Positions 1-64,000 of a stretch of DNA of 64,000 bases are shown here, piece after piece. How positions within the stretch are numbered: position 1 is the stretch's first letter; the number at the start of each line of letters is the position of its first letter. Location: assembly GCA_943736015.1 (NCBI GenBank), contig OX031064.1, forward strand, positions 37,871,361-37,935,360, in the 5' to 3' direction. The notes under the pieces were generated by a model. It worked only from the letters and a program-made list of their open reading frames with translations, was not told the origin of the DNA and did not search any database. Made by a program: the position numbers and the translations under genes. Source of the stretch: Tridacna crocea (lineage: Eukaryota; Mollusca; Bivalvia; Cardiida; Cardiidae).

Positions 1-1470
1 ACTGAGGAAAATGTAAGGTTTGAATTAATGACCTTCAACCCTTCTTTTTTGATAACGGCTGTTAGTCTAGACATTGAAAAAAACTCACATGCTTTAACTG
101 ATGAACCAAAGGCGTTACAGTTATAGCGTTCCTTAAGACCCTTTCACACTTGCATTGTAATCACTGTTAGACCACACGCAGCAACTTTAGAAAAGTTGCA
201 CGACCACTCGTATGTTGCAGTCTCCTGTGGCGTTGCTGTCATTGCAGAGTATCAAGGAGATGCAACAGATTTTCTTAGAACTTTTACCGTGTTCAGAAAT
301 GTGACGCAACCCTTCACAAGCAAGGGAGTCCCGGTAGATCAAGGTGACAACTTTACGAGTACTGTACAGTGTTTCAAACAGTTGTAGACCGGAAATTACG
401 ATCTCCTCCACCCAAAAATATAATTTGACCACACTGTATTCGTAATATCTCGCTAGGTATGTCTGGGCGTGCTTTCGGTTGTTTGTAATACCACAATGAA
501 CCATGTTGTTTTGCATTTCGCAACACATCTTCCAATGTTGTGCTGCCATTCCATCGGTGCGAAGTACTCTTTGCTATTATTTCTAACTGTATTTTACTAA
601 TTCAAATTGTCTACATTTAAATGAGGTCTTGTATTTGCCACAGAGCGTGCAGTCCTATACTTGTGCTTGATATACATTGTCCATTTTCGATCAGCTACGG
701 CTAAACACGGTATTTACATTGTAATATTTGAGTGTTTTCTATGACAAATATTGTCGTTTTCTGTTCATGATGCTTTAAAGGTTAACAATCCAATTTTATC
801 AGTAAGTCAGACATGGTCCCATTATCTTTAAACGGGATATTGACACGATTAGTCACGTGCCATCAATGTTGGCTTTTGTCATAAAATGGGCCTAACGGAA
901 ACGTGATACCATTTGCGGATACGATCTACGATCGTTAATTGTTCTTTCGAACATGACGAAGAGTTTATCGATTACTTTTTAACTCTTCAACTGGTACCAA
1001 ATATATCCTCTTGATATCCTTCTACTACTGATTGTACACTTTCACTGGGATCTTGAAAGATGTTTCATTTCACTAGTAAAAGCGGAGGTTAAAGATTCAA
1101 GATCTTAAGTCATCTTTTTTTTTAAAAAGACTTTGGTGCACATACTTTTCTTTCAGGGCCATGGACGGAAACATGGACCATGCACAGAACATGCAGTTAT
1201 ATCTTTTGACTTGGACCTACAACGACCAGTTTTGAATTCCTTGTATCTAGTAAAAGTTTTTATTTTCACATTTTCATTCTCCGAAAGACGTCGAGAAAGT
1301 TAATTTGACGCTGAACGGGTTGAGCCAATGAATACATTAAGATATTGCGATTTCAAAGTTCCTTTTGTTCGAAAAATAGAACTTGCACCCTGTGTAGAAC
1401 TATGTAGACCAAGATATGGTGGCGCGTTCTGTGCGGAGCTATCATGATCTACACTGTCCGAAAAAATAAA
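1..1470. other. Stretch with no recognisable gene or repeat
   Basis: AT-rich sequence without a family I can name. A 120-codon reading frame on the minus strand (187-549) starts with an ATGG context but has no recognisable domain and no matching splice structure, so I do not call it a gene. No hairpin element of the families found later is present. Confidence 0.5.
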
Positions 1471-1631
1471 TAAGCCAAGCTCTGGAAAAAAAAGGGGACT
1501 TTATGTATGTCCGTGATGCATTTTACCATACAAGTCCTCACATAATTTTGGGTTTATGGAATCCATTTTGTTCAACTGTTGACTGGATCTGAATGTAGAA
1601 TAGTCCTATGCCACGTAGAAAATTATAAATA
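1471..1631 (+). repeat. Dispersed repeat family I, copy 1
   Basis: Begins near 'gctctgg' and carries 'tccgtgatgcattttacca' and 'ttttgttcaactgttga'. The same blocks in the same order occur at 3054-3180, 28432-28610 and 59595-59690, with shorter pieces at 4825-4885, 15780-15880 and 35105-35140. It runs directly into the hairpin at 1632-1698, and the copy at 28432 also runs into the start of that hairpin ('aaaaagtatcaac'). The hairpin is therefore probably part of the same element. No coding capacity is seen. Confidence 0.6.
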
Positions 1632-1698
1632 GCAAAAAGTATCAACCCATGACAGCCTGCGAGGACTTCGCAGGCTGTCATGGGTTGATACTTTTTGC
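1632..1698. repeat. Perfect 31-bp-arm hairpin (family I/M)
   Basis: Two 31-base arms flank a 5-base loop (ggact). The left arm begins gcaaaaagtatcaaccca and the right arm is its exact complement. A related half with GCAGGCTGACAT and GATACTT blocks is at 7019-7075. A perfect 31-bp stem argues for a young insertion or for upkeep of the palindrome. Confidence 0.85.
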
Positions 1699-2102
1699 AG
1701 ATTCATTGATCCCTTTTGCACAGAGCATAGCTCCCCATTGCTTGTAGTCAAGGTTAGTAGCATAAGAACTAAATATCCCATTGTCTTTCCCTGCTTACAG
1801 CTATGAAGCTGTACAATGTTAGCTTTGTTCCTTACACATTTCATCAATGAATACGCCTTCTATTTACTAATCAACACAAAAGATTAATTGTCAAGAGTTT
1901 GTAATCGGTTAGATAGTTTATGACCGAGTGGCAGAACTCCAATACCCGACCATTGTAAATATCCAAAGGGCTATTTCGTTTCTGGTAAAATTGTAAAAGA
2001 CCAATTAAAGCTGCAAATTAAGAAATGTTTACTTATCAAATACATGGACAAAAAGAGGAGCGACGTTTGTTTGCTTGCAATAGGAGCTATAGGCTCCTCA
2101 CC

Positions 2103-2262
2103 CAACAACAAAAATCGTAAACTTTTCAAAACTGAAAGCATTCGCAGATATTAGGACATAAGTGATCGGATTTGAAATGGTAGAAAACACTGTATGAAAA
2201 GGAGTAAACTTGGTGACTAACAATTTCTCTTTTTTTCTCAACATATTTTCAAAAATCTTTGC
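2103..2262 (-). mobile_element. Family A MITE relic
   Basis: Recognisable blocks in minus order are 'aaaactgaaagcattcgcaga', 'ggtagaaaacactgt' and a decayed central hairpin around 2192-2250. The ends are lost. It is an older, diverged member of the repeat described at 42478-42706. Confidence 0.5.
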
Positions 2263-2431
2263 CATGCGGGTACTTAAATGCGGTATTAGTCTGGCAAAGG
2301 GTTGATCGATATGCTTAACAAACTTTGCCGGAACAGCCTTTTCACTGGTCTCGTCCATATCGGATGTCCCACACAATGTGTATTGATGATACAAGATTTG
2401 CCGCTAGTGACATGCTGTTTCAGCTTTTTCC

Positions 2432-2666
2432 TTAATTTCTTTACATAAGGACCACATTTTATACTGGTCCAAATTGAAAGCATTTGCAGACGACAAAATT
2501 AATGCGATTTAAAATTTAAAAATATTTTCTGGAAGCGTGGAAAACATTTTGGGAAAAGGTGAAAAATGCTGGTTACCAGCATTTTCTCCTTTTCCACCAC
2601 GGTTTTCCATGCAAACGCTTCTTTCTCAGAGTCGTGAAAACCCGGGATTGTTCGGTAAAGAGTTAA
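2432..2666 (-). mobile_element. Family A hairpin MITE, nearly complete
   Basis: The right end reads TTCGGTAAAGAGTTAA and closes on TTAA at 2663-2666. The interior has the family blocks 'ggtccaaattgaaagcattt', the central hairpin with GCTGGTTACCAGC, and 'gcttctttctcag'. The hairpin has several unpaired changes, so this is an older copy. It is non-coding. Confidence 0.8.
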
Positions 2667-2730
2667 AGCGACACACAACCACATTTAAGTTGTTTTTTGT
2701 GTGTGAAAATCTCAACAAAAACATATGATT

Positions 2731-3070
2731 GTTAAAAGTAAGGTATATAAATAAGCATGAGGAATGATGTTTTTTCATTATATGTATGTATGTGTTTGAA
2801 AAACACCTAAAGCCATTCGTAACGTGATATCAATCGTCATAGAATGATGACTAAATAAACTTCAAATATTTGCCGATTTGAGTCATGCTCTGGTAAAATG
2901 ATTTTTAAAAGTTAGGTATATAAACAAGCATGAGGAATTATGTTTTTTTATGTGTGTGTATGTGTTTGAAAAATATCTAAAGCCTTTCGTAACGGAGTAT
3001 GAATCATCATAGAATGATGACTACATAAACTTCAAATAGGTTGCCTGTTTGTGTCATGCTCTGTAAAAAA
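2731..3070 (+). repeat. Imperfect tandem duplication, about 174-bp unit, two copies
   Basis: The blocks 'aggtatataa', 'aagcatgaggaat', 'tatgtgtttgaaaaa', 'catagaatgatgact' and 'aaacttcaaat' recur in the same order with an offset of about 174 bases. The copies differ by scattered substitutions and small indels. The second copy leads into a family I repeat. Confidence 0.8.
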
Positions 3071-3180
3071 TGGGGCTTCATGCATCACCGTAATGCGTTG
3101 TACTAAACAAGCCATCACATGTTAATGAATTTAATAGAATTATGTCATCTAAAAAACGAAAAATCCAATTGAATACTGCG
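3054..3180 (+). repeat. Dispersed repeat family I, partial copy
   Basis: Carries 'catgctctgtaaaa', 'cgtaatgcgttgtactaaac' and 'gaatttaatagaattatgtc', matching the order in the copy at 1471. It has no hairpin portion. Confidence 0.55.
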
Positions 3181-3299
3181 AAATTCATCAAAAGGGCGCT
3201 TGATTTACGAAACACCTTTTTAAATTACGTTTGATATTATTGATCCTTATCTTATATATATACTGATTATATTAAAATAAATGTAAAGTTTCAAACCAT

Positions 3300-3513
3300 A
3301 TTACAAACCCTAATGATACTATCTCTGTTTATTTCATGTTTTATTATTATAACTATTATTATTACTATCATTTTCTTTTTGACGAAAAATAGGCCTACCT
3401 TCTAATCGGACAATGTAGATCCCAGATCAGACTACACGGTCTGTGCCGTCTGATCTTGATCTACAATGTCCACGAAAAGGTCATTCAAACATGCTTAGTT
3501 TCTTAAGGGTTAA
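3300..3513 (-). mobile_element. Family C hairpin MITE (reverse orientation)
   Basis: The right end reads 'cttaagggttaa', closing on TTAA at 3510-3513. The central palindrome (about 3402-3470) has GATCAGAC and GTCTGATC arms bounded by 'ggacaatgtagatc' and 'gatctacaatgtcc'. The left boundary is not clear and is approximate. It is non-coding. Confidence 0.65.
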
Positions 3514-3694
3514 TTCTACTATAGTTTCGATTAATGTTTTTTTTTTCCGGACTTTTATATATTTGTAAATATTTATTCCATATTTCATGTTATATTTCTG
3601 TAGCCACATCTATTACAATGTTTTATGCCTTCCAAGACCAAATATTAAATTTTGAGTCTCCTTGATTTTGTCCTTTGCAAATCCTATCAATTTG

Positions 3695-3733
3695 GACCAG
3701 TCTAAAGTTTTGTCGTTTGGTAAAGAGTAAAAC
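3695..3733 (+). mobile_element. Family A right-end fragment
   Basis: The block 'ggaccagtctaaagttttgt' followed by 'cgtttggtaaagagt' is the right terminus of a family A element. The rest of that element is absent. Confidence 0.5.
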
Positions 3734-3768
3734 CTTTTACAAGACGACAAAATTTAAGCTTTGTCTTT

Positions 3769-3998
3769 TAAATTCTTTGTCACACAATCCCAACTTTTAA
3801 CGACCCTGAGAAAGAAGCCTTTTGAAAACAATGTGGGAAAAGGAGAAAATGCTGGTAACCAGCATTTTCTCCTTTTCCCACAATGTTTTCTACCCTTTCC
3901 AATTAAAATTTCAATTTCTTTATTCAAATCTTTTTAGACGTCTGCAAATGCTTTCAATTCGGACTTGTCCAAAATTTTGTCGTTTGGTAAAGAGTTAA
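3769..3998 (+). mobile_element. Family A hairpin MITE
   Basis: Plus-orientation copy: left arm 'cacacaatcccaacttttaa', 'gaaagaagccttttgaaaac', central 65-bp palindrome around GCTGGTAACCAGC, then 'gtctgcaaatgctttcaatt' and the end 'gtttggtaaagagTTAA'. The terminal TTAA (3995-3998) is shared with the next element, which lies in opposite orientation. Confidence 0.88.
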
Positions 3999-4189
3999 CT
4001 GAAAGCATTTGCAGAAGAAAATTTCCATGTGGCTCAAACAGTGCAATCAGTTATTTGGGGGTGGAGTAGAAACAATTTCGGGAAAAAGAGAAAATGTTGG
4101 TTACCAGCATTTTCTCCTTTTCCCAAAATGTTTTCAAATGGCTTCTTTCCCAGGGTCGTTAAAAGTTGTCATTGTGTGGTAAAGAGTTA
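3995..4189 (-). mobile_element. Family A hairpin MITE, left end shortened
   Basis: Starts at the TTAA that closes the previous element. It continues with 'ctgaaagcatttgcagaaga', a central hairpin with GTTGGTTACCAGC, 'ggcttctttcccagggtcgt' and 'gtgtggtaaagagtta'. The terminal CCAAAC block on the left is missing. The final site is TTAG rather than TTAA. Confidence 0.78.
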
Positions 4190-4480
4190 GAATTAATTTA
4201 AGTGTTTGTTCCTAAATGTCCTAGGACGTGGAAAAAGGTAATAAATCTTTGTTTATTAGAATCAACTAATGGAAATTAAATTTCGAGGCCAAAAAACAAG
4301 CAATCAATTTGAGAAATTGTCCGCAATCAGTTATTTTCCCTTGAACGTAGTCATTTTACTGCGCAGTGCACCGCTTCATTTTAACATCAATTTCTTTTTC
4401 TACGTGAGCACTCGGCAAGGGTACATATGTTCAGTTGTCGTTGCGGCAAATTTTTAGATCTATTCATTAAAAAATGATGC

Positions 4481-4514
4481 AGAGAGAGAGAGAGAGAGAC
4501 AGACAGAGAGAGAA
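4481..4514. repeat. (AG)n microsatellite
   Basis: Uninterrupted AG dinucleotides for about 19 bases, followed by an AGAC-interrupted AG tract. Confidence 0.95.
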
Positions 4515-4778
4515 GCACGACATACTGTGATACATGTAGAAACGAACACAGGCAGGGGAAATTCCTACTGGCATGCAAAGTAACAGGGTCATAAAATATT
4601 AATGTGAAAAGATTGATAATAAATTCAAACAATAATTATATACAAGATCAAAAGGCACCTTTGTTCTTCTATCTCCAAAATTGTAAATGTCTTTTTTTTT
4701 ATTCTAAATTTTAAGACCAGGCTCTGAGTAACCGAGAGAAAATTTTAGCCAATCAGATTGACAGTTTTGGACTTCTGT

Positions 4779-4830
4779 GATCATAAAAACAAACTTATGC
4801 GCCAGATCATAAAAACAAACTTATGCGCCA
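4779..4830 (+). repeat. 26-bp exact tandem duplication
   Basis: The 26-base block beginning 'gatcataaaaacaaactt' and ending 'gcgcca' occurs twice back to back with no mismatch. It is directly followed by a 'tgctctgg' family I fragment. Confidence 0.9.
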
Positions 4831-4879
4831 TGCTCTGGCAAGAGGGAGCTTATTGCATCTCCGTGATAGTTTAAACATA

Positions 4880-6110
4880 TTTTATTCCATGAATAAAATG
4901 GGGTTGGACCACAAGTTCTACCAACTTAGAATCGGTCTGTCCCCTACAATGAAAAGAACAAAATAATCTTTCTATGACAACAAGCAAAAAAAACACATAT
5001 AACAAACTAGGGAAACAAAAAAGGGTAACTGAATATAAGAGAAAGAAATAGACGGATGAAAATAGGGAAAAAAAAAGAAGACAGGAAATTTCGGTAATGA
5101 ACATACAAGACAAAGATGAAAATCAAGTTGCATGCGAAAAACAGGAGTGAGAAAGGATAGGTAAATACTCGATTGAGATGCTCTGGGATCTACGCGTGCA
5201 ATTGGGATGAAATCGAAATTACGTAAAGCGGCCGGATTGTTGAATAAATAACTGAACTGATGCAAATAGCGAACAGTTACCGTTGTAATTTGAATTTTCA
5301 TCGCCAAATAACAATTTGTTAGTGTTTAAAGGGTGAAATGCTATTGCCGATCGAAAAAGAATGGTTCTTTTATCCGAGTTTCTATTGTATTTTTAAAAAA
5401 GTGTTCCGAATCTTCAGGACCAGTTCCACAAGCACATATTGGGTCTGATTTCAGGTCATTGTTTAGATTACTGTAATTGTTCCTTATTCTAGTATGAATT
5501 ATCGACAGATATCGGTTTCCGAAAAAATATAAATTGGGTATTATTTTGTGTTTAGTCATACTAATGAGTTTTGGTTTAAAAGAATTAAATGTCGTGATAT
5601 TTTTGACATCTTGTTCGAGGTCATTCCATATCGGTATGGAAGAAGGTATACAAGACTTCTGAAACAGTTGCGTTCTTGCTTGTACTTGTTCATAATTCTG
5701 GCTATTACGTAATTGATACTGAGACCTGTTACCAACTAGTGGGGGTATTAGTTCCTCTATGAATTGTGGGACGAGACCATTTGATACTTTATACATAAAA
5801 CATAATTTCGAATTTTTCCGTCTCAATGATAATTGCCTCCCACACACACTCTTTGTATAGATTTTCAAGAGATACTGATCTTGTAAAGCTGGTTACAATA
5901 CGGGTTGCTTTATTTTGTAGTTTTTCAATTGAATTGGAGGAAAAGACAGAATATCCATCCCACACTATAGAAGAGTACTCTAAAATTGGTCGGACCCACG
6001 ACAAGTATATTTGGTTTAATGGAGCCCTTGTAAGAGTAAAATGAAGTCTGCGCATAATTTACAGAATTTTCGATGCTGATTCTAAAATGTCATTTATATG
6101 ATATCCGTGA
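4880..6110 (-). pseudogene. 5'-truncated LINE: reverse transcriptase C-terminal region, broken
   Basis: Read on the minus strand, this is the 3' end of a non-LTR retrotransposon. Around 6055-5789 it encodes LNQIYLSWVRPILEYSSIVW and IEKLQNKATRIVT, the post-RT segment typical of Jockey/CR1-like ORF2 proteins. From 5868 to 5341 it continues with SKLCFMYKVSNGLVPQFIEE, a 'GNRYLSIIHTRIRNN' block and a C-x-C...EDSEHFF tail where the last zinc-knuckle cysteine is lost. Breaks seen are an in-frame TAA at 6059-6061 and a frameshift near 5843 between the two reading frames. The catalytic palm (YADD) is absent because of 5' truncation. The 3' untranslated part (about 4880-5340) shares 'gaccacaagttct' with the LINE at 16560. 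It is non-functional. The LINE clade is not certain. Confidence 0.85.
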
Positions 6111-6262
6111 TATATCATACCGATCAGGTCATCAAATACTCATTGGATATATAATGACCATTTTTTTTTTAAAAAAACTGACTTAATCATGGGGTAGTCT
6201 GTTCCCTTGACAAGTAGAAAGTTGACAAAAAGGTCTAGATCAGCCTGATTTTCTCAGATGTA

Positions 6263-6490
6263 TTAACCCTTTCCCAAACAAGCCCTTGTTTTTACATGTC
6301 TGCAGAACAAGTCTTTAGAAAACACTGTGGGAAAAGGAGAAATTGCTCGTAACGAGCAATTTCTCCTTTCCCCACAATGTTTTCAATCCATTTGGAGAAC
6401 TTTCTGCCATTTTTATCAAATTTGAAATTGTCGTCTGCAAACTCTTTGAGTTTGGATGAGTCTAAAATTTGTCGTTTGGGAAAGGGTTAA
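6263..6490 (+). mobile_element. Family A hairpin MITE, CTCG-core subfamily
   Basis: Bounded by TTAA at 6263-6266 and 6487-6490, with ends TTAACCCTTTCCCAAAC and GTTTGGGAAAGGGTTAA that are exact inverted repeats over 17 bases. The central palindrome has the core TTGCTCGTAACGAGCAA instead of ATGCTGGTAACCAGCAT. Both arms changed together. It is non-coding. Confidence 0.92.
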
Positions 6491-6548
6491 GCTCCATAGC
6501 AAGCCTCTCATGTTTGAATCTGTGGCGATTATGTCCATGTACAACGCC

Positions 6549-6608
6549 TGGGTCCATATTCACAAATCATTCTAAATTCTATTCTTAGACGTATTTTGTA
6601 AATTCTGA
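6549..6608 (+). repeat. Family E foldback, left-half fragment
   Basis: Contains 'gggtccatattcacaaatca' and 'ttcttagacgtattttgtaa', the outer left arm of family E (compare 21657-21854). The central 'ctgattggctaaacc' palindrome and the right arm are missing. Confidence 0.55.
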
Positions 6609-6635
6609 ATAACTTAATTATTTCAGTCTGGCTCT

Positions 6636-6864
6636 TTAACCCATTTACACACAATCCCTAGTATTGACGACCCTGAGTAAGTAGCCTTTAGAAAACATTG
6701 TGGGAAAAGGAGAAAATGCTGGTAACCAGCATTATCTCCTTTTCCCACAATGTTTTCTACCCTTAACAAAACAAATTTCAAATTCTCATTCACTTTTATC
6801 TTGTTGTCTACAAATGCTTTCGATTTGGACAAACCTAAAATTTTGTGGTTTGTTATTAAGTTAA
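6636..6864 (+). mobile_element. Family A hairpin MITE
   Basis: Bounded by TTAA at 6636-6639 and 6861-6864. It has 'cacacaatccctagtattga', the central hairpin with GCTGGTAACCAGC (one unpaired change in the right arm, 'cattatctcc'), and 'caaatgctttcgatttggac'. Confidence 0.88.
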
Positions 6865-7018
6865 AAATGGAGATAAATGCATTTTTGTAATGCACAAAGC
6901 GAAGTTCTTACACATTACATCTCTACACCCAAAAACCGGCCGAATCACATGGTAGAACAGGGTGGAGTGGTCCTTTAACATGAAAAAAAATGGCTAATAA
7001 CAAAATGTTTCGGCTTAG

Positions 7019-7075
7019 GTAGGCCTGCGCGAACTACGCAGGCTGACATAAGTCGATACTTCTGGCAGAAGCATA
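7019..7075 (+). repeat. Family I/M hairpin, decayed copy
   Basis: 'gcctgcgcgaactacgcagg' followed by 'ctgacataagtcgatacttc' is a diverged version of the hairpin at 1632-1698. Only the inner stem still pairs. Confidence 0.5.
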
Positions 7076-7420
7076 ATAGGACCAGAATCTACACTGCTTT
7101 TTTGGAACAAGCCAAAGAATGCAATATAAAATGATTGGTGAGGACGAACCCAAACCTCGTGTGGTAAACAATGACAACATGCATCATTTGAGTATACATA
7201 CCATTTCAGCATCAAGGTCTCTGTTTTTCTCTGAAATTACATGAAAAAAATGCGTATTGAGAGTACTTGTTTTAAACACTTGTCAAGCCCTTTGTGGCTA
7301 TAATTGTAGATTCCGAGGGACGGCCGCTTTTGTATTATAGATACAACAGTTTTATATTAGTAATTATTGATCAATGTTTAATTGGAATATGTTTATTGGG
7401 AATTTTTCCTGTTGCATTGA

Positions 7421-7423
<3 letters not shown>

Positions 7424-7458
<35 letters not shown>
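7424..7458. repeat. (CT)n microsatellite
   Basis: About 17 uninterrupted CT repeats. Confidence 0.95.
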
Positions 7459-7459
<1 letters not shown>

Positions 7460-8007
7460 AAACAGATAATCTGTAAAATATTTGAAACCTCTATAATCAC
7501 CAACCCTTTTCCCTTTAGTTGAACTATAAGACATCAGGAAATAAGAAAAAAGATACGTAGCGAAGACCAATCCTTTCTAAGCATCTATCATAAACTCGTT
7601 CTCGAGCTTGAGGAAAACGCAACGGGTTTTCATACAAGAAATACTAGACTGATACTGCACTCTACGCCATTTTCTTAGCCCGCTCCTCCCGCCCTCCGCC
7701 CCATACTACCGAGGTCCGAAAAACGTTTTCCACAGGCCTTGTTATAGTAACAGAACACACATTTCATTCAGATGTATACCAAAGCTTTCAATGAATACTG
7801 TCACATGCGTATAATACTTTTCCATTTTTTATAAATTTAGAAGAAGAACTAAAATGAATCATAAAACCAGAATAACATGTACATGAAAAATAACCCTAGT
7901 TTCAGGAACAACATTGCAAGGAAAAACACTTGTCGAGAAATGAGATATAATGAGAGAGATCTGACCAAACATTTTAGAGTGGAGAACGCTTGCCACACAA
8001 TTTCGTG
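7459..8007. other. Stretch with no recognisable gene or repeat
   Basis: Nothing is recognised here. A C-rich patch 'gcccgctcctcccgccctcc' lies near 7678-7697 without other promoter features. Confidence 0.4.
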
Positions 8008-8112
8008 TTAATGAGTAACGACCCTGAGCTAGACAGGTTTTCAAAATAATGGACAAAAAAAGGGGAACGTGCTGGTAATCAACATGTTCTCTTTTTCTCC
8101 CCGACAATTTGT
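8008..8112 (+). mobile_element. Family A relic
   Basis: Degenerate central region with 'aacgaccctgagctagacag' and an eroded hairpin 'gtgctggtaatcaacatgtt'. The ends are not found. Confidence 0.45.
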
Positions 8113-8117
8113 AACAA

Positions 8118-8334
8118 CACCAACCCTATACAACACAATGACGACTTTTAACGCCCTTAGGTAAAAGCCTTTTAAAACTTTGTGGGAACAGGAGTAAATG
8201 CTGGTAACCGGCATTTTCTCCTTTTCCCACAAAGTTTTCTATCCTATCAAAGGAAAATTGCACTATTTGAGTCACTTTGAAATTGTCGTCTGCAAATGCT
8301 TTTCCTAAAACTTTGCTGTGTGGTAACGGTTTAA
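8118..8334 (+). mobile_element. Family A hairpin MITE
   Basis: Left side diverged ('acacaatgacgacttttaac'). Central hairpin has core GCTGGTAACCGGC and a symmetric change to 'aaactttgtggga' / 'tcccacaaagttt' in both outer arms. The right end is 'gctgtgtggtaacggtTTAA'. The terminal TTAA at 8331-8334 is shared with the next copy. Confidence 0.8.
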
Positions 8335-8561
8335 CCCTTTCCCAAACAATCCCTGGTTTTTTACGGTGTCTGGAATTGTAGCCTTTTGAAATCATTGTGG
8401 GAAAAGGAGAAAATGCTGGTAGTCAGCATTTTCTCCTTTTCCTACAATGTTTTCTGCCCCATCATAGACAGAAATCATCTTTTCAACAAAAGCTGAATTG
8501 TCGTCTGCAAATGCTTTCAATTTGGTCTGGTCCAAAAGTTTGTCGTTTGGGAAAGGGTTAA
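8331..8561 (+). mobile_element. Family A hairpin MITE with intact 17-bp ends
   Basis: Ends TTAACCCTTTCCCAAAC and GTTTGGGAAAGGGTTAA are exact inverted repeats. The central palindrome has core GCTGGTAGTCAGC with two changes from perfect pairing. It sits head to tail with the copy at 8118 and shares one TTAA with it. Confidence 0.9.
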
Positions 8562-8669
8562 AGAGAAGAATCTGCCGTTTTTAGCTACTTAATAATCTAT
8601 AAACTACGAACGCTTTCAAATTGGTCGAAACTTGTCGAGTGAGTCTCACCCTGTAACATAATTTATTAT

Positions 8670-8792
8670 GGCGAAGAGTTAGAGGAATCGCAGTAAAAGG
8701 GTATAGCATTTGGCGAAGAGTTAGAGGAATCGCAGTAAAAGGGTATAACATTTGGCAAAGAGTTAGAGGAATCGCAGTAAAAGGGTATAAGG
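8670..8792. repeat. 42-bp tandem repeat, three copies
   Basis: The unit begins 'ggcgaagagttagaggaatc' and recurs at 8670, 8712 and 8754 with only one or two differences. Because 42 is a multiple of three, a minus-strand frame stays open through it as a 14-residue repeat (LYPFTAIPLTL...). I see no other coding signal, so this is probably chance. Confidence 0.9.
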
Positions 8793-9102
8793 AGCAGCGG
8801 AAGGAAGTTGTTTGCACTGTGCAACCATTTGCCAAGCCCCCACTTCCTGAAGAATGTGTCAAAGGCAACGCATTTCCTGCCCACCTGTGACATTTCCATA
8901 GCTGACCATCCCAAAAACAAATCCATCCAAGGTCACATTTAAAAAGAAACATGTATGTCAAGCCCAGGTGTTATTTTTGTTGTTAAAAACGAAGTAGACG
9001 GAGATGATAAAACAAAGACATTCTTAAGTATAAATGCTCTACTATCAGTTTCTCCTTTCCTGCAGTGTTTCCTAGCCTTTCACAGACAAGTGCCAAATCT
9101 AA

Positions 9103-9330
9103 TTAACCATTACCATACCATCCCTACTTTTGACGCCCCTGAGAAAGAAGCCTTTTGAAAATACTGTAGGAAAAGGAGAAAATGCTGGTAACCAGCATTT
9201 TCTCCTTTTCCCACAGTGTTTTCTACCCTTTCCAGAACAAATTTCAATTTTTCAGTCAACTTTATTTTGTCGTCTGCAAATGCTTTCAATTTAAACCAGT
9301 CTAAAACTTTGTCGTGTGGTAATAGGTTAA
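9103..9330 (+). mobile_element. Family A hairpin MITE
   Basis: Bounded by TTAA at 9103-9106 and 9327-9330. It has 'ccctacttttgacgcccctg', the central hairpin with GCTGGTAACCAGC (outer stem 'aatactgtagg' / 'cccacagtgtt' is imperfect) and 'gtctgcaaatgctttcaatt'. A short piece of another copy lies just upstream at 9045-9090. Confidence 0.88.
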
Positions 9331-9396
9331 AGCAAAGCAATTTCTCGCCTTTTCTTAGAATACTCAACAGTTACTGTAATCTTTAGCCCTGTAGAG

Positions 9397-9634
9397 TTAA
9401 CCCACGGGCCGCTGAGCACGACTCAAAGACCTTCTGCAGACATCGTAGATTAAGATCAGACTGCACACAATGTACAATCTGATCTTAGATCTACACTGTC
9501 CGATAAAACGATAACGCCCCCCCCCCCCCCGAAAAGATAATACCAATAAATAAAATGAAGTAGTACGTAATATTTGAATTCTTACATTCGGATTGAAAGT
9601 CTCAATTGAACAGTTATTTAACAGGGTAATGTTT
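9397..9634 (+). mobile_element. Family C hairpin MITE
   Basis: The left end TTAACCCACGGGCCGCTGAG starts at TTAA 9397-9400. The central hairpin has GATCAGACTGCACAC and TCTGATCTTAGATC. The right region ends near 'tatttaacagggtaatg'. A C14 run (9517-9530) interrupts the right arm. Confidence 0.75.
9517..9530 (+). repeat. C14 homopolymer
   Basis: Fourteen consecutive C residues inside the family C element. The complementary G14 can in principle form a G-quadruplex. The length is prone to sequencing error. Confidence 0.9.
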
Positions 9635-10016
9635 AAAAAGCTAATTTTCAGACCAATAGTTTTTGTTTTAACAAGCCCCAAAATTGTCATGTGAAACTCT
9701 TTTCTAGCTAGGAATATCATCAAACCGGACAGTGTAGGTACAAGATGAGACAGCTTAAAGCATTCAGGCCCAGTGCTTAAGCCATTCTAATAAACACCAA
9801 ACTAACAGAAATATGACTGTGTTGTTATATGCCCTCCTCCTGAAATACAGGCCTTAAATCAGAAATTTAGATCATTGAGAACACAGAGTTTTCGTTTTGC
9901 AGTTTTACTTGATGATTACGTTTAATGAAAATGCTCTATTAAACGGACTGATACCAGTCTAAAGATGAGACTGCACGTTCTATGCAGTTTAACCTTTATC
10001 TACAGACAGCAATAGT

Positions 10017-10193
10017 ATGAGGTTATTTAACATGCTTGGGTACAATACTGAATTCTATTGGATGAGTACACTGCAGAACCAGTCTATATTTTGAACGAGG
10101 CGACAGCCGAGTCCAAAATATAGACTGGTTCTGCAGTGTACGAATCCAATTGAATTCAGTATTGTACCCAAGCATGTTAAATGACCTCTTCAT
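10017..10193. repeat. Large palindrome, about 78-bp arms, 20-bp loop
   Basis: The left arm runs from 'atgaggttatttaacatgct' to 'tagactggttctgcag' complement. The right arm mirrors it to 'catgttaaatgacctcttca'. The inner arms (about 10030-10092 and 10115-10176) pair with only a few mismatches. The loop is around 'aacgaggcgacagccgagtc'. Only one copy is in this window. Confidence 0.88.
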
Positions 10194-10325
10194 TTCACAC
10201 TTTCATAGTGACTTTAAAGTAAACGACAAATATAGGGTCATTTCAATTGGAAAAAATTAAAACATATCAAAAGAGGGGTTTGAATTTGCTTTTTTTAAAT
10301 AACGGACTTCGGCAGACTACTCTTC

Positions 10326-10448
10326 CGGTCCAATATCGATATTCGGGACTCAAGCCTCGTTTTGAACAAATCCGTATTGGACTCAAGCCTCGTTTTGAAA
10401 AATCCATATTGGACTCAAGCCTCGTTTGAAAAATCCATATTGGACTCT
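10326..10448 (+). repeat. Short tandem repeat, about 32-bp unit, three and a half copies
   Basis: 'ggactcaagcctcgtttt' followed by 'gaaaaatccatatt' recurs three times, the units shrinking by one base each (33, 32, 31), with a partial lead copy. Confidence 0.85.
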
Positions 10449-10724
10449 GCAGCGTCTAATACAGGCTAAGATATTCTGTACTCACGTGGTAGTATTAAAG
10501 CTATTTCATTGGACGTTAAATTGTAGGTGTGAAATAATACATCTTATATAGTCCTAAGCAACCCATGTGTAAAAACAGTTCTTGGCTTCATCTATACAAG
10601 TATGCTTCAATCGTCGCAAATTATCAGTAATCTGTTGAACTAACTGAACTTGAATCACCTGCAGATATGTAAGCGTACAAACTAAATAGTAACAATTTGT
10701 AACAGATGCTGTCTGAATGTTTGC

Positions 10725-10940
10725 TTAACTCTTAGCCTGTTAAGCACGGCTCATTGACCTTTTTGCGGACAGTGTAGATCCAAGATCAGACTGCACAGAA
10801 CGTGCAGTCTGATCTTGGATCTACACTGTCCGATCAAGAGATTTTTCCCCTTAAAGCAGAACTTTAAAATCGCAGTATTTGCATTTTTATTATCGAAGTG
10901 AAAATTTTCCAATATACTTATTTAGCAGGATAAGGGTGCT
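10725..10940 (+). mobile_element. Family C hairpin MITE, well preserved hairpin
   Basis: Left end TTAACTCTTAGCCTGTTAAG. The central palindrome from 'cggacagtgtagatccaaga' to 'gatctacactgtccg' pairs almost perfectly around ACAGAACGTGC. The right end is 'tatttagcaggataagggtg', where the last TTAA has mutated. Confidence 0.88.
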
Positions 10941-11044
10941 TGCTTGTACAATAACCTGAAGAATACAAATTTTCTTCGCTGCGCTGTCGGTAAATTGTAA
11001 CGAAACAATGAGCATAATAACTGAGAATACTACTAATAATAATA

Positions 11045-11275
11045 TTAACCCATTACCACACAATCCCTACTTTTGACACCCCTGAGGAAGAAGCCTGTAG
11101 AAAAAACATTGTGGGAAAAGGAGAAAATGCTGGTAACCAGCATTTTCTCCTTTTCCAACAATGTTTTCTACCCTTCACAAAACAAATTTCAAATTTTCAG
11201 TCACTTTTATTTTGTCGTCTGCAAATACTTTCGATTTGGACCAGTCTAAAATATTGTCGTTTGGTAACGAGTTAA
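11045..11275 (+). mobile_element. Family A hairpin MITE
   Basis: Bounded by TTAA at 11045-11048 and 11272-11275. It has 'cacacaatccctacttttga', the central hairpin with GCTGGTAACCAGC (two extra A on the left outer stem), 'ttcagtcacttttattttgt' and 'cgtttggtaacgagttaa'. Confidence 0.9.
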
Positions 11276-11384
11276 TGATTATGATGGTGATGTGGTTGTT
11301 GTTGTTGTTATGATAGTAATAGTTATTACAATTAACAGAAGTAGTAGTAATTATAGCAGTAGTATACATGTATGAAAACTGCAA

Positions 11385-11478
11385 TTTCCAACTTTTGAAG
11401 CACTTTAAATATGTCGTCTGCTGATGCTCTGTATTTAATAAGCCGTACATGCATGTTGTCTTTTGGTATAGAGTTAAC
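11385..11478 (+). mobile_element. Family A right-half relic
   Basis: 'gcaatttccaacttttgaag', 'tcgtctgctgatgctc' and 'cttttggtatagagttaac' match the right half of the family. The hairpin and left half are absent. Confidence 0.5.
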
Positions 11479-12263
11479 CTTCTTTAGTCTTGTTTCTAGG
11501 AACAAGTAGTGACCTATTGGCATGATATGGATTTCAAAGCTTGTAGATTATCTGCACAGATACCTTCTTACCTTTTTCCTGCAAAATATCAAATCAAGCC
11601 AAATTAAACTTTTATAAAATAACTATTATTGGGGTATAAAAGCTTTCTAATGCGTTGTGATTAAAGGAGAAAATGCTGATATGCAAAACCGTGTACACAC
11701 AATGTACGTACACACTGTGTGTTAGACACTTAAGTAATTTCCCTGGATAACACATTTATTTATCGCTTTTCGGTATTTTATCGAGAATTAATGTTGGATA
11801 ATTGATATTATATGGTTAACATCAGTGAAAAATACCGATTCCATATAATTATTCTAACTGTTCAACTGATGGCGGCACCAGTAAGTCCCGTGCACAAATT
11901 ACCTATTGGTATACAGTGCGTGCTATTCAACCAGAGAGAAATATGACGTAATATACGTGCATTTACTCTATTTTTCTCGCGCCTTGATGCACAATATTAC
12001 CGGTGATGTTCGCTCCATGAAATCATTTTTGTTTTCCTTCACACACAAAAAAAAATCAACAATTATCCTATACTGGCTTTTTAAAAAGAAGCCTATCAAA
12101 TGACGTCACATATATCTAGTCACACAATGCGTATCTCAAACGTTAGCGAGATATGAAAAAAGGTACTAAGTATTTCACACTGAAAACAAGGTAGTTTATG
12201 TGATAAAGGTGACTAAGATATTTTAATAAATAATCAAAATATGCATTAATACACAAACATGTA

Positions 12264-12268
<5 letters not shown>
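11479..12268. other. Stretch with no recognisable gene
   Basis: Contains an 'aggagaaaatgctgatatg' scrap of family A (11666-11685), a near-palindromic 'gtgtacacacaatgtacgta' (11691-11710) and a TGACGTCA site (12101-12108). No coding signal is seen. Confidence 0.4.
12101..12108. promoter_or_regulatory. CRE-like palindrome TGACGTCA
   Basis: Exact 8-bp cAMP-response-element consensus. Further isolated copies are at 36219-36226 and 42128-42135, and a close pair is at 28794-28817. No adjacent gene is recognised, so function is unknown. Confidence 0.3.
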
Positions 12269-12314
<46 letters not shown>

Positions 12315-12320
12315 GAGAGA
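12269..12320. repeat. (GA)n microsatellite
   Basis: About 26 GA units with one 'gata' interruption near 12308. Confidence 0.95.
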
Positions 12321-12472
12321 CATACTATATTTCGTGTGTGATTTAAGATTCCATACATATGTTATAGAAGCTTAGATAAATTTTGAAACAACATCATCTA
12401 CAGCGATAATATTTAGTTCGTTGGCCAAAGATTCACACCCGCATAACGCCTTAATGATGCTCAGTTGATAAC

Positions 12473-12701
12473 TTAACCCTTTCCCAAACAGCAAATTTTG
12501 GACCAGACCAAATTGAAAGCATTTTGCAAATGACAAATTAACAGTTGCTAAAAAGATTTTTTTTCTATATGGTAGGGGAGAAAACATTGTGGGAAAAGGA
12601 GAAAATGCTGGTTACCAGCATTTTCTCCTTTTCCCACAATGTTTTCAAAAGGTTTCTATTCCTGACCCGTAAAAACCAGGGATTGTTTGCGAAAGGGTTA
12701 A
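12473..12701 (-). mobile_element. Family A hairpin MITE
   Basis: Bounded by TTAA at 12473-12476 and 12698-12701. Order is reversed relative to the copy at 9103: 'ggaccagaccaaattgaaag', the 65-bp palindrome with GCTGGTTACCAGC (arms perfectly paired), 'cgtaaaaaccagggattgtt'. Confidence 0.92.
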
Positions 12702-13326
12702 TCTTGTGTCTCTAAACAAGTAAATTGCATTCGTGCGACTGACCAGGCAGTCAACTCTCCACTAATCTAACCAATCAGCTGCTCGTGATGCCACGATAAT
12801 CCTAGCTCAAAATGGTAGGCTACTTTTTCTCTTTTGTCAGCCGTTTGAAATCAGACTGTCCTAAGTCGAAATTACTCATAAAACCTGTAGTCTCGTAAAT
12901 CATCTCTATATTTTACATGCTCTTTTTTTCGAAGTCGTCCGCTCCTGTTGCACTACTTCAGAGAAATAGAATTGATAAGGCATTATTGATTACCTATAAA
13001 GTATTGAGATTTTTATATCTACATCAGCCTTTAGACTGATTTTGGTCTAAATTCTCCACACAAGTTTATCCGTAGTCACGTGTGATAGGATAAGGTTTCG
13101 CATGTTTATCATTGGTTTCGTACTTCCGTGGAGGAAAAAAAAAGCCGTTCATTCAAAGTGCAACTTGATGACAGGTTAATACATGGAACGACGTTAATGC
13201 TTGTTCGTACATGTATATATGACAAAAGTAAATTTTCCACAAAGACAACTATAGATTGGCGACAATCAAATTAACTGTTTTTGCTTTGAAATGCATCGCC
13301 TTGTCTAAACATGTACTTTGGAAATA
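12702..13326. other. Stretch with no recognisable gene or repeat
   Basis: No known family is recognised. It leads without a clear boundary into the 15-bp minisatellite. Confidence 0.4.
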
Positions 13327-14300
13327 ATGACACAGACGACGCAGACACATGACGCAGACACATGACGCAGACACACATGACGCAGACACACCTAACCTGA
13401 AGCAAACATCTGACCTGACGCAGACACACCTGACGCAGACACACCTGATGCAGACGCACATGACGCAGACACAGCAGACGCAGACACACCTGACGCAGAC
13501 GCACCTGACGCAGACACACATGAGGCAGACACCTGACACAGACACACCTGATGCATACACACCTGACCCAGACACACATGAGGCAGACACACCTGACGCA
13601 GACACACCTGACGCAGACACACCAGACGCAGACACACATGAGGCAGACACACCTGACGCAGACACACATGAGGCAGACACACCTGACACAGACACACCTG
13701 ATGCATACACACCTGACCCAGACACACATGAGGGAGAAACACCTGACGCAGACACACATGAGGAAGACACACCTGACGCAGACACACATGAGGCGGATAC
13801 ACCTGACGCAGACACACTTGACGCAGATACACTTGATGCAGACACACATGAGGCGGATACACCTGACGCAGACACACTTGACGCAGACACACTTGACGCA
13901 GACACACTTGACGCAGACACGCCTGACTCAGACACACCTGACGCAGACACGCTTGACGCAGACACACCTCACTCAGACACACCTGACGCAGACACACATG
14001 AGACGGATACACCTGACGCAGACACACTTGACGCAGATACACCTGACGCAGACACACATGAGGCGGATACACTTGACGCAGACACACTTGACGCAGATAC
14101 ACTTGACGCAGACACATGAGGCAGACACGCCTGACGCAGACACGCCTCACTCAGACACACCTGACGCAGACACACATGAGACGGATACACCTGACGCAGA
14201 CACACCTAACGCAGATACACCTGATGCAGAAACACCTGAAGCAGACACACATGACGCAGACACACCTGAAGCAGACACACATGACGCAGACAGAGACGAT
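13327..14300. repeat. 15-bp-unit minisatellite, about 65 units
   Basis: The consensus unit is CCTGACGCAGACACA, with variants acATGAGGcagac, acTTGACGcagac, CCTCACTCAGACACA, CCTGATGCATACACA and ...GAGACGGATACA. A higher-order period of 150 bp (10 units) links the 'gatgcatacac' variants at 13550 and 13700. Because the unit is 5 codons, one plus frame reads TPDAD repeats, another THLTQ repeats, and all three minus frames are open. Only the third plus frame hits TGA in each unit. Two-base losses near 13531 and 14114 switch which plus frame carries which peptide. Long reading frames here follow from the repeat and are not evidence of a gene. Confidence 0.95.
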
Positions 14301-14413
14301 GCAAATTACAGAAGACGCAGATGCAGATGACGATAGGGCTGTGACAATACCTCCACTGTTTTCTTCGAAAGCAGCCGAGCTTCAAAAGAAACGCATAAAG
14401 CTTTATCCTGATG
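14290..14413 (+). other. Possible exon edge downstream of minisatellite
   Basis: One plus frame leaves the repeat and reads MQITEDADADDDRAVTIPPL, then a basic stretch ending KRIKLYPD, followed by a strong splice donor ATG|GTAAGT with GT at 14414-14415. The same frame runs on to a stop at 14454. No homology is recognised and no acceptor or downstream exon was found. It may be a real exon carrying an expanded repeat, or chance. Confidence 0.18.
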
Positions 14414-14496
14414 GTAAGTTGAATGAGACTTTCATGTCGATAGAAAAAAGCTGAATGATGCTTTTCCAAAACTATGTCATGGAAAAATTATCTCCT

Positions 14497-14605
14497 TATT
14501 GGACGGTGTAAATCCAAGGTCAGGCTACACGTTCTAAGCAGTCTGATCTAGATCTAAATTACCCGCAAGAGTTGAGTAAGTTGCCTAAGGATTAAGGTGT
14601 TTTTA
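14497..14605 (-). mobile_element. Family C relic
   Basis: 'ggacggtgtaaatccaaggt', 'caggctacacgttctaagca' and 'gtctgatctagatctaaatt' are a diverged family C hairpin. The outer end 'gcctaaggattaaggt' is still visible. Confidence 0.5.
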
Positions 14606-14735
14606 CAAGAATTCTATTTTTACCTAAAACTCCAAATTTAAGTGACATATGAATGAGTATTCAAAGAATTAAACTGCCATGGTGAATTAAAAGAAATGGC
14701 TGCTACCTGTTAGCATAATAGCGAACATATGCAGC

Positions 14736-14955
14736 TTGACCCTTTCCCAAACAAGCCCTGGTTTTTACGTGTCTGTAGTAAAAGTCTTTTGAAAACACTG
14801 TGGGACAAGGAGAAATTGCTCGTAACAAGCAATTTCTCCTTTTCCCACAGTGTTTTTTACCCCTTTGTGAACTTTCTGCCATTTTCTCCAAATAAAAAAA
14901 AATGTCGTCTGCAAACTCTTTCTGTTTGGGAGAGTCCAAAATTGGGAAGGGTTAA
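14736..14955 (+). mobile_element. Family A hairpin MITE, CTCG-core subfamily
   Basis: The left end 'ttgaccctttcccaaac' has the terminal TTAA mutated to TTGA. The right end is 'ggaagggTTAA' (14952-14955). The central palindrome has core TTGCTCGTAACAAGCAA with one unpaired change. It shares 'gaactttctgccatttt' with the CTCG copy at 6263, which confirms a true subfamily. Confidence 0.88.
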
Positions 14956-15204
14956 GAAATGCAAGTGTTTCGGTGTATTAGGCTGTCATTTTCTGTTTTC
15001 TCTCTTGGTTCACTACGAGGAACGGTTTGAAACATTCTTAGGATTTTACAACGTAAGGGCGTAATAACGTAATAAGTCCAACTGCTTGCGGACACAGGCA
15101 ACTGACCTTTTCTTGTCTGACTCCAAGAGAACTTCTAATTGTGCGAGAAGGGGATGTTACTTTTTTTTCCCTGAGATATTTGTCTCCTTGACCATGGACC
15201 AAAA

Positions 15205-15316
15205 TAAGGTTTTTTTTTTCTGGGATTATTCAGTAAAGTGCTTTATCGACATAGCTGCATGAGTTTTTTTTTTATCTGGAATAACTCAGCAAAGTCCTTT
15301 ATCGACATAGCTGCAA
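15205..15316 (+). repeat. Imperfect tandem duplication, about 55-bp unit
   Basis: A poly-T run, 'tctggrattattcagtaaag' type sequence and 'ctttatcgacatagctgca' occur twice (about 15210-15259 and 15264-15314). Confidence 0.8.
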
Positions 15317-15471
15317 CAAGCAAACTACAGCAAGGAGTTGAGTAAAATAATGTATAATGAACGCATGCTGAAAAGAAACAGTGTTATGAATATTATGGCA
15401 AACCGTCTTTTATTTTCTTTATTCATATGCTTGTCATCTTCTACAGTTGAAACAATAGGACATAGATCTAT

Positions 15472-15745
15472 ATAATTGGTTTGCAACACTCGAGAAGGGA
15501 CATTCGGACATTTGCGTAAAGTGTCGTCTCGGATCAGCCTGCGCAGTCCGCGCAGGCTAATCCGAGACGCCACTTTACGACCACATTGGATTTTGTGCTA
15601 CAGTGGACTTGTGCAAAACAGAAAATACCATGAAAACGTGAAGTGCCGTCTCGGATTAGCCTGCGCGGACTGCGCAGGCTGATCCGAGATGACACTTTAC
15701 GCAAATGTCCGAATGCCCGTTTTTTGGGTGTTTCAAGCCATATAA
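15472..15745. repeat. Family D double-hairpin element, copy 1
   Basis: Long inverted-repeat element. The outer ends are 'tataattggtttgcaacact' and 'gtttcaagccatata'. Each half contains its own near-perfect hairpin, GTCTCGGATCAGCCTGCGCA / GCGCAGGCTAATCCGAGAC, at about 15525-15590 and 15642-15702. The halves are separated by 'ttttgtgctacagtggactt'. It is non-coding. Confidence 0.88.
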
Positions 15746-15911
15746 TGAATACGATAAAGTAGTAATTGATATGAACCACGGTCTGGCAAAAGTGGGTTTG
15801 AAGCATCTTCTTGATGCACTATATCTAGTAAGCGATCACAGAATGATAAATTCATAAAATTTATTTTGTCTAACTATCGGCTGAATCCTGGGAAGAATAG
15901 TGCTTTCATAT

Positions 15912-16181
15912 AATTGGCTTGCAGCACGCGAAAAGGGGCATTGGGACATCTGCGTAAAGTGTCGTCTCGGATCAGCCTGTGCAGTCTGCGCAGGCTAATC
16001 CGAGACGAAACTTTACGACCACATTAGATTTTGTGCTACAGTAGACTTGCCCAAAACAGGAAATCGCATAAAAAACGGATAGTGTTGTTTCGGATTAGCC
16101 TGCGTGGGCTGCGCAGGCTGATCCGAAATGACACCTTACGCAGATGTCCGAATGCCCCTTTTCACGTTTTGAATGCCATAT
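15912..16181. repeat. Family D double-hairpin element, copy 2
   Basis: Same architecture as 15472-15745: 'cataattggcttgcagcacg'-type left end, two GCCTGYGCAG...CTGCGCAGGC hairpins, spacer 'tttgtgctacagtagacttg', right end 'ttttgaatgccatata'. Arms carry scattered unpaired changes. Confidence 0.86.
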
Positions 16182-16559
16182 ATAGAAAGTTTACAAAAAG
16201 CGAAAAGTTTCAACCGGGGTCGACGCGGTTTGCTTATTTCGGCAGCCATCATCATTAAAAACATTTGAAATGGATGATGATAACTATAACTGAATCGTAT
16301 TTTGTCAGTATAGGTCTTTTAAAGGCACACGATTCTTTTGTATATTTGATTGGATCTATCACATTTGTAAACAATGTTATATGAGTTTAATTGCAAATGT
16401 TACCAGGAATAACATATATTTCAGTCTTAGTGTATCTCTTATTATGCATTTCGTATATACACTAACGTTAGTCATACGAAATGGCACACAGATCAAACAA
16501 TAAAGAAAAGATAAATGCTTTTCTAGTTTAAGCATATTTTATTGCTGTATTATATTCAA

Positions 16560-17340
16560 GCTCACACAGGCGATACAGACAACAGAATTTTGAGAACATA
16601 GAATGATACATGTACATTGGCAAAGGGGTTTGGCCACAAGTTCTCTCAACATTGTTACGGCCATTCCCCTTCTCCAATTATATGTTGAACAAATGCAGAT
16701 ATATATAGCTGCTGAAAAACTTTTAAAGGTTACATGAATTCAAGAATATTAAACAAAAACAGATGAAAGAGTATTTCACTACATAAACACCGAAAAACAA
16801 TACGGCGTAAAATATAAGAAAGATATAGATAGAAAGATACGATATAAGCCGGGTTTCGAGATTGGACAAGTCTAATTAAATAACGACTCATACAGAATTG
16901 GCATAACGGTACGTTGTATAATCGTTAATTCGAACTTTTCTGAATCTTTGATAAATTCTTTGACAGTAAAAACTATTTCAGTGTTATCATTTAGACTTTG
17001 CCATCCTTAGATCAACATCCTTAGATTGGATCATAAGATCCAAAAAATAGTAAATTTAAACTTTAAGGATAGTACTTACGAAGTATGCAAACTAATATCA
17101 ATCTCTGATTGTTATAAGACAGGCAGTGAAGGATGTAATGTTCCACATCTTCTAAATGATAGCCACAGCGGCAAGAATTATTTTCAGAGCTGCGATCTTT
17201 GTGTATGTCAAATTCCAGAGAACTGCAGTTCTTTCTAAGCAGCGCATGAAAGAACCTACGATCTCCTATACTATAGAACTTTGGGACCACAGATAATGAA
17301 AATTGACGAAGGATTGTTGACTTGAACATGGAAAGTGCTT
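16560..17340 (-). pseudogene. LINE 3' end: ORF2 C-terminal tail and 3' untranslated part
   Basis: On the minus strand 17329-17063 encodes a block with VVPKFYSIGDRRF, ARLRNN-like 'LLRKNCSSLEFDIHK', then SCRCGYHLEDVEHYILHC, the C-x-C...H-x(3-4)-C tail of Jockey/CR1-like ORF2 proteins with cysteines intact. This matches the tail of the LINE at 4880-6110. The lower coordinates share 'ggccacaagttct' with the 3' untranslated part of that LINE. Everything upstream of the tail, including the catalytic core, is missing, so this is a 5'-truncated dead copy. Confidence 0.82.
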
Positions 17341-17527
17341 TTCTTGAATGAGAAAGAATTGCTTGCCATCAGCAAAGCCTCGTTTTCACTCATTGCATGA
17401 AGAACGAACTGTAAAATGTTATAATTGTATGGCAGGCTAAATAAACGGATTATAAAGCTATTTTCGGGTTCAATAAAACTAGATGTAAGGAAGATAAAAC
17501 GAGAGCAGTTACCGAATGCCCGTTTTG

Positions 17528-17754
17528 GTTAATCCTTTAACAATCAACTCTGCGTGTTTATGATCTGCAGATAGAAGGCTTTCGAAAACAGCATCAAAAA
17601 AGGTGAAAACGCTTTAAGCCAGTATTTTCTCGTTTCAATGATTCCTACCCTTTCAAAGACAATTCCCATCATTCGACCCAAATAGAATTTGTCGTCAGTA
17701 AAAGCTTCCAATTTGGAAAAGCGTAAACTTTGCCGTTATGTGAGGAGTTTATGC
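17528..17754 (+). mobile_element. Family A relic
   Basis: Starts 'gttaatcctttaacaatcaa', keeps 'agaaggctttcgaaaaca' and 'tttgtcgtcagtaaaagctt', and ends 'gttatgtgaggagttta'. The central hairpin is heavily eroded, so this is an old copy. Confidence 0.6.
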
Positions 17755-17921
17755 TCTCAGATTACCAAGGTGTTACATTTACAGCCTGTAAATAGCTTTA
17801 CAAATTAAAAGTCATAAACAATAAATTGTTTACAAGTTAACTAACAGCAATTTTATGTCTTATGGCGAACACTATACGAGAAACCAAGAGAGCAAAATAG
17901 ATCCTTTCACCTATATACGTT

Positions 17922-18134
17922 TCTAAAGCCTTAGGCTGCTAAATTCTATTCGCTGACCTTTTGTGACAGTGTAGATCAAGATCAGACTGCACAGAACGTG
18001 CAGTCTGATCTTTGATCTATACTGTCCAATTAGAAGAAAATATTTCCCAAAACATAACTTTGAATAAGCAATATTTGGTTTTTCACTATCGAATTGAAAA
18101 TTTCATTTTAGCTATTTAGCATGTTATGGGTTAA
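17922..18134 (+). mobile_element. Family C hairpin MITE
   Basis: Left end 'taaagccttaggctgctaaa', central palindrome with GATCAAGATCAGACTGCACA and its complement, right end 'tagctatttagcatgttatg' then TTAA at 18131-18134. Confidence 0.88.
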
Positions 18135-18159
18135 CCTTCACAGCGCTATCGGCGAAAAC

Positions 18160-18250
18160 AGTGGCTTTTTCAGATGGCTCCGATCATGATCAGACTGCAC
18201 AGAATGTACACTAGTATCTTGGATCCATCCCGATTAGTCAAGCCTGCTTT
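18160..18250 (+). mobile_element. Family C relic
   Basis: 'gatcatgatcagactgcaca' and 'tcttggatccatcccgatta' are a second, decayed family C hairpin just beyond the previous copy. Confidence 0.5.
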
Positions 18251-18327
18251 TAAGATAAGGTCGTTATCACTGTCGGTAGGGTGGTTCTTCAGTCGTCGAA
18301 GAGGTGAAGGCTACATGGTTAAATAGA

Positions 18328-18474
18328 TTTTTTTTTTTCGGTGAAAGATCGAAATTTATTTCATCTCGTGAGCACCATCGGTAATATTTTCACCAGTGGC
18401 TGCGCCACTCGAGAAAATATTACCGATGGTGTCCACTCGATGAAATAAATTTCGATCTTTCACCGAAAAAAACA
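18328..18474. repeat. Family G palindrome, copy 1
   Basis: Arms run from 'tttttttcggtgaaagatcg' through 'caccatcggtaatatttt' and back ('aaaatattaccgatggtg', 'cgatctttcaccgaaaaaa'). The loop is around 'caccagtggctgcgccac'. The same palindrome is at 38475-38620, and both are followed by 'tatcctctatatatt', so the repeat extends beyond the palindrome. Confidence 0.9.
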
Positions 18475-19091
18475 ATTATCCTCTATATATTAAAATTCTG
18501 TCACTCTAATGGGGTTCGATGCAGTTATAAAGCTCGTCATCCAGACTACTTTTTCTCAACCGCATCACATCTTATTCCTCTTTTTCATTGGATTGTCCAG
18601 TCTCAACCAATCAGCTCGAAAGTCTAAGAAATAATGTTTAAAAGAAAATAAACGGTTTTAGAAAATGACATCAAGCAAATTTCGACAGGCACTAATGTTG
18701 TGTTAAAGATTGGAAAACGACCTAGTATTGGCGAAACCCTGGACATACATGTCATGAAATTGCGAGATGTCGCCCTGATTTGACTGAAAGCGACGAAAAA
18801 TACCATTCAATAGTGAAACTCAGGACATAATTATATGATGTTTTTATATATGTGAGCTGCTGCCTTTATATTAGATACGTTGAAAGCAGCGTAAAACATT
18901 ATCCGAACAATTATTCTACTGGCCTATTTTGGAACCTTTTTTAGAAATTTCCCAGTGGACCAATGAGTACCACTGCAACATGCATATAACTCTTCATTTC
19001 TCAGATCATCTAATAAAACCTTTTTTTTTTTACCAGACGAAATGATTTTGCACGTTTTTAGAATTATATATAAACCATGCCCTGTGAAAAG

Positions 19092-19170
19092 GAGAACGAT
19101 GCATCTGCGAGCAGTATCGACCAGGTCAGCCTGCGCATTCCGGGCAGGCTGACCTGTAAGATGAATGTTT
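19092..19170. repeat. Short GCCTGC hairpin related to family D
   Basis: 'ccaggtcagcctgcgcattc' pairs with 'gggcaggctgacctg', set in 'agcatctgcg'-like flanks and 'gtttccgaacgcggaaagg'. It looks like a single-hairpin relative of family D. Confidence 0.5.
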
Positions 19171-19226
19171 CCGAACGCGGAAAGGACCATTTTACCTCCA
19201 GATTGCGTCGGTTGTCAAGCGAAATA

Positions 19227-19427
19227 GGGTCCGTATTCAAACCGTTTTTAAGAACATTCTTAGGCTTATTCTGAATTTTGTAATTTTGTCAATGTGAAAG
19301 TAACAGGACTTCCGAATGGCTAAACCAATTGGTTTAGCCAATCAGAAGTCCTGTTACTTTCACAGTGAGAAAATCATCAAGGTTTAGACAAAGAACGTTC
19401 TTAAGAATGGTTGGTGAATACGGACCC
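19227..19427. repeat. Family E foldback element, copy 1
   Basis: About 200-bp inverted repeat with outer ends 'gggtccgtattc' and 'gaatacggaccc', inner stem 'gtgaaagtaacaggacttc' and centre 'ggctaaaccaattggtttag'. The inner 45 bases of each arm pair nearly perfectly. The outer arms are more diverged. Confidence 0.9.
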
Positions 19428-19532
19428 AGATTTTTATGGATCATGCTATGGTAATGTGATTACTGTAATGGTATAATGTATCAAAGATGCATTAACCCAC
19501 CTTTTATCAGAGCGCATCCCAATTATACTGAA

Positions 19533-19773
19533 AGCATTTCGGACATTGGCGTAAAGTCTCTTCTCAGATTAGCCTGTGCAGTCCTCGCTGGCGAATCCGA
19601 AACGACTCTCTCCGTTTTTTATTTAAGTTTCCGTTTTGCGCAAGTCCACTGTAGCACAAAATCTAATGTAGTCGTAAAGTGCCGTCTCGGATTAGCCTGC
19701 GCGGACTGCACAGGCTGATCCGAGACGACACTTTACGCAAATGTTTGATTGTCCCTTTTCACGTATTGCAAGC
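19533..19773. repeat. Family D double-hairpin element, copy 3
   Basis: The right half is intact (GTCTCGGATTAGCCTGCGCG...CTGATCCGAGACGAC, 'cgtattgcaagcc'). The left half is eroded ('ttctcagattagcctgtgca', 'cgctggcgaatccgaaacga'). Confidence 0.82.
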
Positions 19774-20199
19774 CAAATTTAAAATGTGTCCCGAACGACT
19801 GGATTTATCTTTGACATGATAGAAAGCATCGCGGGGATACAGGAAACAATGCAAATTGCAAGCACGTTATCTCCTTTTTTGCATGATGTTTACAAAAGCC
19901 TTCTTTCTTTGAGTCAATAAATCACAGGATTGTTTTTATAAATGGATCACCCACCGTTCCCATACAGTTTCAGAGTCTTTGACAAGCGATATACACGAAA
20001 AACGTTGAAAGTGGGGAAACCATCCTCTTTTGACTGAATTTGAAAAGCATTGTGGGATACATGAGCCAATAACCTGTTCCAAAAACACGCATTCTGAAAA
20101 TAAATTTATCACCACTCTCTATGGCCTCAGGCTTCGTATAATAATACAAGTAGAACCACGACAAAGGATAAATTGCACTTATGAGAAATTTCTCTCTTC

Positions 20200-21446
20200 A
20201 GCACAACACTATCAAAGTGGTCTGAGAAAACATTGGCCTCACGAGGAAATGGACAAAAAATACTATCGGTATATGTATTCAACATTGCATGAAACTATGA
20301 AACTAAATTGGTCAGAATAAAAGATAAGATATCTGATTAATCGACTGCTCTATATTTCCATTCATATCTGATTACATGCACGCGGAATGGATGTTTCTAC
20401 ATGAAAAAGGGCCCTCGGGAATTCTGTAAAGCAATATGTTTGCAATGAAATTATAGAACATGCATCTCTCGTTTATCTTAATTACGAATGATTAATAAAC
20501 CAAGATTTTCGTATAAGCCGGCGATTTTTCTTATTGGGAAGAACAACAGTACTCCTACATTTCGCGAAATGCACTTTAAACAAGGTTAAACAAGAGGACC
20601 CCGACAGCCCTGTACTGTCGACTGTCTTCCAGATAAACTGGTTTTAAACGTCATTAAGATAGAGAAAGAAACATTCGATCGTAAGAAGCTTGTATTAGAA
20701 TGTATAAAGTTCCGGGTACAAAATACTCGAAGAATGATTCCAACCTTGCTTTCTGTCAAACATTCCTGAATGTAAGCTGAATATTTTCTAAGATAAGATA
20801 TTTAATACTAACCATGTTAAAGTACATCATTATAATCAAAGAAAATGAATGACAACAAATAAAAAATGGTTATTATTTCTCTTCATCATTATTGGTTGTT
20901 TATGGCTTATAATGAGGATGGCAGTATATATGCGCAGACACGGTGTCATGACATAATCTAGATGGACTTCTGACAACAGAGACAAAGAAAAAGGATAGCC
21001 GTTCGTTAACTGATATCATGACTAAGTTACAACATTCTCTTTTATCACATAACTCTCCTTGTTTTCAATGTAATACAGCCATTACGAATTTGCTTGCCTC
21101 ACACATGTGTGAGATAAGATAATAGTGCTGTATTTGGTCATCTCTCTGAAATTATACGCTTCATTTCTAAAACAATGCTGACCTTGGCTTCTGAAGGAAA
21201 TTAGCGGTCAAAGTTTTGATCGTGATAAAGTTGTGAATTAATCACTGTTAGACTCAAACAAAAATCATAATGCAAGTTTCTTCGGAACTATTTTCGATCA
21301 TAATGTACCTGTCAAAGTAAGTGCACAGGCTTCATATAAATTTCACTACACATGATACATGTATGCCTGTGGTTTAACACATTTTGGACTATAATTCTTG
21401 TTATGCAGTAATGTGATAAAAAGAATCTGACGCTCGTTGCTTTTTG
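20200..21446. other. Stretch with no recognisable gene or repeat
   Basis: A 96-codon plus-strand frame at 20030-20320 has a plausible composition at its C-terminus (HYQSGLRKHWPHEEMDKKYY) but no recognised family and no splice context. Nothing else is assigned. Confidence 0.35.
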
Positions 21447-21550
21447 AGGTGAAAATTCATTAAACTCGTCCACAAAAAATGTTATTAAGCTCGCCACAGG
21501 CTCGCTTAATAACATTTTTTGTAGACTCGTTTAATAAATTTTTATCTCAA
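21447..21550. repeat. Family N palindrome
   Basis: Arms contain 'aaactcgtccacaaaaaatg' with 'ttattaagctcgcc', and 'ggctcgcttaataacatttt' with 'ttgtagactcgtttaataaa', bounded by 'ttgaggtgaaaatt' and 'aatttttatctcaac'. Diverged or half copies are at 26197-26260, 36420-36545 and 43362-43425. Confidence 0.82.
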
Positions 21551-21656
21551 CAACCAACTCATGTCAGATCCTATATATCACATACAATTTTTTCTTGCTG
21601 AAGTTAAGTCTTATATGGTGACATCGTGTAATTCTCATCAAATCGTCATAAAATCA

Positions 21657-21854
21657 GGGCCTGTATTCACCAACCATTCCTGAGAACATTCTTAGTCTTA
21701 TTCTTCAGAATTTCGTCAGTGTGAAAGTAATAGAACTTCTGATTGGCTAAACCAAATGGTTTAGCCAATGAGAAGTTCTGTTACTTTCACTGTCAGAAAA
21801 TCTTGAAGAATAAGACAAAGAACGTTCTCAAGAATGATTGGTGAATACGGGCCC
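21657..21854. repeat. Family E foldback element, copy 2 (best preserved)
   Basis: Near-perfect 198-bp inverted repeat from 'gggcctgtattcaccaacca' to 'attggtgaatacgggccc'. The centre is 'ctgattggctaaaccaaatg' followed by its complement. Arms carry only a handful of mismatches over about 95 bases. Confidence 0.93.
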
Positions 21855-22162
21855 TGGTCTCAAATGCGAGTTAGATGAAAAGACTTGTAAACGTTATATC
21901 ACACTGACGACAAGGGAGGTCACCTGATAAAAATAGCATAAAATGCCCGAATCTCAACACATAGGCGTTTTACCCGATACACAAGTCTGAAGAACAATTT
22001 GCCAGATGATTTGGTCTATCACCGAATATTAATATGTGAAAACTATTGGCTCTTTAAAGCTTAATCGTTACCAAACAATTTCCTGTCTTAACCACCTTCA
22101 GGAAACTAGCTCTTGTGTCGGCGACGGAAACTATAGGTTTTGAATCGGCAGAACAGTAGCTC

Positions 22163-22425
22163 ACATATGGACTGCAACACGCGAATAGGGGCATTCAAAC
22201 ATTTTGGGTACAGTGTCGTCTCGAATCAGCCTGCACAGTCCGCGCAGGCTCATCCGAAACGAAACTTTCCGTTTTTAGTTAATTTTCTGTTTTGCGGAAG
22301 TGTACATAAATCTAATGTAGTCGTGAAGTATCGTCTCGGATCAGCCTGCACGAAATGCGCAGGCTGATCCGAGACGATACTTTACGCAAATGTCCGAATG
22401 CCCCTTTTCGCTTGTTGCAATCCAT
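22163..22425. repeat. Family D double-hairpin element, copy 4
   Basis: Left end 'catatggactgcaacacgcg', first hairpin with AGCCTGCACAGTCCGCGCAG (imperfect), spacer lacking part of 'tagcacaaaatc', second hairpin GTCTCGGATCAGCCTGCACG...GATCCGAGACGATAC, right end 'gcttgttgcaatccat'. Confidence 0.85.
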
Positions 22426-22713
22426 TTTCATGTATATTGTATGTTCTATATGTCATTATTTCTGGGATAAGCTAAAATTCTGTAGTTTTGGAAAAAATTA
22501 ACAAAACTCATACCTGCGTTCCATGGCGTTCAAGTAAATATTAAATGCACGTGCAAATTGCACATCTAAAGGGTGCAATGCGCAAAATGCATTTCAATTA
22601 TAAGCTTACTGGCGTAAATGCAGAGTAAATTTTTTGGACGATACCTATAGAAAGATTTTATTTTTAGCTCGTCTGTTTTCGACCTGTCCTCGAATTTTCT
22701 CTCCCATAATTAG

Positions 22714-22746
22714 GCCAGGGAATCCCTCTCAAGGGATTCCCTTGCC
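22714..22746. repeat. Short GGGAATCCC hairpin
   Basis: 'ccagggaatccc' and 'gggattcccttg' form a small stem with a 6-base loop. Confidence 0.6.
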
Positions 22747-23249
22747 TTTAGGGATCGTAAGCTGCCTATTCAGACAAAAATGTTGGACGGTGTGTCCACT
22801 CTATATCGCTGAGTCCGCCAAAACAACTAGTTTCCCAAGGATATACAGAGATTGCTTATCACACGGTGTGAATGCTTTCCTTTCCTCAAAGCTTTCATCT
22901 GCAAAATGCCATGGAATTGCAAGGGTAATACAATCCTTTAATAACTGACGAGTGTGTGTTTTTTATCCCGTTTTTGTCATTAACACTGACCTAATAGAGG
23001 CGTAACCTAATGAACTTGGCTTTATCCGGCAGTTGTGTATTCTTACGCGCTATATACGGTTAATATCTATAATATAATAATATCTCTTGCACTCCGGATC
23101 ATTCACATTCAGGTATGGTGAGATTAACGAACGACGACTCTGCTCGGAGTTTGTCTATAACGTTGTGTTGACATTTGAACATGTGTGTCACAAAACACGT
23201 CTCCGCTAAAATGCGATTGTAAATAAAGCAAACTACATATGGAATATTG

Positions 23250-23460
23250 ACCCATGTTATGTTTATCACTTTTTCTTAAGTATATCGACTAAATCTAGGG
23301 TACTTCAGCTGAATGCTGGAGAAATCGGCCCCTGGAGAAATCGTCCCCAAAATGCTTGGCCCGTGTTATGTTTATCACTCCGGAGAAATCGTTCCCTGGA
23401 GACGATTTTTTTGGTGGTGAAATCGTCCCCAAATAAAATTTTAGAAAAATCGACTCCACC
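23250..23460 (+). repeat. Local repeats of GGAGAAATCG and TGTTATGTTTATCAC
   Basis: 'gttatgtttatcac' occurs at about 23258 and 23365. 'ggagaaatcg' occurs at about 23319, 23335 and 23382, with variants 'gtgaaatcgtccccaaa' and 'agaaaaatcgactcc' following. It is an irregular short-period expansion of unknown origin. Confidence 0.7.
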
Positions 23461-23884
23461 ATCAAATTTCATCCATATCGTTAATCAAGTTGTCTATAAA
23501 AATATTTTTGAAATTTCGTTGTCTTTAGTATGTACATTATGTGTATAAGTTACCTTTATCCAAGAGTTATTTGGTAGTTTTGTTATTGTTTATACTGCCT
23601 ATTTCACACTGATAGGATGTATTTCACACCTTTTACACCTGTCACAAATAGATTACACCTGCGTGATTCTTAAAAATGTCTTTGATTGACTTTGATTTGA
23701 AACCAAATAAATGCTTATAATTTTTTTCTGTAGTCGTTCGCTTGTCATTTAATGTATTTTTTCATCTCTCTCTCTCTTTCTACTAGTGTCATATGACATA
23801 CCTGTGACCAATACCATTTAGCAGGGGCATCAGTGCCTCTGACACACATATTTCTAGTGTTCATTAGGGCTTGTGTGCATCCGA

Positions 23885-24160
23885 ATATTTCCGGTCCATA
23901 ACTTCTACAATTGTGGATGGATTTCAAAATAATTTGGCATAATTGACCTCCATCACGGTTAGATGTGCCATTTGAAACATCTGTTCAAGTAGGTTTAAGA
24001 TTAAGGCCAATTTTTCGTCCGAACCATAACTCCTACATTTTTGGATAGATTCCGATATAAATTAGCATAATGCATTGTTCTACATCATGAGCAGAAGTTC
24101 CCTTTGAAACATTTATTCAGGTCCAGGGTCTAGGTCAAGCTTGAGAGTCAAGTGTTCGCA
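23885..24160 (+). repeat. Two tandem copies of a 130-bp dispersed repeat
   Basis: Blocks in order: 'ccataacttctacaattgtgg' type, 'ggatggattt', 'atttggcataat', 'tttgaaacatctgttca', repeated from about 24019 as 'ccataactcctacatttttg', 'ttagcataat', 'tttgaaacatttattca'. I associate this kind of repeat with molluscan genomes (from memory, unsearched). Copies are well diverged. Confidence 0.65.
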
Positions 24161-24298
24161 GGCTTGACACAAGTTGTCCTTGGACAACGATTATGAATTA
24201 GGATTAACGTCTTTTTATATTATGTAGATATAAGTATCGAAGCTCAAGTCACTGTGACTTGTCCGTAAAATAGGCAAGTAAAATAGGAAAACCGAGCC

Positions 24299-24510
24299 TA
24301 ATCGTTTTCCTAAAACAATCCAACCTTTTCACAGTATTTTATTGAGGAAATATTTTGGCTAAAAGAGAATTTGCTTGTAACAAGCAGTTCCCCCCAATTT
24401 CCCCAAAATCTTACTTTTCAATATACACGAAGAAATACTTTGGATTTTCATCTACAACTTCCTTCAAATATGACCAGTTAAAAATTTCGTCGACTTGTGG
24501 AAGGTAGAGA
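24299..24510 (+). mobile_element. Family A relic, CTCG-like core
   Basis: 'taatcgttttcctaaaacaa', a decayed hairpin 'tttgcttgtaacaagcag', then 'ttggattttcatctacaact' and 'gaccagttaaaaatttcgtc'. It is a very old copy. Confidence 0.5.
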
Positions 24511-25149
24511 CAACATGACCAACTGCCATATCACTCCAATCTTTATTATTCATTACATTTTACCTTGATATCTATCTTACATGTATTTTCATTGAAATCA
24601 ATAAAAATAAATATGTTCTTGCGTCATAAATGTAAAAAGTAACGTCGTTCAGGACTACAAGACATCACATGTCTCAGAAAATTTAGATAACCAAAGTTGG
24701 TATTGCGCCGATTGAATACGGTTCAATTTTGACTTGGGATTGTTAACAAGTACGACAAATTACTAAGTATTCTAAGCCATTATCAAGCACCCCATAACTG
24801 AGCACATGCCTAGCTCTGGCTTAATTAGTTTCTGGCTGGTGCTTTCTAGTATCAGTTCAAAATTTCCTGATAAAAACCAAGAATTCCAGGGGCTTAGTGG
24901 AATCCGCTTGTATCCCTGTCCGTCTACCTGTTTGTATTAATTAAAATTGACCTCATGTTTTGTTTTGCATCCTCAATTTCCTGGCCTTCAGTACTATCAG
25001 TACTTTGATTTTTTTCAATAGCCTTCAAAATCACGAACCTTTTCTCTTGTCGCACCAAATATGTAAACTTTATCTCTTTCGACTACATATCATATTATCC
25101 AATGAGCTCGGAAGTACTTTTACTGTACCGCCGTGCAACAAGCGGACGG

Positions 25150-25230
25150 TACAGTAGATTCAAGATCAGACTGTACGTTCTGTGAAGTTTAATCATGTTC
25201 TATATAGTCTGTAGATGCCTCTGGTCTCGC
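25150..25230 (+). mobile_element. Family C relic
   Basis: 'acagtagattcaagatcaga', 'ctgtacgttctgtgaagttt' and 'tctatatagtctgtagatg' are eroded family C hairpin arms. Confidence 0.45.
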
Positions 25231-25267
25231 TTATGACAATGAAACACACGACTGTTTATTCAAGGGT

Positions 25268-25636
25268 TTAACGTAGTAGACCCCTAGTAGAAAACAGCTA
25301 TTTCTACAATGATATTATCCAACAAATTTTGCTATGACCAAAACAGAGTGTTCTTGTTCTGCTTTAATCAAGACAGTTTTCCCCTTTTTGTCTTTTCTAG
25401 AATTATCATTTATAAATCTAAAACCACTATATTTTCATTACGAAGAGAGATAGTAATTACCTCCTTTTTCTGGAAACTAACAAAAGTATCTACAAATAAT
25501 TTCGAGATAGGCATAAAGAAATTTCTGGTCCGTTAGAAATTGCAAAGTATTATACCTGTGTAAATCCTTATTTATCAAATATCAATAAAACTTTATGCAA
25601 TACAGCACTAGAGGTATTAGGGGTCTACTACCTTAA
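25268..25636. mobile_element. TTAA-bounded MITE (family L)
   Basis: TTAA at 25268-25271 and 25633-25636 enclose a 361-bp segment with terminal inverted repeats CGTAGTAGACCCCTA and TAGGGGTCTACTACC (14 of 15 paired). The interior is AT-rich and carries a 75-codon open frame without recognisable domain, which I take as chance. A fragment 'agggggtctatacacc' just beyond (25676-25691) may be the end of a second copy. Confidence 0.78.
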
Positions 25637-25804
25637 AATGAATTGATTTAACGCAAGGACACAGCAGAATTGTGCTAGGGGGTCTATACACCATTTCCAA
25701 AACCATTCTGATTATATGGTCCCGTGGTCAATGATATGAATAGGCGTCGGTGTGCGATAAGAAACCCGTTTGTATAATGTCATTTCATTACACAGTCTGC
25801 TGAC

Positions 25805-26011
25805 CCGACTCTTAAGCTGATAAGTGCGACTCACTGACCTTTTGCGGACAACGTAGATCAAGATCAGACTGCACAGAACGTGCAGTCTGATCTTGGATCT
25901 ACGTTGTCCGACGAGGAGATACCATGCCCCAAAGCATAACTTAGAAATAGTTATAGAATTTTTACTACCCACTTAAAAATTCCATTTTAGTTATATAGCA
26001 GGATAAAGTTC
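25805..26011 (+). mobile_element. Family C hairpin MITE
   Basis: Left end 'actcttaagctgataagtgc'. The central palindrome has a paired change in both outer arms: 'acaacgtagatc' and 'gatctacgttgt' replace the usual ACAGTGTAGATC and its complement. The right end is 'tatatagcaggataaagttc'. Confidence 0.87.
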
Positions 26012-26687
26012 AACCTTATTTGGTCTACTGCTTCCATGATGGATCTATCTAGCACCTGTTTCGTCTACGACAATGTTTCAGAACATGTACTAGGTGCTGT
26101 TGTGTGGTAGAATCTCTGTTTGTGCAATGTCATAAAAGTATATATAGTTGTATATGTTTACAATATGTAATAAAATACTATAAATAAAATCTGACATTTT
26201 TTGGGCGTCTGAAATAAGAATCAATCAAACTCGTCTATCAAAAATAAAAGTTTAGCTGATCAGAAATTGTTTTATCTTTAAATTTCGCAAAAATAAAACC
26301 ACTTTAGCTACAGAGAATGAAGAAGACCGGTAAAAATTAATGGTTATTGAAGAAGGGTCCTGTTGATTGAATTTCAAAGCATATGATGCTAAGAATATTT
26401 TTATACAACCATTTTTATAACAATCTGGGCGCCAAAGTCATTCAACTTTATTAGCAGCTGGTGAACGTGAAGATCAGAATATGGAAGACGAGCAGTCTAA
26501 CCTGCCCTTGGGTGTTTTATTGTATGATGCTTTGTGAGACATGCTCTAAAGAATCCTTCATAAAATGTTCCGATTTTTTTCTTGCTTTAATGAATCACCC
26601 AGTGTAACGAATCTATGGGTTGCATTTTTGACTGTTTACAAGACAGGAATTATTTAGGTCCGCTTATCGGATTTAAGCATCCGTTTA
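26012..26687. other. Stretch with only a family N half copy
   Basis: 26197-26260 ('gaatcaatcaaactcgtcta', 'aaaataaaagtttagc') resembles the left arm of the palindrome at 21447. Nothing else is recognised. Confidence 0.4.
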
Positions 26688-26911
26688 GTAATCCATTACC
26701 ACACAATCCCCACTTTTGACGCCTCTGAGAAAGAAGCCTTTTGAAAACGCTGCGAGAAAAGAAGAAAATGCTGGTAACCAGCATTTTCTCCTTTTCCCAC
26801 AGTGTTTTCTACCCTTTCCAGAACGAATTTCAATTTTTCAGTCACCTTTATTTTGTCGTCTGCAAATGCTTTGAATTTGGACCAGTCTAATTTTTTTTTC
26901 GTAAGAGTTAA
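26688..26911 (+). mobile_element. Family A hairpin MITE
   Basis: Left end 'agtaatccattaccacacaa' with TTAA lost. The central hairpin is GCTGGTAACCAGC with unpaired changes in the left outer arm ('aacgctgcgagaaaagaaga'). It ends at TTAA 26908-26911, shared with the next, oppositely oriented copy. Confidence 0.85.
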
Positions 26912-27133
26912 CGGTTTACCAAACGAAAATTTTTAGACTGTTCCAAATTGAAAGCACTGTCAGACTTCAAAATGAATGGAACTAAAATACTGAAACGTGT
27001 TTCCAGAAGGGTAGAAAACATATTGGGAAAAGAAGAAAATGCTGGTTATCAGCATTTTCTCCTTTTCCCACAATTTTTTCAAAAGGCTTCCATCTCAGGG
27101 TCGTAAAACAGGGAATGTTTGGTAAAAGGTTAA
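26908..27133 (-). mobile_element. Family A hairpin MITE
   Basis: Begins at the TTAA shared with the previous copy. 'cggtttaccaaacgaaaatt', 'ccaaattgaaagcactgtca', hairpin with GCTGGTTATCAGC, 'gtttggtaaaaggTTAA' (27130-27133). Confidence 0.87.
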
Positions 27134-27246
27134 TTATTCTAGATTATAAGATAAAAGATTTTCTGATTTTCAGCGAAATGCACTTTCAGCCTTTGAAAGA
27201 GTTCGAGGATACATACTTTTCAAAAAAAGGAAGGGGATATTACATT

Positions 27247-27461
27247 TTAACCCTTTGCCAAACGACAAATTTTGGACTTTTCCAAACTGAAAGAGTTTGC
27301 AGATTTTAGATTTAGAGAAAATGGCAGAAAGTTTTCAAAAAAGGTAGAAAACACTGTGGGAAAAGGAGAAATTGCTCGTCACGAGCAATTTCTTCTTTTC
27401 CCACAGCGTTTTCAAAAGACTTTTACACGTAAAAACCAGAGCTTGTTTGGGAAAGAGTTAA
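27247..27461 (-). mobile_element. Family A hairpin MITE, CTCG-core subfamily
   Basis: Ends TTAACCCTTTGCCAAAC and GTTTGGGAAAGAGTTAA at TTAA 27247-27250 and 27458-27461. The central palindrome has core TTGCTCGTCACGAGCAA. It carries the subfamily block 'aaatggcagaaagtttt' in reverse order. Confidence 0.9.
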
Positions 27462-27600
27462 TGGGGCAGATTTGAAAAGATATTGACGTTTATCTAAACA
27501 TAACATAATTGTGTAGTTACAATTAAAATGCATCATTAGAGACAAACGTCCATACCGTATTTCATGCAGTGCTTTCGACGTTAAATACGATATATAAAAC

Positions 27601-28254
27601 TATGGTGGCATATTCCTGCTACGCGATACCAGATAGCTATCCTGCTAAGTATACAAAATTATCGCGATGAATTAAAGTATTATGGACATTTTATCGAGAT
27701 AGTGAAAAGAGTCCCGAGAAAATTTTCCCGATAAACTTAATATTTCAACACAAAATTTCTCAATCGTGCACGAAGCTGATATGCAAGATAACATTATTTT
27801 AATAGTTCTATTTGTTTGTCGATATCTATAAATAGAAAATTCAAATTCCTCATTTGGATGAAGAGTAGATTTTGACTTCACAAAATTGGAGAAAGTGAAA
27901 ATTCGAATAATTAGTGCAGCTTAGCTGATAAATTTTGACAACACTCGAAATCAACAGAACTCTATATAAGGATAAAGACGAATCAAAATGCCTCCTACGA
28001 ACATTTTTCAAACCATTCGGGGAAAAAGATAATTCATATGGTTGTACACAAAAATGTTCCGAAACTGTATCTAATTATAGATACCACAAATGTCAGTAAT
28101 AGGCACAAAAAGGTAGAATTATCGCGATATATTTATCGGGATTTTTTTTTTATTTTCTAGACAATATTTCCAGGAAACTTTATCACGATAGTCTAGTTCT
28201 CTAAAATTATCTTCATAATTATCTTGTATCTCGCGGCAGAAATATGCCACCATA
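27601..28254. mobile_element. TA-bounded 654-bp inverted-repeat element (family J)
   Basis: The ends TATGGTGGCATATT and AATATGCCACCATA are exact inverted repeats, and similarity continues inward (CTGCTACGCGATACCA against CTGCCGCGAGATACAA) for about 35 bases. Both ends carry TA, as expected for a TA target duplication. The interior repeats an ATCGCGAT/ATCGRGAT motif ('attatcgcgatgaatt', 'ttatcgagatag', 'attatcgcgatatattt', 'ttatcacgatag') near both ends. There is no coding region, so it is a non-autonomous element, perhaps mobilised by a Tc1/mariner-type transposase (inference from the TA site). Confidence 0.82.
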
Positions 28255-28431
28255 CAAATAGGTTACTTTTTACGCAACGTCATTTTTACATGCGACTAGT
28301 ACCACGTCGATTGTAACGGTATATAATACATCGACGGCTGTATTGTACTTGTTTGAAAGCTTCTTTCTATTGCTTCATTTTGGTTTTACTACAGATATGA
28401 AAAAAAAAAACAAAAAAAAAAAAAAGAAGCT

Positions 28432-28610
28432 TAATTCATTCCCGTGATGCAGTATACCAAACAAGTCAACGCATAAAATTTTATGGATCCACAAAATTGA
28501 TTTTGTTCAACAATCTGTTGAATCATGAGACAGCCCGCTCTTTGACACGCAGAAATTTTACAAATGGAAAAAGTATCAACTCTTAGCATGTCGCCCCGAA
28601 CCGAAGGCGA
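28432..28610 (+). repeat. Dispersed repeat family I, long copy
   Basis: 'ccgtgatgcagtataccaaa', 'gattttgttcaacaatctgt', 'gaaattttacaaatgg' and 'aaaaagtatcaac' follow the order seen at 1471-1650. This copy reaches the start of the hairpin but then diverges. Confidence 0.6.
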
Positions 28611-28619
28611 GGTGGACAG

Positions 28620-29669
28620 CCGTGAACAAGTTTCCAAGTTCCCTGTCACTTGACCGTACAACGAATTTATCATACTTCAAAGTTTTACCAATCCAACGTT
28701 TGTAAAGTGAATTTTACCTGTTTTTTGGTTTCAAAAATTAAGTGTGCTGACGCAGTAGAATTTCCCGTCTGAGTGCCCCAGTTCAATGAAAACTGACGTC
28801 ACTAAGAACTGACGTCACTGAAACATTGGTAATACGTGCTAAAACGTGCAGCTTGGCGCAAAATCATGATGTTTATCTTGATCGACGACGCCATTTCGGA
28901 TGTTGTGGTGAAAGTGTAGTCATGTATACGAGGCTCCCGAAAGGGGAACTGTTTAAAATTACGTTGGTGTTTGCCAGTGTACATGATATATATTCGGGGA
29001 ATATCATTCAAGCCGATCACGAGAAATTTCCTTGCAGTATAATAATACTATTTGTAAATGAATAAAGCTCCTTTTTCAATATTTTGCCCATATTTCTCCA
29101 TTCGAATGAAACCCTTCTCTTTATGGCCGGTATGTGCAAGCACCGAAAGAGTTGGTTTTGACATTTGTCATTACGTCCTACATCCTCTCTGTCACTAATG
29201 TTGTTAAAGTGCAAATTCCATTTCTTTCTGTTTTTCTGTAATACCTGTAATCTTTCTAATAACTTTTTGATTAAAGCGGTTCCTTTTTGAGCAGTTTGAT
29301 GTAAAAACATCAAACATGTTAGATTCTCTAGCGTGTTTTAAATTCGAACGTCTTAAATTAGCATTACATTTTTTGTTGTTTTTGTTTTTCATCTGTGTAA
29401 TAATAGGGAAGTTTTGGGGAATTAAATGATCACAGGTTGATATCGCTTCAAATTGCCTTTAAATCCCCAACAAGGCATTAATCAGTACATTTCAGTCTGC
29501 AAATAGTCACATCACCCTAACCCTTTTTCGGATCTAGAGTTAAATCAGTAGCTGTGCGAACAATTACCATGAATTTCTAAAGTTACCCACACTCTCACAA
29601 ACACGGGAACTATTTTATTCTCACTCTAAAGTTTGCTTACTTATTTATCGTATTTAGTTAATGCCAAAC
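28620..29669. other. Stretch with no recognised repeat
   Basis: Apart from the CRE pair nothing is assigned. Several 60-100 codon frames overlap on both strands around 28800-29390 without recognisable domains. Confidence 0.35.
28794..28817. promoter_or_regulatory. Pair of CRE palindromes, 16 bp apart
   Basis: TGACGTCA occurs exactly at 28794-28801 and 28810-28817. A minus-strand ATGGCGTCGTCG with a good start context (ccgaaATGG) lies about 80 bases away, near 28892, followed by about 30 open codons. This could be a promoter region, but no gene is recognised and there is no transcript support. Confidence 0.3.
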
Positions 29670-29673
29670 ATTT
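29670..29673 (+). repeat. Target-site duplication ATTT, left copy
   Basis: ATTT directly precedes the left terminal repeat of the 3.9-kb transposon. The same four bases follow the right terminal repeat at 33597-33600. Confidence 0.65.
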
Positions 29674-29694
29674 CGAGGTATTACTGCCAGAAGG
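29674..29694 (+). repeat. Left terminal inverted repeat
   Basis: The 21 bases starting CGAGGTATTACTGCC are exactly complementary to 33576-33596. The inner continuation 'tcctatgtgcc' pairs partly with the other end. Confidence 0.88.
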
Positions 29695-30319
29695 TCCTAT
29701 GTGCCAAAATTTCAGATTTTCACATTTCTAGATGCACAATTTCATTTCACACGTTTTATTCTAAACTAGATCTCTCTATGTAGCGTAGCTTCTTTTCCGA
29801 GTTATCAGCCAAAAACAAAACCAGCTATATCTACAGTGCAGGTTTATTGGCTGCCAGAGTAGCCTATGTAACGATAGACCCCACTCTAAAAGAGTTCATA
29901 CAATTAAATTTCGAACCACATCGTCCTATCTTAAAGTAGCTTACTTTGGCAAAAAAGCATTGAAAGAGATACACGGAAATTTGTTCTGCCAAATCCTGCC
30001 ATCTAAAAATAGCAGGTTCTGGCTTTATGAAACTGAAGAATTATGATGTAAAATTGCTCTGCCAAAATATTCTATATAAAGATAGAAATTATAATTCTAT
30101 ATAGAATATATTTCCTTACATGCCAGACCATACTAACTTTTAATAGCTTGTCAAGTAGGAACAAGTCAGGTAAGTGGATGGTAAACATTGATGTCAAAAA
30201 GAGTTTATACTGGGAAAGCTTGTTTTGGTGGAAACTAATGCAATATGACACCATCTAATTAAGTGTTGATAACAGCCTATACATGGAGGATGTCTGGAGT
30301 TAGCAAAACAAAAGAATGC

Positions 30320-30386
30320 AGAATTTGATGACATTATACAGGTTTTGTGCCGTTATAAGTCAGGAATATACCCGAGACAATTGATG
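30320..30386 (+). pseudogene. Possible first coding exon of the transposon gene
   Basis: Frame reading AEFDDIIQVLCRYKSGIYPR then QLM, ending at a strong donor ATG|GTAAGT (GT at 30387-30388). An acceptor 'cattttcag' ends at 30832. The next exon starts MENEWSDSEVE in the same phase, giving a 446-bp intron. The start of this exon is not established. The splice model is inference. Confidence 0.4.
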
Positions 30387-32131
30387 GTAAGTAAAACTTC
30401 AATAATTACAAAATTTATCATACTTAGAATAAAATTTGTCATGACTATAGCCAAATGCATCTGTAGTGATGATGAAGATGATTATAATTGTTGTTGTGAT
30501 TTTGTTCATAATTTTTCATTTTTCTTTTTTTTAAACTCCATCTTTAGTAACTTTAACATGGCTTTTGAAAACATTATAGAAAAAGAGAAAATAAATACTG
30601 GTGACCTTTTAATTTCCATTTGTTACAGGTTTGACTGGCACAGGACTGTTTTCCACAATAGTTTCTTCTTTCTAGCATAGATTTTATTATATCGACCATG
30701 TCTAAAACCAGACCTACTTTCACCTTAGTGAGAGAGTTAAATACTGTGTGCTATAAACTTATGAAATGTTGATTAAATACACACACAAAAAACCCCCCAA
30801 ATTAAATGATAATCTTACCATATCATTTTCAGATGGAGAATGAATGGAGCGACTCAGAGGTAGAAATACTAACAATAACATCACTTGGTGAGAGAAGCAG
30901 AGATTACACTTCCACCTCTATGAATAATTACCAACAAAGACAAAATATATTTGATTCATTCTGGAAACTAGGCAGCTATGAAAGGCAAAAAGAATTTGTA
31001 TGAGGAAAAGTTAAAGAAGATAATACCAAGACTTTTCAATATGAAACTGGAAAGCCATTCCCAATGCGAAGGCAGGTATCGAGGAAGTTTTTACTTGAAA
31101 TTGATGGATCAAATCACCAAGTTTGTAAAACTTTTTTCATGGATACACTCTCTGTTGACAAGACTTACATTGATCACGCTTTAAATTTGAGGGTCATTTT
31201 GCTGGAGTGAGTCGAAGGGGGAAACATGTTCCACATAACAAATTGCAGGAAGATCAGGTTGCATTTGTAAAAAAAACATATTGAATCTTTCCCAAAAGTT
31301 GAAGGACACTATGTTCGCAAAGAGACTAGGCGGGAGTTCTTAGGACCAGAGCTTTCGTTATCAAAAATATATGACCTTTATGAGGAGAAATGTCAGAAAG
31401 AACAAAAGGAACCGGTCAAGGCTTCTAGATATAGGAAGATATTTAATGAATGCTTCAACTTATCTTTTCATATTCCAAAAAGAAGACTAATGTAATACAT
31501 GCAGCAAATACAGTACATCACTTCAGAAGAACGCAGTTACTACAGAAAATAAAAATGCATTTAACGAACACCAGGAACGAAAGATCAGAGCCAGACAGGA
31601 AAAGAATAGAGATAAGAATAATGCAAAGACACAACCCAATTTGCATGTTTGCTGTTTTGATCTTCAATCGGTGCTCTATACACCATGCTCACTGGTCAGT
31701 TTGATGTACTACATACGTAAGTTATGCTGTTACAATTTATCCTTCTACAGCTTAGGAAATTCAAATGGTACTTGTTTTGTTTGGACCAAGGTTGAAGCCA
31801 AAAGAGGAGCTTCAGGGATTGCTACAGGTCTGAAGTTATATCTTGAGTCCCTTCCTGACGAGGTTACACATGTCATTTTCTACTCTGATGGATGTAGGGG
31901 ACAAAACAGAAACAAAATCATCGCATGTTGTCTTCTTGACTCTGTCATAAAACACAGAAAAATAGACATAATAGATCTTAAGTTTTCAGAAAGCGGGTAC
32001 ACTCACGTGGAGGTGGAATCTGTGCATGCTGCTGTAGAATTTGCGAAAAAGAAAACACAAACTTTTGTGCCTTCGCACTGGGACACGGTATTGCAAATGC
32101 GCGAAGAAGAAACCCATATACAGTAGTCCCA

Positions 32132-32360
32132 TTAACTCTTTACCACATGACAGAATTTTAATTTTGGTCCAAATTGAAAGCATTTGTAGACGACAAAATA
32201 AATGTGAATCAAAAATTGAAATTTTATTTGGAAATGGTAGAAAACATTGTGGGAAAAGGAGAAAATGCTGGTTACCATTATTTTCTCCTTTCCCACAATG
32301 TTTTCAAAGGCTTTCTTTTTCAGTGTCGTTAAAAGTCGGGATTGTGTGGTAAAGAGTTAA
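32132..32360 (-). mobile_element. Family A hairpin MITE inserted in the transposase gene
   Basis: TTAA at 32132-32135 and 32357-32360, ends 'ctctttaccacatgac' and 'gtgtggtaaagag'. The hairpin core GCTGGTTACCATTAT has lost pairing on the right. Skipping 225 bases (element plus one TTAA) joins PYTVVPL to RHTDMLDF in one frame. This shows that a single TTAA was the target and was duplicated. The element is therefore younger than the host transposon. Confidence 0.93.
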
Positions 32361-32400
32361 GGCATACTGACATGCTTGACTTCAAAAAGTTTCAAGCAAC

Positions 32401-32484
32401 TTATCGATGGGTGAGTGCAACACTATCCTAAGTGCCTATACTTTATATAAACACTTAGGATAGTGTTGCACTCAGCCATCGTTA
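32401..32484. mobile_element. Family B hairpin element inserted in the transposase gene
   Basis: 30-base arms 'cgatgggtgagtgcaacact' onward and complement pair with few mismatches around an AT-rich loop 'cctatactttatataaa'. TTA flanks both sides (32401-32403 and 32482-32484). Skipping 81 bases restores one frame (QATY then MKPQKKTDKG). A second copy is at 35023-35105. Confidence 0.85.
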
Positions 32485-33185
32485 TATGAAACCACAAAAG
32501 AAGACTGACAAAGGTTTAAAAGTAATGTGAACAAAGATGAAATGGATGAGGTATCTGAAATCCAAGCCAGATGCATGTCCTTTCAAATACAGCATGGAAG
32601 AAGAATTCCAAAAAGTTAAAATTACAGGGAAGAAACGGCAGCAATGGTTTGATGTCAGAGGGCTTGATGAGGAAGTACTAGAAAAAAAATCCAGATTTCT
32701 GCTGCAAAAAAAGAAGAACCTAATGCAGCTCTGTAAGAGTGGAGTAATTCCAGTAGAGTAGCATGAGTATTACAAAAGTCTTCCATCAAGTAACTCTTCA
32801 AAAGACACTCTTCCAGAACCTGATGTCATGGAGGATACAAGTGATGATGCTGATGACTATTAGAGATTATATAGATTTAAAGTAGATCTTAATTATCATA
32901 ATTTTCGGAAGGCTTTATTTTAAAAGATTGCAGACTAAAAACAGAGGCCTATAAATTCAAATAACAGTTTAATCATTGGTAACTGTGATTTTTAGAATAT
33001 TTTGATGTTAAACTTATGTTACTTTTGTATTAAAGAGTATGTGCCATAAACAGCTATCTATCTATAAACTGTTTTGATTATGTGTATTTGGATTTGATAA
33101 CCAACTTTTGCAGTGCCATAAAGGTGTATAATTAAAAGGTATGTTTTGACTGTATTCTTATGGTCAGTTGTATTATAAACTGTCC

Positions 33186-33204
33186 CTGCCAAAAAGTCCT
33201 ATCT
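33186..33204 (+). repeat. Subterminal copy of the transposon inner-end motif
   Basis: CTGCCAAAAAGTCCTATCT matches the inner part of the terminal repeat (CTGCCAGAAGGTCCTATGT at 29684-29702). Others are at 29851-29869 (CTGCCAGAGTAGCCTATGT), 30059-30077 (CTGCCAAAATATTCTATAT) and within the right terminus. They are candidate transposase-binding sites. Confidence 0.5.
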
Positions 33205-33575
33205 TTTTTTGGAATGTTCTGGCATATACTAGTGGAAGTAATAGGGACGAAATAGCATAGCTATCTTTTTATAGCACGGTATGGCACACAAGGTTATGAA
33301 TTCAACAAATACTTTTCACAGTGCCAAAACCTGCTATATCATTATAGGTTGTTTTAGAATGAAACTTTCATGTAACATTTATCATATTTTGAGAGCAAAA
33401 ACAATTTTGTGCAATTTTAGGATAGCAGCTGTATTTTGAACACAATTTTAATCAGTAAGATATAGAAAGTCCATGTATGAATGTGTATTCTAAGTTTGGT
33501 TTGAATATTCTGACAATGAAGGATTTGAGACAGTTTTTTCTTCCTCCTGTAAAATTTCAAAAAGTGCAGATAGTG

Positions 33576-33596
33576 CCTTCTGGCAGTAATACCTCG
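33576..33596 (-). repeat. Right terminal inverted repeat
   Basis: Ends 'ctggcagtaatacctcg', an exact complement of the left terminus over 21 bases. Confidence 0.88.
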
Positions 33597-33600
33597 ATTT
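33597..33600 (+). repeat. Target-site duplication ATTT, right copy
   Basis: Immediately follows the right terminal repeat and matches 29670-29673. Confidence 0.65.
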
Positions 33601-34176
33601 GTGTAAAACAAATTACTCCATCCATTATTTTGTGTTGCATCAATTAGAAGAAGTGCATTGTCTGTACTTTATTGTTATTGTTGCACATTTACTTCTGAAT
33701 TATAGACAAGGGCGCATTTGTTATTTATTTCTGTTCCATAATAATGGCCTCCCAGTATAACGAGCGACAGCTCGTATCTGGCGAAGACTTATTTTGCGGT
33801 CATACCTTAACAGAGATTTATTATTAAACTGCCAAGTCTAAGCTAAAACAACTTTCGGATAGCATTTCTAGTCTAATAATATATCTAAAGCGGGTTTTCT
33901 AGATTGGTACAATCATTGCAAGCTTAAAAATGTTGTTATCGATTCTATAGGGCAAATAATTTGAAGCCTATTAAAGAAGGAACAAGACACGTGCAAAAAT
34001 ATAAATTACTATAACTTTTTTACAATACGCTTTTACGCCAGAGAAGAATAAAAAAAAATAGATGTTTAAAAAAATTGAGAGTGTGTAAGGTAAAAATGAC
34101 TAAGCTTTGTATACATAAACAGATTATCAATATACAGTGTGTCAGAGATAGGAAAACACTAGGAATTCGGCTTCAT

Positions 34177-34405
34177 TTAACCCTTTACTCCATAGATACT
34201 CGTTTCTACACATTACTTGCAGGAGCTTTTGGAAAACATTGTGGCAAAAGGTAAAATTGCTCGTAATGAGCAATTTCACCTTTTGCCACAATGTTTTCTA
34301 TGCTATCCAAAGGTGTCATATACACATAAGAAACAGCTTCATCCTTGCTGTTATTTAGGATCAATTAGAGATACCATAGAAATGCCTTATGGGGTAAAGA
34401 GCTAA
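34177..34405 (+). mobile_element. Family A-like hairpin MITE, divergent subfamily
   Basis: Ends TTAACCCTTTACTCCATAG and 'cttatggggtaaagagctaa' (last site CTAA). The central palindrome 'cattgtggcaaaaggtaaaa' around TTGCTCGTAATGAGCAA is almost perfectly paired. It differs from the main family at several stem positions on both arms together. The interior arms are unlike other copies. Confidence 0.85.
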
Positions 34406-34521
34406 AACTGAAACGACAGCAATTATTGCTATTGAAAACCTCCAAAACATGAAATGTATTATCTATCAGTCGTGATCTGGGCAAACTTGCAGCTATCACC
34501 GGCAACATTTGGCATTTTGAT

Positions 34522-34767
34522 ACAGATATAGTTTCATAAGCTTTGAATTATATGGGTTAAAACTAATTGAAACTGCATGAAAACGAGTATAGATGTCTCT
34601 TTAAATGATAACCAGTTCCTTTAAGCACGTAACCTATTTAGGAACAGATATAGTTTCATAAGCTTTGAATTATATGGGTTAAAACTAATTGAAACTGCAT
34701 GAAAACGAGTATAGATGTCTCTTTAAATGATAAACAGTTCCTTTAAGCACGTAACCTATTTAGGAAC
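34522..34767 (+). repeat. 122-bp tandem duplication, nearly identical
   Basis: The unit begins 'acagatatagtttcataagc' and recurs after 122 bases. I see a single substitution ('gataaccag' versus 'gataaacag'). Confidence 0.92.
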
Positions 34768-35022
34768 ATATACTACTTTAAGGTTTCAAGCCAGACTTTC
34801 GCAGAGGTTTTGGACAGTTATAAGATTACTATACATTACTATATTAAAACGATTATGTGGTATCTCATTCAGATAACATGACAATTATTTGGTCTCGTGA
34901 AAATAGACCAATTTGCAGACTGCCAAACGACAACGTCGTAATTTAACAGCCCAAACTGCAACATTTTGCTGAATGTAATGTTCAGTTACTGCTCTTGTCC
35001 TTCACACAATATGAGGAAAATA

Positions 35023-35105
35023 TATCGATAGGTGAGTGCAACACTATTCTAAGTGCATGTACATTGTACAGGAACTTAGAATAGTGTTGCACTCACCTAT
35101 CGATA
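35023..35105. mobile_element. Family B hairpin element, intact copy
   Basis: 'tatcgataggtgagtgcaac' with 'actattctaagt' and exact complement at the other end, with loop 'gcatgtacattgtacagga'. The arms pair without mismatch over about 32 bases. It is better preserved than the copy in the transposase gene. Confidence 0.88.
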
Positions 35106-35438
35106 TGAGCTATGTTCTGTAAAAGGTGGGGTTTTGTATTCTTCATTTCAAGAAATGTTTCCTATCCTTTCAAAGATTATTTCTATGACTTGAAATCGAA
35201 ATCAGTTTCATCGGGGGAACATCATAGTTAACTAGTGCGCGGGAACCACTGTTTCTGTCTTCAATTGAAGAGTTAGAATATTAAATCAGTACTGCTCATT
35301 GGTTGTAACCGTGAAATATAGAACAATATTTCACCGCTATATCTCGATAACCCACCGGGAAGCATGAAATACATACAAATACATGTATGTAACTTTCAAT
35401 ATGGACTAGTCGAATATTTTGTCATCAAATAAGATGCT

Positions 35439-35639
35439 TGATTCATTGCCAAACAACAAAATTTTAGGCTTGCCCAAATTAAAAGCATTTGCAGACAACA
35501 TAATAAAAGTGATTGAAAATTTGAAACTTGTTTTTTAAACGATAGAAAACATTGTGGGAAAAGGAGAAAATGCTGGTTACCAGCATTTTCTCCTTTTCCC
35601 AAAATGTTTTCTGAAGGCTTGTGTGTGGTAATGGGTTAA
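35439..35639 (-). mobile_element. Family A hairpin MITE, partly eroded
   Basis: 'gattcattgccaaacaacaa', 'cccaaattaaaagcatttgc', palindrome with GCTGGTTACCAGC, then a shortened right arm 'ctgaaggcttgtgtgtggta' and TTAA at 35636-35639. About 30 bases are missing between hairpin and right end. Confidence 0.83.
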
Positions 35640-38474
35640 TTTAAAAAGTTACCCAGAACATCAAGAACCAAAAGACGCGAAACACCTCATTTGTCTTCAA
35701 TCCTGTTATTGTTTTCAAATTGAATGCTGCGCACTGTAAATCAGGTTACTCAGAGGCAGACGGCTTATTTCCAGCAATAAATTACAATCAAACAGCAGTA
35801 GTTTTTTTTAAGGGGTGCATGTTTGACATTGATTACTTGGTTCATTTTTTATCGAACAAGTCAAAGATATAGCTCATTAATTTTCGTCATGAACAGACAT
35901 TCAGATGCATCTTCATGAGACAAGTTCTGAATAAATTAAGACGTAAAAAAAACCCGATAGAGCCAGAAATATTGATTAATTTCTCTAGTGGCGTCATTTT
36001 ATTTATAGATCTATACCTGTGGCTTTATAGATTGCAAACTCTTCCAGGGCCAAGTATAAATATTTTCAAAATCTTCCGACTGTTGAAAATCAATCCACTA
36101 AAACTAAAAAGATATTTCTATCAAATAATCTCCGTCCATTGAAATACATGTCCATCTATTACGCCACTTCTTATTCTACATATAAACATTAGTGATAAGA
36201 ATTGTGTAGCATCATATGTGACGTCATTTTATACTTCTTATGAAGAAGTGAACCAAGTATTGCATATTCTGATCTGTTTTCAGCGTTATTTAAAGCAATT
36301 AAAACAATGTGACTTTCGTTGTCTCTTCGGATGTATCTTTGTTTCAAAATCGTCTAGAAAAATGTATTTGAGCTGGCCAGAGGCTTGTATTGAGATATCA
36401 TTTTTTTTTACTTTGTTATTGAGCCAGTGCGATTGTTGATATGGTAGGAACTTTTGATCTAGAACGCTGTTCAACTGCTTTAAAGCTTGCCAAAGGCTCG
36501 CTCAACAACATTGTTCTAGTCTCGATTAATGAAATATTATTCAAAACAGAAACAGCTGCTAAACCCTGAATATTCTAAAGGCCTGACCAAAGAAGCGAAA
36601 GGTATGCGTCCAAAATACACAGTTCACGTTCTGTAGAGCCTGATTTGATCTCCGCCGCAGAGGCCCCTGTTTCCTCCTATCATCGGTGACCTAGTTCGAT
36701 TCATTGGAGAGGTGGTGAGTGGTGAGTTTAAAAGGCAGACTGCAACAGAATTTGCTGTCTAGTTCTATTTCTTCTTGCGTAATTGTTCTGATACACAGCC
36801 TGTTTTGTAATAATTTTGTAAATAAAGCGAAATGAAAGAAAAAAAAAAAACGAAACAGCAAATAGACGTGGTTTATTTTCATAAATGACGAAATACAGAA
36901 AATATTTAATTTAGTAATTTGCCATGGCTGAAAATAATCTCCCTAATAATTGTAGTTTTTTTATTAAGCAAATATTCCAAGCAGAAGAAAAAATATGAAG
37001 AATTTTGTTAATAAAGAGAAAAAAGACCGCTGGACAAGAACATGCAACTTGAAAACGCGACAAGAAGGTCAAATTACCGTCATGTAAAGCATAATGAGGT
37101 TCCTACGCGGCGGCAATTTACTCGTTTGTTTACAGTTACCAAAATATGTTGAAATTGATAGCCAATGATCTATTTGAAAACACTGATGCTGACCTCTCCT
37201 GGCTTCTTTTTTTAAAGAAGCCAACTTGTTCTGTAATTACTCTTGAGTAATTTCGCTGGCGTTTCCTAGTTCTCATGAATTATTCATGAAGTATTCTGAT
37301 TGGTGATCTTTGTTTTTTCTTTAAAAAAAAAAACAGTATACTATTTTTATCACAATATGCCGTCATTTCTATTTTCTGCTTGTCGATATCTGATGACATC
37401 ATTCGTTGCAAATCAATCTTTGCGATACATTAAATATGGCGGCGACCATCAATTGAAAAGCGTTTAAAAGAGATTTCCGACGTAATCTTGAAAGTTTATC
37501 ACTTAAAATCATACACGAAAATCGATAGTGTCGCCCCCGTATTACAGAATGGCATACCTCATATAGGAGGCAAGCAGGCCGACGGGCGAATATTTGTTAA
37601 CAGCCTCGGATTTTTTTTCCAGGGTTATTTTTAGTAACGGAAGAAAAGAATTCCTGTCTGCAAGAAAGTATCATTATATTATCGGTCTTTCGATTGGCTA
37701 TTAGGGTACTTTCCGACCACATGAATATTCACAAGAAACCAGGATTTGCCAGTCAATTTTCCCAGGAGTGATGCATAGAGATTAACGTAAAGCTTTAAAC
37801 CTGGGTTCCGACGATGGTATCCCCCTGTTGTTCTAAAACGCTTAAAGCAGCATACAACTAGAGTTTTCCCCCAAAGGCAGTTTAGAATGAAGCTGAAATT
37901 TGACAGTTAAAAAAAAAAGAAGACAAAAAATCTTTTTGATCTAGTAGGCTATGTGACTGTTTGGTCTAAGGTAGGGAAAAACAAAACACCCTACTAGTAA
38001 TTTGCCATCGCTGAATTTCGAAACTATAGCCGAGTGACTCTTTCGACCGAATTTAACAAAATCTCTAAGATATCTGAAGCCTATTCATCTCTGGTTACGC
38101 TATAACGGTTTCCATTTGACAAACGGTATACAAGACAAAAAAGGAGATAAGGTGAGATGTTCTCAATATATTCTAAAAGCACTTTTGTCGATCATATAGA
38201 TTTAAAGCTAGGTCTGCTATTCTAGCAAAGAAAAAAGCTTATTTCATGCTTTCACCAGTCAAAATACCCATTTTCACGTTCTTGTTGCATAGGTATTTTT
38301 TGCGCGTGCCTCACAACCAGATGGGAAATATCACGTCATATCCCTTACATTTCTCGCGCTTGACGAAATATTGTTATGCAGGAGGGGTGCGCCACGGGGA
38401 ATAACGGAGAAGAACTGTCTTGGACTTTGATAAAGCTCCTCCCAGAAAGGGTTAAAAGCATGAAATAAATAGAA
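35640..38474. other. Long stretch with few recognised features
   Basis: Holds a TGACGTCA (36219-36226), a family N copy (36420-36545) whose right half 'ggctcgctcaacaacattgt' with 'tagtctcgattaatgaaat' matches 21447-21550, and a YY1-like box at 37433-37443. The segment 36195-36290 resembles 63250-63390 ('gtgacgtcattttata' against 'gtgacggcattttgta', and 'ttgcatattctga' in both). No gene is recognised. Confidence 0.4.
37433..37443 (+). promoter_or_regulatory. YY1-like box AATATGGCGGC
   Basis: Matches the AAnATGGCGGC consensus exactly. It is followed by 'gaccatc', preceded by 'gatgacatcatt', and flanked by reversed CCAAT boxes ('ctgattggtga' near 37299, 'cgattggcta' near 37694). This could be a promoter, but no downstream exon is recognised. 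Confidence 0.22.
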
Positions 38475-38620
38475 TATTTTTTTTTTCGGTGAAAGATCGA
38501 ATTTTTTTTCATCGAGTGAACACCATCGGTAATATTTACGAGTGGCGCGAGTGAAAATATTTCCGATGGTGTTCACTCGATGAAATAAATTTCGATGTTT
38601 CACCGAAAAAGAAAAAAAAA
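38475..38620. repeat. Family G palindrome, copy 2
   Basis: Same arms as 18328-18474 ('ttttcggtgaaagatcgaat', 'gtgaacaccatcggtaatat' and complement). It has a different loop, 'tacgagtggcgcgagtg', and the same downstream 'tatcctctatatatt'. Confidence 0.9.
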
Positions 38621-39229
38621 TATCCTCTATATATTTCTTATAAGATTAATTCTATCTCTTGAGAAACGAAAATCTTAAACATAGCATACTACCGTAAAGG
38701 ATAGTCCTGTTTTCTTTTTTTTTTGTTTTACACTTCGATAAATGTAGATAATCATCACAAAAATTATCTCGGGTAACATTCAACACAAATACGGGGCGTT
38801 CTGACACTATCAACTAAGAGTATTTTGTTCTCGGAGAAATCGAAATTGATCATGTAAAAGAATGCTCATGACATGTGGAAAATACAATATCTAAATAAAC
38901 TTAATAAAAAGGCGAATGAAAAATTTACCTTTGTTTCCTTTTATACTAAAATTCTTAGCCCGACTAGAGATGCTTCTGTAAAAAGTGAAGATTAAGATGA
39001 TTTTTTTTTTTTCTTCTTTCTTCTCAAATCATGCGGCGTAATTTTATACACTGTAACATACAAGCAAAGAATAAAACTTGCTCATTTGAATTTCCTTTTT
39101 AAATTTGTCGAAAAGCTCCTATAGTCATCATTTCCATCTATCATGTATTTTTGGAATGAATGTTTCCATACTATTTTCTGTCAATAATGTGAATTCGACA
39201 GGATAGGAGATACTATTACTCTAGCATTT
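38621..39229. other. Stretch with no recognisable gene or repeat
   Basis: AT-rich with several poly-T tracts. Nothing is assigned. Confidence 0.4.
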
Positions 39230-39306
39230 TGTCGGTTTACTTCTAAAACCTCGTAACTACAGCGTGTTTCAAGCTGTAGTTACGAGGCTTTTTAAGTAAA
39301 CCGACA
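39230..39306. repeat. Family H palindrome
   Basis: 'tgtcggtttacttctaaaac' with 'ctcgtaactacagc' pairs with 'gctgtagttacgaggctttt' and 'taagtaaaccgaca' around the loop 'gtgtttcaa'. Only the left arm occurs again, at 57435-57471. Confidence 0.88.
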
Positions 39307-40212
39307 TTTGCTGGGAAAGATGCGTTATCAGCAACATCTGTGTCATGTTTGTCAATATCTGAAAATGAGCTTTTTGCACCAGATGGTTAAAAAAGGTCAA
39401 AGTCACTTGGCACTGAAATGCAATATTTGCCATCCAAAATGTCACAAGCAAAGTTGCAGTGAAAAAAAATCTTTGAAAAGAAATGCTACGGTGTAGAAAT
39501 CCATGTCACAGCATGGAAAACTTTTTTTTTTTGTTTTCTTCCACTAGGCAAATAGAAGGTACGCATATGCAGCAGCCCGCGTGAAAGCCTACCAGGCTCG
39601 ACACTTTATTTATTTGCAAAGCATGGAAGGAATAACACTTTATCTACCTTCTATTTGTTTATCATTTAACAATTTATTCCATGATTAATTTACCTATGTA
39701 TTTTACAGGCATATATCAAATGTACAATCGGAAATGAGTCATTCGTATATTGAAGTAATTACTCGCACAGTAAGATGAACTTAAACTGGGATAGATATCT
39801 CAAATTTATAAAAGTAATGAGCGAAACCTAAAAAACAGTCCATCGACCTGTATTAAAGTTCAAAACATCAACTGACATGTCGACCGATCAAGCAGTCAAT
39901 CGACCTGTCAATCAACTCGTTATAATCCTGGCAATAACCTCTCGATAATCCGATACTAATCAATCAATTAATATGGAAAATGGGAAAACGGTGTTTAGTT
40001 AAATGGTATAAACAACAAGCATTATCCATTGACCCTTTCAGTGCCACAGGCAAAGACAGGGGCTACTGATGACGGCACAAATAAATACCAGACTGACTGA
40101 AGATCGATCTTCACAAACGATGAGTCTTATCTACTGGTACATGTATGATCTATACCTTGCGCTTATTTATTAATGCTTATAAGTTTTATTTACTCTCCCA
40201 GTGGACTGTATT

Positions 40213-40424
40213 TTAACATTAATGCTGCTGAGCGCGACATCGTGGTCTTTTACGGATCGTGTAGATAAAGATCAAACTGTACAAAACAAGCAGCCTGGGC
40301 TTTAATCGGTACTGTCTGATACGTTGAGATTTCTGATACTTTAAGACGTATACTACGGGCTTTTTACTATTAGTTGGAAAACTTGTGTTTGATTTATTTA
40401 GCAGCTGAATGGTTTTAAACATCA
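40213..40424 (+). mobile_element. Family C hairpin MITE, eroded hairpin
   Basis: Left end 'ttaacattaatgctgctgag' and right end 'gatttatttagcagctgaat' are recognisable. The hairpin 'gataaagatcaaactgtaca' / 'gcagcctgggctttaatc' no longer pairs well. Confidence 0.7.
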
Positions 40425-40528
40425 CCTCACTAAACAAGCAATCTGGTTGTAAACATTTGCTGATCGTAAATTGTAACTCGAGTCCTGCTAAACAAGTGAA
40501 ATGAAACCTTCAAGCCAAATTTCGTTAT

Positions 40529-40626
40529 TTCATATGTAGTTCTTGTGGGAAAATATCTTCTTATCGAACAGTGTAGATTCATATGTAGTGCTTGTGGGAA
40601 AATATCTTCTTATCGAACAGTGTAGA
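40529..40626 (+). repeat. 49-bp tandem duplication
   Basis: 'ttcatatgtagttcttgtgg' through 'cgaacagtgtaga' is repeated once with a single visible substitution (gttct/gtgct). It lies within a decayed family C region that ends near 40710 ('ctgcactgtccacga'). Confidence 0.88.
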
Positions 40627-40959
40627 TTCAGAATCAGTATGCACGTTCTTTACACTCTAATCTTTATCTCTTGAACTTACAGCTATATCTTTGATCTGCA
40701 CTGTCCACGATTGATTTTATTATGTTTTATGGACTAAACAATGTTGGCCTATATATCCTTTTCATCTTTTTTTTCCAGATTTAAAAAGTTCATTTTCTGC
40801 TTATTACTGTTTAATATCCATCTTTGTAATATCCACTCTTTAACAAGTTTTTACAGCTTATACGACGGTTGGCTGATATTTTTTGAGCTTTAGAATTTTA
40901 TCATTTTTTTTATGTACAGGTTGAACTGTCGGCTGATAGAAATTACATTATTTCTCGAT

Positions 40960-41181
40960 TTAATCCTCTTCAGTATTTATACACTTTTGCCAGCGAACTC
41001 TAGGGGCCTCAACGCAAGTTTTGAAGAAGTTCTTTTCTTGATTGTTCAGATAGTGCTCCACTGCATGTTTGGTGCAATCATCTGATCGAAAAGGTGTACA
41101 GGAAATGACCTTTTCCGGTTTTGAAATAGCATAAAAGTGTGATGGAGCGGGATCAGGAGAATAAGACGGACACTCAACCAT
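40960..41181 (-). pseudogene. Mariner/Tc1-type transposase, C-terminal fragment
   Basis: The minus strand encodes VECPSYSPDPAPSHFYAISK, then FRSDDCTKHAVEHYLNN, FFKTCVEAPRVRWQKCIN and a stop. This is the arrangement at the end of mariner-type DDE transposases: PPYSPDLAP with the third catalytic D (here YSPDPAP, D retained), SDD-x-V, then RWxKCI. It covers only about 70 of an expected 340 or so residues. The upstream catalytic half, the ends and the TA sites are not found. It is a dead fragment. Confidence 0.75.
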
Positions 41182-42477
41182 TCATAGCCACTATTATTAA
41201 TGGTAACCATGGCAAAGACTGACATAATTATGAAAACAGGACGTTGTCCCAATGAAATAAAGTCACTTGCCCTGATTACTATAGACAGCCACCTCTTCAA
41301 AATAACCGACCAAATTATACCAAACTACAGGTACATAGCCTTAGGTGCTGGTAGTCATGGAATAGTTATACAGGCTGAACTAGGACAGCACTGCTTAAAT
41401 CCTTCAATACAAGGCTCACAACTTAGCGATCAACCCTAGTATTAGTGTCTATTAACATTTATCAAGGAGGAAAACAATGATAGAAAAATTGAAGCTGTTG
41501 ATCAAACGAATACTGCATGTATATTAGGCTGGTTTTACTACTCTACAAATATAATAATATAGTCGCTAAGGTTAAATGAATGCAACATTCCATCTTAAAA
41601 CTTTCAACAAATCTGTGAAAATAATTACTTTATAATGACTTGGTCCCCTTTCTTGCAAAACTTCGTAGTGGAATACATATACACTTTTTTTGCATCAATG
41701 TTGATCACACTTGTCTTGTATGGTCAAAGCCTTGACATGTTTGTCCGGGTTGAATTGATAAATTTCAGGCATTGGAACATGGATACAAATCCTGTGTCTT
41801 CATAACAACTTTCACAACAACGTATACAAAATGATGTCATACTAGCGTCATACTAATTTGCGCCAAAAAATTCAAGCTAAAATTGAAGAAAACTTGATTT
41901 ATTAAAACGTGTTTTTTTTTACGCTCCCCCGCTTAAGCGTACAAATGTTACTACAGTAACGCAATTCAAGGCAGCTAGAGATAATTTGGTAAAAAAGTTT
42001 AACTTTTATGCAGTTTGTAGATACTGAACTACACTATTACCAAATTATACACTGAATTAGCTGGTAATACGGAAGTAAAAGGTCCATTGTACGAATTTCT
42101 TGATCAACCCTCGTAGGTTACTCTCGATGACGTCACTAGCTGTTAAAACTCACAAGTGACATCCCTCGCGTTCAGACGTTCACCTGTACAAATTTCAAGA
42201 TAATAGAAAAAACGCAAATAAATTTCATCCACATCTGTTATAAGATTATATCTGACAAGGATGTGGGATATCTTTATAAACGATCTGACAAATTAGGGTT
42301 TAAGTTATCAAGTCAAAAGGTTATAGATAGTTTCCGCCTAAAATACATATTGCCCTCAGAATATTTCTAAGCCGGCCAAGGTCACACCGGATCAAGGTTC
42401 GTGTGATACCCTTGAAGAGTGTAAAACAGAACAGAACAACGTCATCTTAGAAACATGATTACGGTCGTATATACACT
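41182..42477. other. Stretch with no recognisable gene
   Basis: One TGACGTCA at 42128-42135. Nothing else is assigned. Confidence 0.4.
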
Positions 42478-42706
42478 TTAACCCTTTCCCAAACGACAAA
42501 CTTTTGGACTAGACCAAATTGAACGCATTTGCAGATGACAATTCAACTCTTGTTGAAAAGATGATTTCTGTCTATGATAGGGTAGAAAACATTGTGGGAA
42601 AAGGAGAAAATGCTGGTTACCAGCATTTTCTCCTTTTCCCACAATGTTTTCAAAAGGCTACTTTTCCAGATCCGTAAAAACCAGGGATTGTTTAGGAAAG
42701 GGTTAA
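42478..42706 (-). mobile_element. Family A hairpin MITE, intact reference copy
   Basis: TTAA at 42478-42481 and 42703-42706. Ends TTAACCCTTTCCCAAAC and GTTTAGGAAAGGGTTAA. The 65-bp palindrome from 'aaaacattgtgggaaaagga' to its complement, centred on GGTTACC, pairs perfectly. Blocks 'agaccaaattgaacgcattt' and 'cgtaaaaaccagggattgtt' flank it. It is non-coding. Confidence 0.94.
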
Positions 42707-42849
42707 AGCATGTTTAAGTCTGGAGGTTGTTTGTATAAGTTATTTCTGTAATAGATTTACAACGTATTGTAGAAAGGGATGTCCAGACATATGGGCTTCT
42801 TTGACTATGAGGCGCCACTGACTATTTTTGCAAGGAAAAAAATCTAATT

Positions 42850-42905
42850 ACATCGGACTGTAAAGATCCAAGATCGGACTGCACAGATCGATCTTGGTTG
42901 GCTGC
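42850..42905 (+). mobile_element. Family C hairpin fragment
   Basis: 'catcggactgtaaagatcca', 'agatcggactgcacag' and 'atcgatcttggttggc' are a truncated hairpin. Confidence 0.45.
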
Positions 42906-44599
42906 AAAAGCGCTATTAATTGGGCATGATAGCCACGATATTGATGTTCGCATATAAAAGATAATTTCAAATAAAATAAAAATAAAATCAATTTCAAATA
43001 ATTCTTAACAAGAGATAATACTACACCCGTCATTGGTATCAGTTGTGCTCCTATCTGACAAAGGATGGAGAACGGCACTCTTGTTGCGAATCCAAGTCTA
43101 TACATGTATTTTGATGGGCCAAGAGGTTAATTATATTTTAACCAAAATGGAATACAACATAAATATAGATGACGTTTCACAGCACTGTAACAAAGGAAAT
43201 ACTGTTCATTATCACTATCCCATACACGCATGTGGGTGTGACATATATTGGCATTTGAGATACATGTACATCGAATCTGTAATGAGCTGGTCTTTGAGAT
43301 AAAATGTTATCTAAGTACTGCGTCTAGGAAAAATGCAATAAAGCGATCCTTTTGCGAGCTTAACGACAATTGTTCTTGACGAGTTTGATAACAACTCTTC
43401 TCAACCAACAAATTTTAAAATCTAGATTCTTTTTTTATCACATACTGTAACTGTATCCCAGAAATTACCATGAGGCTCTGTCGAATACACTTCGAGGTAG
43501 AATCCCAAGGTTCACTGGTTCATTTCGCCAGCTTAGCCAAGTTGTTTACGGGAAAAAAAATTGTCCGATGTTCTATTTAGAGACGCTCCAGGAAAGCAAG
43601 AATTGATGGTCTGGCTGCATCTAAATCTAAAGCAGTAGCGAAAAAGCGCCTGTCTCCGAAAAGAAAAGAACATGTAGGGCTCGGTCTACTACACCATTCA
43701 AATTATATCATGGCGACCAGTGTACCTTTGCATGCTTTTTCGGGCTGTCTTTCACCAACTTTAAGCACAAATCTCTCTTCTGCCACATTTTTTTTCTCAA
43801 AAAGAAATGGGTAAGCGATACTTATCAAAGTTTTGCGTTTAGGAAGTTGATCAGAAGCATCTTCACATTATATATGCCTTGCACGCGATTATTGTTGTTG
43901 AAGATGATAAGGATATCCTCTTTTACTCTGCATGGTTTTACACCAGTCTTCGATCTTTCACTTAATGAGTTTTAAGCATTCAGGCTTGAAACCTTTTATA
44001 GGGACGGCACAAATTTCCTTGCTGCTCATTTAAGTCCTTTCCCGCTGTTCTATTGCTCGATCTCTTTTCCATCGTTCTTTGAAGGTCAAGCTGTGTCAAG
44101 CAATTCAGTAAACCAAATCCTTGCCATCGTTACAAAAGAAACCCAACCGCTCCCACCCTTGCCTTTTTTTTGTAAATAAAGTTTCTTATAGTAGTTGTAT
44201 CAATATAAATAATTTTGCACACTGATTTGCTTCAGTTAGTCTCGTTTCAGAAGTACCCATACTTTCAATCAGAACTCCGAAGTCGCAGCTCCCTAATCTC
44301 TTTGTAGTGTGTCTGGTGGGATGTACATCCACCAGTATCGATCTTGGTTGAAAAGTAGTTTAAAATTCTAACTTAGCTTGTTTGCATAGTTCCACTGTGG
44401 GTCTCTGTCACCTGGGCTCACTTGTCGCTATCTAATTATTTGTAAGTTACTGAGAGGGGCTGTGGCCAGATTTCGCAAATCAAAGATTTAATTCTTTTAC
44501 TCTGAATTGCTTTGAAATGACTTGTCAAATGATATTAGTAGAGTATCTAAGTGTTTAATTAGTTTGTGTTTGTCCTTTATAATAATTTCTCGTTTTACT
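42906..44599. other. Stretch with little recognised
   Basis: 43362-43425 ('cgagcttaacgacaattgtt', 'cttgacgagtttgataacaa') is a half copy of family N. Nothing else is assigned. Confidence 0.4.
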
Positions 44600-44886
44600 A
44601 TAACGACCTCTAAAAAGAAGATTTTTGAAAACATTGAAAAAGACAAAATACTAGACAATGTTATTATTTCCCATAATGTTATTTTTTTTAATACAAATAT
44701 TTTGTTTATTTTTTATTCTCACAATGTTTTCAGCACTTTTAATTACAAATAGCATATTTTGAACATTTTCTTATTTTCCCTTATACCGTGTCAACTTAAA
44801 ACGCCATCATTTAAACTCCGTTTATTATGTTGTCTGCAAAAGCTTTCAGTTCAGACAAATCCAAAATTTTGTCGTCTACTAGAAAG
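44600..44886 (+). mobile_element. Family A relic, expanded centre
   Basis: 'aaagaagatttttgaaaaca', 'ttcccataatgttattt', 'ctcacaatgttttcagcact', 'ttgtctgcaaaagctttcag' and 'cagacaaatccaaaattttg' are in family order, but the hairpin is replaced by AT-rich sequence. Old copy. Confidence 0.55.
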
Positions 44887-45126
44887 TTAAACGCCTTTCT
44901 TTTGCTGAATTCTAGTAAATGAATAATTATTTTTCTGCTATCGCAATTTTACCTTCGCATAGATTAAAATATCTCACAGACATCAAACAATTTATATACA
45001 AGATCAGATATAACATTCTGGAAAACTTGATGAGAAAGCCTAAGGTAGCGCCTTAGCTTGTACAGACGAGTAAGAACTCAATGACATGATAATTGACAAG
45101 AATAACGATACTGCCGGGTTGTGCGA

Positions 45127-45870
45127 TCTGGGTCCGTATTAACCAACCATTCTTAAGAACATTCTTACTCAAATCCTTCAAAATTTTGTCAATGTGAAAG
45201 TAACAGAAATTCTGATTGGCAAAACCAAATGGTTTAGCCAATCAGAAGTTCTGTTACTTTCACAGTTAGAAAATTTTGAAGAACAAGACAAAGAATCTCC
45301 TTAAAGGTGGCCCTTCAGAATTTGGGACGAAAATTTTACAAAAATACAAAAATATCTTCCTTATACTCCCAAAGCCTTATAATCGTCATTCATAAAACCC
45401 CAGTAGTCGAAAACCATCGGACAACACGAGAAATTAGAGATTTACTACGGCCAAGGTCGACATCGACGGGAGACACGTTCTATTTTTACATAAACAACTT
45501 GCTCATTTACATACCGGAAAAATACAGATGAAGCTTCAAACATAGCGTCCAAAGAAGATATGAAAAATAATTACATGTTTGTTATGTAAAGGGCTTTAAG
45601 CGTCATTAGTCACGTGCCAGTCACTTAACATTCCCATAATGCATTTTTTTTATTTTTGGCGCGAAATCTAAAGATAACTTAAGAGGCTACGTAGCCTTTT
45701 AAGGGAATACCACCAAAAAAAATTTTTTTGGTAATTTTATGATTCTTAATAATTGATGATTTGCATAGTTTTTTCATATAAATGTCAGTGATATATATAT
45801 TTTTTGATTTGGTGTGATGTGAAAATTCTAAGTACCCACCTTTAAGAATGGTTGGTGAATACAGATCCTG
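45127..45870. repeat. Family E foldback, split by a later insertion
   Basis: The left part 45127-45304 runs from 'gggtccgtattaaccaacca' through the central 'ttctgattggcaaaaccaaa' palindrome to 'gacaaagaatctcc'. The last 25 bases ('gaatggttggtgaatacaga') resume at 45846. The missing junction is where the element 45301-45845 sits. Confidence 0.87.
45301..45845. mobile_element. TTAA-bounded 537-bp element (family F) nested in family E
   Basis: TTAA at 45301-45304 and 45842-45845 flank ends AGGTGGCCCTTCAGAATTT and AAAATTCTAAGTACCCACCT, which are imperfect inverted repeats (AGGTGG and AGAATTT paired). Family E copies have one TTAA at this exact place ('gttcTTAAgaatgg'), so the duplication is proven by comparison. 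A 74-codon open frame inside has no recognised domain. It also contains 'ttagtcacgtgcca', shared with about 849-862. Confidence 0.85.
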
Positions 45871-46000
45871 GCCTTATCTTTGAATAGCTAATTTGACGTC
45901 TTGTCGTTTTCGTAAAACATTCGAAATAATATAATCTCTTTTCTGATAGTAAATTCGAAGACTAACCATTTTATTGGCAGAGAGAGAACGCCTTATCCAA

Positions 46001-46213
46001 TTAACCCTTAGGCTGGTGAGCACGACGCTGTAGTCTTTTGCGGCTAGTGTTGATCAGTATCAGACTGCACAGAACACGCATTCTGATCTTGAATCTACAC
46101 TGTCTGATATGGAGATATCTGTTCCCTTTAAGTACCTTTGAAACAGAAAAAAATAGCTTTTAAATGTCGGCTGGAAAGTTTCATTTGAATTTGTTTAGCA
46201 GGATAAGGGTTAA
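46001..46213 (+). mobile_element. Family C hairpin MITE, both TTAA ends intact
   Basis: TTAACCCTTAGGCTGGTGAG at the left and 'tttagcaggataagggTTAA' at the right (46210-46213) are the clearest ends of this family. The hairpin arms 'gatcagtatcagactgcaca' / 'attctgatcttgaatctaca' have several unpaired changes. Confidence 0.9.
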
Positions 46214-46425
46214 ATGGCTAGGATGGAGAATTTAAGAACCGATTCGGAACACTGCCGTGGGATATCGCCCCTTATCGATGAAAATGTGGAAAATGATATA
46301 GACAAGAATTTGTTGTTTACAACGAGAATTAATTGCATATACAAACATTTCCTAGTGATTTGTTATTTTAACCGGGTCAAACCATATGTTCCCAGGTGAG
46401 AAACAAGATCAAAGGAAACTACATG

Positions 46426-46625
46426 TTAATCCTTAGGCTGCTATGTCAGACTCAAGGGTGTTTTGCGGACAGGGTAGATTAAGGTCAGACGGTACAGAAC
46501 GTGCATTCTGATCTTGGATCTAAACTCCTCGATGAGAATATATAATTTACTCTCTTATTCGAAATGAAACAAGTTTGAAATACAAGTAGCAGAATTCGGG
46601 TTTCTGTTAACTATATACAGGTTAA
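46426..46625 (+). mobile_element. Family C hairpin MITE, eroded right end
   Basis: TTAATCCTTAGGCTGCTATG at the left, then 'ttttgcggacagggtagatt' and 'gtgcattctgatcttggatc'. The right end is blurred near 'gttaactatatacaggttaa'. Confidence 0.78.
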
Positions 46626-46648
46626 GGATAAGACAGACGAGTAAACTA

Positions 46649-46652
<4 letters not shown>

Positions 46653-46701
<49 letters not shown>
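46653..46701. repeat. (GA)n microsatellite
   Basis: About 24 uninterrupted GA units. Confidence 0.95.
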
Positions 46702-46703
<2 letters not shown>

Positions 46704-47275
46704 AAAACATCTAGAAATAGTGAATGCAAATAAACAAATATACCAGAGGATAACACGTATGAGCTAAATTCATGTTTAAACCCTCATTTGTATTTTTGAA
46801 ATACATTCAATCCAGCGTAAAAAGCAATCTGCAACTCGTGTAATGTTCAACATATACTGAGTGCCCATAGTGAGCAAATTTGTTGAAATGCATTTGAGTT
46901 ATAGACGCACGGACGCGCGGGCTATACACACTCCCTGCAAAAAAAATCGGGGTTAAATTTTACTGAAACTATTTAAGATGGATATTATCATGAGTCTGAT
47001 AATGCCTTAAAGCAATCTCTGTCAAAGTTCCAGCGGCTGTAACTGTATTGTAAAAGTAGAACAAAAGTTGGTAACTTCTGTTCATTATTAAAAAAAAAAA
47101 CATTTTTCAAGTTGCCAATTAATTTCATAACAACGATTTCTGCAAGAACTTAGAATTTTGGCAGATTATAATGATATCCAGTTTTAAATAGTATAAATCA
47201 TGAATTAATTGTGTTTGGGTTTCGACACCTGAATCATTTACTTTTGGCCCCTAGCCTTCAAGCGTTCAGCTAGCT
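46702..47275. other. Stretch with no recognisable gene or repeat
   Basis: Nothing is assigned. 'tagacgcacggacgcgcggg' near 46902 is a GC-rich patch. Confidence 0.35.
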
Positions 47276-47504
47276 TTAACCCTTTACCAAACAATCCTTG
47301 GTTTTTACGACCCTGAGATAGAGGCCTTTTGAAAACATTGTGGGAAAAGGAGAAAATGCTGGAAACCAGCATTTTCTCCTTTTCCCACAATGTTTTCTAC
47401 CCTGTTGGAAATAAATTTCAATTTTTGAGTTACGTATATTTTGTCGTCTGCAACGGCTTTCTATTTGGACGAGCCTAAAATTTTGTTGTTTGGTAAAGGA
47501 TTAA
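47276..47504 (+). mobile_element. Family A hairpin MITE
   Basis: TTAA at 47276-47279 and 47501-47504, end TTAACCCTTTACCAAAC, 'cgaccctgagatagaggcct'. The 65-bp palindrome has core GCTGGAAACCAGC (still symmetric about the centre), and the right end is 'gttgtttggtaaaggattaa'. Confidence 0.92.
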
Positions 47505-48263
47505 GCAACCTCTTAATGCAATCCCTATGTCGCTACTTTATTGCTTTACACTCACTATAATGAATTTGGAGGCTTTTGGTTAAAAAAAAAAAATGCGCCG
47601 TCAAAGTTTATTTATCCAGTAGGCATACTACCAGAAAAAAAGGGACAGTATCGTTCTATGCATTCTTATCTTGCTCTACTCAGCACGCTTTCTGATATGC
47701 TATTGTGTAAAAAAGTAAGCTTTCTGTAAAATATCTTTCCAAGACCCATAAAAAGTTGAAATAAAGTGAATATATACTTTTTTGTTCAAGTGACAAAATA
47801 GCTGCCAAAAGTAAACAAAACAAATGTTAAAATGCATTCAAATTCAAATGAATTCAAATGAAAGTATGGAATAAAAGCGTCAAGATGACAATCTGATATT
47901 GTACAGTCGGTCGAAGTGCAACTAGCTGACAGACAAATTAATTTCAAAATTTGGTCAAATGTTGCCACGTTACTCTGTGTTTTGTTTACTTTTTGCGTGA
48001 TCATGAAATTTATTTTTTTTTGCCGGCGACTAAGACTTGGACCGCCAGCATAATTTGATATTGTCATCTTCACGGTATTTTCCATACGTTTGAATACCAT
48101 TATTTTGATTTAAATGTACTCTAACACCTGCATTACTCTTTCAGTTGTTCATGGGTTTTTAAAGAAAGTTCAGAAGCAATAAGAACATCTTTTCATAGTA
48201 TGTACAATAATTTCTATGGAGTCTTGTGATTGTCACGTGGTATACATTTTTTAATTGATGTTT
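47505..48263. other. Stretch with no recognisable gene or repeat
   Basis: A 104-codon minus frame at 47786-48100 has no recognised domain. Nothing is assigned. Confidence 0.35.
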
Positions 48264-48494
48264 ACCATTTATCACACAAGAACATTTCAGACTGGTCCAA
48301 ATTGAAAGCATTTGCATGCAGTCGACAAAATTCCATATGACTCAAAAATTGAAACTTGTTTCCAGCAGGGTAGAAAACATTTTGGGAAAAGGAGAAAATG
48401 CTGGTGACCAGCATTTTCTCCTTTTCCCATAATATTTTCAAAAGGCTTCTTTTTCAGGGTCGTGAGAACCAGGGAATGTTCGGGAAAGGGTTAA
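48264..48494 (-). mobile_element. Family A hairpin MITE
   Basis: Left end eroded ('taccatttatcacacaag'), 'ggtccaaattgaaagcattt', palindrome with GCTGGTGACCAGC, 'ggcttctttttcagggtcgt', end 'gttcgggaaagggTTAA' (48491-48494). Confidence 0.87.
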
Positions 48495-48949
48495 GGAAAT
48501 ACCAACTAATTGGAATATATTATCAATTCATTATAATGGATCTTATTTCGATAGAAAAAAATGATAATTCGTTATCTTCAAATGGAACTTCTATGATATG
48601 AAATAGTAATTGTTTATTTGAATCATTGTTTCTTTTTCTCAAAAGAACATTTCATTATAACGATTGTTTTCTTTCGTCGAATTTCAATAAATTATAGATG
48701 ACGTGTGACGCATGCTTCCAACGCAACTTCGTACACTGCCAAATACGATAAGCAACTTTATTTAAATGCAAACTTTACTGAGGTTTGATTTTTATGCTGT
48801 TTGACAGGAAAATCAATGAAACAAACCATTCTTCATTATACAGTATTTGTTAGTGTTTTTATTATTGTAAAAGCTTGATAGTTTCATAAATATATTGACA
48901 ACATCTGTAAGCAGCATATTCTCCTCTTTTTATTTTACATTTTTTCCCC

Positions 48950-49085
48950 TTTTTGAGAATAATCTCGTGATTTGAGCTATATCTAATATGTTGTTTGCAA
49001 ATGTTTTTAATATAAAGCCTTCATATACCTTTAATATTGACAATCTAAAATCTTGTCCTCTGCCATTGTAAAACTTTAAACCTTT
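48950..49085 (+). mobile_element. Family A right-half relic
   Basis: 'gttgtttgcaaatgttttta' and 'tgacaatctaaaatcttgtc' match the right arm. The hairpin is absent. Confidence 0.4.
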
Positions 49086-49232
49086 TCGGATTCTGAAGTC
49101 TATAATACTGCTTACTGCTAATGGCATAGATAAAGGAAAGACAGTGCTCCCTTGTGTCGTAGTCCGTGTCGCCCTCCTTTTTTTCCTTAAGTCAAGCCTC
49201 CATACGATTCAAATCTAATTCTAATTTTGACA

Positions 49233-49268
49233 GCCCCCCCCCCTTCCCCCCCACCCCACACACACACA
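49233..49268 (+). repeat. C-rich tract with (CA)n tail
   Basis: C10, TT, C7, A, C4, then ACACACACAC. It could form an i-motif, or a G-quadruplex on the other strand. Confidence 0.85.
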
Positions 49269-50521
49269 AAAACGAATATTTATTTGGCAAACGTAAGATT
49301 TCACGACAATGTTGATTTATTATATAGGTATAAATCACGTACCTTGTTTCAATCATCCATTCTATTCAACATCAAAATGATATTCAGAGTGGCTGCAGAA
49401 GAAATCCAATAGCATCATGCTGCAACAGACCTCAAAATAAAAACTGGCTTGTATACTGTTGGGCTATCACATTTGTCTTTATCTAAAAGGAAATCTGGCG
49501 ATTTTAGCTCTGCCTTGCGCCTCCTAAGTGATTTCACTGAAGTTCGGTCATGTAATTATTTGATAATTCTCTGACCAATCATTACATGCTTACGTCTTCT
49601 GCTCATATGAAAAGGTTTATTGAACATGTGGTAGATGTTAATATAAAATTCATTCAATGCGTTTTTATTCTTTAATAGATCTAGTATTTTTACAAGAAGC
49701 GTCTACACGAGTAATATATATTTGCTAATTGTACATGTGAAATAAATGTTACTAAAAGATATAAAGATCTTGTATGCTTTCTGTACGAATTCCGGATTAT
49801 CAATTTAATTCGAGGTTTTAACAAAGGAAGTCGAAGCTGGCATAATTAAATTTCGATCCTTTGTACGTCCACAGCCGAAACGAAATCGAATGCAGGGGAG
49901 TGGGTTTCAACTTTGCATACATGTACATGTATATTCATTCATTCATATTATACACGCTTGTCGATTTGATGTCTCATGCACATGTAAAAAATTCGCAGAG
50001 ATCTATATTTGAAAACAAATCTTTTTACCAACTTTTACCAGGAATAATTTAAAAGATAAAACTGGCTCTAAGGAAGCCAGATTTCTAGGTTTGGGTTTCC
50101 AAATGGTGATGGCAGGCAACAAAGATACCCTACCTAACCCCCGCTCCCATCCTTATGGAAATGGCAAATCATTGTTCGTTTCGATTTCTTGTTTTCTACA
50201 TCACTTTCTGTTCATTTCGTCGAACCTTTTTCGAACCCAACTTTGACAGCCAAGGATGACCACTACTACGGTGTTTTATTTATCCTCAGCTGATCGAGTC
50301 GTAACCGTCAAAAGCCAGTAGACTGCGTATCTAGGGGTGCACTAATTGCGACTCGGCAGTCAACGGTGATAGAGCATCGTACTGATTGTTACCCTAAGCT
50401 AGCAAAGGTGTTCCAAATTTAATCATGATTTATAATTTGGTCGGCTTTACAATAGGGTTTTTCTTTGGTACAAGGGGGTTCACCGTAGCAAAGTGGTAAA
50501 ATGGTTGAAATAATTGTATTC
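49269..50521. other. Stretch with no recognisable gene or repeat
   Basis: Nothing is assigned. Confidence 0.35.
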
Positions 50522-50699
50522 CGTGGTCCATAATCACCAACCATTCTTAGTTTCATACTTAGTCTTATTTTAGATTTAAGAAAATGATACAATTTCTTAC
50601 TTTCTGACTATTAAAGATTTGTTGTGTCACTTTTAAATTTAGAAAATTCTTGGGGATAGGACAATTAATATTCTTAAGAATGATTGGTGAATACGGTCG
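50522..50699. repeat. Family E foldback, old copy
   Basis: Outer arms 'ataatcaccaaccattctta' and 'ttcttaagaatgattggtga' with 'atacgg' still pair. The central 'ctgattggctaaacc' block has decayed to 'ctgactattaaagattt'. Confidence 0.75.
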
Positions 50700-51599
50700 C
50701 AGGCTTTCTTTGGTAAATAACCTCAGAACGAAAGTGGAGTACAATATCGGTCAAATGCAGAAAAATCTGGTTTACTGAGCCGTCGCTAAGAATGGGGCGT
50801 AAGCTCTAAACCAACAAGCAAACAAAGCGTCTCATATGAAGGAAACTACTCGAATTCGATTCCATTTATGCAACTCATTTATTTGTGCTTTCCGTAAAGA
50901 AACCAACCTGAAATAGATAGACGCATATCAGAGATGCGTTAAACCATCCTTTCAATCGCAGATTATATTTCAAAGTTTCGAGTTCTTTTAGAACATACAT
51001 GTGCACTGACCATTTCAACCTATTTCTTCATTTTGACTGAAAACGTCGTCCTGTAAAGAGAAAACTGTTACCAACAAAGGATTGCTCTTTTATTCTTAAT
51101 ATTTTAAAAAGCTTTTATAGTTTGTGGCCCACAGAATCAAATTTATACAATGAGAAACTAAGATCTAGACATCACTAATGTAATGCCACCCTACTTAAAG
51201 GTGATCTATTTTACGCAAAATCTCATTCATAAGAATGGCCGTTCTAACGTGTTGCAATGATGGCCATAGAGCTCCGTAATGGAACAGTTTTGTTTTGCTT
51301 TGCAATTGATATGGATTGGGTTTCTAACGCTTTATCGTAGCCATGGTATCAATTTTTGCGCTGTTAGGCTTAAAAACATATTTCCCCTGCAGACATTTTA
51401 CTGTCCTGTTGCATACTATTTTACGAGTAATTTTTCCTTTTGTCTAAATGATTTTAAAAATGGTCATTTGCCAAACGCAAAGGATCGTGAACTGTTAGTA
51501 TATAGCCATTACGTTTTGACTGTACATTATATTGAAGTGAAGCCATTGTGGTACTACAGATAGTTCCTCAAAACACTTCTAATCTACATCCACTGCCTT

Positions 51600-51950
51600 T
51601 CAAAGCACCGAGCCCGGTAAAGCAGTGGGTAGCGTACAGGGCCCGTATTCACCAACCATTCTTAAGAACGTTCTTTGTCTTATTCTCCAGAATTTTCTAC
51701 ATTTGTAAGTAACACAACTTCTGATTGGCTAAATCATTCGGTTTAGCCAATCAGAAGTTCGGTTTAGCCAATCAGAAGTTGTGTTACTTACAAATTTAGA
51801 AAACCTTATAAGACTAAGACTATTCTCAAGATTGGTCGGTGAATACGGGCCCAGGACTTGAGGCCTTGTCGGTTGCAGGTTAGAATCCTCAGTTCAGTGA
51901 ATTTCCTCCGAAGGTTGATGCTAGTCAGTGCGACAGGATTCATTCTTTTT
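51600..51950 (+). mobile_element. Possible tRNA-derived SINE split by family E
   Basis: 'agcagtgggtagcgtacagg' resembles a polymerase III A box. 'gttgcaggttagaatcctca' resembles a B box (GGTTCGAATCC type). They are separated by the family E foldback at 51639-51852. Removing that element places the two boxes about 40 bases apart, as in tRNA-derived SINEs. No second copy is in the window to confirm it. Confidence 0.4.
51639..51852. repeat. Family E foldback with internal duplication
   Basis: Outer ends 'gggcccgtattcaccaacca' and 'ggtgaatacgggccc'. The inner block 'ttcggtttagccaatcagaa' is tandemly duplicated, which makes the loop side asymmetric. The stem 'aagtaacacaacttctgatt' pairs well. Confidence 0.9.
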
Positions 51951-52199
51951 TTCCTTGCGGTTATAAAGGAGAGCAGCTAGTTGCTTTTGAAGATTTTTTT
52001 GTGGAAGAGCTGGTAAAAGAACAGGAATACGTGGAAAGGGGCACTGACATAACGTTTAAAACACGTTTAAAATAGACACAAAAACAATCCTTTCGAAAGA
52101 GTTCAGCTGCATACCCTCGAAAACTCGTCTGTCGCTGGCAGAACATTGACAGGTCTCTTGTTCAGCAATAACGTTTATGTATTGCAAGTTATTCTTTCG

Positions 52200-52305
52200 A
52201 AACATGAAATCAAATTGGCTTTTTGTCTGCACCACTTGGGTCGTTATGATATATTTACGGCCATAATAAACTATGGAAACAATGCGTGAATATAATCTGA
52301 CCCTT
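52200..52305 (+). repeat. Dispersed repeat family K, copy 1
   Basis: 'ttgtctgcaccacttgggtc', 'gttatgatatatttacgg' and 'ataataaactatgg' recur at 53520-53635 with modest divergence, preceded in both by a similar 'catgaaatca' block. Confidence 0.75.
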
Positions 52306-52464
52306 TTTATGCCGAATAAAAATTGTTGAAGACAAAAAGTGTTGAATTATTTGACATTAATTTGGGTTCAAATGGCACCGAAAAAGCAGCGGAGAGTGTA
52401 AGACACTCTTGTTAGAGGCCAACGAAATAAAGTTGAGTGCCTAATGGCTCGGTACAAAAAGTTT

Positions 52465-52790
52465 TCCCTATATAAGCCCATGTAACTTTTCTTGACCCCC
52501 GGTACTTGGCCAAATTCGACCCTAGGGCTAGAACTTGGGCAGTCTTGGTAGACGTCCACTACATAAAGCTACATGCAAAATTGGGTAGCCCTAGGCCTTA
52601 TGGCCGAGTACGAGAATATTAAGCTTTCCCTATATAAGCCCATGTAAAACTTGTGACCCCTGACCTCCGTGGCGGGGCCAAATCCCCAGGGCTATAATTT
52701 GTAAAAAAAAAAGTTGGTAGAGGTCAACTAGTTAAAGCTACATGCCAAATTGCCCTATGCCTTACGGTTTCAGACGAATATTTTCAATAT
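52465..52790 (+). repeat. Two tandem copies of a 161-bp repeat
   Basis: 'tccctatataagcccatgta' occurs at 52465 and 52626. Each copy continues with 'tgacccc', 'ggccaaat', 'agggct', 'ttggtaga', 'gtc' and 'aaagctacatgc'. I associate this type with molluscan genomes (from memory, unsearched). Confidence 0.75.
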
Positions 52791-53364
52791 TTATTTCAGT
52801 TTTGTTGCCAGAGCTTTTGAATGAATCAAATTCTTTCAGGACATTCTAAATTCCGGGCCATAACATAACCCGCTGCCCTTCGGCTAGTGGAGCTTATGAA
52901 ACTGCCGTCAAGTGCTTTAAGTGTGTACGCCCATGCATGCAAACCTACGTGCATTAAGCACAAATGTCTAAAATCAAACGGGTAGGAGTCTCTAATGATC
53001 AAAGGCTAACAATATCAAACGTATGTTTTGAACATCTTCAGTTTTTGGTAAATAGTTAAAAAAATTTACAATACAATGACAAAAATGAAAGGCGAATTTG
53101 TGACACATGTGTACCTCTGTGTATACCTCTATTGTCACAGACGCATGGACAGACAAACAGATAGACTGATTCCAAAACTCCCAGTTTTATTTGAGGTTCC
53201 ATTCAATTGGTACTCCACATACAAACGCTTGTTCATAATTTGTAAATATTAGTTGTCCAGAACAATTTTATATTATCAGACTGCGGTGGTAATTTATTGT
53301 ACGGTATCGTTTAAACGAGACAAGTTGCACTTCGACAAACTTTGCGTCATTATTTAGCATTTTC

Positions 53365-53490
53365 AACTCTTCCCACAATGCCTTTTACCATTCCAAAGAC
53401 AGTTTCCGCTATTTCTTTCACATTCATCTTTCCTTCTACAAACTGTTTCAAATGAACATGTAAAATATTTCATAGTTCAGTAAAGAGTTG
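53365..53490 (+). mobile_element. Family A right-half relic
   Basis: 'cttcccacaatgccttttac', 'tttcacattcatctttcctt' and 'ttcagtaaagagttg' are in family order. The left half and most of the hairpin are missing. Confidence 0.5.
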
Positions 53491-53519
53491 TGTCATGTTC
53501 ATCAGAATTGTTTATGTTT

Positions 53520-53635
53520 TGCTAGCATGGAATCAGATGAAATAATTGTCTGCACCACTTAGGTGGTTATGATATATTTACGACGATAATAAACGATAGG
53601 AATAGTGCGTGAATGTAATTTGATATAGATATTGG
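53520..53635 (+). repeat. Dispersed repeat family K, copy 2
   Basis: See 52200-52305. Here 'ttgtctgcaccacttaggtg', 'gttatgatatatttacga' and 'gcgtgaatgtaat'. Confidence 0.75.
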
Positions 53636-54189
53636 ATATATCTCCATATTGCTACAGGGATCTCCCGTAAAATTTGTGGAAACCCTTCACCCTCCACAAA
53701 AGGACATAATTCTAAGACATTTCAATCATAATTTTGTGCAGACGACACTTTCAATGTGGCTCAAACGACAGAATTCGGTTTCGAAAGAAGAGAAGGCATT
53801 CTCTGAGTAAGAAGAATAAATGCAAATGAAATTGAATTATTAATATGACTATCGCACTATCAATCAATCGATAGGAAGTATCACTATTCAACACCTCATT
53901 GCCATTTCATTTTTTAACAAATTGTATAATTTCTTTCTCCCATATCTATCTTCTATCGCACTGCATGCTTCATCTCTCTGAATACTGTGACTGTAGAAGT
54001 TATAACATTCAATAGAAAACTTTACTGTCAAAAGTAGTTAACGATACCATCTTGCAGAACAAAAGAACTTAAACAATGTCGATTTCGTATCAGTGCTATC
54101 AAATGCAATGTGAATTATATTTTTTGCCATGAAGACTTAACAGTAATGCTGTAAATTGAAATTTGGCAACACATAATGATATGGATATG

Positions 54190-54366
54190 ATACGTAACTC
54201 GCTGACCTTTTGAGCAATGAAGATCAGACTGCAAAGAACGAGCAGTCTGGTTTTGGATCTACACTGTCCAATACGGAGGTATCTTTCTCGAAAATATAGA
54301 ATTTGACATGGCGTTGTTTGCATGTTTACAATCGACTTGAAATTTTCAATTAGTAGGATAAGGGTG
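54190..54366 (+). mobile_element. Family C hairpin MITE, left end unclear
   Basis: 'ctcgctgaccttttgagcaa', hairpin 'gaagatcagactgcaaagaa' / 'gcagtctggttttggatcta', right end 'caattagtaggataagggtg'. Confidence 0.75.
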
Positions 54367-54711
54367 AAATATTACGCGAAACTAATGGTCGGTTCGATAC
54401 TTTCATTATTTCTTTACCCAAAAGGGAACAAGCATTTGGAGCTCTTCACAATGTTTTGGCATCTTAGTGTCATCAGCTGATGTAAACAGTGTTTCCTTGG
54501 GCTGATATGATGTACTGTGATACATTAATGGTCAGTATAAATGTGATGCAGTCTTATGGTGCGATTTGTATCTCCGTCCACAATAAAACACATCCATTTG
54601 TCTAGAAGGGACGTCCATTAGTGTGAGAATTCATTGCACTAACTTTCAGCACTGATAGGATTTCTTTCTCGCTCTATAATATACGAGATATATACCCATA
54701 ATAACATTCAG

Positions 54712-54895
54712 GGAGCGTATTCGGCACCATTCTTAAGACGTTCTTTGTCTTATTCTTCAAACCTTTCTGTCAGTGAAAGCAACAGAACCTCTGATTTGGT
54801 TAAGCCAATCAGAACTTCTGTTACTTTCACATGGACAATAGCTCTTATTTTTCAAAATTTTCAGCATCATTCTTAAGACGTTCTTTGTCTAGTTC
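54712..54895. repeat. Family E foldback, rearranged
   Basis: 'gagcgtattcggcaccattc' and 'taagacgttctttgtcttat' start the left arm. The centre has lost one side ('ctgatttggttaagccaatc'). 'cattcttaagacgttctttg' appears again near 54870, suggesting a partial duplication. Confidence 0.7.
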
Positions 54896-55863
54896 AACTC
54901 TTTCCGCCTTGAAAGGTAAGAAAATAATATCAGTATTTTTAACTTGTCTTAACTATGAAATATCCAAAAATATTTCGCCGTTATTTCTAGCTAAACTATA
55001 GGAAAGCATGAAATGATTTGTTATATTTTAATGTTGACATCCATAAATAGGTTAATTCCGCCAAATAAAATGTTAACACAGTTGGAGATGGACTCTGTTT
55101 TAAAATGCTACGTTCCTTCCACTTCCTCTTCAGGTTTTATGGTACATATATTAGATAAAGGCTGTAAAAATATACATGGTATATAAAATAATATCATAAA
55201 ACTCGTTATGGATTGGCCACTAAAGAAAGGTCAAAAGATCACGCATAGCTTACCTGAAGCGCGAAGAACATGCATTGAAAAATTATGATCAAGAATAATT
55301 CAAAGGGCATGAATATGAAACCATTAGGAATAAAAAAAATCAAGGTTAAAAAAAAAATGGAGGGACAGAGAATATATCGATTTTTCTATCTTAGATGGAA
55401 AACTAACGTACCTTTCTGCCTTTTTGTCCAATAAAAATGATAAAAATATTAAAATAAACTTCATTTTCATTTATGGTTATCCATTCATAATCTGCGAGCT
55501 GGTCGTCAAACTCTACCTTCCTCATTGGCTTTATACTGCAACTTACATGTACATACTTGACCCGTAAGGCCTATCAAAAATAAGATCTTTTTTGAGAGTT
55601 TACCGACCCTACTCAGAAATGCTGCCGATTCCATACTTTTTACATAAGAATAAAAAAAAAAAACTTTTGGGTGTGGTTTCGGTACATATTTCATGTAAAC
55701 AGTTCCTGGGGGAAAACTCCCTAGCTACCCTACCTACAGCATCTCGGACCGAAACCCTAAACACATTTATTTTTGTTTTAGACATTAGGATCATGAAAGA
55801 TGTAACACGAAACAACAACGTATTTGGTAACAAGGAAGTCACCACGTCTTGTAAAAAGACTGT
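54896..55863. other. Stretch with no recognisable gene or repeat
   Basis: Nothing is assigned. Confidence 0.35.
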
Positions 55864-56101
55864 TTAACCCATTAGTCTGCCACACAATCCCTACTTTTGA
55901 TATCCCTGAGAAAGAAGCCTTTAGAAAACATTGTAGGAAAAGGAGAAAATGCTGGTAACCAGCATTTTCTCCTTTTCCCACAACGTTTTCTACCCTTCAC
56001 AAAAACAAAAAATTACAAATTTCCAGTCACTTTTATTTTGTCGTTTGCAACTGCTTTGGATTTAGACAAGCCTAAAATATTGTCGTTTTGTAATGAGTTA
56101 A
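55864..56101 (+). mobile_element. Family A hairpin MITE
   Basis: TTAA at 55864-55867 and 56098-56101, 'ccacacaatccctacttttg', 'gaaagaagcctttagaaaac', palindrome with GCTGGTAACCAGC and two unpaired outer-stem changes, right end 'cgttttgtaatgagttaa'. Confidence 0.9.
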
Positions 56102-56999
56102 TACATACGCAAAATGTATGGATTCAGGACAACCTTCACAGCCTGCATAACCTTTTGTTATGGGATCATTAGAAATCATGATTCAGCAAGTTTTAAGATG
56201 AGAGGGATGATCACTCTACATTATGCGACGACTTGTTTGATGTAGTACAACAAGAAGATGCATTAGACTTCCTGTTTAAAGTGCGTCGGTCAAATTGTTT
56301 TGTCTAATTAACACATCATAGCCACGAGACTCATCATTTCGTCTTGCAGCCCACAGCATTTGCAGACACTGTGACTACTGGAAATTGTTCTAAACGATCA
56401 GCGCTTACAATTTGTAAATAAAGATTGATTACAAAAATGTAATCAAGGTCGTTTGCGGCACAGATTACACAATGTCCTCAGATTTGTCTGATGCAATTGG
56501 TTTTAAGGCCAACGACAGATACCATTAAAATCGAGGAAAATTCATCCTAGCTTTCGATTTAATTCCACCACCTAAAACAAAATACTTATATATCGTTCGA
56601 AAATATGAGACGAAAGTAAAATGTCTTACATCGTTTCTCCTACATTAGGATATCTTCACTTAGGCAAGCAAAAATTATTGGCAATAAACATAAAAACACA
56701 TGCCTAACACCACGAAAACAATCAGACATAACTTCGAAGATGTATAATTTTACTGCTCTGCGTACTATGATAAAATTGCAGCACTTCTCCTTTTTTCTTG
56801 TATAATGGCGGGAGTCATTTTTATTATTGAACGGGAAAGACTGTTATAAAGATTTTTATGTATCTGAATGATTGGACTGGTAGAGCTCGTTCTGGCACCA
56901 TTCACATCTATAAATATAGATACACGGGTAACAAAGCCAAGGCCTTTTTACCAAATGATCCAATGCTTTCGCTACCCCGACGGAGATGACTGAGGTGAT
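56102..56999. other. Stretch with no recognisable gene or repeat
   Basis: Nothing is assigned. Confidence 0.35.
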
Positions 57000-57165
57000 C
57001 ATTATTGGAAAAGGAGAAGATGTTGGTTGCAAACATTTTTTTTCCAACTATGTTGTTATTATTTATCATTTGCTAGACAGAGTTTTAAATAATTCGGCCG
57101 TCTATGTACAAATGCTTTCAATATAAAAAAATTACAACTGTATTGTCAGGTAAAGGATAAATGCT
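57000..57165 (+). mobile_element. Family A relic
   Basis: 'ttggaaaaggagaagatgtt' and the eroded hairpin, then 'gtctatgtacaaatgctttc' and 'gtattgtcaggtaaaggata'. Confidence 0.55.
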
Positions 57166-57434
57166 AACAGGTCAATACCGGAAAGTTACCAGCCCCATTC
57201 AAACCGCTGTACACAATTATTGTACATGGATAGCGCATTAATAGTTTGACGGTTGATTTATCAAATTACAACCGGCTACTATTGTAGAACGAAAGTCACT
57301 GCTAAATGGTCTATTTGTCCTGTATAAATTTTACAGCTTGACAACGAAGACACGATGTATTTAGTTCATAAAGGCACTGATGCATGCTAATGAAGTTGCC
57401 GAGTTCTAGGACCCCAAGTGTAATATCAATATAT

Positions 57435-57471
57435 CGTCGGTTCACTTCCAAAACCTCGTAACTACAGCTTG
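57435..57471 (+). repeat. Family H single arm
   Basis: 'cgtcggttcacttccaaaac' followed by 'ctcgtaactacagctt' matches the left arm of the palindrome at 39230 with 2-3 changes. The complementary arm is absent. Confidence 0.75.
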
Positions 57472-58089
57472 TAACAATATGGTATTGGTACAATTTTAAA
57501 CAGCGATTCAAAACAGTTTGTTCGTACAAAGGCAAGAAAGCGCCTCTGCATTCCGTTTTGAAAGGTCTAGATACATTCAAAGTAAGAAATTGGTGACTAG
57601 TTGGGTACCTAGTGTCAGAGAACGGCCGTAGTCTAGCTTAAGACAATTGACTGCAAACAGTTCTGTTGCTCGTTTTGCGCCATTTCTCCTTTCGACAATT
57701 GACTTAATGTTTTCGTTTAAGGAAAGGAAACACTGCAAGGAAGGCATAAAATTCTGAATTTAAACTGGTACTCTCCTTTTCCCTCACTTTTGTAGAAAGT
57801 CGGTGTTGTTAGAACGCAGAATTGTTTGATACAGGGATAAACCTTACATGTTTGACTTATCGACTTACAACATTAGTTTAAAAAATCTGACAATTTATTA
57901 TCTAGCTTCGCCTTCGTACAATAGGCCACAGGAGATGAGCATATGACGAGCTGAACAAGATTAACTTACAACACTTAAACGAAAAGGACAATGCATTCGA
58001 ATACAGTATTTTACTACAAGCGCTTTCACATTTGATTACATATTGCTTAAATGTATCTCTCTAGCAACATAATTATGTATCTGTGTCTA
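57472..58089. other. Stretch with no recognisable gene
   Basis: 57650-57830 has weak family A-like pieces ('ccatttctcctttcgac', 'ctctccttttccctcac') that I cannot resolve into an element. Confidence 0.3.
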
Positions 58090-58302
58090 TACCCTTTTCC
58101 ACATAGTTCCTAAAAGTAGACTTTCGATTGCTTCGAGGAAGAAAGGTAAAAATGCTAGCAATCAGGATTTTCTCCTTTTTCTTCAAATTTTTTCTTCACT
58201 TTCCAAGATAATTTCAATGGCATTTCAGACCCATATGATTTGTAGTCTGCCAATCTATTCAATTTGGACAAATCTAAAATTGTGTCGTCTTGCAAAATTT
58301 TA
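58090..58302 (+). mobile_element. Family A relic ending at a shared TTAA
   Basis: 'aggaagaaaggtaaaaatgc', 'aggattttctcctttttctt', 'ttggacaaatctaaaattgt' and a final TTAA at 58299-58302. That TTAA is also the first four bases of the family C element that follows. Confidence 0.65.
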
Positions 58303-58496
58303 ACCCTTTGGCTGCTAAGCGGAACTCCCTAACCTTGCAGACAATAAAGGTCAAGATCAGACTACACAGAACGTGTAGAATGATCTTGGATCCACACTGT
58401 CCGAACAAGGATATATTTTTCTCCAAAAATAAGCTTGACGTAGTAATATTCGGATTTTTAAGTTAAATTTAATTCATAAAGTAGGATAAGGGTTGA
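58299..58496 (+). mobile_element. Family C hairpin MITE
   Basis: TTAACCCTTTGGCTGCTAAG at the left, hairpin 'gtcaagatcagactacacag' / 'gtagaatgatcttggatcca', right end 'aaagtaggataagggttga' (last site TTGA). Confidence 0.88.
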
Positions 58497-59364
58497 AATG
58501 GCTTCCACAGATTCTTACTGTTGAAAAACAATAAATTTTCCAAAATTTTCATTAGAATAAACGATTTGGCATAAGGGTTGAACAACACATTAATTTTGTT
58601 AGAAAACCCGAGATTGATTCTTAAATAACTCTAAAAGCCCGAATGCAATTTCATTTCAATATTTTACACTTTTTAAACGCAATCAACAAATGAGACGTGC
58701 AGGGCCATATATCAAGCTTGTAGTGACGTTCAAAACCAGTCCCCCAAATCTCATTTTACGTTGCCGTTTCGGTAATTTTAAAAGAGTTTGTATTTTTTCT
58801 TAACTGTTGCGTGTTTTTACGACCTAGACAAGAACAGCCTTACCAAAGTTTTTGAGAAAACCAGAAATTGAAGTAAATTGTTTAAGTAATGACGAAGATG
58901 TTAGAAAGTGCTGAATAACAATATCTCGACGTTTCCTTCAAAATCAGCCGTGCTAGTAGGCATGATCACTTTACCCATGTCAGCTTGAACATGAAAAGAA
59001 AGACCTACAAACGTAGTTATAAAATATATGTGAAACAGTTCTACCAATAAATGTTTAATATTTTCTATTACACCCTAAAGATATACTCTATCATGTTCGA
59101 TATCATGTGCGGTTATTGTTACCGTTGTTTCTAGAAAATTAATATTCGCTAGATTTCTATTTTGTTTGAAGTCAATGAAATAAAACCAGCAACCTTTGAT
59201 TTCTCGAGAGTATTCTTCTATAGTGCACTATAGTGTATACTGCACTGTGATAGGGCACCATCCGCTTCTTCGTGCAATAGGCGGCAACTTTTCAAGAGCA
59301 ATGTGTCTAACGAATGTGAAGACGCCATAGTGTATACCCGGTGTTTTGGCAAAAAGGGTTTAAT
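58497..59364. other. Stretch with no recognisable gene or repeat
   Basis: Nothing is assigned. Confidence 0.35.
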
Positions 59365-59592
59365 TTAACCCATTACCACTCAATCCCTACTTTTGACGCC
59401 CCTGAGAAAGAAGCCTTTTGAAAACACTATGGGAAAAGGAGAAAATGCTGGTAACCAGCATTTTCTCCTTTTCCCACAGTGTTTTCTACCCTTCCCAGAA
59501 CAAATTTCAATTTTTCAGTCACCTTTATTTTCAGTCTGCAAATGCTTTCAATTTGAACCAGTCCAAAATTTTGTCGTTTGGTAAAGAGTTAA
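59365..59592 (+). mobile_element. Family A hairpin MITE
   Basis: TTAA at 59365-59368 and 59589-59592, 'ccctacttttgacgcccctg', palindrome with GCTGGTAACCAGC, 'cagtctgcaaatgctttcaa', end 'cgtttggtaaagagttaa'. Confidence 0.92.
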
Positions 59593-59594
59593 CT

Positions 59595-59690
59595 AATTAC
59601 CGTGATGCATTATACTAAGCAAGTTATCTAGTAATTATGGATTCATATAATCTATGTTGTCTAACAACTGACTCTATGATTGGGTAGACC
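59595..59690 (+). repeat. Dispersed repeat family I, partial copy
   Basis: 'taccgtgatgcattatacta' and 'atctatgttgtctaacaact' follow the family order. It starts right after the family A element. Confidence 0.55.
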
Positions 59691-59700
59691 ATAACAACAT

Positions 59701-59968
59701 AATTGGCCTGCAACACGTGAAAAGGGACATTCGGACATCTGCGTAAAGTGTCGTCTCGGATTAGCCTGCGCTGTCCGCGCAGGCTAATCCGAGACGACAC
59801 TTTCCGTTTTCATGCAATTTTCTGTTTTGCGCATGTCTACTGTAGCACAAAATCTAATGCAGTCGTAAAGTGCCGTCTCGGATTAGCCTGCGCGGACTGC
59901 GCAGGCTGATCCGAAACGACACTTTACGCAGATGTCCGAACGTCCCTTTTCGCGTGTTGCACACCATA
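59701..59968. repeat. Family D double-hairpin element, best preserved copy
   Basis: Ends 'cataattggcctgcaacacg'-type and 'gcgtgttgcacaccatatg'. The first hairpin (GTCTCGGATTAGCCTGCGCT...GCAGGCTAATCCGAGACGAC) is almost perfect, as is the second. The spacer is 'ctgttttgcgcatgtctact'. Confidence 0.9.
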
Positions 59969-60234
59969 TGATAACCCGCACAGATAACACCGGTTTGAAA
60001 CACTTGTTCATAAACCTTATCACTTTAACGTTTCATTTAAACAACTTTCAATAGAGATTTAAAGGAATCATTTTGAGAGAAAAGTACGATTCAGTCAAAA
60101 GTGTACCGGGTGTTCGAGTTTGGAATTTGCTTTAAGATATAATTTCTCATCTGAAGGCTATTTTGTCTGGAAAAAAAGAAAGTTTACTTGTTTTGACATT
60201 TAGACATTGAAATGCAAATGACCTATTTGAAAAC

Positions 60235-62090
60235 AAAATTGTTGCCAAGCCGAGGTCTGAAAACGAAAAGATTATACTGCGCATTTATTGACTGTAAAAG
60301 AGCGTTTGACAGTACTGACAGACCTATTATGGTTTAAACTGAATGGTCTTGGGTTAAATGGCAACAACCTACGTATCATTCAAGACGTGTATTCGAAAAT
60401 AAAAGCGAAAGTTCGTAAAGGTAATACATGATCTGATCCCTTCTTCGAAAATATTGTGGGTTTTTTGCAAGGAGAAAACTTGTCGCCGATTTTATTTTCA
60501 CTTCCCTAAACGGTTTAGAATTATATTTAGAGCGATTCGAGGGAGATAGTATTTGGTATGACTATAACCCTTTTTTTTAGCGATGATATAGTTATTTTGG
60601 CAAAATCATTCTCTGAATTACAAAATAAATTGAATAGATTGAAAGATTATTGTGATTTATACGATTTAAAGGTTAACTGTAAAAAAATGAAAAAAAAAAA
60701 AAAAGCGAGGGCAGATAAAAGTAAATGAAAATGGTGGTATGGCGGAAAACCCATAGAAATCGTTGACAAATTCAATTTTTTGGGTAATATATTTTTTTCA
60801 CTGATAATTTTAGCACTTATTTTGAATTCATTCAAGGTAAAACTTTAAAGGCACTAAATGTATTAATGTTAAAGATAAAGGAATTTGTTTTTTTTTTTCC
60901 TGATATCATGATACAGTTAGTTAATTCCTTGGTTGGTTTTAAGCCATGATACTGAAGTTCGGGGGTTTTCCACAGCAAATCAATTAGAATGTTAACATTT
61001 GAAATTTCTCAAGAGGTTAGTATATGTTTAAAAAGCACCTCGAGTCTCTAGCAGTTTACGGCGAAACAGACAGAATGTCAAGTGCTATACTCGACTCGTT
61101 CTAAACGCTAACTCATATATTAATCTAAGCTTGAAAATATCAATATTGATCAAAGAAACATTATCCTTTCAAAAAATTACACGATGTTAAAAGCAGATGC
61201 CGAATCTGGAAAATCAAACTGGCTTTTTAATATAAGAGATTTATTGGAATGCTATGGATTCGCAGATGTTTGGCATAACCCATATTGTTTACATACATAG
61301 TTTTATCTGTCCTATGAAGAACGTTTTGTAGACTGTTTCAAACAAACTCGTCATGAAGTATGGAGAAACGTGAATCACCATACTCATAAAAGTATTTCCA
61401 AATAGACTTTGGCATTGAAAAAATTGCATTGACAATTAAGAATTTGTCTTTCAAAATTGAGTGTCATCTAATAATTCAAAGAAAGATGCAGGACGATAAA
61501 GGGGGATTAAAGTTATAAGAAGTGAAAAGTACTGTTTGAAATATAATACCCATGATACTGAGAATGGGTACCATTTTATTTTCATTTGCCCAATGAGAAA
61601 TTGAGGAATTGAGAAATACATATCTAAAAAGATATTACACAAAAAAACAAGTTTTACAAAATCTTGTACTTAAATGTCAGAAAACCACTATGAAATAACA
61701 AAAAGAACCTTAGAAATATTTGTAAAAAGTCTGTGTCGCTAAGAAAACTATCGTAAGTCCTATAGTATCTTTAGCAAGTTCATTCTAAAAAAGAAAACAT
61801 TTTTTATCAGTAACAATAGCATTAATTTGTAATAACTTCCATTTCAGTTTATTCCATCATTTTCTAGTATTATTCTTCGATATGATTGTTCTTTCTCTGT
61901 GCATTTTTCAACATGTAATGACAGGTCTTAAGTACGGTATGTTATGTAACATTATTAAATCCTTTTCTTTGTAAATTTGTTTTACAATACTTACGAAACA
62001 ACCCATTATAGATTGCAAATATTATTACGTGTCATTGTTGTATTTTCATGGTGTGGTACATGTACTTTATATACATGTCAAAATAAATCT
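60235..62090 (+). pseudogene. Decayed LINE: reverse transcriptase and 3' region
   Basis: Plus strand, several frames. LYCAFIDCKRAFDS (RT block with catalytic D) at about 60269-60312; WFKLNGLGLNGNNLRIIQDV; FFENIVGFLQGENLSPILFS; then FSDDIVILAKSFSELQNKL, where the catalytic YADD/FADD box reads FSDD (60576-60587), so the first residue after F is changed. Further on: DLLECYGFADVWHNPYC (about 61225-61290), an FVDCFKQTRHEVW block, and a tail with GYHFIFICPM in place of the usual EDExHF...C. An AT-rich 3' region follows, with AATAAA near 62082. Many stops and frame changes occur. It differs from the two minus-strand LINEs and represents another family. Clade not assigned. Confidence 0.82.
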
Positions 62091-63949
62091 ATGTTTTTGT
62101 CTTAAATTGATTTGTTGACTTTTTTGTCGAATGTTCATCCTCTTTCATAAAAACATACAAAAAAAAAATTGTAAACTTTATGCTGGTATTTGTACTTTTG
62201 TGCCGAAAGCGTTTTTGGTATTTCTCTTGCTTTTTACAACAGTTTAGTCGTGCAGGCTTATTTACATGTATATACATATTTTTCCACCTCCTTTCCTGGA
62301 TAGATTTTACGCATGTACATACGTTTGGCATGTTTTGATTTTTGCAAAAATGGAATACTTTCTAATGACAGGGCTCAAAGCACAGAAATGTGCAATTGCA
62401 ACAGCAATATCAATACACAAAATGTACTATAGGTAAAAGTCAAACGGTCATGCTTTTTTGTCTGTGTGTGAGTGCGTCTTTAATAGACACGTTGTTCAAA
62501 ATGGTCTCGAATTTCCTTTAATTAAGGACAAGAAAGCTTGATTGGAATCTGTGTAGCTTCATTTGCTCTCCGCTCTAAATTTATGAGGAAATTCCTGAAC
62601 CAGACAAATTGCTTCCATTATTTCTGAGCTCGTTTAGAGATCCATTCTTTATAGCAAACTGGGATGAAAGATATAGAAGACCAACCCTTTTATTGTCAAA
62701 GGCGACTTAAATGGCTCTTTGCAGATAGCATGATCATCGTCAGACAGCACTAAGTTAACAGTCTGATCGTGGAACTACAAGCTCTGATACTCGATGAAAA
62801 CTGTAGAAACATACTCTTTTACTATATATGGTAACTTGATTTTTTCTTTGGATGGCATAGATCGAGACCTGACATCATAGAACGAGGTCTGATCTTGGAC
62901 CCACCAGTCCCCAAAGTTATGCCTTTCTCGAGTCTAAAGACTAAGACTGTTTTTGAAATGAAAACCGTGTGGTCATTTACTTTATAAATTGTCGGTAAAA
63001 TAAAGGCAAAACCAAAAATGTGGCTAGATTATCTTTATGTGATTTTTCGATCATTTTAATGACATCACATTCCTTGATTTACCATAATATATAAAAACAG
63101 TTAGAGCTGGTTCCCATTACTCATGCCTAATTACCAAAAGACACCGCTGTAGTGACAAAATTGGCTCTGTATAACATGTATTTAGCTCATAACCTCTCAC
63201 TTGTTTTCATTGTTAACCATCACAGATTTTGAAAAGATTACCTTACACTTGTTTTACATAAGAAATGTGTGACTTCACATGTGACGGCATTTTGTATTTT
63301 TCAAAAGAAGCTAACTGTTGTTTATTCATGGAAATTACCTCGTGTATAAATACGAGTATGTATTGCTTTGCATATTCTGACATCAACTCGTAAGATGTTG
63401 TTACATGATAAAAAGACCGACATTCTGTGGCATTGGATGTAAACTTGTTAACACATTTGTCAAAAAAAAAAAAATATTATTTGGTCTCAGAATCTCGCTT
63501 GAAAATATGTTCCTTCTCTGGTTTAGCAAAATTATCTGAAATGCCAACTTCACTTAAACTCTATACATGTAGAAGGCGAGTGTTTGCAACACAGACAAAA
63601 CCCTGTTTCATCAAGAAAGGATTAGCTACATGTACTTGCATTTCTGCGGTATGCTATCCTTCAAAGCAAGAGCACCGCCGAGAGAGGCACTTCACACTCA
63701 AAATTTGCTATCAACATTCAAATTCTTGGATAGAGTGGATCAACATTTCCTCCAGAGATATGTTCTACTCTCTTAACAAATAATCCTTTGTTTTGTATTT
63801 CTATAATGAATTTCTTATGACATAAAACATATATTTTATCATGGACTTTCTTTAATGGCTGCTCAAACATTTTTTCCCAAGCAAATTGGCTGATTATCCA
63901 CATAACAATCATCGAAACAATGATCGGCGGTGATAAACGAATGGATCCG
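62091..63949. other. Stretch with two family C relics only
   Basis: 62700-62800 ('catgatcatcgtcagacagc', 'agtctgatcgtggaactaca') and 62845-62915 ('atagatcgagacctgacatc', 'aggtctgatcttggaccca') are eroded family C hairpins. No gene is recognised. Confidence 0.45.
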
Positions 63950-64000
63950 GGGCCCGTATTCAACAACGATTATCGAGAATAGTCTTAGTCTTATTCCCCA
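63950..64000 (+). repeat. Family E foldback, cut by window end
   Basis: 'gggcccgtattcaacaacga' and 'tagtcttagtcttattc' are the left outer arm. The rest lies beyond the window. Confidence 0.7.

Follow-up and report, generated by a model that had tools for sequence, protein, structure and literature searches.

DUF7869 is the name of a Pfam entry (PF25273) that assigns no function, and the name was not found in our literature search. A gene of this type lies in a 64,000-nucleotide stretch of Tridacna crocea DNA (the window), between inverted repeats. The locus raises the question of whether such proteins move the DNA that encodes them and, if so, to which group of transposons the element belongs. 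An earlier interpretation made without database searches (the sequence-only reading) had proposed a DNA transposon with complete ends and had taken DUF7869 proteins to be transposases.

The element is 3,923 bp in length (window 29674-33596). The 21-bp perfect terminal inverted repeats (TIRs) and the 4-bp ATTT duplication were found exactly as the sequence-only reading had claimed (29670-33600):

29670..29673, no strand: left target-site duplication ATTT, by base comparison of copies
29674..29694, plus strand: left TIR, 21 bp, CGAGGTATTACTGCCAGAAGG; this end recurs in the C4 and C13 copies
33576..33596, minus strand: right TIR, 21 bp, reverse complement of CGAGGTATTACTGCCAGAAGG; 21/21 identical to the left
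33597..33600, no strand: right target-site duplication ATTT, by base comparison of copies

To gauge chance, we scanned for inverted pairs measuring 14 bp or more that lie 2.5-8 kb apart and carry a 4-bp duplication. The real window gave ten pairs (shifted versions of one pair being counted), the longest of 24 bp, and 19 of 20 Markov shuffles gave no pair, the remaining one giving a single 14-bp pair. Judged by its letters, the 24-bp pair (2476/9287) resembles two copies of a TTAA MITE facing each other; since facing MITE copies also yield inverted pairs, pairing by itself is no proof of a boundary. The boundary is proven by two sibling copies, C4:1318258-1322119 and C13:32156632-32160229, which retain both ends and stop at identical bases, each with the duplication ATAT/ATAT. 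The stretch is a DNA transposon, and its boundaries had been placed correctly in the sequence-only reading.

The genome search covered 1.05 Gb in 31 contigs, with copy counts being lower bounds, and revealed at least four further copies of substantial size, with pieces 86-96% identical, as well as small fragments. In addition to the two complete siblings, a C2 copy has kept its left end, which matches the window TIR with two changes, and has lost the right end; a C6 copy and a C2 fragment have kept the right end. When the 21-bp end was searched genome-wide with up to three mismatches, 17 sites were obtained (three matches for the reversed pattern used as a control). The nine sites with at most two mismatches were all ends of the known copies and the C2 fragment. 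The eight sites with three mismatches contained no part of the window family other than the common TTAA MITE, and the 3-kb loci fetched around them showed no inverted partner accompanied by a matching duplication; weak opposite-strand end matches with six mismatches were present in L022 and L023. Neither outcome that would have refuted the earlier proposal was seen: among the copies of the window family, the truncated larger ones (C2 and C6) still keep one end each, and no different transposase was seen between such ends among the 17 end-like sites. We saw no short derivative family with exactly the ends of the window element. No empty site was found for the window insertion because the surrounding DNA is unique. 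A divergent relative, L043 (C6:42311793-42312624), is 72% identical across part of the coding remains of the window element.

Two nested insertions, which had been missed in the sequence-only reading, make up approximately 300 of the 3,923 bp, and both are younger than the element:

32132..32360, no strand: nested MITE (insert 32136-32356) with a TTAA duplication; unfilled in the C13, C2 and C4 siblings
32401..32485, no strand: nested 77-bp MITE (32405-32481) with CGATGG ends and a TTAT duplication; unfilled in the C13, C2 and C4 siblings

The first of these (window 32132-32360) is about 221 bp long and abounds both genome-wide and among the loci that were fetched.

The coding part of the window copy is decayed:

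30881..32158, plus strand: DUF7869-type transposase coding remains in several frames, by tblastn and motifs
31491..31505, plus strand: CxxC motif upstream of the catalytic core, by motif search
32729..32752, plus strand: C-terminal LCKSGVIP motif of the transposase remains, by motif search

Comparison of the window with the intact C3 and C13b proteins by tblastn gave E values of 3e-53 and 5e-55 across 30881-32158, in more than one frame. The nine motifs quoted in the sequence-only reading were all located (at 30959, 31121, 31213, 31286, 31491, 31656, 31881, 32007 and 32729); they are distributed across three frames, a break absent from that reading, and the window copy is therefore dead. Sibling differences in 31641-32126, counted by codon position, were 13/10/9 (C13), 4/8/4 (C2), 7/13/5 (C4) and 14/14/15 (C6), an even spread that follows the pattern of dead copies. 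When five short open pieces of the window were scanned against Pfam, none matched DUF7869 with an E value of 1 or lower; the names returned were unrelated and sub-threshold, and were rejected. Probable membership in DUF7869 is based on relatives: L037 and L038, to which one piece of the window shows 63% identity, exceed the DUF7869 cut-off (29.4 and 29.3 bits versus 26); the same piece is 32-40% identical to four other DUF7869 proteins.

At least 16 matches to PF25273 above the cut-off were present in the genome. Both ends were looked for at ten of 16 places (leaving out L031, L032, L035, L037, L038 and L041) and were present at eight of the ten. The element at C3:57885343-57891517 has 30-bp perfect repeats, an ATAT duplication and a single frame of 1,027 amino acids. 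The copies at C8:17809126-17814183 and C6:52835741-52840813 are 99.3% alike and share CGTCGGTGGGG ends, with different duplications (TTAT for the former versus ATAT for the latter). A group comprising L036, L039 and L040 has the ends GAGCCGCGTC/GGGCCGCGTC and the duplications ATGT, ATAT and ATTT; the right end of L041 is unlike that of its sister copies. The elements at C7:5599910-5606240 and C9:54296188-54302544 are bounded by perfect 28-bp repeats and by ATAT, with the C9 register uncertain by 2 bp owing to an ATATAT flank, and were counted as one insertion because their similarity runs on into the flanks. This L033/L034 element (C7, L083, L034 and L084; C9, L033, L085 and L086) seems to be nested in a larger repeat unit with AAAGGTGG at one boundary and its complement at the other. 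In the fetched stretches, C13b showed a candidate left end only, with no paired ends, and C18 showed no ends.

Among ten insertion events, including the three complete window-family copies, the duplication was strictly AWWT in eight and near to it in two (TTAT and ATGT). The TIRs of the families are perfect at 21, 28 and 30 bp, about 18 bp with one mismatch and 25 bp with five mismatches. The families end in CGAGG, CGCGG, CGTCGG, GAGCC/GGGCC and GAGCG, so that three of the five, including that of the window, start with CG and two with GAG/GGG. The C8 insertion sits in an interspersed repeat, which provides an empty site: 39 of the 40 matches listed for its joined flanks are other places spanning the junction, the remaining one being the element's own left flank, and three of these empty-site matches, when read base by base, were gap-free with one TTAT. 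Outside this genome, no DUF7869 match was found in 14 control genomes. One peptide pattern run against viral contigs matched 24 times, and two patterns run against bacterial and archaeal contigs matched 48 times; none of these matches was confirmed as a relative, which is weak evidence of absence.

The candidate catalytic residues lie in the central part of the coding remains:

31659..31661, plus strand: first conserved acid, D of FDLQ, by motifs and alignment of relatives
31887..31889, plus strand: second conserved acid, D of YSDGCRGQN, by motifs and alignment of relatives
32016..32018, plus strand: third conserved acid, E in the window copy and D in relatives, by motifs and alignment of relatives

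The two aspartates proposed earlier (31659 and 31887) stand, being conserved in the relatives that cover these columns, although the second is gone in the C13 and C6 siblings. The acidic residue that had been suggested near 32016 is E in the window copy and D in all six relatives covering the column, and the family triad is thus D-D-D. The predicted fold of the DUF7869 core matches integrases best, with modest confidence; when the DUF7869 profile was run against PDB sequences, two weak acetyltransferase matches appeared and were rejected. Five bounded families, the empty site, the acid pattern and the predicted fold strongly support, without proving, the earlier proposal that DUF7869 proteins are the transposases of these elements. 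We infer that the protein cuts and joins DNA, that the route is cut-and-paste and that the affiliation is with Sola2. The window element is quite probably a degenerate cut-and-paste transposon of Sola2 type; its DUF7869 protein, in the relatives where it is intact, would most likely act as a D-D-D transposase built on an RNase H/integrase-like core.

The superfamily had been left open between Sola, Academ and KDZ, and it is the duplication pattern that points to Sola2. Sola2 elements end in GRG, and two of the families described here have GAG/GGG ends; however, the other three start with CG. Sola transposases reportedly have a DDD catalytic triad (a description attributed to Bao et al. in 2009), and the three D columns are conserved here in the relatives covering them, although the third residue of the window copy is E. 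PMC3627910 describes Sola2 elements as having ends of 12-21 bp and duplications of 4 bp (AWWT, for example ATAT, AAAT and ATTT). Such AT-rich duplications were present in eight of the ten events, and the short inverted ends (21, 28 and 30 bp perfect, approximately 18-25 bp imperfect) and the large transposase are also similar. A further difference from Sola2 is an N-terminal tegument-type deubiquitinase domain in two relatives. Sola is counted among the RNase H-like families in a section of PMC3985635; neither ends nor duplications of Sola elements are given in passages of PMC10294476, PMC5753468 and PMC4455052. We file the element as Sola2-like, on the published 4-bp AWWT duplications of Sola2, and not as a proven member.

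A rather unlikely alternative is that the element belongs to another superfamily with 4-bp duplications, such as Ginger2, Academ or one so far unnamed. The CG start in three of five families would suit this, as would the integrases as the best match of the predicted fold, and Ginger2 produces 4-bp duplications at AT-rich RTATAY sites (part of PMC2836005). Ginger1 and Ginger2 resemble the present elements in these 4-bp duplications and in an integrase-type catalytic core. However, their ends are TGTNR according to the same part of PMC2836005, compared with CG or GAG/GGG here, and they have an rve-type integrase with an H2C2 finger, whereas a Pfam scan of eight relative proteins gave neither an rve nor a zf-H2C2 hit at E values up to 0.1. 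PiggyBac was rejected, as it needs a TTAA duplication and the window family has ATTT, ATAT and ATAT.

A second alternative, that DUF7869 is a passenger gene and that the mover is another protein, encoded elsewhere or in an unrecognized part of the element, is improbable. The approximately 1.2 kb of the window element upstream of the coding remains is unexplained, and the transposase role is a prediction from sequence. However, five divergent families share the same 4-bp duplication with different ends, as expected if protein and ends co-evolve; the coding strand of the C3 element has one frame of at least 150 amino acids, which consists of the deubiquitinase domain and DUF7869; and the DUF7869 core combines the conserved acids with the integrase-like fold predicted for it. 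Finally, a host gene or repeat lying by chance between inverted MITE copies has a negligible likelihood: repeat copies that face each other do give rise to inverted pairs in the window, but siblings on other chromosomes with identical end bases and their own duplications refute this explanation. With DUF7869 as the transposase, the protein would bind inverted ends starting with CG or GRG, excise the element and insert it at tetranucleotides rich in A and T (AWWT consensus), where a 4-base stagger would give rise to the 4-bp duplications.

A Herpes_teg_N domain (PF04843; 32.4 and 41.6 bits versus a cut-off of 25) stands at the start of the C3 and C13b proteins and is fused in one open frame to DUF7869 in the C3 element (L027 and L046) and at the C13 locus (L028 and L047). 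A Cys and an Asp-Ser-His are present in both translations. In the window family, a tblastn search (E up to 0.01) gave no sign of deubiquitinase remains. Tegument-type (VTD) deubiquitinases are mostly found in Helitrons, with an Asp-x-His motif as a catalytic element, and cnidarian fusions to transposon-associated domains are mentioned (both from part of PMC9741609). The domains described here share PF04843 and the Cys and Asp-x-His residues with these enzymes, but are fused to a DUF7869 protein and, in C3, lie within an element with inverted ends. Such a fusion was found neither in our literature search nor in the portion of PMC9741609 consulted. Tentatively, the CG-ended DUF7869 elements may form a separate lineage beside Sola2, some with the one-frame fusion, that could spread this deubiquitinase among animals besides Helitrons; we regard this as possible rather than probable. 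If true, cut-and-paste elements could be a further vehicle for tegument-type deubiquitinases, and the fusion in any case bears on how viral-type deubiquitinases spread via mobile DNA. More generally, the bounded copies, duplications, empty site and integrase-like core give DUF7869 proteins a testable function, and annotators could treat their genes as transposons and not as host genes.

The nested 77-bp MITE is near-palindromic with CGAT ends, and a second copy lies in the window at 35026-35102. A permissive initial search of the genome returned 721 candidate places, 40 of which were scored. Perfect 4-bp duplications flank 18 of 20 fetched copies: ATAT (ten), AAAT (three), ATTT (two), and TTAT, AGAT and ACAT (one each). 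The CG start and the target preference are those of the CG-type DUF7869 elements, which suggests, without proving, that this MITE was mobilized by a transposase of that kind. Among loci L001-L062, we identified no larger element that shares the ends of this MITE. Elsewhere in the window, short inverted repeats at 15536-19699, 19712-22347 and 59780-59890 occur in several copies and share a AGGCTAATCCGAGACG-like core.
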